This document shows, one piece after another, positions 1-64,000 of a DNA stretch of 64,000 nucleotides. The stretch's first letter is position 1; every line of letters begins with the position of its first letter. Both the position numbers and the translations under genes were made by a program. Location of the stretch: the NCBI GenBank assembly GCA_950295325.1, contig OX485808.1, positions 31,270,527 to 31,334,526 on the forward strand, written 5' to 3'. Source of the DNA: Polytrichum commune (lineage: Eukaryota; Streptophyta; Polytrichopsida; Polytrichales; Polytrichaceae). Below the pieces are notes generated by a model. The model was not told the DNA's origin and ran no database searches. It saw nothing but the letters and a program-made list of their open reading frames with translations.

Positions 1-202
1 ACCGCGGTTTACAATTAGTATTGAGCAAGACAATTAGAATTGGTGACACTAAATATCATATTTAGTGTAGATTTCCATTTCCATAAACATCAAGTGACTC
101 GGATGTAGACTCAAAAGGCACACACTAGAAAAGAAGTGTATCAAAATTGAGGACTGCAAAAAATTCACTAATAAGGTAACCTGAAGAATCACAAATGCAT
201 AC
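1..202 (-). other. Start of intron 2 of the BI-1 gene, containing a dispersed-repeat fragment
   Basis: This stretch follows the exon 2 donor. Positions about 8-75 (tattgagcaagac, then a palindrome around cactaaatatcatatttagtg) match repeats at 29640-29700, 30030-30055, 57370-57420 and 57764-57785, so a mobile-repeat fragment sits inside the intron. Confidence 0.6.
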
Positions 203-1000
203 CTCATTTGTCGAATATGAAGGGGTCGCTGCAAGCCATGTGCTGGCCCCAATGAAACCAATAGAAGTGATGATCCCTCCGATGTGCAATAGTGTATGAA
301 TATAAACGCCCACTGCTGACAAAAGAACAGCGGCAGCCAATGTTGTATATACCTGTAACAAGGGCGGTTCAGAGTCAAATGAGCGTTGATCATACTCTAC
401 CGACAAAATTCAAACAACGTATCCCCATCGAATCATGTTCAAAATCAAACAAAATCAAAAGAAGCCGACCAAGTGTAACTAGGCCCAAAAAGAGGAGGTC
501 AGAAGTTCTTCGAGAGAATTTCAAACCCTGAGATTATTAGAGCAATGCCTCTAACAGCAACTTCACTAAGCCAATTTCAACTCAGCCAGCTTTAACCAAC
601 CACAGACCAAATAACAAGGAAAACACCCCAAGAACCCCATAGGTAGGGATTCCACCACACCCAGTTCAACAAAATCACATCCATGACAAACTCAAGACAT
701 CGGACATCGTAAACCCCGACACGTTTGAAATCAAATAAACACTAGCCCGGTTCCTCATACAAGTCGGATAAGGTTAAGCCATGCTACATCAGCCTCGATT
801 TGCATGACCGTAAACCAAATGCTTCATCCTAATGCAAGCAGGATAAAGAAACACCAGCTGTGCAAGTGATTCAGGGTTCAACGAGCGGATACCTTCTGGA
901 GATGATGCTGCACGGGAGTCGAAATCTTGTGGAAGTTCTTCAACGATGCATAATTCCAGTTGCTCCCGCGGCTCTCGAAAAACGAGTTTACGAACTCCAT
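203..1000 (-). CDS. BI-1: Bax inhibitor-1 family protein, first two coding exons (partial, runs off the left edge)
   Basis: Bax inhibitor-1 (TMBIM6 family) is a multipass ER membrane protein that restrains cell death and tunes ER calcium. Exon 1 is 1000 down to 893 (36 codons) and opens MEFVNSFFESRG, followed by NYASLKNFHKIS and PVQHHLQK, the usual N-terminus of plant BI-1. It ends in a CAG-AAG/GTATCC donor. The intron (353-892) ends TTACAG. Exon 2 is 352 down to 203 (50 codons), begins VYTTLAAAVLLSAVGVYIH and contains the first two hydrophobic segments, including LHIGGIITSIGFIGASTWL. It ends AATGAG/GTATGC. Both exons are whole numbers of codons, so the frame is continuous. The remaining exons, with the rest of the transmembrane core and the charged C-terminus, lie outside the window. 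The ATG at 998-1000 matches the start position of the family. I see no defect in the visible part. Confidence 0.9.
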
Positions 1001-1148
1001 CGCTCAAGGGTTCAAAAACCACCAAACCCTAGAGTGCTCCAAAACCCCCAATCTCAATGGAGAATGGTCCACTATACTTTTGACATACCTCAATTACTTT
1101 AATTAATTCAATGAATTTGGCTGGGGGTAGGGGGACCTAACATCTAGT

Positions 1149-1340
1149 TACAAATGAACCAGTGGAGTTTGACAAATAACCGGTTCAAATTCAAGACTTT
1201 AGGAAAATTACCGATTGATTTAAAGGAATTTGCAAAGTATTATGCATTTTATTTAAGAAAAACCAAGAGGTGTCAACAAGTAACGAGTCTATATTGGAAA
1301 CAATAGGATCTCGACCGATTATGCCCAAAATCCTAGTTGG
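1149..1340 (+). repeat. Dispersed ~190-bp repeat (ttacaaatgaacc family), copy upstream of BI-1
   Basis: It runs from ttacaaatgaaccagtggag to ccgattatgcccaa. The same sequence occurs at 25575-25765 and, inverted, at 26528-26716. Shorter copies lie at 30055-30200 and 57780-57927. It lies about 150 bp upstream of the BI-1 start codon, where it could affect the promoter. No terminal duplication was identified. Confidence 0.7.
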
Positions 1341-2149
1341 ACATTGGCCAATGTAACCTTTCTGGGCCCACACCATTGTTGATGGCAGCTCGTAACCTGG
1401 ATGGAGAGCTAGACGGTGTTGGCACTCCCCGGAGTGTTGCGGAGCCAATATCAGTGGGCATGGACACATTCGTGGAAGTTTCGCAAATCGCGGAGGAGGC
1501 CGTCCGGGATGTCATGCCGCAGCCATCCGCACCAGTGCCAGAACCATTGCCAACTACAACGGATGTGGTTGATGCTCATGTTTCTATAATATAGGTTCAG
1601 TTTACTGTTACAATGCAGGGTTCAGACTTGTAAACTTTGGTCCAATTTGTAACCTGGATGGGAGCTTCCTTTTCACCTAGAAGGATGAACATGTTGTAAC
1701 ATGGGCCTGTGTGTTCAACATAGTTGGAAAAGTTTGAACAATCTGTATGTACATCTTTAAAACTCTTTATGAAATTGTAACAAAGTTGGCCTTTACGCAC
1801 TTGTTTATGTTTTGTTTATGTCCTTGTAGTTGTGAATTTGATGTTCCAGAAAAGGCACATGCCTTATTCCTCGCAATGCTAATATCATTCCGCAAAGCAC
1901 ACTTGAGACATGTAAGAACGGCCAACTCGCATAACCAAACATGCATTCAGATCAACACATGTTACTGCACATACAAGTGAGAAAATAACCCATATTTGGT
2001 GTTTACTTAGCCATCATTTGAGGAGTCTTCACATGCTTACAGTCATACAGAGCACACGTGACTCTGTAAGTATGCTACTATGTAACACGCAATGGAACCC
2101 TACGGCGCCCAACTTGGCCTGAAAACTTTAATCGGTTTCTGGTATGCCT
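1341..2149. other. Intergenic; one GC-rich open frame, otherwise nothing recognised
   Basis: A plus-strand frame at 1337-1594 (85 codons, rich in Pro, Val, Glu and Thr near its end) lies in sequence clearly more GC-rich than its surroundings. It may be part of a MULE or a gene remnant. It has no recognisable domain. The rest is AT-rich and featureless. Confidence 0.3.
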
Positions 2150-2476
2150 TCAGCGGCGCGTTTGAAGGGGGGGGGGGCTCACGACTGGAGGTGGGGTTGT
2201 GAGCTGCCGCACAACCTCTGCATGTCGCCGCCTTAGTCGGGCAGTCTGCGCCGGCGATAGCAACCGCGGAACATCACTTGCTATGGATATGACAGCCGAA
2301 GGGGAATCTGGATTGTTGGACACATGTTGGTCCTCGTTGCATTGCCCAGGAGTTGTTGGAGGCGTGAAGAATTCGTTGTCGCTCGAACTGTCTTCAACGG
2401 GTCCAATGGCATCCGGACATCTACAAAGCCACTTCCAGACAGCCGCGCTAACCCGTATCACATCAAAAAGAGCCAT
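2150..2476 (-). CDS. Small hypothetical protein downstream of the MULE transposase
   Basis: A 108-codon frame on the transposase strand, 216 bp beyond its stop. It begins MALFDVIRVSAAVWKWLCRC and continues with an acidic Ser/Asp/Glu stretch. A Pro/Thr-rich tail ends in an Arg-rich cluster (RLRRRHAEVVRQL). No domain is recognised. It may be an accessory MULE frame, a 3' exon, or a small host gene. A run of ten G at about 2168-2177 lies at the coding end and could be error-prone. The composition (GC-rich, acidic then basic) looks more protein-like than random. Confidence 0.35.
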   Translation of the reverse strand: MALFDVIRVSAAVWKWLCRCPDAIGPVEDSSSDNEFFTPPTTPGQCNEDQHVSNNPDSPSAVISIASDVPRLLSPAQTARLRRRHAEVVRQLTTPPPVVSPPPLQTRR

Positions 2477-2692
2477 GCTAAAGGGAATAAAAACTTGCGA
2501 GAGACTACTATGGCGTTCCGTTCCCTAAAACCTATGCAGACATTGGAGGAGAAGGAAAGACGTCTCGCTGGAAACATGAAAGAGAAAGGCAAGTGGGAAC
2601 CTTATATACCCTAAACCTGACGACGTCATCCCACATGTGGGGCCTGCCGTAACATGTGGGCACCGTGTAACATACAGACTGTCATTGTTTAT

Positions 2693-5600
2693 TTAGGGAC
2701 GTCGTTCCAAAAAGTCTTTCCTGCGCTTCAAGGACATGTTACTGCCGTCATCATTGGGCAAGAAATGCAAGTCTGGTTGGGATGGCTCCACCAACCCATG
2801 CTTGAGTTGAGCTAGCAATGTCTGTTGTTTTCCCCGGACGACGTGAAAGTCAACGAGGAGGTGTCGTAGCAGGAAAGTGTCACCTGTGGCCGCGTCCATG
2901 AACTCTGTTGCAAGGTTCCGCACTTTTTTTTCCATGTCCTCCTCAGATGGTGTCACACGTTGGATGCCTTGAGCTGCATTTGGTGTGGGTGTGATCAAAC
3001 TCGGTCCGGTATCGTAACAATCATCTGGGAAATGAACAATCGGATCCAACATGTTACCACGGCCGCCCTCGGTTGTGCCTGCAAGGGACCCACAGTAACG
3101 TGTAATGGTTCCCTCTGCGAGGCTAGGGTGGAGTATCATGAGCACTTTAATCTGATGTTTGCAGATGTTTCCCTTCATTGCCCATGCGCAATCACAACAA
3201 CCCCACTCACAGTCTGGGTTGTACACAGAGTACGATTTAGCAGCATTGCTCTTCGAGGTTACCAATGCTGGTCCATCACACGCAATGGATAGAGTGACAC
3301 AACTGTCAGGGATTTCTCTCGCTTTGAGCACTGCATTGATAACGAATTGCTCCTGTTTCAAGTTGGGGACGAAGCCGTGTTGCTTCCTCATCGCCTGGTA
3401 CCAATAGTGGGAGAGGATTTCCTCTGTCAACTCGTATATGACCCAATCCAATCGACGTCCGTGTGCTCTTCCTTTTGAGGCTCGCAAAGTGGCCTTCAGG
3501 TTGGAGTGGTAGCTTTCAATTGCCGCATTAGTGTCTTGCCCAGCATATGGCAGGTTACGATGCCCCACAACCACGGGGAGGTCACTCCATTGTGAAGTTG
3601 AACACCACGTGCGACCAAAAAAAATCTTCTTTTGGTAAGTTGCACCACCAAAATGGGTCAAAATTTTATCAAATTGTTTTCATGAGTAGATATACACAAT
3701 ACCTATGACATAGTTAAAAGTGGTAACTAAATTTGATGATTTGTTTTTTTCATAAAACATACCGTTTCTAACTAGAATGATATAGAATTGAACTAAAACA
3801 ATTACTAAAAAAAATAAAGATGACTAAAAATTTCAAAAACATATAAAAAAGATACTATCAATGGTCATGTATATGTAGAAAAAATATCATAAATTTTAAA
3901 ATTATATATGGCATGTAATATAGGGGTAGCAAACTTTGTCCGCACGTGGTGTCAACTTGACAATGAAGTGACCTCCCCGTGCCCACAACCCACATATGGG
4001 TTTTGTCTGCCCATTGTTTGTTGAAGTACGCCCAGAAATTGCTGACAATGGGGAAGCTATCCATAAGAGCATTCAATTGCCGAAGAGCCCAAGGCCCCAC
4101 TTCATCTCCCTGGGGGCACTTTGTATCGTACATAATACGCCCCAATCCCTTTAGCACACCAGCCCGGATAGCATGGTCTTTAATTTTAGCCACCGCTTGT
4201 TTCAACCATGCACGACTAACATGCCACAAACACAATAATACTTTAACTCTTGGCCACACAGATTGCAACCCTCCAATCTCCGCCTGCGCACAATTTGTAA
4301 TGAAAGCATTCGGCATCCAACCTTCTTGCGCTGATGCCAATTTCATGGCGAGCGCCCTCATCCATGGTTCAAGATCAGGTTGCTTGGAACTAGAAGTGAT
4401 AATGTACGCCACGGGCACTCCGTTTAGCCAATCATCAAAGACCATCAAGGTGTACAGCGGAAACTACAACCACAAAGAAAAAGGAAAACATTAGAGCTTA
4501 GGTGATCATACATGTTACAGTGAACACTGGTGTAACATGTGTCTCAGTAAAGTACTTAGCTGTGACAGGCTAGAACTTGACAGTCCATGGAGAATATATG
4601 GAACAAACCTTGTTCTCATTAGTTGCAAACGTGGCATCAATGGAGACAACTTTTTTATGCCCGTGCTTGAGCATCATATCTTGTTGCCAAGACGTTTGGA
4701 TGCCTATCGTGAATGGCATGTTGTCACGTGTAATAGCTCCCCGAACATGTACACCAGACTCTTTATAGTAGAAAACGAGATGGGGATGTTCTTGCACCCA
4801 CATGCGCACAGACTTGGCATCATTGTTGTCACGTTTGTAGGTCTCTATTGCAAGGCGGCCAGTGACGTTACGGATGTCTTGGTCGCAAATGAAGAGATCC
4901 CGAGTGAGGTCCTCACCTCTTTCACACACTTCCAGGAACCTTTTCCTATGTTTTGCCATTATTTGCGGGATAGACAAACCCAGCCGCAAATGTTCCATGA
5001 TGAATTCCCGAACATGCGGTGAGAGATGACTCGAGAATCTGCTCTTATGGCCAGTCTTTGTGGCACCATGGCAGAAGCACCCTTTCAAGTTGACATGCTG
5101 CATCTGGTGGTATGTTACCTCAGCAACCGAGGGCTCAAGGTATAATCGCTTCACAAGAAAACCACATTGGCACACCCTTCGTTGGCCAAATCCCCGCATC
5201 CTCGAGGATGTGCGAGGACCTAAGTGACCCTTACCATTTGGAACGTATTTTCCTTTCGAGTCAAGTTTTCGTTTCTTCTTGTACATATCCTTTGTAACCA
5301 CTGGTATGTGCAAGGCATTGTCATTTGGTCCATACTGGCAGTGATACCTGGGAAGGAGTACAAGTGGTTGACTGGTTAGTCATTAACATGTTACACCACA
5401 AACATGTCTATGTGTTGTAACATTGGAAGATGCAAAATGGAATTGAGATCTCATGTTACAAGCACACTTGAGGATGGCAGAGTAGCTGTTCCAACGGGGG
5501 AACATTAATTTCCCCTGTTCGTTTGATGAAATGCCCTGGCAAACAAATTTGCAGGGAGCATCTGTGCGAGCCTCTTCACCCTTCACAAAATCTTGGACTC

Positions 5601-5889
5601 TTGCCCAGGGTATGTATGCAACCGAGACTGGCGCTTGAGTCCTGGAACCAGACCCCCTCCCTTTCAGCCGGATTTGCGGTGTCCACGTCAGATCACTGTG
5701 CATGAAGGTTCCTGCTTGAGGTATCTGAACCAAACTGCGCAGGCGCTCAAAATCCCCTTTGTGTGCCTCCTGGTATGTGGACTCGTACGAAGGATCCACA
5801 CCCATTGGCATGCGATGACTTGTAACGTGTCCGCCACTATGCAATTCGCTTTCGGAGTGAAGGACGACGCCAGCCACAGAGGATCCCAT
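2693..5889 (-). pseudogene. Mutator-like (MULE) transposase with SWIM zinc finger, interrupted by a hAT-type insertion
   Basis: Exon 1 is 5889-5468, the intron 5348-5467 (GT/AG), exon 2 5347-4609, the intron 4464-4608 (GT/AG), and exon 3 4463-2693 with a 410-bp insertion at 3572-3981. Removing the insertion and one copy of its 8-bp duplication leaves 451 in-frame codons in exon 3 and about 837 aa in all, so the frame was open until the insertion. The N-terminal third holds a Cys-rich DNA-binding-type region. The DDE core has VVSIDATF (first Asp), an FITNCAQAEI block where the family has a second Asp, LLCLWHVSRAW, and NAAIESYH (Glu). A SWIM finger follows (CDCAWAMKGNICKH). The second catalytic Asp reads Asn. 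MULE transposases cut and paste elements with 9-11-bp target duplications. I found no terminal inverted repeats for this element. Confidence 0.85.
3572..3981. mobile_element. hAT-type non-autonomous element (410 bp) inside the MULE transposase exon
   Basis: The ends are inverted repeats of about 40 bp with a few mismatches: left cacggggaggtcactccatt, right (reverse complement) cacggggaggtcacttcatt. It is flanked by the 8-bp duplication CCCACAAC at 3564-3571 and 3982-3989. An 8-bp target duplication is the hallmark of hAT transposition. The interior (3630-3930) is AT-rich and non-coding. Excision would rejoin the transposase frame at ...MWVVG/HRNLPYAG.... Confidence 0.85.
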
Positions 5890-6215
5890 TAAAGTTTAGT
5901 CCTGGTCAAAGTTTTCCGCTCATTTCCCTTCCGCTCATTTCCCGGGCAACACTGGTTCAGCATGCAATGAGATAATATACCTGGAAGCAATGAGTAGCGT
6001 GATGAACATAAAGCGCCAAACACAAGGTAGGGAGTGCACATAGGTGTAACGTGGCTGCCAAAGCACATTGAGAGGACGCCAATCGCTTTGAGTAGATAAA
6101 GACCGCGTGCTGTGAAGACATCATTGTTACGGTCGCATGAGTTTGACAAGAGAGAGTGGAATGTGGCTGCAGAGAGGACTAAGCAGTAAATGAACATATT
6201 TCAATGAGGCAGAAG
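5890..6215. other. Upstream flank of the MULE transposase; nothing recognised
   Basis: This would hold the transposase promoter. No clear TATA box or terminal inverted repeat was found. Confidence 0.3.
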
Positions 6216-6225
6216 CAATGTTTGA

Positions 6226-6530
6226 CTGTAGATCTGATGAGGAATATGGGAAGCAAGTGAAATGTGATGAGGAGTATGGGAAGCAAGTCAGATCTGATGA
6301 GCAATGTGGGAAGCAAGTCAAATGTGATGAGGAGTATGGGAAGCACGTCATATCTGATGAGCAATGTGGGAAGCAAGTCAGATCTGACTTGCTTGATATG
6401 GGAAGCAGGTCAAATGTGATGAGGAGTATGGGAAGCACGTCAGATCTGATGAGGAAGGTGGGAAGCAGGTCAGATCTGATGAGGAGCTTGCGAAGCAAGT
6501 CAGATCTGATGAGGACCTTGGGAAGTGATT
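6226..6530. repeat. Minisatellite, ~30-bp unit, about ten copies
   Basis: Units alternate between gatctgatgaggaatatggg and aatgtgatgaggagtatggg, each followed by aagcaagtc or aagcacgtc. The 30-bp period is a multiple of three, so several frames stay open on both strands. None looks like a real gene. Confidence 0.85.
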
Positions 6531-6589
6531 GTGACCACCATGTGCGAAGTGCACGAACATATACCTTCACAACATCATTCTTGGCTTGG

Positions 6590-7330
6590 CATCACTACAT
6601 GGAAGACACCCAAGTGGCGCCCTAAACCAGATTGTTTAGTAAATGCACATGTTACGATCAATCAGAATCACAAAAGCAAAGGAACACTGATACTCACGCT
6701 CAATGAGGAGGTCTTGTCCGTGTATGCTGACCGAATCATTGCTGAAATCGCATCACACCTTGAACTCACTCTAGTGCAACTGAAAGTTGGAGCCTCTATT
6801 GAATCAGCAGGTTACAGACAATCATCAAGGGTGGGTAGGTGCACGTTTGAAAAGACACACTCCCCGAGGGCGGCATTCTTCCCCGCATGGATGGGTGAGT
6901 GAAGGCCATGGATGGGTGAGTGAGGGCCATGGCCATGGGTGAGTGAAGGCCATGGTCATGGCACCGTGGTGGCATGGGCGGGGACACTGTGGACTTCCGG
7001 CGACAGGGTGGCCGCTGGTACAGCGTGGCCGGCGCCACGGTGGAGAACGCGACAGGCTGGCAGGGAGAGATGACAGCGTGGATGCTGGGAGCACCGGGAT
7101 CACAAGCAGAACCGGGCGGGCCGCGCTGTGCAGGTTTCGAGGACTGACACGGGTCTGCTGTGCCTCGGAGTTCGGGCTGAAATTAAGACATTTGGGTTTC
7201 GTAATGTTAGGGCGTAAGAATTGTGTTGCGGAGCTCAAAAATCGAGCAAAAGCTTAAAACTCCCACACAAAAGCTTTTTGTGTCAAAACATCGTGGCGAA
7301 GAGACCCTGTGTTCCTTCTAGTGTCTTCTC
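6590..7330. other. GC-rich stretch with a short ~22-bp tandem repeat
   Basis: About three copies of a catggatgggtgagtgaagg-type unit lie at 6888-6955. Positions 6960-7170 are markedly GC-rich and could be an old exon or CpG-rich repeat. No domain is recognised in any frame. Confidence 0.4.
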
Positions 7331-7334
7331 CAAG

Positions 7335-7560
7335 TGTGAGCAAGAATCACCAACCACTCTTAATTGCGTCCTAGTCCAAGTGGGGGATTCTTCTTCACAC
7401 ACACAACTTCACCATTCACATGTGCACTTTAATTCAACGAATGTGGGCGAAGTGGTGTGTACAACACCCTTTTTATTAGAGAATGTAAGCACTTACAAAT
7501 GCTTGGTCACATATAATGTCTCTCGACACCAAACCTCTTGAAATTCTGCCATGCACTTCA
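7335..7560 (+). repeat. Dispersed LTR-like repeat fragment beginning TGTGAGCAAGAATCACC
   Basis: It shares its first ~60 bp (tgtgagcaagaatcacc, cctagtc, ggattcttc) with 56635-56700 in segmental copy B. Both start TGTGAG, like the LTR-type elements at 58712 and 43317. The right end was not found. Confidence 0.4.
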
Positions 7561-7827
7561 CCCTTACTTGTTGGTTCTCTACAAGCGGAGAACTCAACTC
7601 CTACACTACCTCTATTGTCGCCCCTTTCACCAAATACCGCCACAACTGTCTATTGCAAACATCCACTTCATCTGTGCCAGTGACTCGTAACCCAATCCAA
7701 CGCTCACACTATCTAGAACCAAGGAAGAAAATACCCCCAATGACATGCAATGACCTCTCATTACTGCCTTCACGTCCTCTGCGGACTTCAACTATGTATC
7801 CTAGACCCCTAATGCAAACATTTACTT

Positions 7828-8121
7828 CAAAACAATATACTTCCCATTGAAGAATTTCATGTTGACGACACAACCGCTATTCTCGTTTTCTTTGTTACTT
7901 AATTCTTCCAAACAAATTGTGGAATAAGGGTTTCGGTACCGAAACCCCTATTCCACGACTTTTTGAGAAAAACAACCAACAAAAAAAACGAGGAAGAAAC
8001 AACCATGAAAGATAATGAAGGCAACCGCTATGGTATCAACATAAAATTGATGAAAAAGAATTTTTTTCTTGAAATAAAGTTGTGGAATAGGGGTTTCGGT
8101 ACCGAAACCCTTATTCCACCC

Positions 8122-8156
<35 letters not shown>

Positions 8157-8790
8157 TTTTTGGTTTGTTTTTGTTTTTTGTTGTTGTTCTGAAAGTTGTG
8201 GAATAGGGGTTTCGGTACCGAAACCCCTATTCCACAACTTTCCTTCAAACAATATACGTCTCAGTAAATAATTTCATGTTGACGCCATAACCGGTGTCCT
8301 CATTTTATTTATGTTCATTCTTGAAAGAAAATTATGGAATAGGGGTTTCGGTACCGAAACCCTTACTCCACAATTTTTTTTCAAACAATATACTTCTCAG
8401 TAAATAATTTCATGTTGACGCCATAGCCGGTGTCCTCATTTCTTTTCCATGTTTATTCTTGAAAAAATATTGTGGAATAGGGATTTCGGTACCGAAACCC
8501 CTATTCTACAACTTTATTCAAAAAAATATTTTTGCCCTTCACCAATTTATTTTGATACTACAATGAATGTCCTCAATTTTCTTCCATGCGTATTTGTTAA
8601 AAGAATGTTGTAGATTAGGGGTTTCGGTACTATTTTAGAAGAACTACTCTTAATTTGTCAATTTTAAGTACAAGGGTTACCCATCTCCCTCAGATTTTAC
8701 CATGTTTATTTCTAAAAGAAAAGCTTTAGAATGGGGATTTCGGTGCCAAAACCCTTACTTCAAAGTTTACTTGAAAATAAATATTATCTT
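7828..8790. repeat. Array of palindromic repeats centred on GGTACC, with ~90-130-bp spacers
   Basis: Seven palindrome sites have centres at 7935-7940, 8098-8103, 8214-8219, 8350-8355, 8488-8493, 8626-8631 (right arm lost) and 8742-8747 (decayed, GGTGCC). The best have ~19-bp arms (gtggaataggggtttcggt and its complement). Spacers carry a shared motif (aatttcatgttgacgccata...ggtgtcctcatt). The spacer between the first two palindromes carries that motif in the opposite orientation. The third unit contains a run of 30 A (8123-8152). Decay increases to the right. Confidence 0.85.
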
Positions 8791-9360
8791 TAGCAAACTA
8801 TTCAATTGTTTTCTAGTCTATATGTGTTTTTTGTTTTATATCAAAATGTTAATGTTATGTCAATTATACAGTCATGTAGGTGGCCTTTATTCGTTTTTGC
8901 ATTGAACTTTAAATGTCAAGCATACTTCATTTTATAGTTTAGTTTATTTATTTATTTGAAGTTACTTATAATATACATTTGATGTTTTGTTGTATAGTGG
9001 ATGATTATTTGTTGTATGATCTTTTTCACTTATTATAGGCTTTAATTTGGTTGTTAATATCTATGATAACATTTTGGCAAACACCGACATTAAAAAAATA
9101 TAAAAAAAAGAAGTTAGAGAAAATAAATTTCAACTATATCATCAATGGCTTGAGAATTCGACCTCTTTCTAATTCTTGTTTATCCATTTTTATATGCCAA
9201 TTGGAGCCATTGCCTTTGGGTACGGTATTTTTAAGAAGTCACTTTTCCGAGATGAGGATTTGATGGTTTTTAAAGATAAAATGTTTTGGCTATGGGAGGG
9301 TAACTACCGAGTTATAGCATGAAGATTGTACATATAGAAAGTTCATGTTGATGAGAAAGA
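8791..9360. other. AT-rich intergenic sequence
   Basis: Nothing recognised beyond general AT-richness. A weak open frame at about 9240-9360 may belong to the remnant that follows. Confidence 0.4.
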
Positions 9361-10770
9361 ATGATATTATATTATGAATTGTATATGCCTTAATGCGATG
9401 AATGTGACTGACATTCTTTTCGATGTCATGATAGACGTCAATAGGTTAGGCCTAAAGCCTATTGATTTCAATTTTTTTTTGTCAAATGCATTGAATTTTA
9501 TATTTGCAAATTTATTTATATCAGATTCACGAAAATTGGTCACGTGAAGATCAATTTGGTTCATAAAATCCATCGTATTCGGAGCTTTGGGACTTTGAAG
9601 CTATAAGAATTTAAAAATCTTTTGTCCCCTGACGATTATACTAAGTGTGAGAAGAAACGCCCATTGACTACATGGTATTATCTTACTGTAGACATTTTTG
9701 CAGCTTTCATCTACAATGTGAGTATTTAAAATTTCAATGTCTACATCAATTTCATGCTCTTATATTATATTATATTATTCTTTTAAATTAAAAATTTTCA
9801 ATATTTTTTGTATCATAATATTGTTGGAGCATCAAAAGAGGCATGTTGTGAGGACATGGACAATATTATATTGGCCCGAAGATCTCCTAGGCTTGAATTG
9901 GAGGCTATAGCAAATGCGATGAGGAAAACAGTGAAAGCATATAGGTTAAAAGACTTTGATAAATTCATTGCAGTTGCGGATCCCGCAAATGACAATGATT
10001 TTGTGAAATAGATAAGTCTTTATATTATTCATTTGATTTTTGTAATATGTTTTGTTTCATTGTATATTTTATATATTCAATATTGTTTTCAAGTAAATGG
10101 GCATTGGAGTTTTAATCCTAAATTAGAAATAACCTTGGACATATTGCAAAAAATTGCAACAACTCTGGTGAATGACAAGTATAAAGTGAAATGGTTGAAG
10201 TTGTGGAATTCATCTCCGATGATACGCGAGGCTTTGCGTTTTTTGCCTCCAAATTTTATAGACAATGACCTTGATTTGTGGTTGGTGAAAACATCATTTT
10301 GAGCTTAGGTAATATTATGAATTATAATTGTAAATGCATTTATGGTTATGAAAACATCATAAGTATTATATAGCGTTTGTATTTGTTAAAATAGTTATTT
10401 GACATAACGTTTTATGTATGAATTTTAATTTATAGTTGAAAGAGGGTGTCATCAATGAGTTTCATGACATTCTACCACAATTGGGTGATGTGGTTTGGGA
10501 TAACGTCCTTTGTGTGATTCATTGCCACCTCCTATTGTCCATAGCTTGCAATCAATTAACATAGCATGCGAAGATGATGACAAATCTATTCAAAAAGTTG
10601 CAAGGAAATTTCGCTTAAATGTGTAAGTTTGTTGGTTTAAATGATTTTAAAATTTTGGTTTTTCTTATGGATGATTTAGTATTCCACCAATTGTTTCTAA
10701 TATTTTTTGTTATTGTGTGTAGAAATTTGAAGGGAGCAATGGCCCCCCCTCATTAATTGATTCTCCCTGT
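9361..10770 (+). pseudogene. Remnant of an unrecognised multi-exon gene
   Basis: Protein-like blocks line up on the plus strand. 9808-10008 holds ILARRSPRLELEAIANAMRK and FIAVADPANDNDF. 10096-10300 holds WSFNPKLEITLDILQKIA and REALRFLPPNFIDNDLDLWL. 10433-10621 follows a TATAG acceptor, holds EGVINEFHDILPQLGDVVWD, and closes at a GTAAGT donor after an apparent one-base frameshift (VARKFRLN). A further block from 10721 follows TGTGTAG. Upstream, 9364-9560 also reads as a degraded coding block. I do not recognise the family. It is either a transposon protein or a host pseudogene. The exon-like blocks separated by plausible splice signals are the main evidence. Confidence 0.35.
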
Positions 10771-11504
10771 GTATGCCGAGTCTAAGGCGATACGGTTAGC
10801 AACCGTCATTACACCTCCAAGGCGAAGTAGATCTAAACATTATGATCTTCGTATCTTGACATTCATGAATATAGAGGCAGAGGAATGTAGTGTTTGTGTT
10901 TGTAATAATAAGGAGAATAATAGATAATAAAATATAAATAGAATATAAATGCATGAAGAGGTCTTGCACATGACTTGGTATATATGTGCACATGTTTTTT
11001 GTTTTTGTGTGGCAATTATTTAGTTTACCCTAAACCCTAACCACTAAGAGTGATTTGTGTGATCATTGTCTAAAATTCCTAAACCCTAATGATTTCCACA
11101 ACATCATTGTTTTATAGCTTTCACTTTGTTTCAAATGTTCATATGAATTGGAGCAATCAATTGGCAAGTTAGTTTTCGGCAGGGAACATATGTTGATGTT
11201 TGAGCTCCAAATATGTGGTAATAGGATACCAAACCCACGGTGATGGATATGTTTCTTGAATTTTTCTCACCCTAATCCGCTCATTAGTTACTGCTCACTG
11301 CTCATCGCTCACTGCTCACCGCTCATATAATAGCGCTCCCCCCCTCTAGACTATAGTCTATGACCATCTTTCAAAAACATTCACTCATTTCTTAACAACC
11401 TATTCACTTTCTTTCTTGCTCTTACTTTTTATAGTTTCTTGCAAGTTGTATTTCTTTCAGGTAACATCATTCTTCACTTAGAAGGAGGTCCTAACTAATG
11501 TTCT
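10771..11504. other. Intergenic with short telomere-like and simple repeats
   Basis: Short CCCTAAA-type runs lie at 11024-11040 and 11074-11090. A degenerate gctcactgctcatcgctc repeat lies at 11285-11325 and resembles 53895-53925. No gene seen. Confidence 0.5.
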
Positions 11505-12075
11505 TCAACACCTTTTTGAAATTTTTCTTTAATTATTTTCAATTATTTTACAAATGGCCCTCATATAAATTATATTACAAATGGCTTTAAAACGATTTTA
11601 TAAATCTTCAAGAAAATTGAAATGAGGCATCTTGATGATGAGGTGACTAATATCAATATTTTGGTACTATTAACTTTCTCTTAAAATTTCCTTTGTTTTT
11701 TCAAATTGTTTACAAATTCCCCTACCCTTCCTAGGGATTTTTAAAAAAATTTACAAATCTTCAAAATATTGAAAGTACACACCTTGGTAGCAAGGTACTA
11801 ATATCAAAATTTAGTTACTCTTAACTTTGTTTGAAATTTTTCTTTATCTTTCTCAAATTGTTTACAAAGGGCTTTCATGGTGATTTTAAAAACTCTTCAA
11901 AAACTTAGAATTAGTCACATATGTGCTAAGATGAGCAATATCAACATTAGGTGCTTAAGCTTCTATGAAAAATTCCTTTATTTCTCTCGAATTGTTTACA
12001 AATGGTCCTCATAACGCTTCCCATGGCTTCGAAGAGGATTTTACAAATCTTCAAGAAATTAAAACTAAGCATTTC
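11505..12075 (-). repeat. ~150-bp tandem repeat array, short copy
   Basis: About four units contain the motif attgtttacaaatgg every 140-160 bp. The sequence is closely similar to 49196-49690. Read on the minus strand the last unit encodes LSFNFLKICKILFE and RTICKQFERNKGIFHRSL, the same protein frame as the larger array, with mostly conservative changes between copies. Confidence 0.7.
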
Positions 12076-12552
12076 TATAACAGGTGATGGAAACACCTTG
12101 AGGATAGAGTGTGGGGAAAGAAATGGGAGATTGAAGGACAAGAAATAAAAAGAAATGATGGTGGCAAAGGAAATTAGAATGGGGTGTACTAGAAAGATGA
12201 GAATCAACAGCAAAAGACAGATAACTAACGGGCATTGAAGGCATAATTTGTGAAGCTCCTGTTATTTCCAAGTGCAAACAATCACATGTCAACATCTTTT
12301 GGTTTTCTTCTTGTTGTTGTTTTTTTTTTTTTTTAATTTACCAACATCATAAGAGACTTATTTATACGTATTGCGGGACGGGTATTTTCATTTCCAAACT
12401 AGTTTTGGGACGGGTTGTTTTTTCTTTAACCTTTCCATGGACGGGTTGGTTTAGAAACTACCGGTTTTGGGACTTATTTATATGTTTTGCAATTTTTTTT
12501 GCCTTTCAATTCAAGGTTTTTGGACGTGGACGGGCAAAAACTTTGTGAAAAA

Positions 12553-14150
12553 TCAGCCCTCCTCCCCGCTACGAGTGGATTTCACGGCTGGTACGTCGGC
12601 CTCCGCATCCTCCTCCATGTTGTGCTCCTCGTTTTGCTCTGAAATGTTGCCGCTCGTGCCCAAGTCCTCCACGTTCGATTTGGCGGATATGTCCACCTTG
12701 ACCGCAGGTGCTTCATCAACTCTCCCACTTGGACATAACCTGTGAAAATAAGGCGATTTGTATTGAAGATCTCGTCTGACAATCATGAGATCATTTTCCA
12801 AAATAGACGAGACGATTTCATGAAGAATGCAAGTTGTTTCATATTTTTTTTCCCTAGACAAAAAATACTACAATTTTTCAAAGTGGAAAGTTGTCTCACC
12901 CCCTACTAGTGCACTACATTCTCCCTACACTTAACATGGTAATCCGCATTTCCATACAGAACATTGCCTAAATCGGCTACCTCATGAGTACATTACCACT
13001 TGACTCCCATTGGCTACACTAAGTGTACACGCATTGAAGTTGCCACCGAGGCATGAATCGGTTTTAGAAACGGCACTTCACCATTATGACGGCGGTCTAG
13101 TGCACATCTAGAGGGTGGTTAACGGGTTATGGTATTTCTAACTTAAAGCTTATCTGCAAATTTGAAGCTACATCGCGACTAATCGTGCCCTTGTAACCCG
13201 TTGAATTCAATCCCTCCGCAACCAATCTATCCCCATCATCAAGGGTTGAAAGTGCTTGATCGACCTTTCTCGTAGCTAGATTCTCGGGGAGGTCACTAGC
13301 AAAAATTGTGTAAACAACATGCGATAAAAAATAAGGTCTAATATATTCATTGTAGATAAATTTGGCAAAAAATATACATATAATATAGGGAGTTTTAAAA
13401 TAGTGAAACATGTTTACATGGAAAACACCATCACATATAATGGCCACTTTTATTTAGTCAGTACATGTAAAATAACGTGGAGACAATTATTAGGGGTAGT
13501 GGGTTTAGGGTAGGGTTTGTGCTTGTGGATGAAAAGAGGTAATTATCTTCTGAAAACGCTTGGATGAATGACTTCGCAGGTTGGTTGGCTTGAACGTTAC
13601 TGAACCAACGTATCCAATGTGGAGTTAATGTTCTCTACCTACATGCCGGGAGGAAAAATTTCAAAGTGTTGTTTGAATTGCAATCTACTTTCCAATTTTC
13701 TTTGGCAGTATAAGCAAAATAAAGTATTTCAAATTGATTCCCCCAAAATTACAATTATTGATAGGGTGTATCAAAATACAAGCATTCACCTTTATTTTGA
13801 AAAATACCATACCTTATAATCTTTTCTACAAGATAAACACCCCCCCCCCCCCGGCAATAAATAAGTCATGAGCGCACTTGTATGCATTGATATAAGAGGG
13901 AATGACCTCCCCGAGGCTAGATTATGTTTGGTAATACCCAGACCAACTTCACAACCTCTATAGGTTCTAGATCGTTATGAGGAAAAACTTTGTTTTGTGT
14001 GTCTACCTTAGATGTGTTGCTTGTAGAATTTGGAGCACCACTTTGTGCTAGACTACACTCCAGAGTTGCTTGAGACGATAGAAGATTCCTCATGGCAAGT
14101 AGCTCCCCTTCAAGATCATATTTTTCTTGTGAAGCTATGCCGGACATAAC
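12553..14150 (-). pseudogene. Fragments of an unrecognised (probably transposon-borne) gene
   Basis: Three minus-strand blocks look coding. 14147-13917 (76 codons, MSGIASQEKYDLEGELLAMR) has a diverged partner at 55233-55003. 13310-13127 holds LPENLATRKVDQALSTLDDG. 12740-12553 is acidic (SKSNVEDLGTSGNISEQNEE), begins after a TTCACAG acceptor and is GC-rich. Whether they belong to one gene is unproven. A run of 13 C at 13840-13852 borders the region. No domain is recognised. Confidence 0.3.
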
Positions 14151-14219
14151 ATACTGAATTTAGAAAGAATTTCAAGACACTAATACAAGTAATCCACAGC
14201 CCACATTGGTCCAATGCGG

Positions 14220-14877
14220 TAAATAACCTCACCAACAAGGCTAGCACTAGACTCAACTGCCAAAAAAAAAACTTCCACTGGTCATTGACTCAAATTTGAA
14301 TAGAGATTTCTAAATAGCAAGCATGAAAAATAACCTGAGAGGCATTGAAGTATTCTTGACGCCCTTGCCTTATGAATGCATGCCCTTGAAATTAGGCAAG
14401 GGTGTTCAAAGGAGCACTTCACAAAGTAGGAGGCTTAAACACATAAGAAAAACAATAGTAGCAGCAATTGCAATTTGGTATAGGCATAACCATAATCAGT
14501 GCTAAGGTCGCATATATTGAAGACAAGCGTGGTGATTCAAGATCACATTAGGTTTTAACTTTGCCATCACTCTAAGGTAGCTTGTTTTCCAGTCCCACAT
14601 ATGCTCTCATACAAGCAATAACAAGGGAAGGTAATGAACCTAATAATGCGGTATAATAATTGGCATAAACATTTTTTTGCATCTCCTAGGCACATGACTT
14701 ATTGAGATCCTCGCACAATATTCTTACGGCTTGCAAAAGACACCAATCAATTCTAAGAGTATCGAGATATTGAAGTGCAATTTGGAGCTACTAGTGAAGA
14801 TCAACACTTTTATCACCTAGTACCACTCCATGCCATAAAGTTTCCATGTATATCTCAACAACTCTGACTACCCCATG
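14220..14877. other. Intergenic, 3' flank of the NLR gene; nothing recognised
   Basis: AT-rich sequence without repeats or domains that I can identify. Confidence 0.4.
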
Positions 14878-15301
14878 AAAAGTTTTTCAAACATGTCAAC
14901 ATTCCAAATCATTGCTCCACGTGTTTCAAAGCTCAACAGTTTCAACAATCAAGTTCCTCCAAGGTTATGAGGTTGCTCAATGTGGAGGGAAACACTTCCA
15001 ACGCCTCACACTCCCCCAAGAAAAGTTATTTAAAACGTGTCAACATTCCAAATCCTTCGCGCACGTGTCTTAAAGCTCCACATTCGGAAAAATTGAGTTC
15101 CTCCAAGGCTATGAGGTTGTTTAATCCTAAATGAAACACTTCCAACGCCTCACACTCCGACATGCCAAGCTCTTTCAAACATGTCAACGTTCCAAATCCT
15201 TCGGGCATATGTTTCAAAGCTTGACATTGATAAAACTAGAGCTCCTCCAAGACTATGAGGTTGCTCAATCCAGAGGGAAACACTTCCAACGCCTCACACC
15301 C
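14878..15301 (-). pseudogene. Decayed LRR units beyond the stop codon of the NLR gene
   Basis: Three more 48-residue LRR units continue past the stop at 15302-15304. They carry several nonsense codons: a Trp codon of the consensus has become TAG at about 15233-15235, and further stops lie near 15030 and 14940. They also show more substitutions than the units upstream (for example a 63-codon open stretch at 15217-15026). They were probably coding before the stop arose and have drifted since. Confidence 0.8.
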
Positions 15302-18300
15302 TTACATGATAAGTTTTTTCAAACATGTCAACCTTCCAAATCCTTCGGGCACGTGTTTCAAAGCTTGACAATCGGAGAAATCGAGTTCCTCCAAGGCTAT
15401 GAGGTTGCTTAATCCGGAGGGAAACACTTCCAACGTCTCACACCCCCACATGACAAGTTTTTTCAAACATGTCAACGTTCCAAATCCTTCGGGCACGTGT
15501 TTCAAAGCTCGACATTGACAAAACCAGAGCTCCTCCAAGGCTATGAGGTTGCTCAAGCCGGAGGGAAACACTTCCAATGCCTCACACTCCGACATGTCAA
15601 GCTTTTCCAAACATGTCAACGTTCCGAAACCTTCGGGAACGTGTTTCAAAGCTCGACATTTGGAAAAGTTGAGCTCTTCCAAGGCTATGAGGTTGCTCAA
15701 TCCGGAGGGAAACACTTCCAACGCCTCACACCCCCACATCGAAAGTTTTTTCAAACATGTCAACGTTCCAAATCCTTCGGGAACGTGTTTCAAAGCGCGA
15801 CATTGGGAGAAATTGAGTTCCTCCAAGGCTATGAGGTTGCTTAATCCCGAGGGAAACACTTCCAACGCCTCACACCCCCACATGCTAAGCTTTTTCAAAC
15901 ATGTCAACGTTCCAAATTCTTCGGGCACGTATTTCAGAGCTCGACATTCGGAGAAATCGAGTTCCTCCAAGGCTATGAGGTTGCTCAATCCGGAGGGAAA
16001 CACTTCCAATGCCTCACACCCCCACATCGAAAGTTTTTTCAAACATGTCAACGTTCCAAATCCTTCGGGAACGTGTTTCAAAGCGCGACATTGGGAGAAA
16101 TTGAGTTCCTCCAAGGCTATGAGGTTGCTTAATCCGGAGGGAAACACTTCCAACGCCTCACACCCCCACATGCTAAGCTTTTTCAAACATGTCAACGTTC
16201 CAAATTCTTCGGGCACGTATTTCAGAGCTCGACATTCGGAGAAATCGAGTTCCTCCAAGGCTATGAGGTTGCTCAATCCGGAGGGAAACACTTCCAATGC
16301 CTCACACCCCCACATCGAAAGTTTTTTCAAACATGTCAACGTTCCAAATCCTTCGGGAACGTGTTTCAAAGCGCGACATTGGGAGAAATTGAGTTCCTCC
16401 AAGGCTATGAGGTTGCTTAATCCGGAGGGAAACACTTCCAACGCCTCACACCCCCACATGCTAAGCTTTTTCAAACATGTCAACGTTCCAAATTCTTCGG
16501 GCACGTATTTCAGAGCTCGACATTCGGAGAAATCGAGTTCCTCCAAGGCTATGAGGTTGCTCAATCCGGAGGGAAACACTTCCAATGCCTCACATCTCCA
16601 CATGCCAAGTTTTTTCATACATGTCAACCTTCCAAATCCTTCGGGCACGTGTTTCAAAGCGCGACATTGGGAGAAATTGAGTTCCTTCAAAGTTATGAGG
16701 TTGTTCAATCCGGAGGGAAACACTTCCAATGCCTCACACCCCCACATTGAAACTTCTTTCAAACATGTCAACGTTCCAAATCCTTCGGGCATGTGTTTCA
16801 AAGCGCGACATTGGGAGAAATTGAGTTCCTCCAAGGCTATGAGGTTGCTCAATCCGGAGGGAAACACTTCCAACGCCTCACACCCCCACATGCTAAGCTT
16901 TTTCAAACATGTCAACGTTCCAAATCCTTCGGGCACGTGTTTCAAAGCTCGGATTTTGGAGAAATCGAGTTCCTCCAAGGCTATGAGGTTGCTCAATCCG
17001 AAGGGAAACACTTCCAACGCCTCACACCCCCACATGCTAAGCTTTTTCAAACATGTCAACGTTCCAAATCCTTCGGGCACGTGTTTCAAAGCGCGACAGT
17101 GATAAAACCACAGCTCCTCCAAGGCTGTGAGGTTGCTTAATCCGGAGGGAAACACTTCCAACGCCTCACACTTCCACATGCCAAGCTTTTTCAAACATGT
17201 CAACGTTCCGAATCCTTCAGGCACGTGTTTTAAAGCGCGACATTGATGAAACCAGAGCTCCTCCAAGGCTATGAGGTTGTTCAATCCAGAGGGAAACACT
17301 TCCAACGCCTCACACCCCCACATGCTAAGCTTTTTCAAACATGTCAACGTTCCAAATCCTTCAGGCACGTGTTTCAAAGCGCGACATTGGGAGAAATTGA
17401 GTTCCTCCAAGGCTATGAGGTTGCTCAATCCGGAGGGAAACACTTTCAATACGTCACATCTCCACATGCCAAGCTTTTTCAAACATGTCAACGTTCCAAA
17501 TCCTTCGGGCATATGTTTCAAAGCGCGACATTGATAAAACCAGAGCTCCTCCAAGGCTATGAGGTTGCTCAATCCGGAGGGAAACACTTCCAACGCCTCA
17601 CACCCCCACATGCCAAGCTTTTTCAAACATGTCAACGTTCCAAATCCTTCGGGCACGTGTTTCAAAGCACGACATTGGGAGAAATTGAGTTCCTCCAAGG
17701 CTATGAGGATGCTCAATCCGGAGGGAAACTCTTTCAACGCGTCACATCTCCACATGCCTAGTTTTTTCAAACATGTCAACGTTCCAAATCCTTCGGGCAC
17801 ATGTTTCAAAGCGCGACATTGATAAAACCAGAGCTCTTCCAAGGCTATGAGGTTGCTCAATCCGGAGGGAAACACTTCCAACGCCTCACACCCCCACATG
17901 ACAAGTTTTTTCAAACATGTCAACATTCCAAATCCTTCGGGCACGTGTTTCAAAGCGCGACATTGGGAGAAATTGAGTTCCTCCAAGGCTATGAGGTTGC
18001 TTAATCCGGAGGGAAACACTTCCAACGCCTCAAACCCCCACATGCTAAGTTTTTTTAAACATGTCAACGTTCCAAATCCTTCAGGCACATGTTTCAAAGC
18101 TCGACATTCGGAGAAATCGAGTTCTTCCAAGGCTATGAGGTTGCTCAATCCGGAGGGAAACACTTCCAACGCCTCACACCCCCACATGCTAAGCTTTTTC
18201 AAACATGTCAACGTTCCAAATCCGTCGGGCACGTGTTCCAAAGTGCGACATTGATAAAACCAGAGCTCCTCCAAGGCTATGAGGTTGCTCAATCCGGAGG

Positions 18301-21300
18301 GAAATACTTCCAACGCCTCGCACCCCCACATGCTAAGCCTTTTCAAACATGTCAACGTTCTAAATTCTTCGGGCACGAATTTCAGAGCTCGACATTCGGA
18401 GAAATCGAGTTCCTCCAAGGCTATGAGGTTGCTCAATCCGGAGGGAAACACTTCCAATGCCTCACATCTCCACATGCCAAGTTTTTTCATACATGTCAAC
18501 GTTCCAAATCCTTCGGGCACGTGTTTCAAAGCGCGACATTGGGAGAAATTGAGTTCCTTCAAAGTTATGAGGTTGTTCAATCCGGAGGGAAACACTTCCA
18601 ACGCCTCACACCCCCACATTGAAACTTCTTTCAAACATGTCAACGTTCCAAATCCTTCGGGCACGTGTTTCAAAGCGCAACATTGGGAGAAATTGAGTTC
18701 CTCCAAGGCTATGAGGTTGCTCAATCCGGAGGGAAACACTCCCAACGCCTCACACCCCCCCATTCTCAGCTTTTTCAAACATGTCAACGTTCCAAATCCT
18801 TCGGGCACGTGTTTCAAAGCTCGACATTTGGAGAAATCGAGTTCCTCCAAGGCTATGAGGTTGCTCAATCCGAAGGGAAACACTTCCAACGCCTCACACC
18901 CCCACATGCTAAGCTTTTTCAAACATGTCAACATTCCAAATCCTTCGGGCACGTGTTTCAAAGCGCGACAGTGATAAAACCAGAGCTCCTCCAAGGCTAT
19001 GAGGTTGCTTAATCCGGAGGGAAACATTTCCAACGCCTCACACTTCCACATGCCAAGCTTTTTCAAACATGTCAACGTTCCAAATCCTTCGGGCACGTGT
19101 TTTAAAGTGCGACATTGATGAAACCAGAGCTCCTCCAAGGCTATGAGGTTGCTCAATCCGGAGGGAAACACTTCCAACGCCTTACACCCCCACATGCTAA
19201 GCTTTTTCAAACATGTCGACGTTCCAAATCCTTCGGGCACTTGTTTCAAAGCGCGACATTGATGAAACCAGAGCTCCTCCAAGGCTATGAGGTTGCTCAA
19301 TCCGGAGGGAAACACTTCCAACGCCTCACACTCCCACATGCCAAGCTTTTTCAAAGATATCAACGTTCCAAATCCTTTGGGCACGTGTTTTAAAGTGCGA
19401 CATTGATGAAACCAGAGCTCCTCCAAGGCTATGAGGTTGCTCAATCCGGAGGGAAACACTTCCAACGCCTTACACCCCCACATGCTAAGCTTTTTCAAAC
19501 ATGTCGACGTTCCAAATCCTTCGGGCACTTGTTTCAAAGCGCGACATTGATGAAACCAGAGCTCCTCCAAGGCTATGAGGTTGCTCAATCCGGAGGGAAA
19601 CACTTCCAACGCCTCACACCCCCACATCGAAAGTTTTTTCAAACATGTCAGCGTTCCAAATCCTTCGGGCACGTGTTTCAAAGCGCGACATTGGGAGAAA
19701 TTGAGTTCCTCCAAGGCTGTGAGGTTGCTTAATCCGGAGGGAAACACTTCCAACGCCTCACACCCCCACATCGAAAGTTTTTTCAAACATGTCAACATTC
19801 CAAATCCTTCGGGCACGTGTTTCAAAGCGCCACATTGGGAGAGATTGAGGTCCTTCAAGGCTATGAGGTTGCTCAATCCAGAGGGAAACACTTCCAATGC
19901 CTCACACTTCATAATTTGAAGTTTTTTTAAGGATTTGAATGTTGCAAAGCCATTGGGAATTTTTCTTAGAGTTTGGCAATCATAAATTCGCAAACATTCT
20001 AAAAATACCATATGGTCAATTTCAAAGATAAAATTCTCGAAGTTATCACAATTTACTAGTAATATGCCTTTGAGATACGGAAACGTGAATGATCCTGATG
20101 AACTAAAATCAAGAAAATCACAATTATAGAGTTGTAAAACACACATTTGATGTAGAAATGTTTGGGCAATGTTCCAAAAGTTGTCAACGAAAGTCTTTTG
20201 TTGTTCAATAGACTTGTCATTTTCAAGTGAAAAGTGGATCTTCAACCATCGTAGTCGGACAGAATGCTTTAAGATATCAAAAAGAACATCCACATCATCA
20301 CAATTTTGAACGCTCAATAATCGGAGGTTTGGCACGTCTTTCATCTTAAAACTCCCCTCATATGTGGACTTATGCTCAAGCCTTTCAAATGACATGCCTT
20401 CTACATGTTCTATACTCTGCATGCGCAAACAAATGACATGTTATAAATCAATATTTTCAACAATTTATTCAAGTTTGTTTCCATGTTTTGGATTTAAGCA
20501 TGACAACATTGACAAAAACAACTAGGTACACATTCAATCGACACCTATTGGACATAAATTCCAAATATGTTCAAATACCTTAAACTTCCTTGATATAACA
20601 TCAAGCTTTATTTGCACAGTTTAGGACGGGGGTTTGTTAACCTAGTTCTACTTGCAAAACATGCTCAGAATAAGATGTTAAACTTGATTGAGACCTATTT
20701 CCACACTCGACTTCTGTTGTTGCAAAATTCATGAGGTTTATGTACCTTATTTCAAAGATGTATGAATTTGATACTACAAGGATTATATCAAAAAACTATT
20801 ATGTTGATCAATATATTGGATAATGATTTGTAGTGGACCATGGAGAACTTTGGTCATGGATACTTTCCAATTTTCTCTAGGATGATCAAGAGTGGGTTTT
20901 TTTACAATGTTTGCATCCTCGCTTGTGGCATAATCTAATTCTTTTGTAGTGGAAATCAAAGGGGTGTGTTTGGATGATACTAACCTTTTGCTTACAATGG
21001 TCGGTGAATGTTCCCAAACAAAAATTCATAAGTCGAGTTTCTTTGAATTCTCCCAAGTTTGCGAGCATACGACCCATGGCACACAATTGATCATGAATTT
21101 TCAATATTCCACCATCCACTGTCACAAGTGACTTGCTATTTAAATTTTCCAAGGTTTTTTTAGCAATGTTGGCATCAAGGTCAGATATTCTAATCATGTC
21201 TTCCACCCAAAAATAAAAACCTGGAAGGTATGGATCTAGTTGGTTGAAAAAACAAGAGATGTCAATAAACATGTTTCTTTCTCTATCATCTAGCTCATCA

Positions 21301-23895
21301 AAGCTTATCCTCAATTTCTCCCATATTTGTTCATCTGGACTTCCATCATGTCTAGCCTTCAACAATCTATGCAACGTTCTCTCCCATATTCGTAATCGTC
21401 TCTCCCCATGCATGCATTTGCCCATTACCTCCAAACTCAATGGAAGCCCACCACAAGCATTCACAATCTTCTCAGCTACATGTTCTAAACAAGGCTCACA
21501 TGATCGGTCGGTCCCAAAGGCATGCATGGAAAATAGTTCCATAGGTTTATCACCCTCAAGGGTCTTCATGTTTACGATGCCGGCCTTGGGTATATATCGT
21601 CCAAAATATTGCCAACCACGAGAACTTGCAATCAACTTACTGCCATTAACATCTTTGAGTATGTGATCACCTAATAGTTGATGTAAGTCAATATGTTCGC
21701 TCACATTGTCTACAACAATGAGAATATTTTTTGTTTTGCAAATATGTTCCATCGTTATTCTTGCTTCTACCAATGTTTTTACTTGAGGTGCCACTTGCGT
21801 ATCTTCCAACTTGTGCTTGAATATAAAAGTACATGTTTCACCCTTAAAATCACCTACAAAGCATGTCCCATCAAACCGGTGGGAGATATGTACACTTAGA
21901 GCATTGGCCAATGTTGACTTGCCGATTCCACCCATGCCAACGATCCCCAAACTACCAATTTTTTGCAATTGCCTTTCGAATTGAAGTATTTGGTCTTTGA
22001 TACCAATCAATCTCTTAGGTCCATTCCTGGTATTATTGACCTACAAGAATTTCAACATCCAATATTAGCTTTATAAAAAATTACATGTCAGATCATAGCA
22101 TTTTCCAAACTAACCCAAAGATTCAATATTACTAATCTCACTTAAGATTGAAATATGATATGCATACTATATTTGACAGTGAGCAAAATAATATCAACAA
22201 CACAATTACCTTATCAAGAGTTTGATGTAATAATGGGTCGTTGCATGTATCTTGAGGCAAACTACCATATTCTCCAATTTTGGGCATAAATCGTAACCAG
22301 AAGCTCAGGGTCACAAAAACTTGAAACAATAAGACTATTTGACAAAAGGCACTATGAATAATTCTCACGAAGTCGGTCCACCATTGCTTGGGATTCATCA
22401 ACAAACCATAGCTCCATGATGGTTCTCTATGTTGAAGTATTTCATCCATAGAAATGGCATTCTTGAACATTGCGTTCTTCAATGACCTTAATGTATTGCA
22501 AATGTCAAGAAATGTGGGCCTCTTTGATGGATCCAAAGACCAACAATCATGTATTAATGACTTCAATTCCTTCGAGCAATTTTCCGGTAGCTTTGGTCTC
22601 TTGCCATCATGTATAAACTTCCAATAATCTTTGGGTGAAATCTCACCAAAAGGTTTTTCTCCTGAAAGAATCTCAAAACTCGTCATGGCAAAACTAAATA
22701 CATCGGTTTTAAATGCATTTACTTCCAAACTTCGATTTTCAAATGCCTCCGGTGCCATATATTGAAAGGTGCCGTAACGAAATTGACCTGTGGGCACTTG
22801 TGGTGATTCCTTTACTTCAATTTTTGATATACCAAAATCAATCAACTTCACGTGCACATATTCAAGGCGACCATCTGACTTTGAGACATCCATGGAAGTC
22901 ACAACAACATTGTTGGGCTTCAAATCGCGATGTGCTACCTTCATATCATGAAGGTAGCACATTCCGCTTGCAATTTGTAACATAATATCCATTTGAACGG
23001 CTTCCGTGATTAAAGCTTTCTTTTCCACCAATAATTTGCACAAGTCCATCTTTCCTCGTTCCATGACTAGTTCAAATTTCTCAATCTCTCCAACAAGAAA
23101 ACCACAACAAAAAAAATTGATAATGTTTGGATGATTTAATCCCCCCAATATACTTGCTTCTTTCAATAAAACTCTCTTGTATTCAAGGTTTGGAACTTCC
23201 ATCACCTTTGTTGCAGTTTCAAGGCCTACCCATTTAGTAGGTAGTATAGCACATCCCTTTGTGCCTGTTACACCCAAAGGAAGAGATAATTCTTCTGAAT
23301 GCTTTGAATGTGGATAATCAGAAGGGAAAACAATTTTATCCAATTCTTCACCTCGAACCAATTGTAGACCTTTCACTCGTTTCAATAGGTATTGTGCAAG
23401 TGCACGATCCTCAATTGTGCCAATTTTCGAATGCTCTAAGAGGATTTTGTGTAGTGAATTTTGGTCCTCTTCAACTTCATCAATGGATGCTGGATAGAAT
23501 GTGGCACAACTTTGAGTCTGAAGAATATTTTGGCTTTGACCTCGATAACACATTTGAGATATGTCACACATTGTACGGAAACAACATTCCAAGTCCAAGA
23601 GGAGCTCTCTAAAAGCCTCTTTGTTGTTTATTTGCAATATTGCATTATAGCACCAATCTTCCTTGCAGCATTCATCAACCACATTTTTTGCTTTGTTCAC
23701 AATCCAAACTAAATCGTGTTCAACTTCAGTGAAGGCATCCCTCCGGGCGCCTTTGTTGATCTTCTGAATTGCTTCCACACCCTTTCGGAAGTTTGCCACC
23801 AAATTGTTGCATTGCTTTTCATTCAAAAGAATCGACCTTGATAATCTTATCATATCTTCCACAATCCCCAAAGATTTCTTCATGTTGTCTGACAT
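15302..23895 (-). CDS. Protein kinase-NB-ARC-LRR immune receptor (PNL-type NLR), about 2618 aa
   Basis: Three coding exons: 23895-22210, 22040-20985 and 20416-15302. The introns are 22041-22209 (AAG/GTAATT...TTGTAG) and 20417-20984 (AAG/GTTAGT...ATGCAG), both phase 0. Residues 1-115 are a Leu/Lys/Glu-rich helical region. A kinase spans about 205-475: ATK Lys near 230, HRDLKPNN at 322, DFG at 353, APE at 381, all intact. A strongly hydrophobic stretch follows at about 511-535. The NB-ARC has P-loop GMGGIGKST near 598, ILIVVDNV near 670, CGGLPLS, FIDISCFF and an MHD-like IHD. The LRR exon starts with ~160 irregular residues, then 32 units of 48 residues (64 LRRs, LTCLKKLSMWGCEALEVFP / LIALEELNFSQCRALKHVPE). 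NLRs sense pathogen effectors and trigger cell death. The start at 23895 (MSDNMKK) is preferred over 24006 because an AG acceptor at 23991-23992 suggests a spliced 5' UTR. Confidence 0.85.
15304..19923 (-). repeat. 144-bp tandem array encoding paired 24-residue LRRs, 32 units
   Basis: The period is exactly 144 bp: the LKKL motif recurs 1536 residues apart over 32 intervals. A higher-order 288-bp block is repeated essentially identically three times at about 15723-16586. A longer block (16580-17100) recurs at 18440-18975. A 288-bp block with the private variant catgtcgacgttcc occurs at 19140-19250 and 19430-19540. Because 144 is divisible by three, long antisense open frames appear; they are shadows. 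Confidence 0.95.
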
Positions 23896-24006
23896 TTTGG
23901 AAGCGTTACAACAAGAAAATTCGTTGTTTTGATATTTGACTTTTCGTGTGAAGATTTGTGATGATAAAGTCGAAGTTTGCAGCACAATACCTGTGAATCC
24001 ACACAC

Positions 24007-25570
24007 TATGTATTAATGCAATAAAGAGGCAACCCGTACGTTAAGAACGAGGTGCACAATACTCTTTTGTGTAGACATTGGTATCAAATCATACACGGAT
24101 CAAAATCATATTGGAATTTGTAATATTCATATGTTTAAATCAATCGATCTAAATACAAAAAATAATAGTACATCAAATAGGTTGGGACATAATGTCCCTT
24201 GACTTGATCTCAACTATAATATATCTTCATTACGGACATTTGTCATCCGTTGGGAATACACTCTTTAGACTCTATGGACATCTAATAAGACTTACCAAAT
24301 TTAAGCAAAACACTTTAGTAAATATTTCAAATTTATACTTTTTCAATACGTGTATGTATTTCATTCATAGGAAACACATAAACAACTCTCTTAAAATTGA
24401 CGGATAGTGCACACCTTCTCATATGCATATTTCATAATTTTTTACTAAGCTTTTGTAAATGGTTGTGCATAGTATTACACAACCCTTCCATATTATTGAA
24501 TCCAATCTTCACGAAAGATGTAATAACTCTATGAACAATAGCTCATGTGGGGGTTACTAGAAAATTGATTCAATTTATTATTATTTTATAATAAAAATAA
24601 AAATAAAAATAAAACATTTACCACTATATACCCCAAAAAAAATTCAAAATTTATATGTCACAAGTACCAACCTTGGCATTATAAAAGTTATGGAACTCTT
24701 GGAATAGATCATACATACCTATGAAGATGGTGTTTATGTGTCAATATCGCCCTTCAAATTCACCTCCAATCTCTCATGACATGGCATCATTCTTCACGGA
24801 GTCCCTATTATTTCTATAACAGATGTTCTCATTTGCTCCAACAGATTCTGCCTAGGAACAACCACTGCCCAACTCAAAACATCAACCAAGTCCCTACACT
24901 CACAAAACCCCCCACCAACAAAATTGTGAATTCGGAGTCCAATGGGTGCTTCCTCGAAGTTCTTTTAGCTTCAGCTTCATCTTGATATACCAAATCATGG
25001 ATCCAACTAATCGAAGCAACTTTTGAAACGTGCAAAAGAGTTGATGTTCTTTCCCTCTACCCTATGTTCACTGATCCGGAATGGAATAACGGCTCCCAAA
25101 GAAACCCACAACACCATGCATGACTCCAAGCATCGGAACACTGAACCCCTGCCTCACTAAGGTGTGCGGGTGGTATTCGGTTACTTTTCTTGATCGAACC
25201 CCTATATTTGATCGGTGTTTGGTTCGGAGAGATCAAAGAACATCTACCACAAAACAACCACATCCTTAAAAGAGATTGAACTAGTAGGGCTTCGGATTTG
25301 ATCAACTACAACACGCAATTGGGAGCACCTGATATTTCACTCACGAAATCAAGAAACACGCAATTCCGGTAGCCATCACGAAATCAGGGGGAGGTCCGAT
25401 TCTAGTTCTGTGTTCTGCTCATGCTTCGTCGAAGCTCTGCTCATGCAACACAGGTTACGTTGTGTGAATCTAAACGGCAGAAGCTGGAGAACATGAAAAC
25501 AGGGAACCAAATCGCACCCACATACCTTAGGAGGCGTGAAGAGGCAGCAGCACTATGATCAAGGAGAACC
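24007..25570. other. 5' flank of the NLR gene; AT-rich, nothing firmly recognised
   Basis: This should hold the promoter and 5' UTR. A short (ataaaa)n run lies at 24587-24613. No core promoter can be assigned with confidence. Several short open frames look like chance. Confidence 0.4.
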
Positions 25571-25574
25571 CGCA

Positions 25575-26716
25575 GTTGGTTACAGATGAACCAGTTGAGT
25601 TCGAGAAATACCCGGTTGAAGTTGAAGACTGCAGGAAAATTACCGATCATTCGAGAGGAATTTATAGAATACTCCCCAATTTAATGAAGGAAAACCGAAG
25701 GATGTCATCGACATGTAACCGGTTGGACTTGCAAACACTAGGATCTCCACCGATTACGCCCAACAATCTCCCCGATCACTGCGGCAGCAGCAGGAAGAGA
25801 TCCTCAACCATACTTGGGCGTTAATGGTGGACAACGAGAAGCAGCAGCAGCAGGAAGAGATCCTCCACCAGACTTGGGCGTTAATGGTGGACAACGAGAG
25901 GAAGCAGCAGCAAGACTCAAGAAAGCTGTGGCTATGGCGGCAACAAGAAGAAGAAGAAGAAGAAGAAGAAGAAGAGGTGGGTTTCCTCGGCACCATCGTG
26001 GCTCGCTGAGTCCCCGGCCCCAACGCCCAAAACCTGGAGAATAAGTCACCCATTTTTTGGGTTTCTTCCCCGATTGGTAGCGTACTTTGAACGTGGTCTC
26101 ATGTTACGGCTCAGGATTCGCCTCCCTTGACCTCGTCTTGAGAAATACAGACACTTTCTAAGGACGCGTGTTCCCAACAGCAGTGTGCAGTTTTGACAAA
26201 GTTTTTGCAAGTTTTTGACGTTTGACATGCAAAATCTTGCACAAAATTAAATTGCACGTCAATTGACATGCACCATTTAGATTTTGACATGGAGTGCAAC
26301 TTGTGAGCGAAAAAAATACAACACGTCAATTGACACTTTCGAAATTGAAACGACATGTATAATTAGGCATGTGACATTGAGGTGATCTTTTAGAGGAAAA
26401 TGTTGATGCCAATTGACATCCATTTTTGTTTTTGAAAACGTCGCGTGACACTTTGGATTTAAAGTTGAACGTCAAATGAAATTTATCAAACATACAAAGT
26501 GCCCAACAGTGCCCGGGAAGTTTTTTGGCATAGTCGGTCAAGATCCTAGTGATTCTAAATCCAACCGGTTACATGTTGGCATCTTCTAATTGTGTTTTTA
26601 TTCATTTAAGGTATATTCTATAGATTCCTCTAAAATGATCGGTAATTATCATGAAGTCTACAACTTCAGCATGTTATTTCTTAAATTCAACCGGTTCATT
26701 TGTAACCGACCACCAA
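25575..26716. mobile_element. Element-like block flanked by ~190-bp inverted repeats
   Basis: The left arm (25575-25765) and right arm (26528-26716) are inverted copies of the ttacaaatgaacc repeat. Both contain attaccgatcatt and taaccggttgga. Between them lies a plus-strand frame of about 75 codons (25800-26010) with two 60-bp direct repeats (EEILHQTWALMVDNE) and a polyglutamate run. This could be a long-TIR (foldback or Mutator-type) element whose solo arms are the dispersed copies elsewhere. No target duplication was seen, so chance inverted placement is possible. Confidence 0.45.
25783..25976 (+). repeat. Two 60-bp direct repeats followed by a (GAA)n microsatellite
   Basis: The unit gcagcagcagcaggaagaga through ggtggacaacgag occurs twice (25783-25842 and 25843-25902). 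A GAA run follows at 25945-25976. Confidence 0.8.
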
Positions 26717-27321
26717 TTCATCCTAGACATAGGTCCCCAAGTCACTTGAGGTCAATCCGTGCAATCTCAACTGTTGGTAGCATGGAAGTTGGGACTTACC
26801 ACTTCACACGGTGTCCCAAGTCCTAAGTCCCAAAAATGACATGGTGCCTACATGGCAACAACTTCTTGGAGGTGAGGCTTGGGAGATCTGTTGAGTGTTG
26901 GGTCGAGCAAAAAGCTAGACCCAACTCTCAGCCCAAGTCTTGCAATTTATTTTTGCATAAAATAATCGAGATCCAACTCCAATGATAATTAATCATAATT
27001 TAATGGTTTCTTGAAGCTCAAGAGTTGGGACTTGGTCTCCATGTTGGGACTCTCTAACATGACTGGGACTTGGGACATGGGACCCCACATGAACCGACTC
27101 TTAATGTAATGAGGGAGGGGGAGATTTCAAAGCTAGGTGGAGCCCATCTCCACGAAGGAAATCTAGAAGCACTTCTATTGGAGAGGCAAGAACAAGAAAT
27201 AAGGACACAATATCTCTACTTTTGACAAGGATAATTTAATGGACAAAATAGTTCCTTCCTACTCCTTTGCTATGATTGGTGGCTAGGATGTCGGACTCAA
27301 GACACATGGTGCATTACATTA

Positions 27322-28083
27322 GGGGCCATTCACGGTTGGGGTACTACTTCTGGGACAAAGGACTTAAGGACTTTGTCGCATTGATCTTGGTTTTTATCAT
27401 GATTTACTATTATTTGATCAATAAATTTTACATAAATAAGTAGATAGTTCATAAGCTTTATCAAGAAATATTTTTATTATTATTTAATAATCACACTAAA
27501 CCCTAAACCCTAAACCCTAGGCCACATCAGTGGCATTTTTTTGTTATTTAGGTGTGCATTGGTGGTCAATTATTTCCTGTTTTATGTATCTTGGTACCTT
27601 GGTAAAAGTGTCATATGTCCATTCATATAAAAAAAATTGTCCAATTCTAATACTAGACGTTCCTTTTACGTGTGGCTGTGAGTATATGTATATTTGGACA
27701 TGTTTGGTGCCACATGTAAAGTTGGGCAATTGCTATTCAATACATATTTGGTTCTATTGGTACACACTTGAACGATGAGCGTGAAGAAAATTTTTGGGAT
27801 CGTTTCGATTGATTCTTGTTGTCCTTTTCATTCCTTGATCCTAAGGTGAACAATTAAGACAACACTCCTTAATGTCCTTTAAGGAATCAAAAGGATATCT
27901 TAGATGACCCTATTCCTTCTAAATTAACTTTGTCAGTGTACTCGATATGGAGTATGAAATGTAGGTATGATCCAAAATATGCTTCACAATACAAATCTAA
28001 GCATACCAAGCATGTGAAGTTATCCAAAAAAATCCGTTTTCCGTTAGACGGCCAAAAGTAGTACCCCAACCGTGAATGGCCCC
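27322..28083. mobile_element. Terminal-inverted-repeat element, 762 bp, ATTA target duplication
   Basis: Perfect 28-bp inverted termini start ggggccattcacggttgggg. It is flanked by ATTA at 27318-27321 and 28084-28087. Copy B keeps the empty site with a single ATTA (55827-55830). It has no transposase frame, so it is non-autonomous. The interior includes three CCCTAAA units (about 27497-27519). If the first right-flank base is counted with the element, the duplication could instead be the 3-bp TTA typical of PIF/Harbinger. Superfamily assignment is uncertain. Confidence 0.9.
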
Positions 28084-29847
28084 ATTACTCAGTGTACAAC
28101 TCTCGTTCCGTGGGCCCTCAAAATATGACAGTGAGGTGCTCAAAAAGATGTGCATGGAGACTTGGATACAAACTAAACTCCCACGATCTCACTATTATAT
28201 TTTGAGGGCCCACGTCATTGAGTAATGTTTTGTGATGGTATTTAAAGCCAAGTTAGTGTGTAGTAAGCTCACTAGGAGTCGGTTCCTTGAAGACACATGA
28301 TGAATGTTTAAAGATAAACTTGGAGGTGTAATATCATATAGTTATAGACACCAATGGCAAATCACTACTCTCTATGAATGGGTCTACTTGAAATCTAATA
28401 TGACATGTCATTAGGTCCATCATAGATCAACCTAGCATAACACTTTGAAACTCATAGCTAATTCGTTTTATGTCTCAAAACATATGAAATAAGTTTGAAG
28501 ACTCAGTTCTAATTTCTTGATTTACAATAAATGTTTCTTGAAGAAACGTAAAAATCTCTACATGATAAAATTGCTCAAGATGTACACTAAATATTGTATT
28601 CAGTGTCATATGATATTTTATGTCATCATGATAACTTTTCTAATAACGTTTTCTATGAATAAGTTTACAAGTGTTGTCATGGAAGATTGAAATGTCAATG
28701 ATATTTATGTCAATTCTTAAATCAAAGTTTGGTATTTTTGCATCCTAGCAATTAAGTAATGAAATCCCCATTTGAGGACTCTTCATTGGAAACCTAAATG
28801 ACGTGCATGGGTCACTATGACATTAAAACCCCAACATACGACAAGTTTATAGAGAAAACAAAATGTATACGTACTAATGGTATGCTAGAAAATAGACTCA
28901 TGTATTTATACTAAGCTTTTCAATTTCATATGATAAATGCCTTCCCTACATGTATAAAACAAAATTCATGAACTAAATAGACCTTTATTACTTACACAAC
29001 CCACTTTCACTTTCCAATGAGAAGGTCGCTAAACATTTTTTCCTCCATAGCATTTAACTCAATAATTGCATCAAACAAGCAAAGGCAAGAGCACAATGAC
29101 TTAGAAACAATTCAAAGAGCAAAACTCAAGGGAGCACATGAGTGATCCAAGATCCTTCAATTTGTGAAACCTAGAATCCAAATGCAAACCTTAACAAGAA
29201 TCGACAAGGTAGTCCTTGAGGACATTTCCATGTGACAATAACATATGAAAACATGAATTGGATGAAACTAACGCATCTATTATCAAATCTTGATCTAATC
29301 CTTAGAGCCAGCTTTTGTACATTCACTTCCAAATTCTTGATAGCCTTTCTAAATGTACACACCAAAGATAAACAATACATCTCCCGTACATATACTATGT
29401 ACATTAATGCCTCGAGTAATACCCCTTCTTACACTCTCATTACTTCATATGTTGAATGACGAGTCCACCCCCCTCCCTGTGAATGAAACATTGTCAAGGA
29501 TGATTGTGTTTTGGATGAAAAATCACTTAGTAGGTGACAATAACTATAAATCAACGATGCCCTAAATTTTATATGAGAAATGACACATAATGTTAGGTTT
29601 AATTACATTTAGTGTCCGTGACACTACATGGGCGATTTACGTTAATATTGAGCAAGACAAACAAAATAGGTGACACTAAACACAATGTTTAGGGTGGTTC
29701 TCCTATAATATCTTACTATGCTCGATAACATAGTTGTGCACATCTTGGTGAGTGAAGGTGCACATTGGACATTGGGCATTAGGCAACACTTGGGTTTTGA
29801 TCTGCTCAATTTACAAATAGGGAGAGCCATTCACTACACCAAATACA

Positions 29848-30048
29848 ACATTTAGTGTGACTTACTATTTGGATTTACACGGTGTTATATCTTTTTACTA
29901 CTGAATGTTTTTTTATCAAGTAAAGATGTCAAAGTTCTATAATATCCAAACTACCAATTTAACATTTGTTGGTAGAATATGTGATGTATTGTAAATAGAT
30001 TTAGCATTGCGTAATTTCAAATAGTAAGTCACACTAAATATCATATTT
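29848..30048. mobile_element. Small inverted-repeat element, ~200 bp (atttagtgtgacttac family)
   Basis: The termini are inverted: atttagtgtgacttactatt on the left and its near-complement before catatttagtgtag on the right. Copy B has the same element at about 57572-57780. Related pieces lie at 49-75, 35740-35765 and 36590-36640. Confidence 0.55.
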
Positions 30049-30200
30049 AGTGTAGCTACAAATGGGCCGGTTGAGTTTGAGAGATAAAAGGTTTAAGCTT
30101 GAGACTTTAGGCAAATCCTTCATCATTCTAGGACTCTATAGAATAAGTTTTAAAAGAGATCAACATGTAACCAATTTGACTTGGGAATACTTGGATCTTA

Positions 30201-30701
30201 GGGCCACTTCACACATGAGCCAAGAGCCATGACCATGAAATTGTGAGAGCCCAAAAGAAATCGTCCAAAGGCTGTCCCAAGACACCTCCAAAATCATGTA
30301 GTGTGGTAACATGCCCTCAAGTGTAGTGTGAGGCCATATGTGATTGGGCCCTCAATCAAATGCTATTTCAATGAATTTCTATTCATGTGGATCCTCGCCC
30401 ATGATAAATCAAAATAAACCAACGATTGTGAGCATTCAAAGTGCCATGATCTCTTTGTTTTGTGTTAGGCCTACCTCCAAGAGATGGTTTTTGAAAATAG
30501 TCCAAGTGATCATGAAACATGATCCGTTCGATGCCATGTAGGAATCCATGTAGACTTTACATCCATCTTGCATTCACATAATCCGTCGGTCCCACAAGTG
30601 TAGTGTGTGAAGCGAACTTGAACCGGCTCCGCCTTTTCCACCAATGAGAGTGCTTGAAGTGTAATGGTCACGGGCTCTCAGTCTCGTGTATGAAGTGGCC
30701 C
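30201..30701. mobile_element. MITE, GGGCCACTTCA family, 501 bp (copy A)
   Basis: The termini gggccacttcacacatgagc and (reverse complement) gggccacttcatacacgaga are inverted. It interrupts a ttacaaatgaacc-family repeat just after ggatct. Flanking triplets are TTA and TAA. It is present in both segmental copies, so it predates the duplication. It is related to the younger 61878-62479 element. Confidence 0.75.
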
Positions 30702-32253
30702 TAATACCCCACTCACACATGGGCGAATGTCGAACATTTTGTCATTTAAAGAATTAGCCTCGCGTGTGTGAGTGCAGAGAAGCTTTCAAGACACTCAGCA
30801 TTTGGGTAAAGTGTTATGGTAGAAAGTCGTGACTCATACACAAGAATGAGAAACCGGTATAATAGTCACCCATTGCAAGCCAAGATTTGTGATGAAGATG
30901 GTAACTTGGTCTTTCATATTCTTATGTTTTAAGAGTTGTCAAATGTTTTGGTAGTTGAACGTTCTTGTTTGTCCAACATTGGAGTGCACAAGGTGGTTCC
31001 TCAACTTGCGGGAGGGTCCTTTAACGTTAGACAATTGCCATGTGCGAGTGGGTTGTAAACTAGGTGCATATATTTAGGTTTGTAACCCACTTTGGAGATC
31101 TAAAACTAAGGACACAATAGACACAGAGGATATTATGTTACATTGTCTGCCAGTAAATAAAAAACTAAGTGGAGACATAGCATAACCTATGTGCACGAAC
31201 GGCAAGTATTATAGTTTACTACAAAATGACATAAATAATTGAATGGAGACTCCGACATAGATAAGGTTGTGGATACTACATAATTGAATCTCTTGTTTGT
31301 TCTCCACATGTGGGGGACCTTCAAAGGATGTGAAGCAAGTGAATTGATCCACCTACACAATATAGCTCTTACAATTACGACACATGTGCACATTGAAATG
31401 AATCGTTATGTATTTACCGCTCGTAAGTCTTCTTGCTACTCTTGGGAGGTTTATTTGCTAACAAAGGACAAGGCTTGAGAGTTGCATGAGATTGTATTAG
31501 GTAGATGGTAGAGATGCCGTCGATATCAAAATTGAGTGAGATGATGCCTAATTTTATTTATGAAGTTGATGACTACTGTATATAAAAGGTCCAATCATAC
31601 AAATGTGTCAATCGACTTTGTGTCAACAATTTTGCTTCATGAATGTTTCATAAAGCAAGGTTGCAAATCTCATTTTATAACTCATCTTGAAAATACAAAA
31701 TAATCATGGGGATAATAAGGGTTATGGGTCAGTTCATTGATATCAAATTATGCTAAATGATGTGTAGGCCGACCCCCTACTGTGAGTGGGCTTAGGGGAC
31801 CCATTATTAGAATCAAAACGCATTCACCTCTCTTATTCCATCAAGAAAGAAGAAGAATCACAACATTGCCATGGACTCCACTACATATTGTATTTAGTGC
31901 CACCAATTCTATGTGTTTTGTTTATTACCAATTGTAAACAACCCATGGAGTGTCCACCAACACTAAAAGTAAACCTAGCATTATTTGTTATTCCTTGTTA
32001 AAAAGATGGGCATTCTATATTTACGATATTGCAACTATTTTCACTTCCTAAGTGAATTTTCACTCATATTTCAATCATCATTCAATGCATGCATGTTAGG
32101 ATGCTAAATAAACGTTGCTTCAATAATTGGCAATGATTTCATCCATGACAAAACTTGTATAATTATCTAGTGACTTTAAACACAACATTAAGTGTAGTAA
32201 AACAAAGCATTTAGAAATAGCATTTAGAAATAGCAACACTAAAAACATAAGTT

Positions 32254-33991
32254 AGGGTCTCATCCCAAAGTATGTAGAAAGAAAAGAAAGATTACGCCCG
32301 TACATTGTACCGGTATGAATGTGAGCCCGTTGGCCGGGGATTCGTGGCACTCAAGTAAAGTCATCCGGTAACGAAAATCGGATGAGTCCATCAAGAAGCT
32401 CGGATGGAGCTTACTTTAGTGAAACACCTCTGAGTTGGCATGTAAGACCTATTTTCTCCCTCAAAGTTATTTTATAATTATTAATTAGTTGGCAAAGGGC
32501 AATGATGTGCCTTGAATGCTCTAAGCCTATTTTTCAACCTCCCATGAATTCTTTCGAAGGCCATGATGTGACTTTGAATTCCACATGGTTATTTTGATAA
32601 ATATCGCAAGATATCAATGTGTGCAATATATAATTATGACGTGTTGTCATGAACATTTATTTTTTTGATAATTCATTTATTTTGCATGGGTGTGATTGCT
32701 CAAACACTTGTAATATGTCAAAATAATAAATATCACGTTATGATAAATCGGTGAACTAAAAAAATCAATTCAATAATATATATATATATATAATGAAATT
32801 TATTTTAAAATAACTAATATATACCATATGACAAGGATAAATTATTATAGTAATTCATATAGGCTACAGTGAGAAACTTATGATTTTCTGAGTATACCCC
32901 ATCCATAACGTTGTCCCACAAGTCTAATTCCAAATAATATATCATTTATTTATACCTTATATTATATTACCTACAAATTTATATTTATAATTCTAATTTT
33001 TTGTTCTATGTTTTCTATTCTATCTTCATTGTTTTATTTTTGTCATCTTATGAAAACTTGCACTAATCTATCATCAGAATGACATATAATTTTAAATGAT
33101 AAATCACAAAATTATAACCTCAATGTTAATGAGGATTTTGTAATGTTTTTGACCTCCAAGTTAATTACGTGCTTCATTGATGGTTTCACTTCCGGAATGA
33201 AATCCCAATTAATTGCTTATTTGCTAATTGGAAGTGCACATATATATTGGATTTTAGACCTTGAAGGTGAAGTGCATTCAATATGGGATTTGTAGTCAAG
33301 CGGCCTTCAAGAATGCAAGGGCAATGTTTTTTTCGAAGTTGGGCAAGGCGGACAACAATTTTCGGTCGGGTTTAGAAAATTTCTAAGGGTTGCCCCAACC
33401 CGGATTTGATACCTCCGAAAGGTCGTGAGGGGGTATTTAACGTCCGCCCATGTTAATTTTTCTTTAAAATAATTGGATTAGTAGTGATTGGTTGGCAACA
33501 CATGATGCCCCCACTTGCTTCTATATGAGGCATTAATTTTTTTTATATCTATACCCCTTTATATTGATGCCTTAAGTATTAGATTAGACTAGGATTTTTA
33601 AAACTACTAAAACTTGGTATTTTTAAAGCCCTTGAGACAAGGAGCCGACGACGTATGGAAGTGTCTAAAGTGGTTCATCTCATCCGCAAAGATGAATGAA
33701 CTCTCACTAATGAGAATACATGAGTGCCACGAATCCCTGGCCGAGCCCGTTATCCAAATGCTTATCACGGCGGACCATGTTGTAGCATGAGGAGTTATGC
33801 CTCATTTAGGAGGTGGGCTCTTTTAGTTAAAAGGTTCATTCCCCTTTTTAGGGAGGTGTGACGGTCTTTTGTTTATTGTCAAGTTTTCTTTTGTTTAGTA
33901 CAAGATAGGTGAGGTATTTAATGGCATTTTGGTGTATGTTTTTCATGAGAGTTTTGATGCTAGAGAATTGAGGGTCTCATCCCAAAGTATG
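32254..33991. mobile_element. 1.7-kb insertion in copy A bounded by ~22-bp direct repeats
   Basis: The sequence gggtctcatcccaaagtatg occurs at both ends (about 32256-32276 and 33970-33990). Copy B lacks the whole block and reads from ...aatagcaa straight into tctgcaatcatcat. Without the nested Mutator-type element the insert is only about 270 bp. A long target duplication would fit LINE-type integration, but no polyA tail or recognisable coding remains. Confidence 0.5.
32332..33742. mobile_element. Mutator-type non-autonomous element, 1411 bp, 9-bp target duplication
   Basis: Inverted termini: left ggccggggattcgtggcact, right (reverse complement) ggccagggattcgtggcact. The 9-bp duplication GAGCCCGTT lies at 32323-32331 and 33743-33751, the length expected of Mutator elements. 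The interior is AT-rich with no transposase frame. A related copy lies at 44855-46339 and an internal fragment at about 36888-37137. The intact MULE-type transposase gene at 2.7-5.9 kb is a conceivable, but unproven, source of activity. Confidence 0.9.
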
Positions 33992-34697
33992 TAAAATTAT
34001 CTGCAATCATCATCTGAAGAAACACGTGAAAGTATGTGGCTCTTAATGCGTAGTCACTCCTCTTAAAGGGACACTAACATTTAAGTGGTATATGGATATA
34101 TATACCAAAAATGACATATGTCATGATGGAGTGTGTGCTTGACACATGGACATTGTTTTAAATTCATCGATTAACACATTTGGATAGACCTATATGATCA
34201 ATAAAAGAGAGTGAGATTCTTCACTATGACATTTAAAATTTGGTTGTAGAAGTTGAAACGACAATCTTTATGACTCACAATTGCTAACATGATAAGACAC
34301 TTCTTAGTCTAAATCAACCATTGACTTTTTGTGTGGAATGTGCCCACAATAAGACCATATAGTTCATGTTCATATACTTTTAATACGTTCATGCAAATTA
34401 TGTACATGCTCTTTATATTAGATGATTTGAAATATTTGTCAAACTCTTTCCGAGTTACATTGCATGTCAAGAAGAATAGATAATCTTGCAAACAACAAGC
34501 TCTTATTAGTATCTATAAGTACCTGTACCCGAATTGGACTTTAAAAATGTTGGGGTTATTCGATGATAAGTTAAAACAAGAACGAGCCACGATCACATAC
34601 AAGTTGGGCAATGCTTTAAACTCTCAATTACAGCCAATATCATCTCCTAGTGATGTGGCAAAAAGCAGGCCCCACCTCGTCACAAACACTTAACTTA

Positions 34698-36164
34698 GGG
34701 CCAGTTTACACTATGGACTGCGAAGTTGGACCAGGGCATTGTAAGAGCATTGATTGGGTGTTGAATTCGTCCCAATATCACTTCAGTTTACACCTAGGAA
34801 AAAATGGCAAAGGGACCATGGAGATCGAGCTCCCAAAATACAATTTCCAAGGTCTAATAAATGCATTGACATGGTCCAACGGGTTTTGCGGTGAGAGAGG
34901 TAAGAGAGATGGTTTGGTAGGAAAATGCAAGGGCCCAAGGTAGAGAAATGCCATTTTAATATATATTTAATGAAACATTTTTGGGGGCATGTATACATCT
35001 CTTCCCACTAGGCAAGGTTCACACTTTTTAGCATCTATTTGATGTAATGAATCTTGAAAAGCAAGTCCGCCCTCTATGTGCCTAGATCATATCATAGGCC
35101 ATGAGACATACTATTCCGTCCATGTCCTACCCCTTGAATGTGCTCCCACATGTTTCATCAAACAATGTGGGACATCTAGAACTCAAGAATTTGAGTGCAG
35201 ATTTGTTTTTTTGTTCTACCAACTCAAATGTTTGGGATTTGGGGACTTGTAATATACCGTTGGAAAGGTCTTGAAAATACCCTTTGGACGGTATATTACA
35301 CCCTCTAGAACATTGAAAATTTACAGTTGCAAAATGAAAAAGAAAAGTTTGTAGTCGTCTAGCGATTATAGGACAGGGTGGTCAAAAGAATTGCAATGGG
35401 AAAACAATCGTGGTTTTTTTTTGCATAGTTTTCTACTGTACTAAATAGGAAGTTTTGCGTTTTATACACAAAATAAGATTGCATACATTAAATATGAATA
35501 ACCCTATGAAAACAAGTGACATTAAATGCAAACTCAAACACTATATATCAACTATAGTAATATGTGGAAGTTACATGTTTTGATTTAGTGTTAGTAAGGA
35601 TATGAAGAGTAAAGAAAAGAAAAATGATAAAAGGAGATTTCCAACATATCTTCTAGCAAATCTTCTAACACTAATTATCAAAGAATAGATAATTAGTGTG
35701 GAGCAAGATATTGTGGTAACAACATTAAATTTAAATGAACACTAAATATCTTATTTAGTGTAGTGACAACACAAGGTACATGTCACATGTAAATTACATT
35801 GAACATGTACAAATTAAATCGCTCATTTTTTTGTAGAAAATGTTGTGAGAAGATTTGCAAGCCACATCTTTGACACATTTAACAAGAAGTGAAGCCCAAG
35901 AGAAGCCAAGAGAATGGTCAAACTTGAATTTATATCAACACTGCCCTTTTTGGGCATGTACTAAAAAAAACCAACACATTCATTTTTTGGTGCATGATCA
36001 TTCTTCTTGTCCACATTTGGTTTACACCTACTGAGGGGCCCAAGGCTTTCAAAACTATTTTTTCAAGAAGTTGGACCATGCAAGTCATCAGACCTTGAAC
36101 TCGGACCATAGAAAAAGGCCCTCTTCCATGGTTCGACTTCATGATCCATAGTGTAAACCAACCC
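34698..36164. mobile_element. TTA-flanked terminal-inverted-repeat element, 1467 bp (PIF/Harbinger-like)
   Basis: Left end gggccagtttacactatgga; right end reverse complement gggttggtttacactatgga. TTA direct repeats lie at 34695-34697 and 36165-36167. Copy B carries the beginning of the same element at about 62846, so the element was in place before duplication. It has no transposase. A hairpin (cactaattatc / gataattagtg) lies at about 35671-35698. Confidence 0.8.
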
Positions 36165-36167
36165 TTA

Positions 36168-38338
36168 GATATATTAACATCCCACAAATTCTCCATTGAC
36201 TAGAGTAGAGTAAACATATGTTTCGGCTTAGTCAAAATTGAGTCCCACCTTGATCAAAATGCATATACCATGTAGATTGTTGGTGGGAACCATACCGGGA
36301 ATAGGCACATCTAATATACACTAATAATGCCATGACACATGTCCCTAGTTGCCAGTGCTAAAGCTCCTCACCGAATGAGCGGTTATGGCAAACTCTAGAC
36401 ATTGGTAATATGTTCGGGCCAAATTATGACTTAGAAAATTCATAGTGATCTCAATTTAAAAAATAAAATTACCAACAAAAAATTGTAATCCGCATGAATA
36501 TTATATTTCCAGACGGGAAATATTTGCGTTGCCTTATACCTCTCTAGATCCGGCGCATAATCTCTTCAATGAACAGTTATGAGCACCTCTACTATAGTGT
36601 GGGTTACCGTTTGGAGTTACATAGTGATATAACTTTTTATCAACATTTTTTTTTAACCAAGTAAGTTACATCATGTTCTTTGATGTGCATCACCCGTTAA
36701 TCTGATAAGCATACTTCTTGAATTAATGGGGCTTTATTTGTATGAATTAGGATTATTTAGACTTAATTACATTTAATCACACTTGATTACTTTGAGTGTG
36801 TATGAATACTTTGTGAAAGCAGAAAGTATTAATTAAAATGTTATAAAATGAACACACTAGAAATAAATCACTGAATTTAGTCCCATTTTAGAATGACAAA
36901 GACCCTTTGACCGGTAAGTCACGAAATTTATAACCTCAATGCTAATGAGGATTTTGCAATGTTTTTGACTTCCAAATTAATTACATGCTTTATTGACGGT
37001 GTCACTTTGAAAAGGAAATCCTAATCAATCATTCACTTACTCAATGGAAGTGAACATATATATTAGATTTTGAACCTTAAAAATGAAGTGCACTGAATAT
37101 GGGTTATATGGACAAGCGGCCTTCAAGAATGCGAGGGTCGGGCCACAGTCCAGAGGTCGAGGCTTTGGCTTTTTCGGTGCCGCCCCTACCCACCGTCCTA
37201 ATGTGTTGGATATATTTAGAAAGATCCCGGAATTGGGAGCCCCGATGCCTTTTATGAAAACCTTATGGGCAACTAAGAGCGTCGCCACCAACCCGGGCAT
37301 GGGGCATGCCAATGTTCAAAATGAGGCATCCCGGGTTCTTAGGTGGCGGCACCAACATAATTTAAGCCCAACAAATGTCCGGTCTCCCATAATTTAGACT
37401 CGGCTCGGGTATAGTAAAGACCTTCCCCAACCATAAATGGTTCATATAATGGACCTCCTCCGGCCCACCAAGAGATTACTTTAATATCAAATACTCCAAT
37501 ATCCTACTTTATCCCATGTCCGATAATAGGTGTCGTCGTCTTATTGATTGCTTCCTAATTACACCGGGGGTATGCTTAGACTTTGGTGGGCTTTGACTCA
37601 AGACGAGCTACCCCGTCCAAGATGGAGGGCTCCCAAAAGGTATAAACTATGATATACTCTATTTGACGTGTACCCGATCTGGTGGGGATGCTCTAAGGAA
37701 CCAAGATTGTTATAAGAAAGTCATGTCCACGTTCGCCAACTTGTCTCGGGGTTGACAGACATCCGTAGGATGTAGATACGATGGACGGCTGAGATACTCC
37801 CACCCCTCCCGTTAGTGAGGCCGTTAGTGAAGGCTCCGTGCTCTTAAGCCGACAGCCTGCAACCTTTCCACAGCCGACCCTCGGATAGCTGCAGTGCATT
37901 TGTTTCCATTGAACTCGTGGTATTGCATTCGTGCCGGTGTTAGCAGAGTTGTTCACTATAAGTTGGGGGTGGAGATGATGTTGGGCATGATGGCGTTGAA
38001 GAAGGATGCATGGCATCATGATCCCGGGTTTTAGTTTATACCACATTGGCAAGAGCTTGTTGGACATCGATCCAGTGTGACTTTTGTTTCTCAACATTCA
38101 CAATGGCATCGAAGAGCTGCAACCGGATGAGTACTCTCTCGTTCGAGTGAGGTAGATCGCGGTTTCTACATCGTCCGAACCAAGAGTGCATGGGCGAAGG
38201 CAATCGCAAGGCAACAGAAAGATCAGTGGCACTAACATGTGAGGCATTGACGGATGCTACTGACGGCAGAATCTTGACGAGGTCCAAAGGCAAGAACCCA
38301 TTCTCATTTCGAAGTGAAGTAACGTCGGTGGGGTACAA
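36168..38338. other. Intergenic; contains a fragment of the Mutator-type element
   Basis: Positions 36888-37137 match the interior of the 32332 and 44855 elements (for example agcggccttcaagaatgc). Positions 37138-37690 are more GC-rich and look like another repeat ending ggggatgctctaa, whose left end I cannot place. Minus-strand frames at 37693-38449 have no recognisable domain. The one at 38036-38449 overlaps the start of the membrane-protein gene and is probably non-coding. Confidence 0.4.
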
Positions 38339-39664
38339 ATGAAGGGGGGTTTGGAATGGCCGCGCAGGTTGCGTTGGTGTGCGTGGTTGGATCGTCTGAT
38401 TTTCTTGGCCATAGTCATCAGTTTGTGGTCCGTTGTGTCTGCTGCTCAAACGTCAGGGACATGCGAGTGTGATCAACAGTGCCCTAAAACAAGGGAGTTG
38501 GTGACAACTGTTTGGGGGGGTGCCGTCACCGTCTTTGTGCTCTCCTTTGATGTCTGGAGGACATGGAAGACAATTCTGCATTTTAATTTTAGGGGGAAAT
38601 TCGGTCAATTTTGGGGGGAAATTTTGGGGGCAATTGTGGTCATTATAAATCCGGTTTTCATGCTTCTTCTGATTGTTGAGTATGCGGCGTGGAGATATCA
38701 CATGATGCGGAGAATGCCTGGGTTTACAGTTTTGTCCTTGTTGTCACCATGGACGAAAGATCCTACAAAGTTCACATACAGTTGTGAAGTTGTCATCACT
38801 GTGCCTACGGTGATTTCTATTCCTAACAACTTTGTTTCTTGGCACATGCCGAGGCTTTCAGAAGCAATGGTGATTGGTCGTGTACCAGAAGAATCACCGG
38901 AGACCAAAAAGGAAAAAGAAGGGAAGGGAGGAGAAGAATCACGGGAGACCAAAAAGGAAAAAGAATCACATAACATTTGCCTTTCTAACGAGGGAAAAGA
39001 CGTTTTGTTGCAAATGGTTGTTCTTCCTCCATACGATCAACTCAAGGTCTTGCAAGGACGTTCTGGGTGGGCCACAATTATATCCTCAGTGCAGAGTATG
39101 GGATATATATATGGTGTTGTGCTTCGGACTATACAAGGACTCCCGGTGAGTCCAATTGAAGTTGTTGCGTTGACATTGAGCATACAAATCTTGATCAAGG
39201 CTCTCCTACACAATATTGTGAGTTTATGTTATATGCCCCTTCATGTTTATTTGACACATGACCAAGCACAAACTTTTGTAGATAGGTGTGACGAAATTGT
39301 GAAGAACATTCACTATGAAGTTCCTATGAACCTCGGTTGGGTTACGGGCCCATTCGTGGTTATAGTCTTGTTGATTTCAAGCGTGGCGACTTATTACGCC
39401 ACACATGTGTCATGGAGCATCATGATTGTCCCAATAATGCTAACACTTGTTGGATTACATTTACAACTATTCAGCATCGGCATACTTCAATATAATGAGC
39501 GTCAGGATAATCCTGCAATGCTCGGTCTAATCATGTGCACCATGGTAAATGCAACATCGTACATTCTTGCATTAGTTGTTACAATTAAATATTGGAAGGT
39601 TGATAGGTTGAATGTGAAATCTTCTAGCATGCTAGCTCAAATTTTTCCATACATTGGTCAATAA
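38339..39664 (+). CDS. Multipass membrane protein of unknown function, 441 aa
   Basis: An uninterrupted single-exon frame. An N-terminal hydrophobic segment (LIFLAIVISLWSVVSA, about residues 20-36) is followed by a Cys-rich pattern (CECDQQCP). Further membrane segments lie at about 58-70, 90-113, 262-300, 330-355, 360-385 and 395-420. A charged loop at about 180-212 contains a tandem duplication (RETKKEKE / PETKKEKE). The pattern of a WGGAVTVFVLSFDVWRTW block near the N-terminus and a GLPVSPIEVVALTL block before a helix pair is reminiscent of large, uncharacterised membrane-protein families common in fungi; this is a weak impression, not an assignment. The first Met at 38339 gives the longest frame, but an upstream exon cannot be excluded. 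Being intact amid decayed repeats suggests it is a functional or recently functional gene. Confidence 0.7.
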   Translation: MKGGLEWPRRLRWCAWLDRLIFLAIVISLWSVVSAAQTSGTCECDQQCPKTRELVTTVWGGAVTVFVLSFDVWRTWKTILHFNFRGKFGQFWGEILGAIVVIINPVFMLLLIVEYAAWRYHMMRRMPGFTVLSLLSPWTKDPTKFTYSCEVVITVPTVISIPNNFVSWHMPRLSEAMVIGRVPEESPETKKEKEGKGGEESRETKKEKESHNICLSNEGKDVLLQMVVLPPYDQLKVLQGRSGWATIISSVQSMGYIYGVVLRTIQGLPVSPIEVVALTLSIQILIKALLHNIVSLCYMPLHVYLTHDQAQTFVDRCDEIVKNIHYEVPMNLGWVTGPFVVIVLLISSVATYYATHVSWSIMIVPIMLTLVGLHLQLFSIGILQYNERQDNPAMLGLIMCTMVNATSYILALVVTIKYWKVDRLNVKSSSMLAQIFPYIGQ

Positions 39665-41510
39665 AAATATTTGCAATATGATTTGCACATGTAGTGTGTT
39701 TTTATTGGAATAAATTTCATTTCCATTTATACTAGGTTGGTCACTATAATAATCTCTCTATTTAGAAAAACAATAAATTTTCTAATGAAATGATCATTGT
39801 CAAATTTATGTACATCAAATAAGAATTTGATGGTCATTCCAAGTTGGATTGAACAAAGGTCTTTTATGGGGGACAAAACATGACATTTTCTTGTGCATTT
39901 CTCCCTTCAATTGTTATAATCTAAACATAAAATTCATTAATCATGGCCATTCCACCTATAAATAGCTCATCTCCCACGTTTCAAGATCCCACATATAAAT
40001 CCCAATATAAGCCCATAACTTGTCCATGAAAATTCCACGATCAACATAGAATGAAATGCTCCCAAAATACCCTCCCCCCATAGGCTTCGGATGTTAGGGG
40101 TTAAATATACATCTTTTACTCTCTGCATTCATTTCTTGTAAAATGTGAAACACGCAATTAGTGTGAGATGATCAACAATTCGGACTCATGTCCTTAGCAA
40201 CTTTCTTTGTAATTGTAGGAGCTCATATATACATCTTATTCATTGTCAAAATGAAGATTCTCATGCTCATTGGATGATCGTATAGGCTCCCACCCCCCCA
40301 ATCATGTTGCTTATTTCTTGGTCAATAGATTTAGGCAAGAAGTCCATTATTTTCTCAACACATATATTTCTAGTGTTCGTTCTTGGAATCACAGTCAACC
40401 ATACATCACTCAAATTATAGGTGTTTGTTTATGAATGAGCACCATGTTAGGCTCATCTACCTTATTCTTCATTGTGAGAAAAGAAGATTACCACAACACA
40501 ACATTAGAGAATATATGAGACTCTTGTTTTGTTGGGCTTGTAACCCAAAACTCACACATAACATAGAGCCAACGTTGTGTATCAATGTTATACACTTGAA
40601 ACCATTAAATGTATGATTGTGTTACATAGTGTTGGTTTTGGACTTCTCATTCCATTCATCTTCTCCAACTTCCATATGTATAATTTGGCCCTCTGTTTCT
40701 TTGACAATGAGCACAACATATGTTCAATGTACACCAATGTGGTTGTTGCCCATGACATTGCAATAATTGGTGTGACCTTTGACCACAACTTTGAAGTCTT
40801 TGGTATAGTCTTTGGCATCCACCAAATTGTATTCCATGGTACCATGGCAAGCCATACATTTTATGTTCACCAACGTTGGAGTGTAGTGTTTTTGTGAAAT
40901 TCAACGCCTAAAGGTTCGCAAAGCACAAATTTTGGTTGTAATTTTTGTGTACATTTGGGGTGTTTGACAATGGAAATTAGATTTGGGACTCAAACGTAGG
41001 AAATGTGGGTGTAAGTGCCACATGTCCTCCCAACATTCAAGGAAAATTGATAATTCGATACCCAACTTTTAGGCTTTCTATAACATAGTGTTTTACGCAT
41101 GAAACCATATTACAATTGGCTTGAGGTTCGTGGCGTCTATCTCACTCGTGATGGACAATAAGACTCCAACATAAACAAGCCCCCTTCAATTTGAGGGTTG
41201 ATTCATTCCAACTAAAATCCACTAGACTAATTTAGGATCCTTGATGTCATTAATGGAGTGAAGACATCTTTAAAAAATGCGCATGCTTAGGGCGGGTTTA
41301 GACTTGGAGTCAGGGCTCAAAAATGGGTTGGGGTGAAAGAAATCCACTCCTCTCATTGGTAGAGAGGTTGAGACTCGCCTCTTCAAGTTTACACCATGAG
41401 TTGGGGCCAATTAACAAATAAATTATTTTATTCATCATGACAATGGCCTCAAGCCTTGGAAAAGAGAGCTCCCAACCTTGTGAAAATTGTCAAGAGCCAT
41501 GCCAAAATTA
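39665..41510. other. Intergenic, AT-rich, nothing firmly recognised
   Basis: Frames at 40577-40904 are open on both strands for ~80-100 codons but have no recognisable domain. A ttagggcgggtttagacttg terminus at 41288 resembles the start of the TTA-flanked elements, without a clear partner end. Confidence 0.35.
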
Positions 41511-42744
41511 TAACCCACCACGCACACTAAAATAAGAATACACTATAACAAGACATAATATAGAACTTCTAAATAGTGATACCCACACACAACCACCAAC
41601 CCTAACACCCTAACACATTTAATACACCCACCCACACCAACACACATAATAAACAACCCAATAAAATGCCCTATACACTCAATAATATACCATTGTACGA
41701 TACCAATCAAAGACAAACATAAAATTATAAAAAAGCAGTACACATACCTATGCCATTGGATACTACCCGATGGTACAACTTATAACAAAAAACCCCCACA
41801 AAGAGAATTGTGCCCCTATAACATCCCAAGAGTCATACAACACAATACAAATATAATACTCACATACTTTACCAAGAAACAACATACACTATATGAAAAT
41901 ATCATACGAGAAAATAAATTTTCTATCCAAAACAATGACCCAAGGGACATATCCCCGCCCCTAAACATCCCCCTCGTAAAAATTTCAACACACAAATGCA
42001 ACCCCCAAAAAGATATCAATACTAACACAAAAAAAATTCAAGTACAAGATGACATCGCCCACATATATGACGAAACAACCAAACATCTTATAACCATTCC
42101 TTATAATAGACTTGCATGGCTTTGGACCCAATACAACCAAATGCTACACCAACCACACGACCTAATATTCCACCCAAACATTCAAAATAGAAATAACTTG
42201 GCTATATCAAAGGTATAAACATAGAATCAAAAAATGACCCACTCAAAAACTCACACCACGTCCTACCCAAAGTACTATTAGACTACATCACAACATCCTT
42301 TAACATTACCCGTTCCTACTTCTCCTCACTGGTTACATGCTCCACTCAACTAACAAAATTCTTCTCGCCATTTCCCAAACACACATGTAATCACTCATAT
42401 ACCGGCAAATACCACTAAATACCTGGAACCAACTAAACCTCCACAACTCAGCAAGCCACGCATAGAACCACTTGCTATTATAATCATTTGCATACACCAC
42501 CAAAATAACCACATCGGTACCATAGAACAAACAAACACAATCAAAAATATATGTCATGACCTTAACATAAACCATACAACCACACAAACTGCTCCTCCTA
42601 GCCTGCAAAATATAAAAGTTAACAAAAGTAAAACATGGAATGCCCTCACTTACTCAAGTCCAAACACACACAATCATAACACAATCCCACCAATCCCAAA
42701 CTACGAGAACAAAACACTCCTCAAATTCTCTCCCCAATATTGCC

Positions 42745-43316
42745 TCTACACGGACGGATCTTTCAACCCTCCAAAAAAATAGGAGATACTTGGCTACTGG
42801 AAGAAGTTGGTTACGGCATATATAACCAACAAAGAAAAATAAAATAAATCAAATCAAATGAAACTTGCAATACGACTACGAGGCCTACAAAACATTTTCA
42901 GAATGGTCATACACCAAGCCCTTACAATAATATTTAAAGACTTCCCAAATGAACCCACACATATCTTCACAAACTGCCTCAATGGCTTGTATGTGATACA
43001 AAACCAAATAAAACACCCCACACTACATAACATCCACCCAACTTAAACTATTTTAGAATAAATAATTAACTTCCTTATACAAAGAACCCAACCCACAACA
43101 TTATATAAAGTAAGAGCACATGCAAACATCATGGGGAATGAGGAAGCTGACACACTTGCTAAAGAAGACACGTCTAAAGAACACCTCAACGCCTCACAAA
43201 CCACATGAATTTGCCCACTCAACTCCATACTACTACCAAAGAGACGATTGGCCATCAATGGAAACAATTCCGGACAAAGGACCTATTAGATTCCTTGAAA
43301 AACATCTTACGAAACA
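42745..43316 (+). pseudogene. RNase H domain of the decayed LINE
   Basis: It starts at YTDGSFNPP (first catalytic Asp). A stop follows in PPKK*, then THIFTNCLNGLYVIQ, where the expected Asp of the middle motif reads Asn. It closes with VRAHANIMGNEEADTLAKED (last catalytic Asp retained), reached after frameshifts. This order is characteristic of the RNase H of non-LTR and LTR elements. Confidence 0.75.
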
Positions 43317-43403
43317 TATGAGCCCAAAATGAGTGCTCATATTTGTTTTATGTTTAGAATTTATTTAGAATTGCATTTGGAGTGTTATTGAAACAATCAA
43401 AAG

Positions 43404-43412
43404 TATAAAAAG
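43404..43412 (+). promoter_or_regulatory. TATA-box-like sequence in the LTR-like element
   Basis: tataaaaag about 90 bp from the left end, as expected for an LTR U3 promoter. The equivalent stretch of the 58712 copy reads cataaaaag. Confidence 0.3.
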
Positions 43413-43925
43413 AGTGAGGCTTGGTGTGGTTTATGTTTTAGGCCTTAAGCCTATTTTGTGCGGTTAATTGAAGCTTAGTGGCATTAGGAATTGTTGTGGG
43501 TAAGTGAGTAATGTTTGATGAAGCAAGGAGAAGGGCCTTGGATTTAAATGTTTGATTTAGAACATGGTTGTGTTGGTTTAGGGGGTGAGGGTTTAGTGGA
43601 TAGGATAAGGTCCTACTAAGTAAGAGAAGGTTAAGGGGTTTGTGGTCTTGGGTGCCCTCTCCTCCTCCTCCTCCCTCTCTTCACTTCTCTCTTTTCCTCT
43701 CTTCATTCCTCTCTTCTCCTCCCCTCTCTCTCTCTCTCCTCTCTAGGATTTTGGAGCTCTTAGAGCTAAAAAGAATGTGGGAATTAGGTAGGAGTTTAGT
43801 AGAACTAGTGGGCTTGGTTAGAGTAATTAGGTAGGGGGTTTGGTAGGATTAGGTAGATAGTTGGAGAGGTTTATGCTGGGTTGCAGCCGAGGTTGCACTA
43901 ATTACAGTCCGAGGTTGGTATTAAT

Positions 43926-44216
43926 TGCAGTTCCAGGGGCCTATCTGATTTACAGTCGAGGCTTACACATTGCAATTCCAGGGGCCTATATGATTTGCAG
44001 TCGAGGCTTACACATTGCAATTCCAGGGGCCTATCTGATTTACAGTCGATGCTTACACATTGCAGCTCCAGGGGCTATCTAATTTATAGTCGAGGCTTAC
44101 ACATTGCAATTCCAGGGGCCTATCTGATTTACAGTCGAGGCTTACACATTTGAAGTTCCAGGGGCCTATATGATTTACAGTCGAGGCTTGCATTATTGCA
44201 GCTCCAGGGGCCTATA
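43926..44216 (+). repeat. Minisatellite inside the LTR-like element, ~46-bp unit, about 7 copies
   Basis: The unit contains ccaggggcctatctgattta and cagtcgaggcttacacatt. It occupies the same relative position as the 47-bp minisatellite in the 58712 copy. Confidence 0.85.
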
Positions 44217-44679
44217 AGGTTGAGTTTGGATGGCGGCTTCGAGGCTCAGTGCAAATCCTTGAGGGAGTTAGGTAGAGGATTAAAGGAGGCCAAGGTGATA
44301 TAAAGTGGGGGGACCATGGTGCTACTTTAGGCTTGGGAATAGTGAGTTAATTAGGTTATTACTTCATATTAGTTTAGATAATTAGTTCATTAGCAAGCTA
44401 GGAGAACGTATGATTGTGATGATAGAGAAGAGCGTTTGTTAACGCTTGTAATATTATCGTGGAATGAATTGGTGTGCAATGATTGATGGGAATTGTAATG
44501 GAGTCTCACGAATTTGGTTAAATGGAGTATGGAAACATGAATGTGATACCCATTCCCTCACCCGGACTAGGACGCTTAAGGGTGGGTAATTTGGCCTCAC
44601 TAAACACGATAAGAATATATATCTAGAATTAATCCTCATACTATATCCCAACATAGATAAGTGGATAGCGAACAAGAAA

Positions 44680-46720
44680 ATAATTAATGAATTATCAAAT
44701 TAATTATGGACAAACAAAAACATAACGGACTTTAAAAAACCATATCTTCTAAAACTAAGACATGGCCAATATATGGGGAACGCCATGAAACAATTGTTCT
44801 TTGGTAGGGAAGTCTTCCCGTCAATCACATGCCCCGTATGTAACTCTCCAGACCGGCTGGGGATTCGGGGCACTCAAGTAAAATCATCCGCTAACAAAAA
44901 TCGGATGAGTTCATCAAGAAGCTCGGATGGAGCTAACTTTAGTGAAACCCCTCTGAGTTGGCATGTAAGACCCCCTTTCTCCCTTATAGCTATTATGAAC
45001 TACTAGTTATTATACAAATATCAATTAATTGGCAATAGGCCATGATGTGGCTTTGGATGCTCTAAGCCTATTTTCTAACTTCCGATGAGTTGTTTTCAAG
45101 GCCATGATATGGATTTAGATTCCACATAGTTATTTTGATAAATATTGCAAATTGTCAATGTGTGCAACATGTGGTTATGACGTGTCGTTATAGACATTTC
45201 TTTATTCACAACTCATTTATTTTGCACGGATATGATTTCTCAAACATTTTTTAGTGCATCAAAATAATTTATGTCACCTTATGCTAAATCGGTAAATTCA
45301 TAAAATAATTCAATAGAATTATTATTATTACTATTATTATATATACGAATATAATGAAAATTCTTTTAAAACAACCAATATGCATTACATGATTTTAAAG
45401 ATAATATAATATGTGATGATGATAAAATATTACAATAACTCATATAGGTTATAGTTAGAAACTTGTGATTTTCTGAGTATACCCCATCCATAACGTTATC
45501 CCACAAGTCTAACTTTATAACATATAATTTATTTATGCTTCACATTACATTGTCTAAAACATAAAATTTTAATATAAATTTTGTTGTTTTAAATTTTAAA
45601 TTTTATCTTCATTGTTTCACTTTGATCATCTTATGAACACTTGTACCAATTTATCATGAAAATGGAAAACAATTCAAATGGTAAGTCACAAAAATCACAA
45701 CTTCAATATCAATGAAGATTTTGTATTGTTTTTGCCCTCCAAATTAATTATATGCTTCATTGATGATTTCACTTTCGGAATGAAATCCCAATCAATTGCT
45801 TATTTATTAATTGGAAGTGCACATATATATTGAATTTTAGACCTTGAAGGTGAAGTGCGCTCAATATGGGATTTGTAGTCAAGAGGCCTTCAAGAATGCA
45901 AAGGCAATATTTTTTTCGATGTTGGGTGGGGCGGGCATTAGTTTTTGGTAGGGTTCAAAATTTTGTTGAGAAGGTTGCCCCAGCTCGGATCTAACACCCC
46001 CAAAAGTTCATGAGGGGTGTTTAATGTCTGCCCATGCGAATCTTTTAAAAATAACCGGACTAGTAGTGATGGGTTCGCAATCCATGATGCACCCACTTGC
46101 TTCCAAATGGGGTATTCTTCTCCTTCTTCTTCTTTTCTTAATGACTAACGCCCTTTGTATTATTGCCTTAAGTATTAGATTAGACTAGGATTATTTAGAA
46201 CTACTAAAGATTTATATTTTTGAAACCTTTGAGACAAGTAGCCGACGACATAAGGTAATGTCTAAAGTGGTTCATCTCATCCATAAAAATGAATGAATTC
46301 TTATTAATGAGAATACATGAGTGTCACAAATCCTTGGCCTGGAGGGCCCTGACACATGGCTACACGTACTTCTAAAGTGCAAACAACACCACATACATGC
46401 CTTCCGAACCAAAAGGCATAATAAAGCAGTATGGGAATTAAAAAGACTTATAGTGGGATCAAAAAAGTCAAGATGTTATATTCTCGTGAATGCATGCACA
46501 TTCAATAATAACCCACCATAAAACACAGTCCCCCCATAGCTACTACCTTGCACGTGTGGTCAACAAAGATGTCATTGCAATGCCAGATTCAAACCAAACA
46601 TCTTATGTGTGAAAGGACTACCATATCAATCCCCACCACCAACAGAACCAAATGGGAATCTAACAATACAATTCATGGAATTCACATATTGTAATGACAA
46701 AATACCAGATGATACTATAA
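44680..46720 (+). pseudogene. CCHC zinc knuckle and restriction-like endonuclease remnant of the LINE, split by an insertion
   Basis: The CPVC...H...C pattern followed by FRTKRHNKAVWEL resembles the CCHC motif upstream of the restriction-like endonuclease in R2-type and Dualen-type LINEs. Farther on come RFKPNIL (a PD motif with Asp changed to Asn) and IQFMEFTYCND, fitting a PD-(D/E)XK layout. Stops occur after NNPP and beyond. The Mutator-type element 44855-46339 lies inside the zinc knuckle. Confidence 0.6.
44855..46339. mobile_element. Mutator-type non-autonomous element, second copy (~1.49 kb)
   Basis: Left end ggctggggattcggggcact; right end reverse complement ggccaaggatttgtgacact. It is homologous throughout to 32332-33742 (for example ataccccatccataacgtt). 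It sits inside the zinc-knuckle codons of the decayed LINE. The target duplication is eroded. Confidence 0.8.
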
Positions 46721-47490
46721 TCATAAAAATATAAACCATTAATAAACAATATTATCACTAGAGGATGGAAGGTAGACCCACTAAAACCCACCACGGTTGG
46801 TGCTAGGGCAACCACACACACACCTTCTATGAAAAATATTTAAAAAATATTTAAAATCCCCAAAATAAGCATCAAACACACATTTGAGGAAATCAACGTC
46901 ATTGCCATACAACATGCCATGCCCATAATCCTACACAAAAGGAGAATAGAAAACAATGAACCACTACCAACAGACACACAACCTGCATAACAACCCCAAA
47001 TACCCATCAAAATAATAAATAATCAAGATTAAAAGAAAATAATAAAATGCCAACAAGAGCCAAAGAATTGTTACAACCCACGGCAAGGGTTGATAGCCAT
47101 ATGTTCCATCAAGTAAACTCACATAGCATATGCCAAGTCACTTACATCACAACACAATGCTCATAAGAGGCCATCAAGAATTGAACCCAAACCACTAAAC
47201 CGGTGCCAATAACCCCCACATTTAAAGAACCACTAAGTAGCCCACTTAGAGACCACCACACAAAGAAACACAAACACATACCCTTATAAACCTAACAACC
47301 ACATTAACATCACCCATACAAAAGTCATCCAATCACTAAGTTTCCATGGTCACCTTGGTTACCATGGTTACTATAGTGCCCACCCCGAGAGGGGTTAGTA
47401 GTTCAGCACCACTGTTATTATGCTCAATGGGCATAATACCAAGGGTGGGTCGAACATGCATTTCAATCACATTGTTCCCATAAGGACCAA

Positions 47491-47493
<3 letters not shown>

Positions 47494-47538
<45 letters not shown>
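47494..47538. repeat. (TG)n microsatellite, 45 bp
   Basis: Uninterrupted TG dinucleotide run. Confidence 0.95.
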
Positions 47539-47539
<1 letters not shown>

Positions 47540-47541
<2 letters not shown>

Positions 47542-49195
47542 AGGTAGCCACCAAGTAGGTTAATCACCACAACAATTACATGCATGTTGGAGAAATGGGA
47601 AGGCGGTTGTGCACACACATAGACGAGAGCAACCTCCTTTAAGAGGTTAGACTATTCATTTGCACTATTGTAGTTACATGGCAAGATTGATGTTGATTGC
47701 TTCGTTATTGAAGCAACGATGCCATGTGTCACGCAACTATAGACTAGAGCTCGTTACAAACACTAGAACAATTCTTGCTCATTAGAACCATATGTTTTGA
47801 CTTGTCCATTGTGACCATGGCAAGAAAATGCATAATAAATCGTTTTGGTTGTCAACATGACTTAGGTTTTTAGTTGCGATTTATGGACATTTGGCAACCA
47901 CAACCCTATGGATGACAACCAACTGACTTATAATACATTTCCTCGCCATGAGTCACAATGGACAAGTTTTATGCTAGTGCAACACAAAACAATCTAAAAT
48001 GCAACATGCACAATGTTGAACATACCATGGTACTACAACACCGCACTCACAAGTTTGCACTTGAGCCAGGTCACCAAGGAAACACCACTTTCTCATGACG
48101 CGAATACCTTGTTTTTATGTTCTTTCCCTTTTTGCTAATTCTCTTTGAGATGGAAGAGGGGTACTACATGCATGTGTAACTTATGTGGTCACTCTTCTTG
48201 ATTGGACACCTACATTTGTGTAGTATGGGTGTGGTATAAGGGTTAAATCATAGTTAAATATTCCACCAAAAAGACATTTGTGTACGATGAGATGCAACTG
48301 CATGCTCTTAATATAGACACCATTCTAGGTGCAATGGTTAACACAATCGAGATGGCCTATGTAATCCCTTGAAAACAACATTCAATTTACCCACTTATGA
48401 CTTATGCATCTTGACTCCAAATTTGGAACTTGAAATGGCAATGTTGACAAGCACAAATGCTACCCAGATGAGACGGTTCTTGAGTTGACCAACCATCCAA
48501 AGTATATGTGGAATTGGGAGTGCCCACACTAGGACCACATAACCTACCTCACTATTGAATGAATCAAATTTCTAATAATGTACGCGGGTCTTATTTGGAT
48601 ATTTATCCTAACCACACACCTATACATGAGCGGTGTGTGGTCAGGTCATATTTAAGAATGAACACCCAACAAGACACATGTTAGAAGAGATTGGACTACA
48701 CACTCAAAAGTTATCACCCACTTTGGACACAATAATGAACACCATCAGGGGGCACCTCGATACTCATTCAAACAAATAACACACATGCATTTTTGATAAT
48801 CATAAATAAATCAAAGGGGGTCCAATTTTCAACTCGATTTTTGTTGATACATCATCACAGATTTGCTAATGCCACAATAAAAATTAAATAAAAAAGATGG
48901 ATAGATGGAACAAAACTAACCGAATAACACCCACATTCCTGACTAAGGGACCCAACAAAACAGAAGGTGTACACGTGGACACCCAAGCAGCTTGCCTATT
49001 CTTTGTCAACATAATAACTTAGTCTACCTTTCCCAAGGGATCCTCTGTGTGACCTTAAAAGTGTGAACTGCGGCCGTAGGGCCTACTCCAGTTTATGGCG
49101 GGAACACCAGAGTTTGAATATGCGAGGGAGTGGATTTTCGAACTGAGTCTCGGGAACGAGGATCTCGAACACGTTCTCGTGAGTTCCCGTGGTTC
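47540..49195. other. Intergenic, nothing firmly recognised
   Basis: Low-coding AT-rich sequence. An imperfect hairpin (gggaacgaggatctcgaac...gttctcgtgagttccc) lies at about 49151-49190, just before the ~150-bp array. Confidence 0.4.
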
Positions 49196-50775
49196 CCTTT
49201 AAAATGATTTTCTAAATCTTCAAGAAGATTGAAATGGGGCATCTTGATGATGAGGTGACTAATATCAATATTTTGGTACTATTAACTTTCTCTTTCAAAT
49301 TTTATTTGTTTTTTCAAATTGTTTACAAATTCCCCTACCCTTCCCAGGGATTTAAAAACAAATTTATAAATCTTCAAAATATTGAAAGCACACACCTTGG
49401 TAACAAGGTACTAATATCAAAATTTGTTTACTCTTAACTTTGTTTCAAATTTTTCTTTATCTTTCTCAAATTGTTTACAAAGGGCTTTCACGGTGATTTT
49501 GAAAACTCTTCAAAAACTTAGAATTAGTCACATATGTGCTAAGATGAGTAATATCAACATGAGGTACTCTTAAGCTTCTATGGAAAACTCCTTTATTTCT
49601 CTCAAATTGTTTACAAATGGTCCTCACAACGCTTCCCATGGTTTCAAAGAGGATTTTACAAATCTTCAAGAAATTAAAACTAAGCACTTCTATGCCGTGG
49701 TGACTAATATCAAAATTTGGGTAATCATTATTTTCTCTAAAAACATCATTTATTCTTCCTAGGATTTCAAAAGCAATTTCAAACATCTTCAAGAATTTGG
49801 AACTACGCAACTCAACGATGAGGTGATGGAAATCAAAATTTGGGCAATATTTAATTTTCTCTATGATTTCCTTTATTTTTCTCAAATTGTTTACAAATGG
49901 CCCTTGTACCACTTCATAGAGTCTTGTTTTCTTTTAATTCAAAATATTCAAGAAATTGAGATTAGGCTCCTATGTGTTGAGGTGAGGAATATCACAATTT
50001 GAGCACTCTTAACTTACTCGTAAAACTTTCTTTATTTTTCTCACATTATTTACAAATTGCCCCTGTGCGCTCCTTAGGGTTTTAAAAATAATTTTACAAA
50101 TATTCTTAGAATTGAATTTAGGCCCCACAATGTCAAAGTGACTAACATCAAAATCTGGGTAATCTTAAGTGTCCTTAAAAAAATCCTTTTATTTTTCTAA
50201 AATTGTTTACAAATGGCTCTCATATTGCTTCTAAGGGCTTTAATAAAAAAATTACAAATTTTCAAGAAATTGACTTAGGCACGATGCTGAGGAAAGTAAT
50301 ATCAAAATTTGAGTACCCTTAAGTTTCTATGAATTTTTCCTTTCTTTATCTTAAATTGTTTACAAAATGACCTGCATTCCACTTTCCCAAAGCTTTAGAA
50401 AATGATTTTACAAATATTTGATAAATTGAAATTAGCTATCTCAATGGCAAGGTGACTAGTGTCAATATTTGGGTACTCTTAATTTTCTCTAACATTTTGT
50501 ATATTTTTTTAGAATTGTTTACAGATGGCTCTCACAATGCTTCATAGGGCTTTCCAAGAGATTCTGAAAACCCTCCAAAAATTCGAAACAAGTCATTTTT
50601 GTGCCAGAGGTGACTAATATTAACATTTGGATACTCCTAAGTTTCTGTCACAATTTCCATTAAATTTCTCAAATTGTTTGGAATTGGCCCTTGCAATGTT
50701 GCCCATGGCTTTCAAAGTGAACTTGAAAACTCTCCACAAATTTGAAATGAGTCATCTCGGTGCCAATACAACTAA

Positions 50776-52141
50776 GGGCGGCTTTATACACGGCCTGGGG
50801 CCGGCCGGAGCACCGGCCCGATGAAGCCCTCAATCCGGCCCCACTTTATGAACTTTTTTGGGGCCCAAGCTTGTCACATGTAAAGTGGTGAGGCCCGATT
50901 CTAGGGCCTGATGGTCTTGAGGGTTAAGTTTCGTAAAACATGGTCAATGTGCGGTATTCTCGACAATTAAGTTTCACAACACTTAATACTATGGGGGATG
51001 ACATCTAAAGGCTTGTGGTTAGTGAATTGAAATTGGGTCCCACTAGACTAAATTGGGGCCTTTGAATCTATTCCGGCATCAAAATGCTTCTATAAATTTA
51101 TCTACCATGTTCAATGGATTAACCGATGCGTGTGGTTTAGGAGGCACACCATATTTTTTATTCACGGCTTAAATGTTTCATTTTGTCTTAAGTGTATAAT
51201 TAGCACCTTAATTATTGTGTTATTAGCCTAATGCTATCATATTTATACTAATTGTTGTCTTATTAGACTAACCCATCGCCTAAGCCGTACAATATGCTTG
51301 ATTAAATGCTTAAATGTTTCATTTTTATCTTAAGTGTGTAATTAGCACCTTAATTGTTGTCTTATTAGCCTAATGCTACCATATTTGTGCTAATTATTGT
51401 GTTATTGGACTAACCCATTGTCTAATGCACGCCAAATTCTTAATTGACAACTTAAAATGTTATATTTTTATCTTAACTATATGATTAGCGTCTTAATTGT
51501 TGTGTTATTACCCTATTGCTAACATATTTATACCAATGGTTGCCTTATTAGACTAACCCATAGCATGTCATACCATGTGCTTGATTAAATGCTTAAATGT
51601 TTCATTTTATCTTAATTGTGTGCTTAGCACCCTAATTGTTGCCTTATTAGTCTAATGCTAACATATTTTAACTAATTGATGCAGTATTAGACTAATGGTT
51701 GATGCAGTGATTAAATGCTTGAATCTTTCATTTTTATCTTAAGTGTGTGATTAACGCCCTAATTGTTGCCTTATTAGTCTAATGCAATCATATTTATGCT
51801 AATTGTTGTGTTATTAGAGGAGTGGAGTGAAGAGGAGAGGAAAAGAAATTACCCCCTAATGATTAACGGACAAGATGAGCTCAATCCAACGGAGGAGCCC
51901 AATCGGGCCCTAGATGGGAGTTCGGGCCAAGGAAAAGCTCGTCCCGAACTCTCATCTAGGGCCCGATAGTTTGGCGCCAAAATTGTGCCACCTAGGACTC
52001 CACATGGGATGAGCGAGTGTTCGGGCCGGCCCCAAGTATAAAGCCCCTTGGGCCCAATTTAATTAAATCGAGCGATCCTATTGGCCTAAATTTTGAGGGT
52101 TCGGGCCGGCCCTCAATCCGGCCCCAACTATAAAGTGGCCC
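50776..52141. mobile_element. GC-rich terminal-inverted-repeat element, ~1.37 kb, inside the ~150-bp array
   Basis: Ends: gggcggctttata and (reverse complement) gggccactttata, followed on both sides by ggggccgg-rich sequence. It interrupts an array unit: ...ccaatacaactaa / aatatcaacatttggg rejoin to match neighbouring units. The exact target duplication is ambiguous (TAA on the left). The interior holds about five copies of a ~140-bp tandem repeat (51165-51820) and a strong hairpin at 51902-51970. Confidence 0.7.
51902..51970. repeat. Hairpin-forming inverted repeat
   Basis: atcgggccctagatgggagt, then ttcggg, pairs with the complementary cccgaactctcatctagggc, then ccgat, leaving a loop of about 18 bases; one mismatch in the stem. 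Confidence 0.8.
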
Positions 52142-52470
52142 AATATCAACATTTGGGTACCTTTAAGTTTTTTTTCTGGACTTCCTTTATTTTTCTCAAC
52201 TTGTTTACAAATGACCCTTGCAACACATCCCAATGTTTTGAAATCGATTGTGAAAACTCTGCAAAAGTTTGAAATTAGTTGTTTCGACTACAAATGACCT
52301 TGGTAAGAATTCCCAAGGCTTTTGAAGTTATCTTGAAAATCTCCAAAAAAAAATTAAAATTTGTGTGCTCTGTGCCAAGTTTACAAAATATCAACATTTG
52401 AATAACCTTCAAGATAGTTAAAACAAATTTAGTTTCCTCAAATGCTTTGTAAATGATGTTGTCAACACTT

Positions 52471-54202
52471 CACTGCGGACTCTTATAGCAAGAAGTTGTG
52501 TTTTACTAAGTAATTAGTCAAAGGTAGAATTAGGTTGTTTTTGAGGAGGCAATCACAACTATCGATGAAGGAGAAGAATTGGGAAGGATAAATAAAAGAG
52601 CAATGCTTGTAACACTTAGGATGACCGCATATGAAGTTGTGGTGAGCAATACAAAGCAATGGTGAACTTTTGCGGTGTATGACCTTGCTAATGAAAGCAA
52701 TAGTGTTGGTCCTTAGAATATTATTATTTGGGTTTGAAGGGATTCCTAACTTGTTTGTGGTTGTAATAAGGCTTGTCAAAGCAATTAATTCCAAGAAGTC
52801 TTGGAGAGACGAGACTTATGTATTGTCTTACATTCATTTTTTCTAATAATAAGAAGTGTCTATCACATTAGTGTGAAGAGTTAAGAGAACTAAGTTGGTC
52901 AACCCTCAATATCACTATCGGTCATATATAAACTAAATTAGAAAACTAGAAGTAAATATGGAAGATCAATCACATGTTGGAGGGTTATAACGTTGTTGGT
53001 ATAAGAGGGAGTAAATCAAAAGACATATCATATAACTAGTACAAAGAAATGGTTGTGAGCATGTCAAATTATAAGGTCATACAACTATGAATCTTAACCA
53101 ATATCGAGGGGTGAGCAGTTTTGGTACGACCTTCAAGAATAATATCGTTGGTAACATGGTAAGAATAAGGCTTGGGCAGTAGGGTAATGTAGACTAGAAG
53201 GGGTGCCTTACATGAGTAGTAGAGAATTCCGATAGGGCTACTAATTTCAATTCATTTCTCAAACCTACATGAATTCCAAAAATATAGTCTAGAACATTTT
53301 GGATACTCATAACATTATTCAGTTGTATGATTTTGTTACATTCTATATTTAGCATATGACATGGGCCTTCACTATCTTACCTTCATGGGAAGAATTTAGA
53401 AAATTAGAAGAAACTCACACCGATACAAACTTTGGATAATGTTGCTATGAATAATATTGGGATGAATAATGATTCTTGCACATAGTGCTAAGAGTATACC
53501 ACTCAATTTCCAACTTCACCTTGAATGTACAAATAATAAACAAATATTCTTACTTTATTAAGGGGGCCCATGGAATATAAATGACATATTTCATGGTCAT
53601 GGAACGACTCACATGGCTAAGTAATGCTATGTTTGGAATGTGCTTGCATAATTTCATTTTGAGAATTTGAATTTAGAATCTAGCGACAATGTTAAAAATC
53701 GTCTCCATACTCTCATTCCAAGCTTGTAGTTGTTGATTTTTAAAAGTAAAGCAAAGCACTCATCAGATTGATTACATTATATGTGAACTCCCCACTCATA
53801 CTATCATAAACAAAGATGTTGTTATTTACGCCAGAATACCATAGTTAAAGGATACTAGTGGGTGTATTTCCAACCTCACCACTCACAAGTTACTGCTCAT
53901 CGCTCATTGCTCACAACTCACATGTTCCCACTATGAATAAGTTTACGGTACATTCCCAAGACCATGATCATACAACTTAATTCTCAAACGTGCATTTGTG
54001 AGTCATGTAGTCTATTGGAACTCCAAAACAAACCTAGTTTGATCTCATGTAATCATATGTGGCATTTATAACACCGAAGCCATTACTACAAAAGCCTAAT
54101 CTTATTGTTCAATCAAGAAGTTCATCGTAGCTCTATAAGTTGTACTAGCCATCAGAATTGGCACTTAAAAGATTCTGCTTGGGCAATGGCAAAATACACT
54201 AA
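52471..54202. other. Intergenic, AT-rich, nothing firmly recognised
   Basis: Only short chance-like frames. A degenerate ctgctcatcgctcattgctc repeat at 53895-53925 resembles 11285-11325. Confidence 0.4.
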
Positions 54203-54723
54203 GGGCCGCTTTGCACCTACAGCCCGGGCCAATTCCCCTTGAGGCCAATTGCATGAAATTTCAACCCCTTTTGGGTTGGAGGCTGGCCTCAACTACACAT
54301 TATAATAAGATTATAATGAGGTCCAATTTTCCCATATCTAAGGGCCTTAGGGCCAAGAAACTAGGCCAATTCAATAAATCTAGCATAATCCAACGGATCT
54401 AGCATAATATAGCATAGAGCCGTTCATATTTCCACATAATCCAATGGATTTAGTTCGCTAAACAAAATCATTCTTTTAATATTAAAATTTGACATTGGTC
54501 CCGAGACCAAGAATTGGCCTTCCATTTTGGGTGCACCCAATTCATAGAGCTGGGGCCGTGTCATACCGTGCATTTTTTGATTAAAAATTTCATACCACCA
54601 AATCGGCCCCACCTCTAGGTTTAAAGGGGATGGGGCCGATTTCAACCTTTTGGCCAATCACAAGTGAGGATTTCAAGCCTCTTACACAACGAATTGGCCC
54701 GGCCTCTAGGTGTAAAGCAACCC
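54203..54723. mobile_element. Terminal-inverted-repeat element (MITE), 521 bp
   Basis: Left gggccgctttgcacctacag; right reverse complement gggttgctttacacctagag. Both are followed by a shared ggcc(g)ggccaattc stretch. Flanked by TAA and TTA. No coding capacity. It belongs to the same loose family of GGGCC-ended, triplet-flanked elements. Confidence 0.75.
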
Positions 54724-54925
54724 TTACTACGAGAGGGCATCAGTGTAAGCCCCACCATATGATGTCCCACTAGGACGTAAACTTTTGAAGTTATGTTGAA
54801 GTCTCTCATGGTGGGATTGCAACAAGAGTGTGTGGGCACGCATTCCATCACCAAGTTTGTCTGAATCAACTATTGTTGATCTTAATTATTTTCCTCAAAA
54901 GAAGGGTTGTTGAATTGCAAGATAA

Positions 54926-55432
54926 TACCCCCACCCCCGGCGATAAATACGTCTTGAGCGCACTTGTATGCATTAATATAAGAGGGAGTAACCTCCCCAA
55001 GGCTAGATTATGTATGGTAACAACCGGACCAACTTCACAACCTCTATAGGTTCTAGATCGTTATGAGGAAGATCCTTGTCTTGTGTCTCTACCTTAGATG
55101 TGTTGCTTGTAGAATTTGGAGCACCACTTTCTGCTAGACTACACTCTAGAGTTGCTTGAGACGATAGAAGATTCCTCACGGCAACTAGCTCCCGTTCAAA
55201 ATCATATATTTGTTGTGAAGCTATGCCGGACATAACAAATTGAATTTAGGAAATAATACAAAAGCCAAAAAAAACCTTAGTGCAACACGAGACTAATGAA
55301 TACCAGGATTGTGCCTCATGATGAAGAGGACTATGCCATAAGGTAGTCTCTTATTAAGCCCTTAACTTTGAAAATGATTGTTCGGTGCCTTCATTTTCAA
55401 GATACTAATCCAAGTAATCCACTGCCCACATA
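54926..55432 (-). repeat. Dispersed repeat with a 76-codon frame, partner of 13838-14216
   Basis: The minus-strand frame 55233-55003 (MSGIASQQIYDFERELVAVR) matches 14147-13917 over its whole length (roughly 60 of 76 residues by eye), with no indel. A ~150-bp stretch at 55254-55400 is extra in this copy. It directly abuts the left edge of segmental copy B. Function unknown; probably part of a transposon gene. Confidence 0.6.
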
Positions 55433-56631
55433 CATAAAATAATGGAGATCCAATTCCAATGATAATTAATCATAATTTAATGGTTTCTTGAAGCTCAAGA
55501 GTTGGGACTTGGTCTCCATGTTGGGACTCTCTAACATGAGTGGGATTTGGGACATGGTACATGGTACATGGGACATGGGACCCCACTTGAACCGACTCTT
55601 AATGTACTGAGGGAGGGGGAGGTTTTAAAGCTAGGTGGAGCCCATCTCCACGAAGGAAATCTAGAAGCACTTACATTGGAGAGGCAAGAACAAGAAATAA
55701 GGACACAATATCTCTACTTTTGACAACCAGAATTTAATGCAAAAAAATAGTTCCTTCCTACTATGATTGGTGGCTAGGGTGTCTAGGGTGGCTAGGGTGT
55801 CGGACTCAAGACACATGGTGCATTACATTACTCAGTGTACAACTCTCGTTCCGTGGGCCCTCAAAACATGACACTGAGGTGCTCAAGAAGATGTGCATGG
55901 AGACTCGGATTCATAATAAACTCCCACGATCTCACTATTATATTTTGAGGGCCCACGTCATTGAGTAATGTTATGTGATGGTATTTAAAGCCAAGTTAGT
56001 GTGTAGTAAGCTCACTACGAGTCCGTTCCTTGAAGACACGTGATGAATGTTTAAAGATAAACTTGGAAGTGGAATATCATATAGTTATAGACACCAATGG
56101 CAAATCACTACTCTCTATGAATGGGTCTACTTGAAATTTAATATGACGTGTCATTAGGTCCATTATAGATCAACCTAGCATAACACTTTGAAACTCATAA
56201 CTAATACGTATTATGTCTCAAAACATATGAAATAACTTTGAAGACTCAGTTCTAATTTCTTGATTTACAATAAATGTTTCTTGAAGAAACGTAAAAATCT
56301 CTACATGATAAAATTGCTCAAGATGTACACTAAATATTGTATTCAATGTCATATGATATTTTATGTCATCATGATAACTTTTCTAATGACGATTTCTATG
56401 AATAAGTTTACAAGTATTGTCATGGAAGATTGAAATGTCAATGATATTTATGTCAATTCTTGAATCAAAGTTTGGTATTTTTGCATCCTAGAAATTAAGT
56501 AACGAAATCCCCAGTTGAGGACTCTTCATTGGAAACCTAAATGACGTGCATGGGTCACTATGACATTAAAAGCCCAACATACGACAAGTTTATAGAGAAA
56601 ATGAAATGTATATGTACTAATGGTATGCTAG

Positions 56632-57247
56632 ATGTGAGCAGGAATCACCCCCACCCTCGAATGTGTCCTAGTCTGGGTGAGGATTCTTCCTTTCACACTT
56701 AATAACCAATTGATCAATCGTGCATCATTATTGTCTCAGCTAAGCATGTGTTGGTGTGAATGTGACCCCTTTATTAACCTCAAGCATTCATAAATACTTG
56801 GTCCGCTTCCCTGCTAAACACACAACCTACCTCTACATCCAAGCCACCCCTTCACACTTCACTGATGAATTGCAATCTAATTGACTATCATCTAACCATG
56901 ATAATGTCACCCTTGTTAATAGAACGCCTTGATATTGTCACCTAAAAGTTTGAAACCGATTTTCATATTGTAAAACTCCCTCGTTATTATCCCTATCACC
57001 CTTGGTAATGTCACTATTTTTTCCCAAAATCCGTAGTGTAAATGTGATAATACCAAGTATGGATGGATTGTATGTGATGGTTGGATGGACAGATTGTAGT
57101 AGCCGAAAGGGTCATGCGCCGCCCATGTGATAAATGCAATGCTATTCTTGATTCCATGGAAGTAGACCCATTGATTGTTGATAGCAGTGATGATGAGTCT
57201 AAAGTAGTGAAGCTAAGCGATGCACATAAATATGCTAAAGATATTTT
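56632..57247. other. Copy-B-specific replacement block
   Basis: It begins with the TGTGAGCAGGAATCACC repeat (also at 7335). It ends with a short plus-strand coding-like stretch at 57083-57247 that contains MRRPCDKCNAILDSMEVD and LSDAHKYAKDIL. The latter recalls N-terminal parts of some DNA-transposon proteins, but this is only an impression. Copy A has unrelated sequence of nearly the same length here. Confidence 0.45.
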
Positions 57248-57927
57248 GAAAATCACTTAGTAAGTGACAATAACTATAATTCAACGATGCCCTAAATTTT
57301 GCATGAGAAATGACAAATAATGTTAGGTTTATATTTAGTGTCGGTGACACTACACGGGCGATTTACGTTTAATATTGAGCAAGACAAACAAAATCGGTGA
57401 CACTAAACACAATGTTTAGGGTGGTTCTCCTATAATATCTTACTATGCTCAATAACATAGTTGTGCACATCTTGGTGAGCGAAGGTGCACATTGGACATT
57501 GGGCATTAGGCAACTCTTGGGTTTTGATCTGCTCAATTTACAAACAGGGAGAGCCATCCACTACACCAAATACAACATTTAGTGTGACTAAATATTTGGA
57601 TTTACATGGTGCTATATCTTTTTACTATTGAATTTGTTTTTACCAAGTAAAGATGTCAAAGTTCTATAATGTCCAAACTACCAGTTTAACATTTGTTGGT
57701 ATCATATGAGATGTATTGTAAGTAGATAGAGCATTGCGTAATTTCAAATAGTAAGTCACACTAAATATCATATTTAGTGTAGCTACAAATGGGCCGGTTG
57801 AGTTTGAGAGATAAAAGGTTTAAGCTTAAGACTTTAGGCATATCGTTCATTATTCCTGGACTCTATAGAATAAATTTTTAAATACATCAACATGTAACCA
57901 ATTTGACTTGGGAATACTGGGATCTTA

Positions 57928-58426
57928 GGGCCACTTCACACACGAGCCAAGAGCCGTGACCATGAAATTGTGAGAGCCCAAAAGAAATTGTGCAAAGGCC
58001 GTCCCAAGACACCTCCAAAATCATGTAGTGTGGTAACATGCCCTCAAGTGTAGTATGAAGCCATATGTGATTGGGCCCTCAATTGAATGTTTTTTCAATG
58101 AATTTCTATTCATGTGGCTCCTCGCACATGATAAATCAAAGTAAACCAACGATTGTGAGCATTCAAAGTGCCATGATCTCTTTGTTTTGTGTTAGGCCTA
58201 CCTCCAAGAGATGGTTTTTGAAAATAGTCCAAGTGACCATGAAACATGATCCGTTCGATGCCATGTAGGAATCCATGTAGACTTTACATCCATCTCGCAT
58301 TCACATAATCCGTCGGTCCCTCAAGCGTAGTGTGAAGTGAACTTGGACCGGCTCCGCCTTGTCTACCAATGAGAGTGCTTGAAGTGTAACGGTCACGGGC
58401 TCTCAGTCTCGTGTATGAAGTGGCCC
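57928..58426. mobile_element. MITE, GGGCCACTTCA family (copy B orthologue of 30201-30701)
   Basis: Same insertion position and flanking triplets (TTA, TAA) as in copy A, so it was inherited through the duplication. Confidence 0.75.
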
Positions 58427-58711
58427 TAATACCCCACTCACACATGGGCGAATGTCGAACATTTTGTCATTTAAAGAATTAGCCTCGCGTGTGTGAGCGC
58501 AGAAAAGCTTTCAAGGCACCCAACATTTGGGTAAAGTGTTATGGTAGAAAGTCGTGACTCATACACAAGAATGAGAAACCAGTATAATTGTCACCAATCA
58601 CAACCCAAGATTTGTGATGAAGATGGTAACTTGGTCTTTCATATTTTTATGTTTTAAGAGTTATCAAATGTTTTGGTAGTTGAACGTTTGTCCAACATTG
58701 GAGTGCACAAG

Positions 58712-60321
58712 TGTGAGCCCAAAATGATGCCCACATGGGGTGATTAACTCTTCGAAACCAATTTTAGTTTGACTTTGATGTGTTATGATGATTCACAAAA
58801 CATAAAAAGAGTGAAGTGTGGTGTGGATTTGACTTTAGGCATTAGGTGGTGTTGTGTGATTATTTCAAGGTTGATTTCAATAAGAGGATGCCTTGATTAT
58901 GTGAGTAGGGGGTAAGGTGAGGCAAGGTGAGCTCCACGGGTTAAATGCCCACTTTTGGATCCACTTTGTTAGTTTAGGAAGAAGGAAGCTTGGTGGATGG
59001 GGATTAGTCCCTACTTTGGAGGAGAGGGTTAAAGGATTGTGATTGGGGGATGCTAATCCTCTCACCCTATCCTCACCTCTCTCTCCCTCTCTCCCTCTTT
59101 GCTACTTAAGGTGTTTTTCTCTCATTTTCCTCTCTCTCCATCAAGCGCTCTCAAGGGAGCAAGCTCTTAAGAGCTTGAGCCACGTGTGTGGGACATTAGT
59201 TATTAGTGAAGTTAATTAGTTAAGCTCTCTCTCTCAATGCCTCCCAAGTGAGGGAGCTCTTAGAGTTTAAAATTGCACGTGTTGATTAGTTAGTAGTTAG
59301 TGAAATTAGTGTGTTAGATTAGTTCATTATTTAGGAGCAAGGAAAATGAAAGAAGAAGAAAAACTTAGAAAACATGTGATTAGGGAATGAGAGAGTTTGG
59401 ATTAAGGTGCAACTAGTAGTTGGGATACCCATTCGGGTATTGTAACTCCATGGACTTAGACGCAGCTGGGCTGCTGGTGGGTTAGACCACACCGAGACTG
59501 TGGCGAAGGCAGCTGGGCTGCTGGTGGGTTAGACCACACCGAGACTGGGCGAAAGCAGCTGGGCTGGTGGGTTAGACCACACCGAGACTGTGGCGAAGGC
59601 AGCTGGGCTGCTGGTGGGTTAGACCACACCGAGACTGGGCGAAAGCAGCTGGGCTGGTGGGTTAGACCACACCGAGACTGGGCGAAAGCAGCTGGGCTGC
59701 TGGTGGGTTAGACCCCCCGAGACTGTGGCGAAGGCAGCTGGGCTGCTGGGGTTAGACCATACCGAGACTGTGGCCGAAGGCAGCTGGGCTACTTAGCAAC
59801 AAGTCATTTTAGACCATCTAGGGGTTAGCAAGGCTAGCTCAATTAGTAAGTATTAGCACATAAAAAACTAAATCACATTAGGCCATTTTTAGTGGTGGCT
59901 AAGGAGTTAGATTCATTTAGGCTAGTTGGTGCCACGTGTGGGTTTGTATGAGTGTGTTTAACCATTGAGAAAAGTGTTTTTCAACACTTGCACCTCTTGG
60001 TCAAAATAACTCACTTGCATTATTAATGGAGAATGTGGAAGATTCTTGCAATGGCAAGAAAAAGGAAGTGAAGATTAAATGAGCGAGGGGAATGTCCTTA
60101 AGGGCGTGTGTGGCTAAAGCCGCGGGTTGGACTCTTGAGAAAGCCAACTCTACCACAAGCCAAGAGGCTAACATTAATAAAGCACAATGAGTGGAAACAA
60201 TATGTGTTCTTTTGGACATAAAAATTACTTTGCACATGGTTCAAGGTTGTAAGAGATACATGTGATTCTCAAAGCCATCACCCGGACTAGGACGCTTAAG
60301 GGTGGTGGATTTGGCCTCACA
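58712..60321 (+). mobile_element. Solo-LTR-like element, 1610 bp, inserted in copy B
   Basis: Begins TGTGAGCCCAAAATGATG and ends ggcctcaca, so it has TG...CA ends within a 6-bp inverted repeat. Flanks are acaag (58707-58711) and taaag (60322-60326), a 5-bp duplication with two changes. Copy A shows the empty site cacaaggtgg at about 30987. A CT-rich tract (59057-59145) and a 47-bp minisatellite lie inside. It is homologous to 43317-44601. Confidence 0.75.
59462..59795 (+). repeat. Minisatellite inside the LTR-like element, ~47-bp unit, about 7.3 copies
   Basis: The unit starts gcagctgggctgctggtggg and ends gagactgtggcgaag. Variant units lack a 3-bp ctg or a gt, alternating in a pattern. Confidence 0.9.
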
Positions 60322-61877
60322 TAAAGGTGGTTCCTCAACTTGCGGGAGGGTCCTTTAACGTTAGACAATTGCCATGTGCGTGTGGGCTGTAAACTAGGTG
60401 CACATATTTAGGTTTGTAACCCACTTTGGAGATCTAAAACTAAGGACACAATAGACACACAGGATAGTATGTTACATGGTCTGCCAGTAAATAAAAAACC
60501 AAGTGGAGACATAGCATAACCTATGTGCACGAATGGCAAATATTATAGTTTACTACAAAATGACATAAATAATTGAATGGAGACTCCGACATAGATAAGG
60601 TTGTGGATACTATATAATTGAATCTCTTGTTTGTTCTCCACATGTGGGGAGCCTTCAAAGGATGTGAAGCAAGTGAATTGATCCACCTACACAATATAGC
60701 TCTTACAATTACGACACATGTGCACATTGAAATGAATCGTTATGTATTTACCGCTCGTAAGTCTTCTTGCTACTCTTGGGAGGTTTATTTGCTAACAAAG
60801 GACAAGGCTTGAGAGTTGCATGAGATTGTATTAGGCAGATGGTAGAGATGCCGTCGATATCAAAATTGATTGAGATGATGCCTAATTTTATTTAGGAAGT
60901 TGATGACTACTATATATAAAAGGTCCAATCATACAAATGTGTCAATCGACTTCGTGTCAACAATTTTGCTTCATGAATGTTTCATAAAGCAAGGTTGCAA
61001 ATCTCATTTTACAACTCATCTTGAAAATACAAAAAAATCATAGGGATAATAAGGGTTATGGGTCAATTCATTGATATCAAATTATGCTAAATGATATGTA
61101 GACCGACCCCCTACTGCAAGTGGGCTTAGGGGACCCATTATTAGAATCAAAACGCATTCACCTCTCTTATTCCATCAAGAAAGAAGAAGAATCACAACAT
61201 TGCCATGGACTCCACTACATATTGTATTTAGTGCCACCAATTTTATGTGTTTTGCTTATTACCAATTGTAAACAACCCATGGAGTGTCCACCAACACTAA
61301 AAGTAAACCTAACATTATTTGTTATTCCTTGTTAAAAAAGATGGGCATTCTATATTTACGATATTACAAAAATATTCACTTCCTAAGTGAATTTTCACTC
61401 ATATTTCAATCATCATTCAATGCATGCATGTTAGGATGCTAAATAAATGTTGCTTCAATAATTGGCAATAATTTCATCCATGACAAAACTTGTATAATTA
61501 TCTAGTGACTTTAAACACAACATTAAGTGTAGTAAAAGAAAGCATTCAAAAATAGCAATACTAAAATAGCAATCTGCAATCATCATGTGAAGAAACACGT
61601 GAAAGTATGTGGGTCTTAATGCGTAGTCACTCCTTTTAAAGGGACACTAATATTTAAGTGGTATATGGATATATACCAAAAATGACATATGTCATGATGG
61701 AGTGTGTGCTTGACACATAGACGTTGTTTTAAATTCATCGATTAACACATTTGGATAGACCTATATGATCAATAAAAGAGAGTGAGATTCTTCACTATGA
61801 CATTTAAAATTTGGTTGTAGAAGTTGAAACGACAATCTTTATGACTCACAGTTGCTAACATGACAAGACACTTCTTA

Positions 61878-62479
61878 GGGCCACTTCACGCATGAGCCAA
61901 GAGCCGTGACCTTGTAATGGTGAGGACCCTTGACTCTCATCCAAAGGTTGTACCATGGGTGTTGGGAAAGCCATTTTATGTAGTCTTGGGCCCTCAAGAA
62001 TAGTGTGAAGTGAGAACGAACCATGTTGCGGGAGCATTGCGTATTTTGTTGGCGGAAAAAGAGGGGAGGATTTGGTTTAATATAATATGTCTCCAAGTTT
62101 ATCAATTTAAGATAATTATTTGGTGGTGTTTGTTTGTCCTAGAATCTGTCCTGGAATGTGTTATGGAATTTGCCATGCAGTCTGTCCTGAAATTTGTCAT
62201 GTTGGAAAAAATATTAAAAAAGTCATGGTCTCCCGGAATTTGCGTCAAGCCCACCTCTTGGAGGTGGGTCTCACGCAAATTCTGGTAGACCATGCACCCT
62301 TATCCACAACCAACCATGTAGGACTCCATGTAGACTTTTCATCCACGAACTTTTCATTGGGCCTTTAGGCCTTCACCTCCTAGTGTGAAGTGTACTTGGA
62401 CGGTCTCCGCCTTTTCGACCAATGAGAGCTCTTACATTGCCATGGTCAAGGGCCTTCAACCTTGTGTGTGAAGTGGCCC
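61878..62479. mobile_element. MITE, 602 bp, TTA target duplication (PIF/Harbinger-like), in copy B only
   Basis: Ends gggccacttcacgcatgagc and (reverse complement) gggccacttcacacacaagg. TTA at 61875-61877 and 62480-62482. Copy A has the uninterrupted site cttcttagtctaaatc at about 34301-34316. This clean 3-bp duplication supports a PIF/Harbinger (Tourist-like) origin for the GGGCCACTTCA family. Confidence 0.9.
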
Positions 62480-62943
62480 TTAGTCTAAATCAACCGTTGA
62501 CTTTTTGTGTGGAATGTCCCCACAATAAGACCATATAGTTCATGCTAATTATGTACATGTTCTTTATGTTAGATGATTTGAAATATTTGTCAAACTCTTT
62601 CCGATTACTTCGCATGTCAAGAAGAATAGATGATCTTGCAAACAACAAGCTCTCATTAGTATCTATGAGAACCCGAATCGGACTTTAAAAATGTGTTGGG
62701 GTTATTCAATGATACTTTAAAACAAGAAGGAGCCACGATCGCATACAAGTTGGGCAATGCTTTAAACTCTCAATTACAGCCAATTTCATCTCCTAGTGAT
62801 GTGGCAAAAAGCAGGCCCCACCTCGTCACAAACACTTAACTTAGGGTCGGTTTACACTATGGACCGCGAAGTTGGACCAGAGCATTGTAAGATCGTTGAT
62901 TAGCTGCTGAACTCGTCCCCACACCACTTCGGTTTACACTTAG

Positions 62944-63720
62944 GGCCGGTTTACACTACGGTGGAGAAGGCCTCCGGTCGGTCAAGAATGCTTGGCCAAG
63001 ACATGGTTATATGAGGCAAATGGTGGATGTGCCCGAGAAGAATTAAAGGCAATAAAATATTTCTTAAGGAGTCTTGACCGGTTGAAGTCTAAACACCTAG
63101 AGGAGAAGTTTAGCGGAGAAGCCCACCGGAGAAGTCCACCGGTGAAGAGAAGTTCACCTAATGGTGAAGATTTTTTGTGATAAAAAAACCATAATTCTCT
63201 ACATTCACATTGTATCAAAAGATTTCAACAAGAATTGTGTTCATAAGAATTGTGTAATATAATGTTCAATTTTATTTAAAAGATAATGAAAATTGCCAAA
63301 TTGCCAATTGTCAAGTTTGGCCATGTAGGAAATAAATGTCTCCTTGGGTGTTTAAGAATGAAGAGGGGAAAACCCATACACATTGGACAAAGCACTACTC
63401 TTTGGTATTATTTAAGACAAGCTCTCCTCTTAATCATCCTCATCAATTTCTCTCTTCTTATCTTTGATCTTCAATCCTCGGGGGGTGCACCTTTCATTAA
63501 AACCTAGAATCACGTGCGTTCACTGCATACTCTAAAAACCCCCTATATACAAGTTATTTTTTGTGAAATGAAGTAATACACATACAATTGCAACAATAAA
63601 TATACAAGTAACAATATGTATACACAAAAAAAACATCCATTCATATATAGTCATTAACATAAGTATACAAATATATTTTTGAACAATAATCAACCCCTAT
63701 AATATGTATAACAAAATATC
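62944..63720. other. Start of a GGGCCGGTTTACACT-ended element and flanking sequence
   Basis: ttagggccggtttacactac at 62941 looks like a nested TTA-flanked element, but no right terminus is seen before the window ends. A 62-codon frame at 62992-63180 has no recognised domain. Confidence 0.4.
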
Positions 63721-63984
63721 CTAGGTTTCATCAGCAAAGTCGTTGAAAACTTTTTCATCTCCCGGATGTAACTCATAAACATTTGATTCACCAATATATG
63801 TCATTATAGCCAATGCAATTATTGTCTCTAAGTCTACCATCAAATGATCAGTAAGATCATATGTCCACTTGTTGTTAGCCCCTTTTTGATACCAACATAA
63901 ACCAATCTCCACGTTTGATGGACGGTCCATCAAGTCAATCGGATCCCTATACTCCACCCCACGATTACCAAACTTCCTCCGCAT
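63721..63984 (-). CDS. Hypothetical protein fragment at the right edge
   Basis: An 88-codon minus-strand stretch ending at a stop at 63721; the frame stays open to the window edge (SGRVYRMRRKFGNRG upstream), so it is a 3' part of a longer frame. It contains YRDPIDLMDRPSNVEIGLCW and an acidic end (HPGDEKVFNDFADET). I do not recognise it. It could be a transposon or host-gene exon. Confidence 0.35.
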   Translation of the reverse strand: MRRKFGNRGVEYRDPIDLMDRPSNVEIGLCWYQKGANNKWTYDLTDHLMVDLETIIALAIMTYIGESNVYELHPGDEKVFNDFADET

Positions 63985-64000
63985 CCTATAAACTCTCCCA

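Follow-up and report, generated by a model that had tools for sequence, protein, structure and literature searches.

A kinase–NB-ARC–LRR gene of Polytrichum commune with a homogenised array of two-LRR units

Organization of the gene

The window, a stretch of 64,000 nucleotides from contig OX485808.1 of Polytrichum commune, carries on its minus strand (23895..15302) a gene encoding a predicted protein of 2618 amino acids. The gene begins with an ATG at 23895 and ends with a TAA (stop codon 15302-15304), and its three exons are delimited by splice sites predicted from the genomic sequence (Table 1). The domains are arranged in the order kinase, NB-ARC, LRR, and Pfam finds in the protein a protein kinase, an NB-ARC, a winged helix of the Roq1 type (WHD_ROQ1) and LRR families. 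The additional Pfam labels TyeA and EndoS fall on the LRRs and are taken as LRR cross-matches. The NB-ARC is TNL-like, as Roq1 is its best match in the PDB (E 8.6e-29) and WHD_ROQ1 is present.

The original prediction of a kinase-NLR with 32 units of 48 residues was exact in its coordinates, and both the domains and the units have been recovered. Its description of the motifs as intact is correct for the NB-ARC (P-loop GMGGIGKST, GGLPL, IHD) and for the lysine (ATKV), HRD, DFG and APE motifs of the kinase, but not for the kinase glycine loop, which is degenerate across the subfamily to which the gene belongs. A scan for bacterial promoters upstream of the gene was uninformative (6 found, compared with a shuffle mean of 6.5).

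Table 1. Features of the gene and of its repeat array, in window positions.
Feature	Position	Strand	Remarks
Exon 1 (predicted)	22210..23895	-	N-terminal helical region and protein kinase, 562 aa; Pfam Pkinase/PK_Tyr_Ser-Thr
N-terminal ~125 aa	23521..23895	-	Possible MLKL/HeLo-like helical bundle (weak)
Protein kinase domain, aa 213-469	22489..23259	-	HRD, DFG, APE present; glycine loop degenerate
Hydrophobic segment, aa 512-534	22294..22362	-	Between kinase and NB-ARC; best 19-residue mean hydropathy 2.03
Intron 1 (predicted)	22041..22209	-	Phase 0
Exon 2	20985..22040	-	NB-ARC and Roq1-type winged helix, 352 aa; Pfam, PDB match
Intron 2 (predicted)	20417..20984	-	Phase 0
Exon 3 (predicted)	15302..20416	-	
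Start of exon 3	19910..20416	-	Irregular, non-homogenised LRR region, 169 aa
32 coding 144-bp units	15302..19909	-	64 LRRs; TRF and unit parsing
Units 7-11	18326..19045	-	Resemble units 20-24, with 2-6 differences per 144 bp
Units 20-24	16454..17173	-	Second copy of the block of units 7-11
Units 24-29	15734..16597	-	Two-unit block in three copies; 0-2 differences per unit
Units 33-35	14870..15301	-	Decayed, with stop codons; outside the ORF, same register

The array of LRR units

TRF detects a period of 144 bp between positions 14883 and 19907 (34.9 copies, 88% matches, 0% indels, score 7530). The unit of 144 bp corresponds to 48 amino acids, or two LRRs. There are 32 such units in frame, the last of which ends at the stop codon, and their parsing reveals neither an indel nor an internal stop, bearing out the claim of about 64 LRRs in exact 144-bp register. 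As three decayed units follow past the stop, the array at the DNA level comprises 35 units, not 32, and spans 5.04 kb. Its 3' end is clearly diverged, as it is in four other profiled arrays. The 5' end is conspicuous as well in L004, L010 and L014, though neither in L008 nor in the window. The decay past the stop codon suggests that the C-terminus of the protein was fixed by whichever unit first gained a stop.

Compared in pairs, the 31 stop-free units are on average 89.5% identical in DNA (range 81.9-100%) and 85.7% in protein, and the longest exact repeat within the array is 458 bp. The near-identity of units that had been noted earlier is therefore a local property, and does not describe the array as a whole. 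In an AlphaFold2 model of eight units (pLDDT 76.7), strands are predicted at unit positions 20-22 and 44-46. Among the Foldseek matches listed for this model most are LRR proteins, with E-values down to 7.7e-9 and TM-scores of only about 0.2-0.6.

An antisense ORF of 527 amino acids at 15519-17102 was considered as a gene and rejected. Long antisense frames over arrays are expected because a stop-free unit is repeated, and they also occur over the arrays of L043 and L044.

Similar arrays in the same genome

Arrays of the 144-bp unit, 7-50 units long, are found in all 26 fetched loci of the clade to which the window gene belongs; these and the window gene make up the 27 loci considered below. 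Arrays of a 72-bp unit occur in 11 of the 12 other NLR loci sampled, and one NLR outside the clade contains 77.4 copies of a 72-bp LRR unit at 95%. No tandem repeat was found in four LRR proteins of the LRRNT_2 (cell-surface) type from the same genome. The LRR exon of the window gene is the 8th longest among the 111 LRR exons listed in the search of its own genome. The unusual length ascribed to this gene is thus not supported as a property of its own: the gene conforms to a pattern that is widespread in the NLRs of the genome and is no lone giant. Many paralogues carry stops or frame breaks within the array, so that some arrays look non-functional, and in L002/L003 one array is broken into two halves about 10.8 kb apart.

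Short-read assemblies are known to get such repeats wrong (PMC12222747), and the number of copies could in principle reflect collapse or expansion by the assembler. Such an artefact is hardly credible here, given that the whole array measures 5.04 kb, that its units carry private variants and its longest exact repeat is 458 bp, that the same architecture recurs in all 27 loci, and that the assembly consists of 64 contigs, among which seven measure 42-78 Mb. If the pattern holds, surveys of bryophyte NLRs made with short reads may miscount LRRs.

Turnover of units among paralogues

Of 692 stop-free units, 82% have their nearest neighbour in the array to which they belong (37-100% in individual arrays), the lowest values, 37-49%, being those of L013, L011 and L009. 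Paralogues with 95.6-98.7% identical 5' flanks (22-37 units) have array interiors that are largely non-colinear. The 5' flanks of L005 and L008 are 98.7% identical and those of L006 and L008 98.5%, with unit counts of 22, 37 and 24 among the three, and in both pairs of loci 0 units lie within 2 differences of any unit in the partner array. Colinear pairs number 1 and 2, respectively, at ≤4 differences and 7 in each case at ≤6. Between the window gene and L001 (5' flank 95.6%), 0/35 units are within 4 differences and 2 colinear pairs are found at ≤6, but the last units (unit 35 in the window) differ at just 5 positions. Both flanks can thus still be aligned, but the interior of the array has lost most of its positional homology.

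These observations, together with the duplication of multi-unit blocks within the array, agree with the earlier proposal of unit turnover, as paralogues with similar flanks differ in both the order and the number of their units. Exchange is deduced here from unit orders overall rather than from individually reconstructed events, and the concerted evolution of the repeats is seen between paralogues of one genome. L010 and L011 (24 and 7 units) were rejected as timing evidence. The two share an identical kinase exon and, at the start of the NB-ARC region as fetched, 1200 identical bp, after which identity runs 98.5, 99.5, 96.0 and 93.2%; a 100% tract dropping to 93-96% near the array is better read as gene conversion, which can make flanks look too young. 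If the pattern holds, flanks date the split of two paralogues and unit orders record the exchanges, so that the pace of receptor evolution could be measured within one genome.

Variation at the exposed face

The sites of the xxLxLxx motif, which belong to the beta-strands of the concave face, have a higher pN than other sites in 27/27 loci (median 3.5-fold, 5.2-fold in the window), in counts whose unit pairs and related loci are non-independent. Among the 48 possible rotations, the true phase of the motif comes first or second in 24/27 loci, and fourth or sixth in L006, L008 and L011. Four of the ten motif positions (19, 20, 43 and 44) vary little, with a mean pN of 0.03-0.15, whereas certain other positions, such as 10, 13 and 38, are as variable as exposed ones (0.14-0.19). 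Outside the xxLxLxx sites dN/dS is below 1 in every locus (median 0.28, window 0.26), so that the remainder of the unit is under purifying constraint.

At the exposed sites, dN exceeds the dS of other sites in 19/27 loci and that of all sites in 16/27. Set against the dS of the exposed sites themselves, it is higher in just 6/27 loci, the window (0.28) not being one of them, and because omega depends on the dS chosen, positive selection is unproven. The pattern of substitution suggests that selection probably acts on the concave face of the LRR array.

The core positions of the units are nearly invariant, and similar LRRs in series are predicted to build a regular solenoid. The long array might accordingly serve as a structural spacer or an oligomerisation scaffold, homogeneity being kept for the geometry of the superhelix and not for evolvable recognition. 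A scaffold would, however, be expected to constrain the exposed strand positions as well, and these as a group are the more variable ones in 27/27 loci, which makes this role quite improbable. The array could also be subject mainly to neutral, satellite-like instability by slippage and unequal exchange, in a gene that is dying or tolerant of it. The diverged 3' ends of five arrays, with stops in that of the window, the frameshifts and stops within several paralogue arrays and the divided array of L002/L003 would fit such instability. Yet the 32 uninterrupted units in the window, the low dN/dS outside the exposed sites in every locus, the focus of change on the phase of the binding face and the lack of tandem arrays in the four LRRNT_2-type proteins speak against it, and we consider it unlikely.

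Relationship to known receptors

The PNL class is characterized by phase-0 introns at the kinase/NBS and NBS/LRR borders (PMC3352924). The domain order, the TNL-like NB-ARC and these border introns are shared by the window gene and the PNL or Pkn-NLR (PK-NBS-LRR) genes of mosses such as Physcomitrium PpKNL/PpC24. In contrast to the window gene, homogenised LRR arrays are not mentioned for them in the cited passages, and PpKNL loci measure about 3.3-6.1 kb from the start of the kinase domain to the end of the LRRs, compared with about 8.0 kb here (PMC3352924, PMC3991678, PMC11218826). Among the titles and abstract openings covered, outside subscription content, no description of homogenised LRR arrays in bryophyte NLRs was recognised. 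The Physcomitrium proteins in databases include some with runs of similar LRRs.

By combining these observations, the window gene can with good likelihood be described as a bryophyte PNL/Pkn-NLR receptor. Its sensor, made up of homogenised units of two LRRs each, would evolve through unequal exchange, and its concave face is probably under selection. Unequal crossing-over and duplication within the array would yield new orders and numbers of units, and mutation at about six of the 48 positions of each unit would yield new surfaces. Selection for the recognition of changing targets, either effectors or altered self proteins, might then retain the useful combinations. Target recognition would free the NB-ARC switch and activate the N-terminal kinase module, leading to defence or cell death.

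Near-uniform sensor repeats, concerted evolution, changes in repeat number and variation focused on the interaction face are likewise features of the HET-D/HET-E/NWD genes of Podospora (PMC1805685, PMC4986451, PMC12222747). With a mean DNA identity of 89.5%, the units of the window gene exceed the value of about 80% within a gene that is used to define the fungal NWD repeats. The fungal NLRs have WD40, ANK or TPR repeats, with no LRR found there; the tabulated Podospora isolates have 2-15 WD repeats compared with 32 units in the window gene, and the polymorphism was established between isolates rather than between paralogues of one genome (same sources). As its repeats are LRRs, the window gene works like the fungal NLRs of high internal conservation without being a member of that group.

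Intragenic duplication of LRRs has also been ascribed to unequal exchange in the melon Vat NLRs with their R65aa LRR motifs (PMC8012345) and, as cited in that paper, in flax M and tomato Cf. There the duplications amount to between one and seven units within a short stretch of LRRs, whereas most of the fetched clade members have whole arrays of dozens of units. Homogenised LRRs are found in the sea-urchin LRR-NLRs of high internal conservation as well, but in an animal lineage (PMC12222747, in a passage citing Hibino 2006). If the pattern holds, a plant lineage makes new recognition surfaces in the manner of the fungal allorecognition genes, by shuffling near-uniform intragenic repeats, in more than one class of NLR.

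The N-terminal module

A weaker lead is the possible resemblance of exon 1 to plant MLKL, in which a HeLo four-helix bundle is combined with a kinase-like domain. In the PDB, the exon-1 profile matches 6lba best (160 bits, including the segment preceding the kinase), and the match to the N-terminus of 6lba has an E-value of 0.005. The window sequence alone finds 9p9u (EGFR) first, 6ka4 second and 6lba third; 6lba and 6ka4 are presumably Arabidopsis MLKLs. Pfam MLKL_N matches 3 of 11 members, with a best E-value of 0.0021 and no match in the window member, and SPOB_ab matches 6 of 11. A structure of exon 1 from single-sequence AlphaFold2 (pLDDT 35.8) was set aside as uninformative. No MLKL-like N-terminus in moss kinase-NLRs was recognised among titles and abstract openings, subscription content lying outside this coverage.

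A wider and rather doubtful speculation is that the whole NLR sensor repertoire of the lineage evolves by satellite-like turnover, with 72-bp units in the TNL-like and CNL-like classes and dimerised 144-bp units in the kinase class, while the cell-surface LRR receptors do not. The kinase class would in addition fuse its sensor to an MLKL-like executioner consisting of a helical bundle and a kinase, which would place sensor and cell-death effector on one polypeptide and link the plant MLKLs with the moss NLRs. An MLKL-like N-terminus, if true, would provide a testable way for kinase-NLRs to kill cells.

The receptor gene and its repeat array

The window gene encodes a receptor of the PNL class. 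Its first exon is assigned by Pfam to a protein kinase, its second to an NB-ARC with a Roq1-type winged helix, and its third to LRR families. By sequence comparison, its NB-ARC is nearest, among solved structures, to that of Roq1, which we take to be a TIR-NLR. The Lys, HRD, DFG and APE motifs are all retained in the window gene; an alignment with 11 paralogous kinase exons shows that the glycine loop is degenerate across the subfamily. The third exon begins with 169 aa of irregular LRRs and continues with a run of 32 units, each 144 bp long and exactly in register. Gene model, Pfam and unit parsing confirm in this respect the original prediction of a kinase-NLR with a regular LRR array. Three further units, which contain stop codons, keep the register past the stop of the gene, and explain the TRF count of 34.9 copies.

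The 144-bp unit is a dimer of two unlike 24-aa LRRs, A and B (identity 0.84 for A-A, 0.88 for B-B and 0.33 for A-B). Across the 31 units free of stops, pairwise identity averages 89.5% in DNA and 85.7% in protein. Likeness is highest at offsets of 2 and 13 units, not between neighbors: units 5-6 repeat units 3-4, 17-18 repeat 15-16, and 20-24 repeat 7-11, and units 24-29 contain three copies of a two-unit block. An AlphaFold2 model of units 7-14 (mean pLDDT 76.7, pTM 0.73), built on an alignment of window sequences only, places strands at positions 20-22 and 44-46 of the unit. Most of the PDB entries that Foldseek lists for this model are LRR proteins; E-values go down to 7.7e-9, and TM-scores are modest.

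The family in the genome

The assembly comprises 407.8 Mb in 64 contigs, seven of them of 42-78 Mb, and the window lies at C6:31270527-31334526. Searches with the window gene gave at least 116 matches to the NB-ARC exon, fragments included (best 115 of 443 candidates scored), at least 83 to the kinase exon (best 77 of 744) and at least 141 to the start of the LRR exon (best 150 of 2327). Of the last, 111 were retained as LRR-exon starts, and 30 distant, partial or internal matches were discarded. The open frame of the window LRR exon, 1712 aa, ranks eighth among the 111 retained from the matches listed (maximum 2276 aa); some of the compared frames are likely to belong to broken genes. The discarded matches include one longer frame, of 1733 aa, in the distant NLR L044; the others that are longer are repeats within frames already counted. 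Contrary to what had been supposed, the array is thus not exceptional in length for this genome, and locus L043 carries 77.4 copies of its own repeat.

The clade was sampled as the window gene plus 26 loci, which represent 25 genes, L002 and L003 being halves of one array, and were selected on the basis of 51-95% NB-ARC identity to the window gene; an adjoining kinase exon was looked for at some of these loci. A 144-bp array is present at every one of the 27 loci, with 6-50 units, the best-scoring period at L002 being three units. The main unit-bearing frame stops inside the array or at most 45 aa past the last complete unit in 26 loci; at L002 it continues into other DNA. None of the 27 has a long C-terminal domain after the array.

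Turnover of units

For 82% of 692 stop-free units the nearest neighbor lies in the same array, from 37% (L013) to 100% (L023) and 93% in the window gene; chance would give 1-6% per array. Near-identical flanks enclose different arrays. Upstream of the array, identity to L008 is 98.7% for L005 and 98.5% for L006; downstream it is 99.1% over 427 bp and 96.8% over 665 bp. The three arrays nevertheless have 22, 37 and 24 units. Every unit of L005 and L006 is more than two differences away from all L008 units. With up to four differences allowed, L005 and L006 form 1 and 2 colinear pairs with L008, and with up to six allowed, 7 each. These results bear out the homogenization and exchange of units that had been proposed.

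In the window gene and its paralogue L001, the 5' flanks are 95.6% and the 3' flanks 91.5-97% identical, no window unit is within four differences of any L001 unit, and two colinear pairs exist at up to six. The last, decayed units of these two arrays differ at only 5 positions. Retention of the last unit (4-5 differences) but not of the interior is seen for window/L001, L001/L003 and L010/L011; in other pairs the last units are divergent, partly because the arrays were parsed to different ends.

The L010/L011 pair, with 24 and 7 units, was considered as timing evidence and left out, because identity is 100% for the first 1200 bp and then 98.5, 99.5, 96.0 and 93.2% toward the array. This pattern suggests a gene-conversion tract, likely between neighboring paralogues. 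At L010/L011 and L032/L033 (C2:69.54-69.57 Mb) the kinase exons match exactly over 1689 bp; the NB-ARC region does so over 1200 bp and then diverges.

Where amino-acid change falls

Nonsynonymous change is enriched at the x positions of the xxLxLxx motif, the exposed sites of the LRR β-strand, in 27/27 clade loci (median 3.5-fold, window gene 5.2-fold). When the site labels were rotated through all 48 placements, the true phase ranked first in 21 loci and first or second in 24; rotation 24 is a near-equivalent, the unit having two LRRs. The exceptions are L006 and L008 (fourth) and L011 (sixth). The signal comes from six of the ten positions (22, 46, 24, 25, 48 and 1; mean pN 0.24-0.43), while 19, 20, 43 and 44 contribute none (0.03-0.15).

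At sites other than the ten x positions dN/dS is below 1 in every locus (median 0.28). Exposed-site dN exceeds the dS of other sites in 19/27 loci and that of all sites in 16/27. Measured against the synonymous changes of the exposed codons themselves, dN/dS exceeds 1 in only 6/27 (window gene 0.28). On these substitution counts, in which unit pairs and paralogues are non-independent, the clade arrays show constraint on the frame and a focus of change on the binding face; they do not show positive selection at exposed sites, since that result depends on the dS yardstick.

Receptors outside the clade

Twelve non-clade NLR loci, a small and non-random set, were compared: L027 (41% NB-ARC identity), L039-L042 (four of the eight top Pfam NB-ARC scores), L043 and L044 (picked for long frames) and L045-L049 (hand-picked from the Pfam list). 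Eleven, L027 and L039-L048, carry 72-bp LRR arrays of 11-77 copies with 80-95% matches; at L049 the tandem-repeat scan found a dinucleotide run only and no LRR array. L039-L041 share one unit family. The winged helix is CNL-type (WH_DRP) in L042 and Roq1-type in L043 and L044. Exposed positions are more diverse than the rest in all 11 arrays, the true phase ranking first of 24 in seven and second to fourth in four.

Four LRRNT_2-type LRR proteins (L050-L053, picked for long frames) gave no tandem repeat at a TRF score of 50, and their motif-picked repeats are 37-45% identical on average. Their N-terminal cap assigns them to the cell-surface receptor type; a kinase domain lies within the fetched 2.6 kb in one. 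Since arrays occur in 11 of the 12 NLRs and in none of these four proteins, a homogenized array is common to the NLRs sampled here, in small and non-random samples. The window gene is typical of these sampled NLRs, and the doubled unit is the hallmark of its clade.

The N-terminus of exon 1

A profile of 11 exon-1 sequences finds 6lba_A first in the PDB (160 bits); in colinear order, its N-terminal helices (i-Evalue 0.03) and the pre-kinase segment are matched as well. The N-terminal profile by itself matches 6lba only (E 0.005). With the sequence of the window gene alone, the top match is an EGFR entry, followed by 6ka4 and 6lba; the last two we take to be Arabidopsis MLKLs. Pfam MLKL_N is matched by 3/11 members (best E 0.0021), that of the window gene not among them. 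Other N-terminal matches are DUF1221 (1/11), RPW8 (2/11), DUF7792 (3/11) and SPOB_ab (6/11); the window gene has SPOB_ab and RPW8 only, both under the cut-off. Among the 32 genome-wide MLKL_N matches listed, the best (1.2e-9) lies elsewhere, and three are PNL kinase exons at E 0.28-0.51 only. Three exons, 578-580 aa long and directly upstream of other NB-ARC exons, give weak matches to DUF1221 (E 0.11-0.47). The MLKL-like signal, judged from these profile matches, is consistent but weak.

Relation to known systems

PNL genes were defined from Physcomitrium (PMC3352924, PMC3991678). Plant MLKLs have been described, as has the way in which kinase-type NLRs expanded in mosses (PMC9950082, PMC10952240). 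A moss kinase domain expressed in Nicotiana gave a modest and variable response (PMC11218826). The WD arrays of fungal HET-D/E evolve in concert, are polymorphic in repeat number and are under selection at interface residues (PMC1805685, PMC4986451, PMC12222747), and an LRR-NLR of the high-internal-conservation kind is reported from sea urchin (PMC12222747). Melon Vat genes carry one to seven R65aa LRR motifs (PMC8012345), and the diversification of repeats proceeds faster within a protein than from one orthologue to another (PMC5120217). The sensor of the window gene probably works in the manner of the fungal high-internal-conservation NLRs, yet the gene falls outside that group.

Other features

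Features of the window and of related loci
Feature	Location	Strand	Description
Window gene	23895..15302	minus	three predicted exons, phase-0 joins, 2618 aa
Hydrophobic stretch	22294-22362	minus	IIHSAFCQIVLLFQVFVTL region, between kinase and NB-ARC; close paralogues similar
MULE transposase domain	3858-4463	minus	201-aa ORF, Pfam E 1.4e-07
Mutator-like element, apparently	2693-5379	minus	ORFs adjoining the MULE ORF have no Pfam match
448-aa ORF	38318-39664	plus	hydrophobic stretches; no match in Pfam search
L002 and L003	G000 C5:26495516-26506301		two halves of one LRR array ~10.8 kb apart; the gap is probably an insertion
NB-ARC exons near the window	G000 C6:28.86-31.50 Mb		many more, 53-56% identical to the window's
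Array of L043	L043:1477-7052 (G000 C4:11944400-11954399)		77.4 x 72-bp LRR, 95% match; LRR count above that of the window gene
Tandem repeat	51167-51818		142-bp x 4.7
Tandem repeat	59473-59790		43-46-bp x ~7
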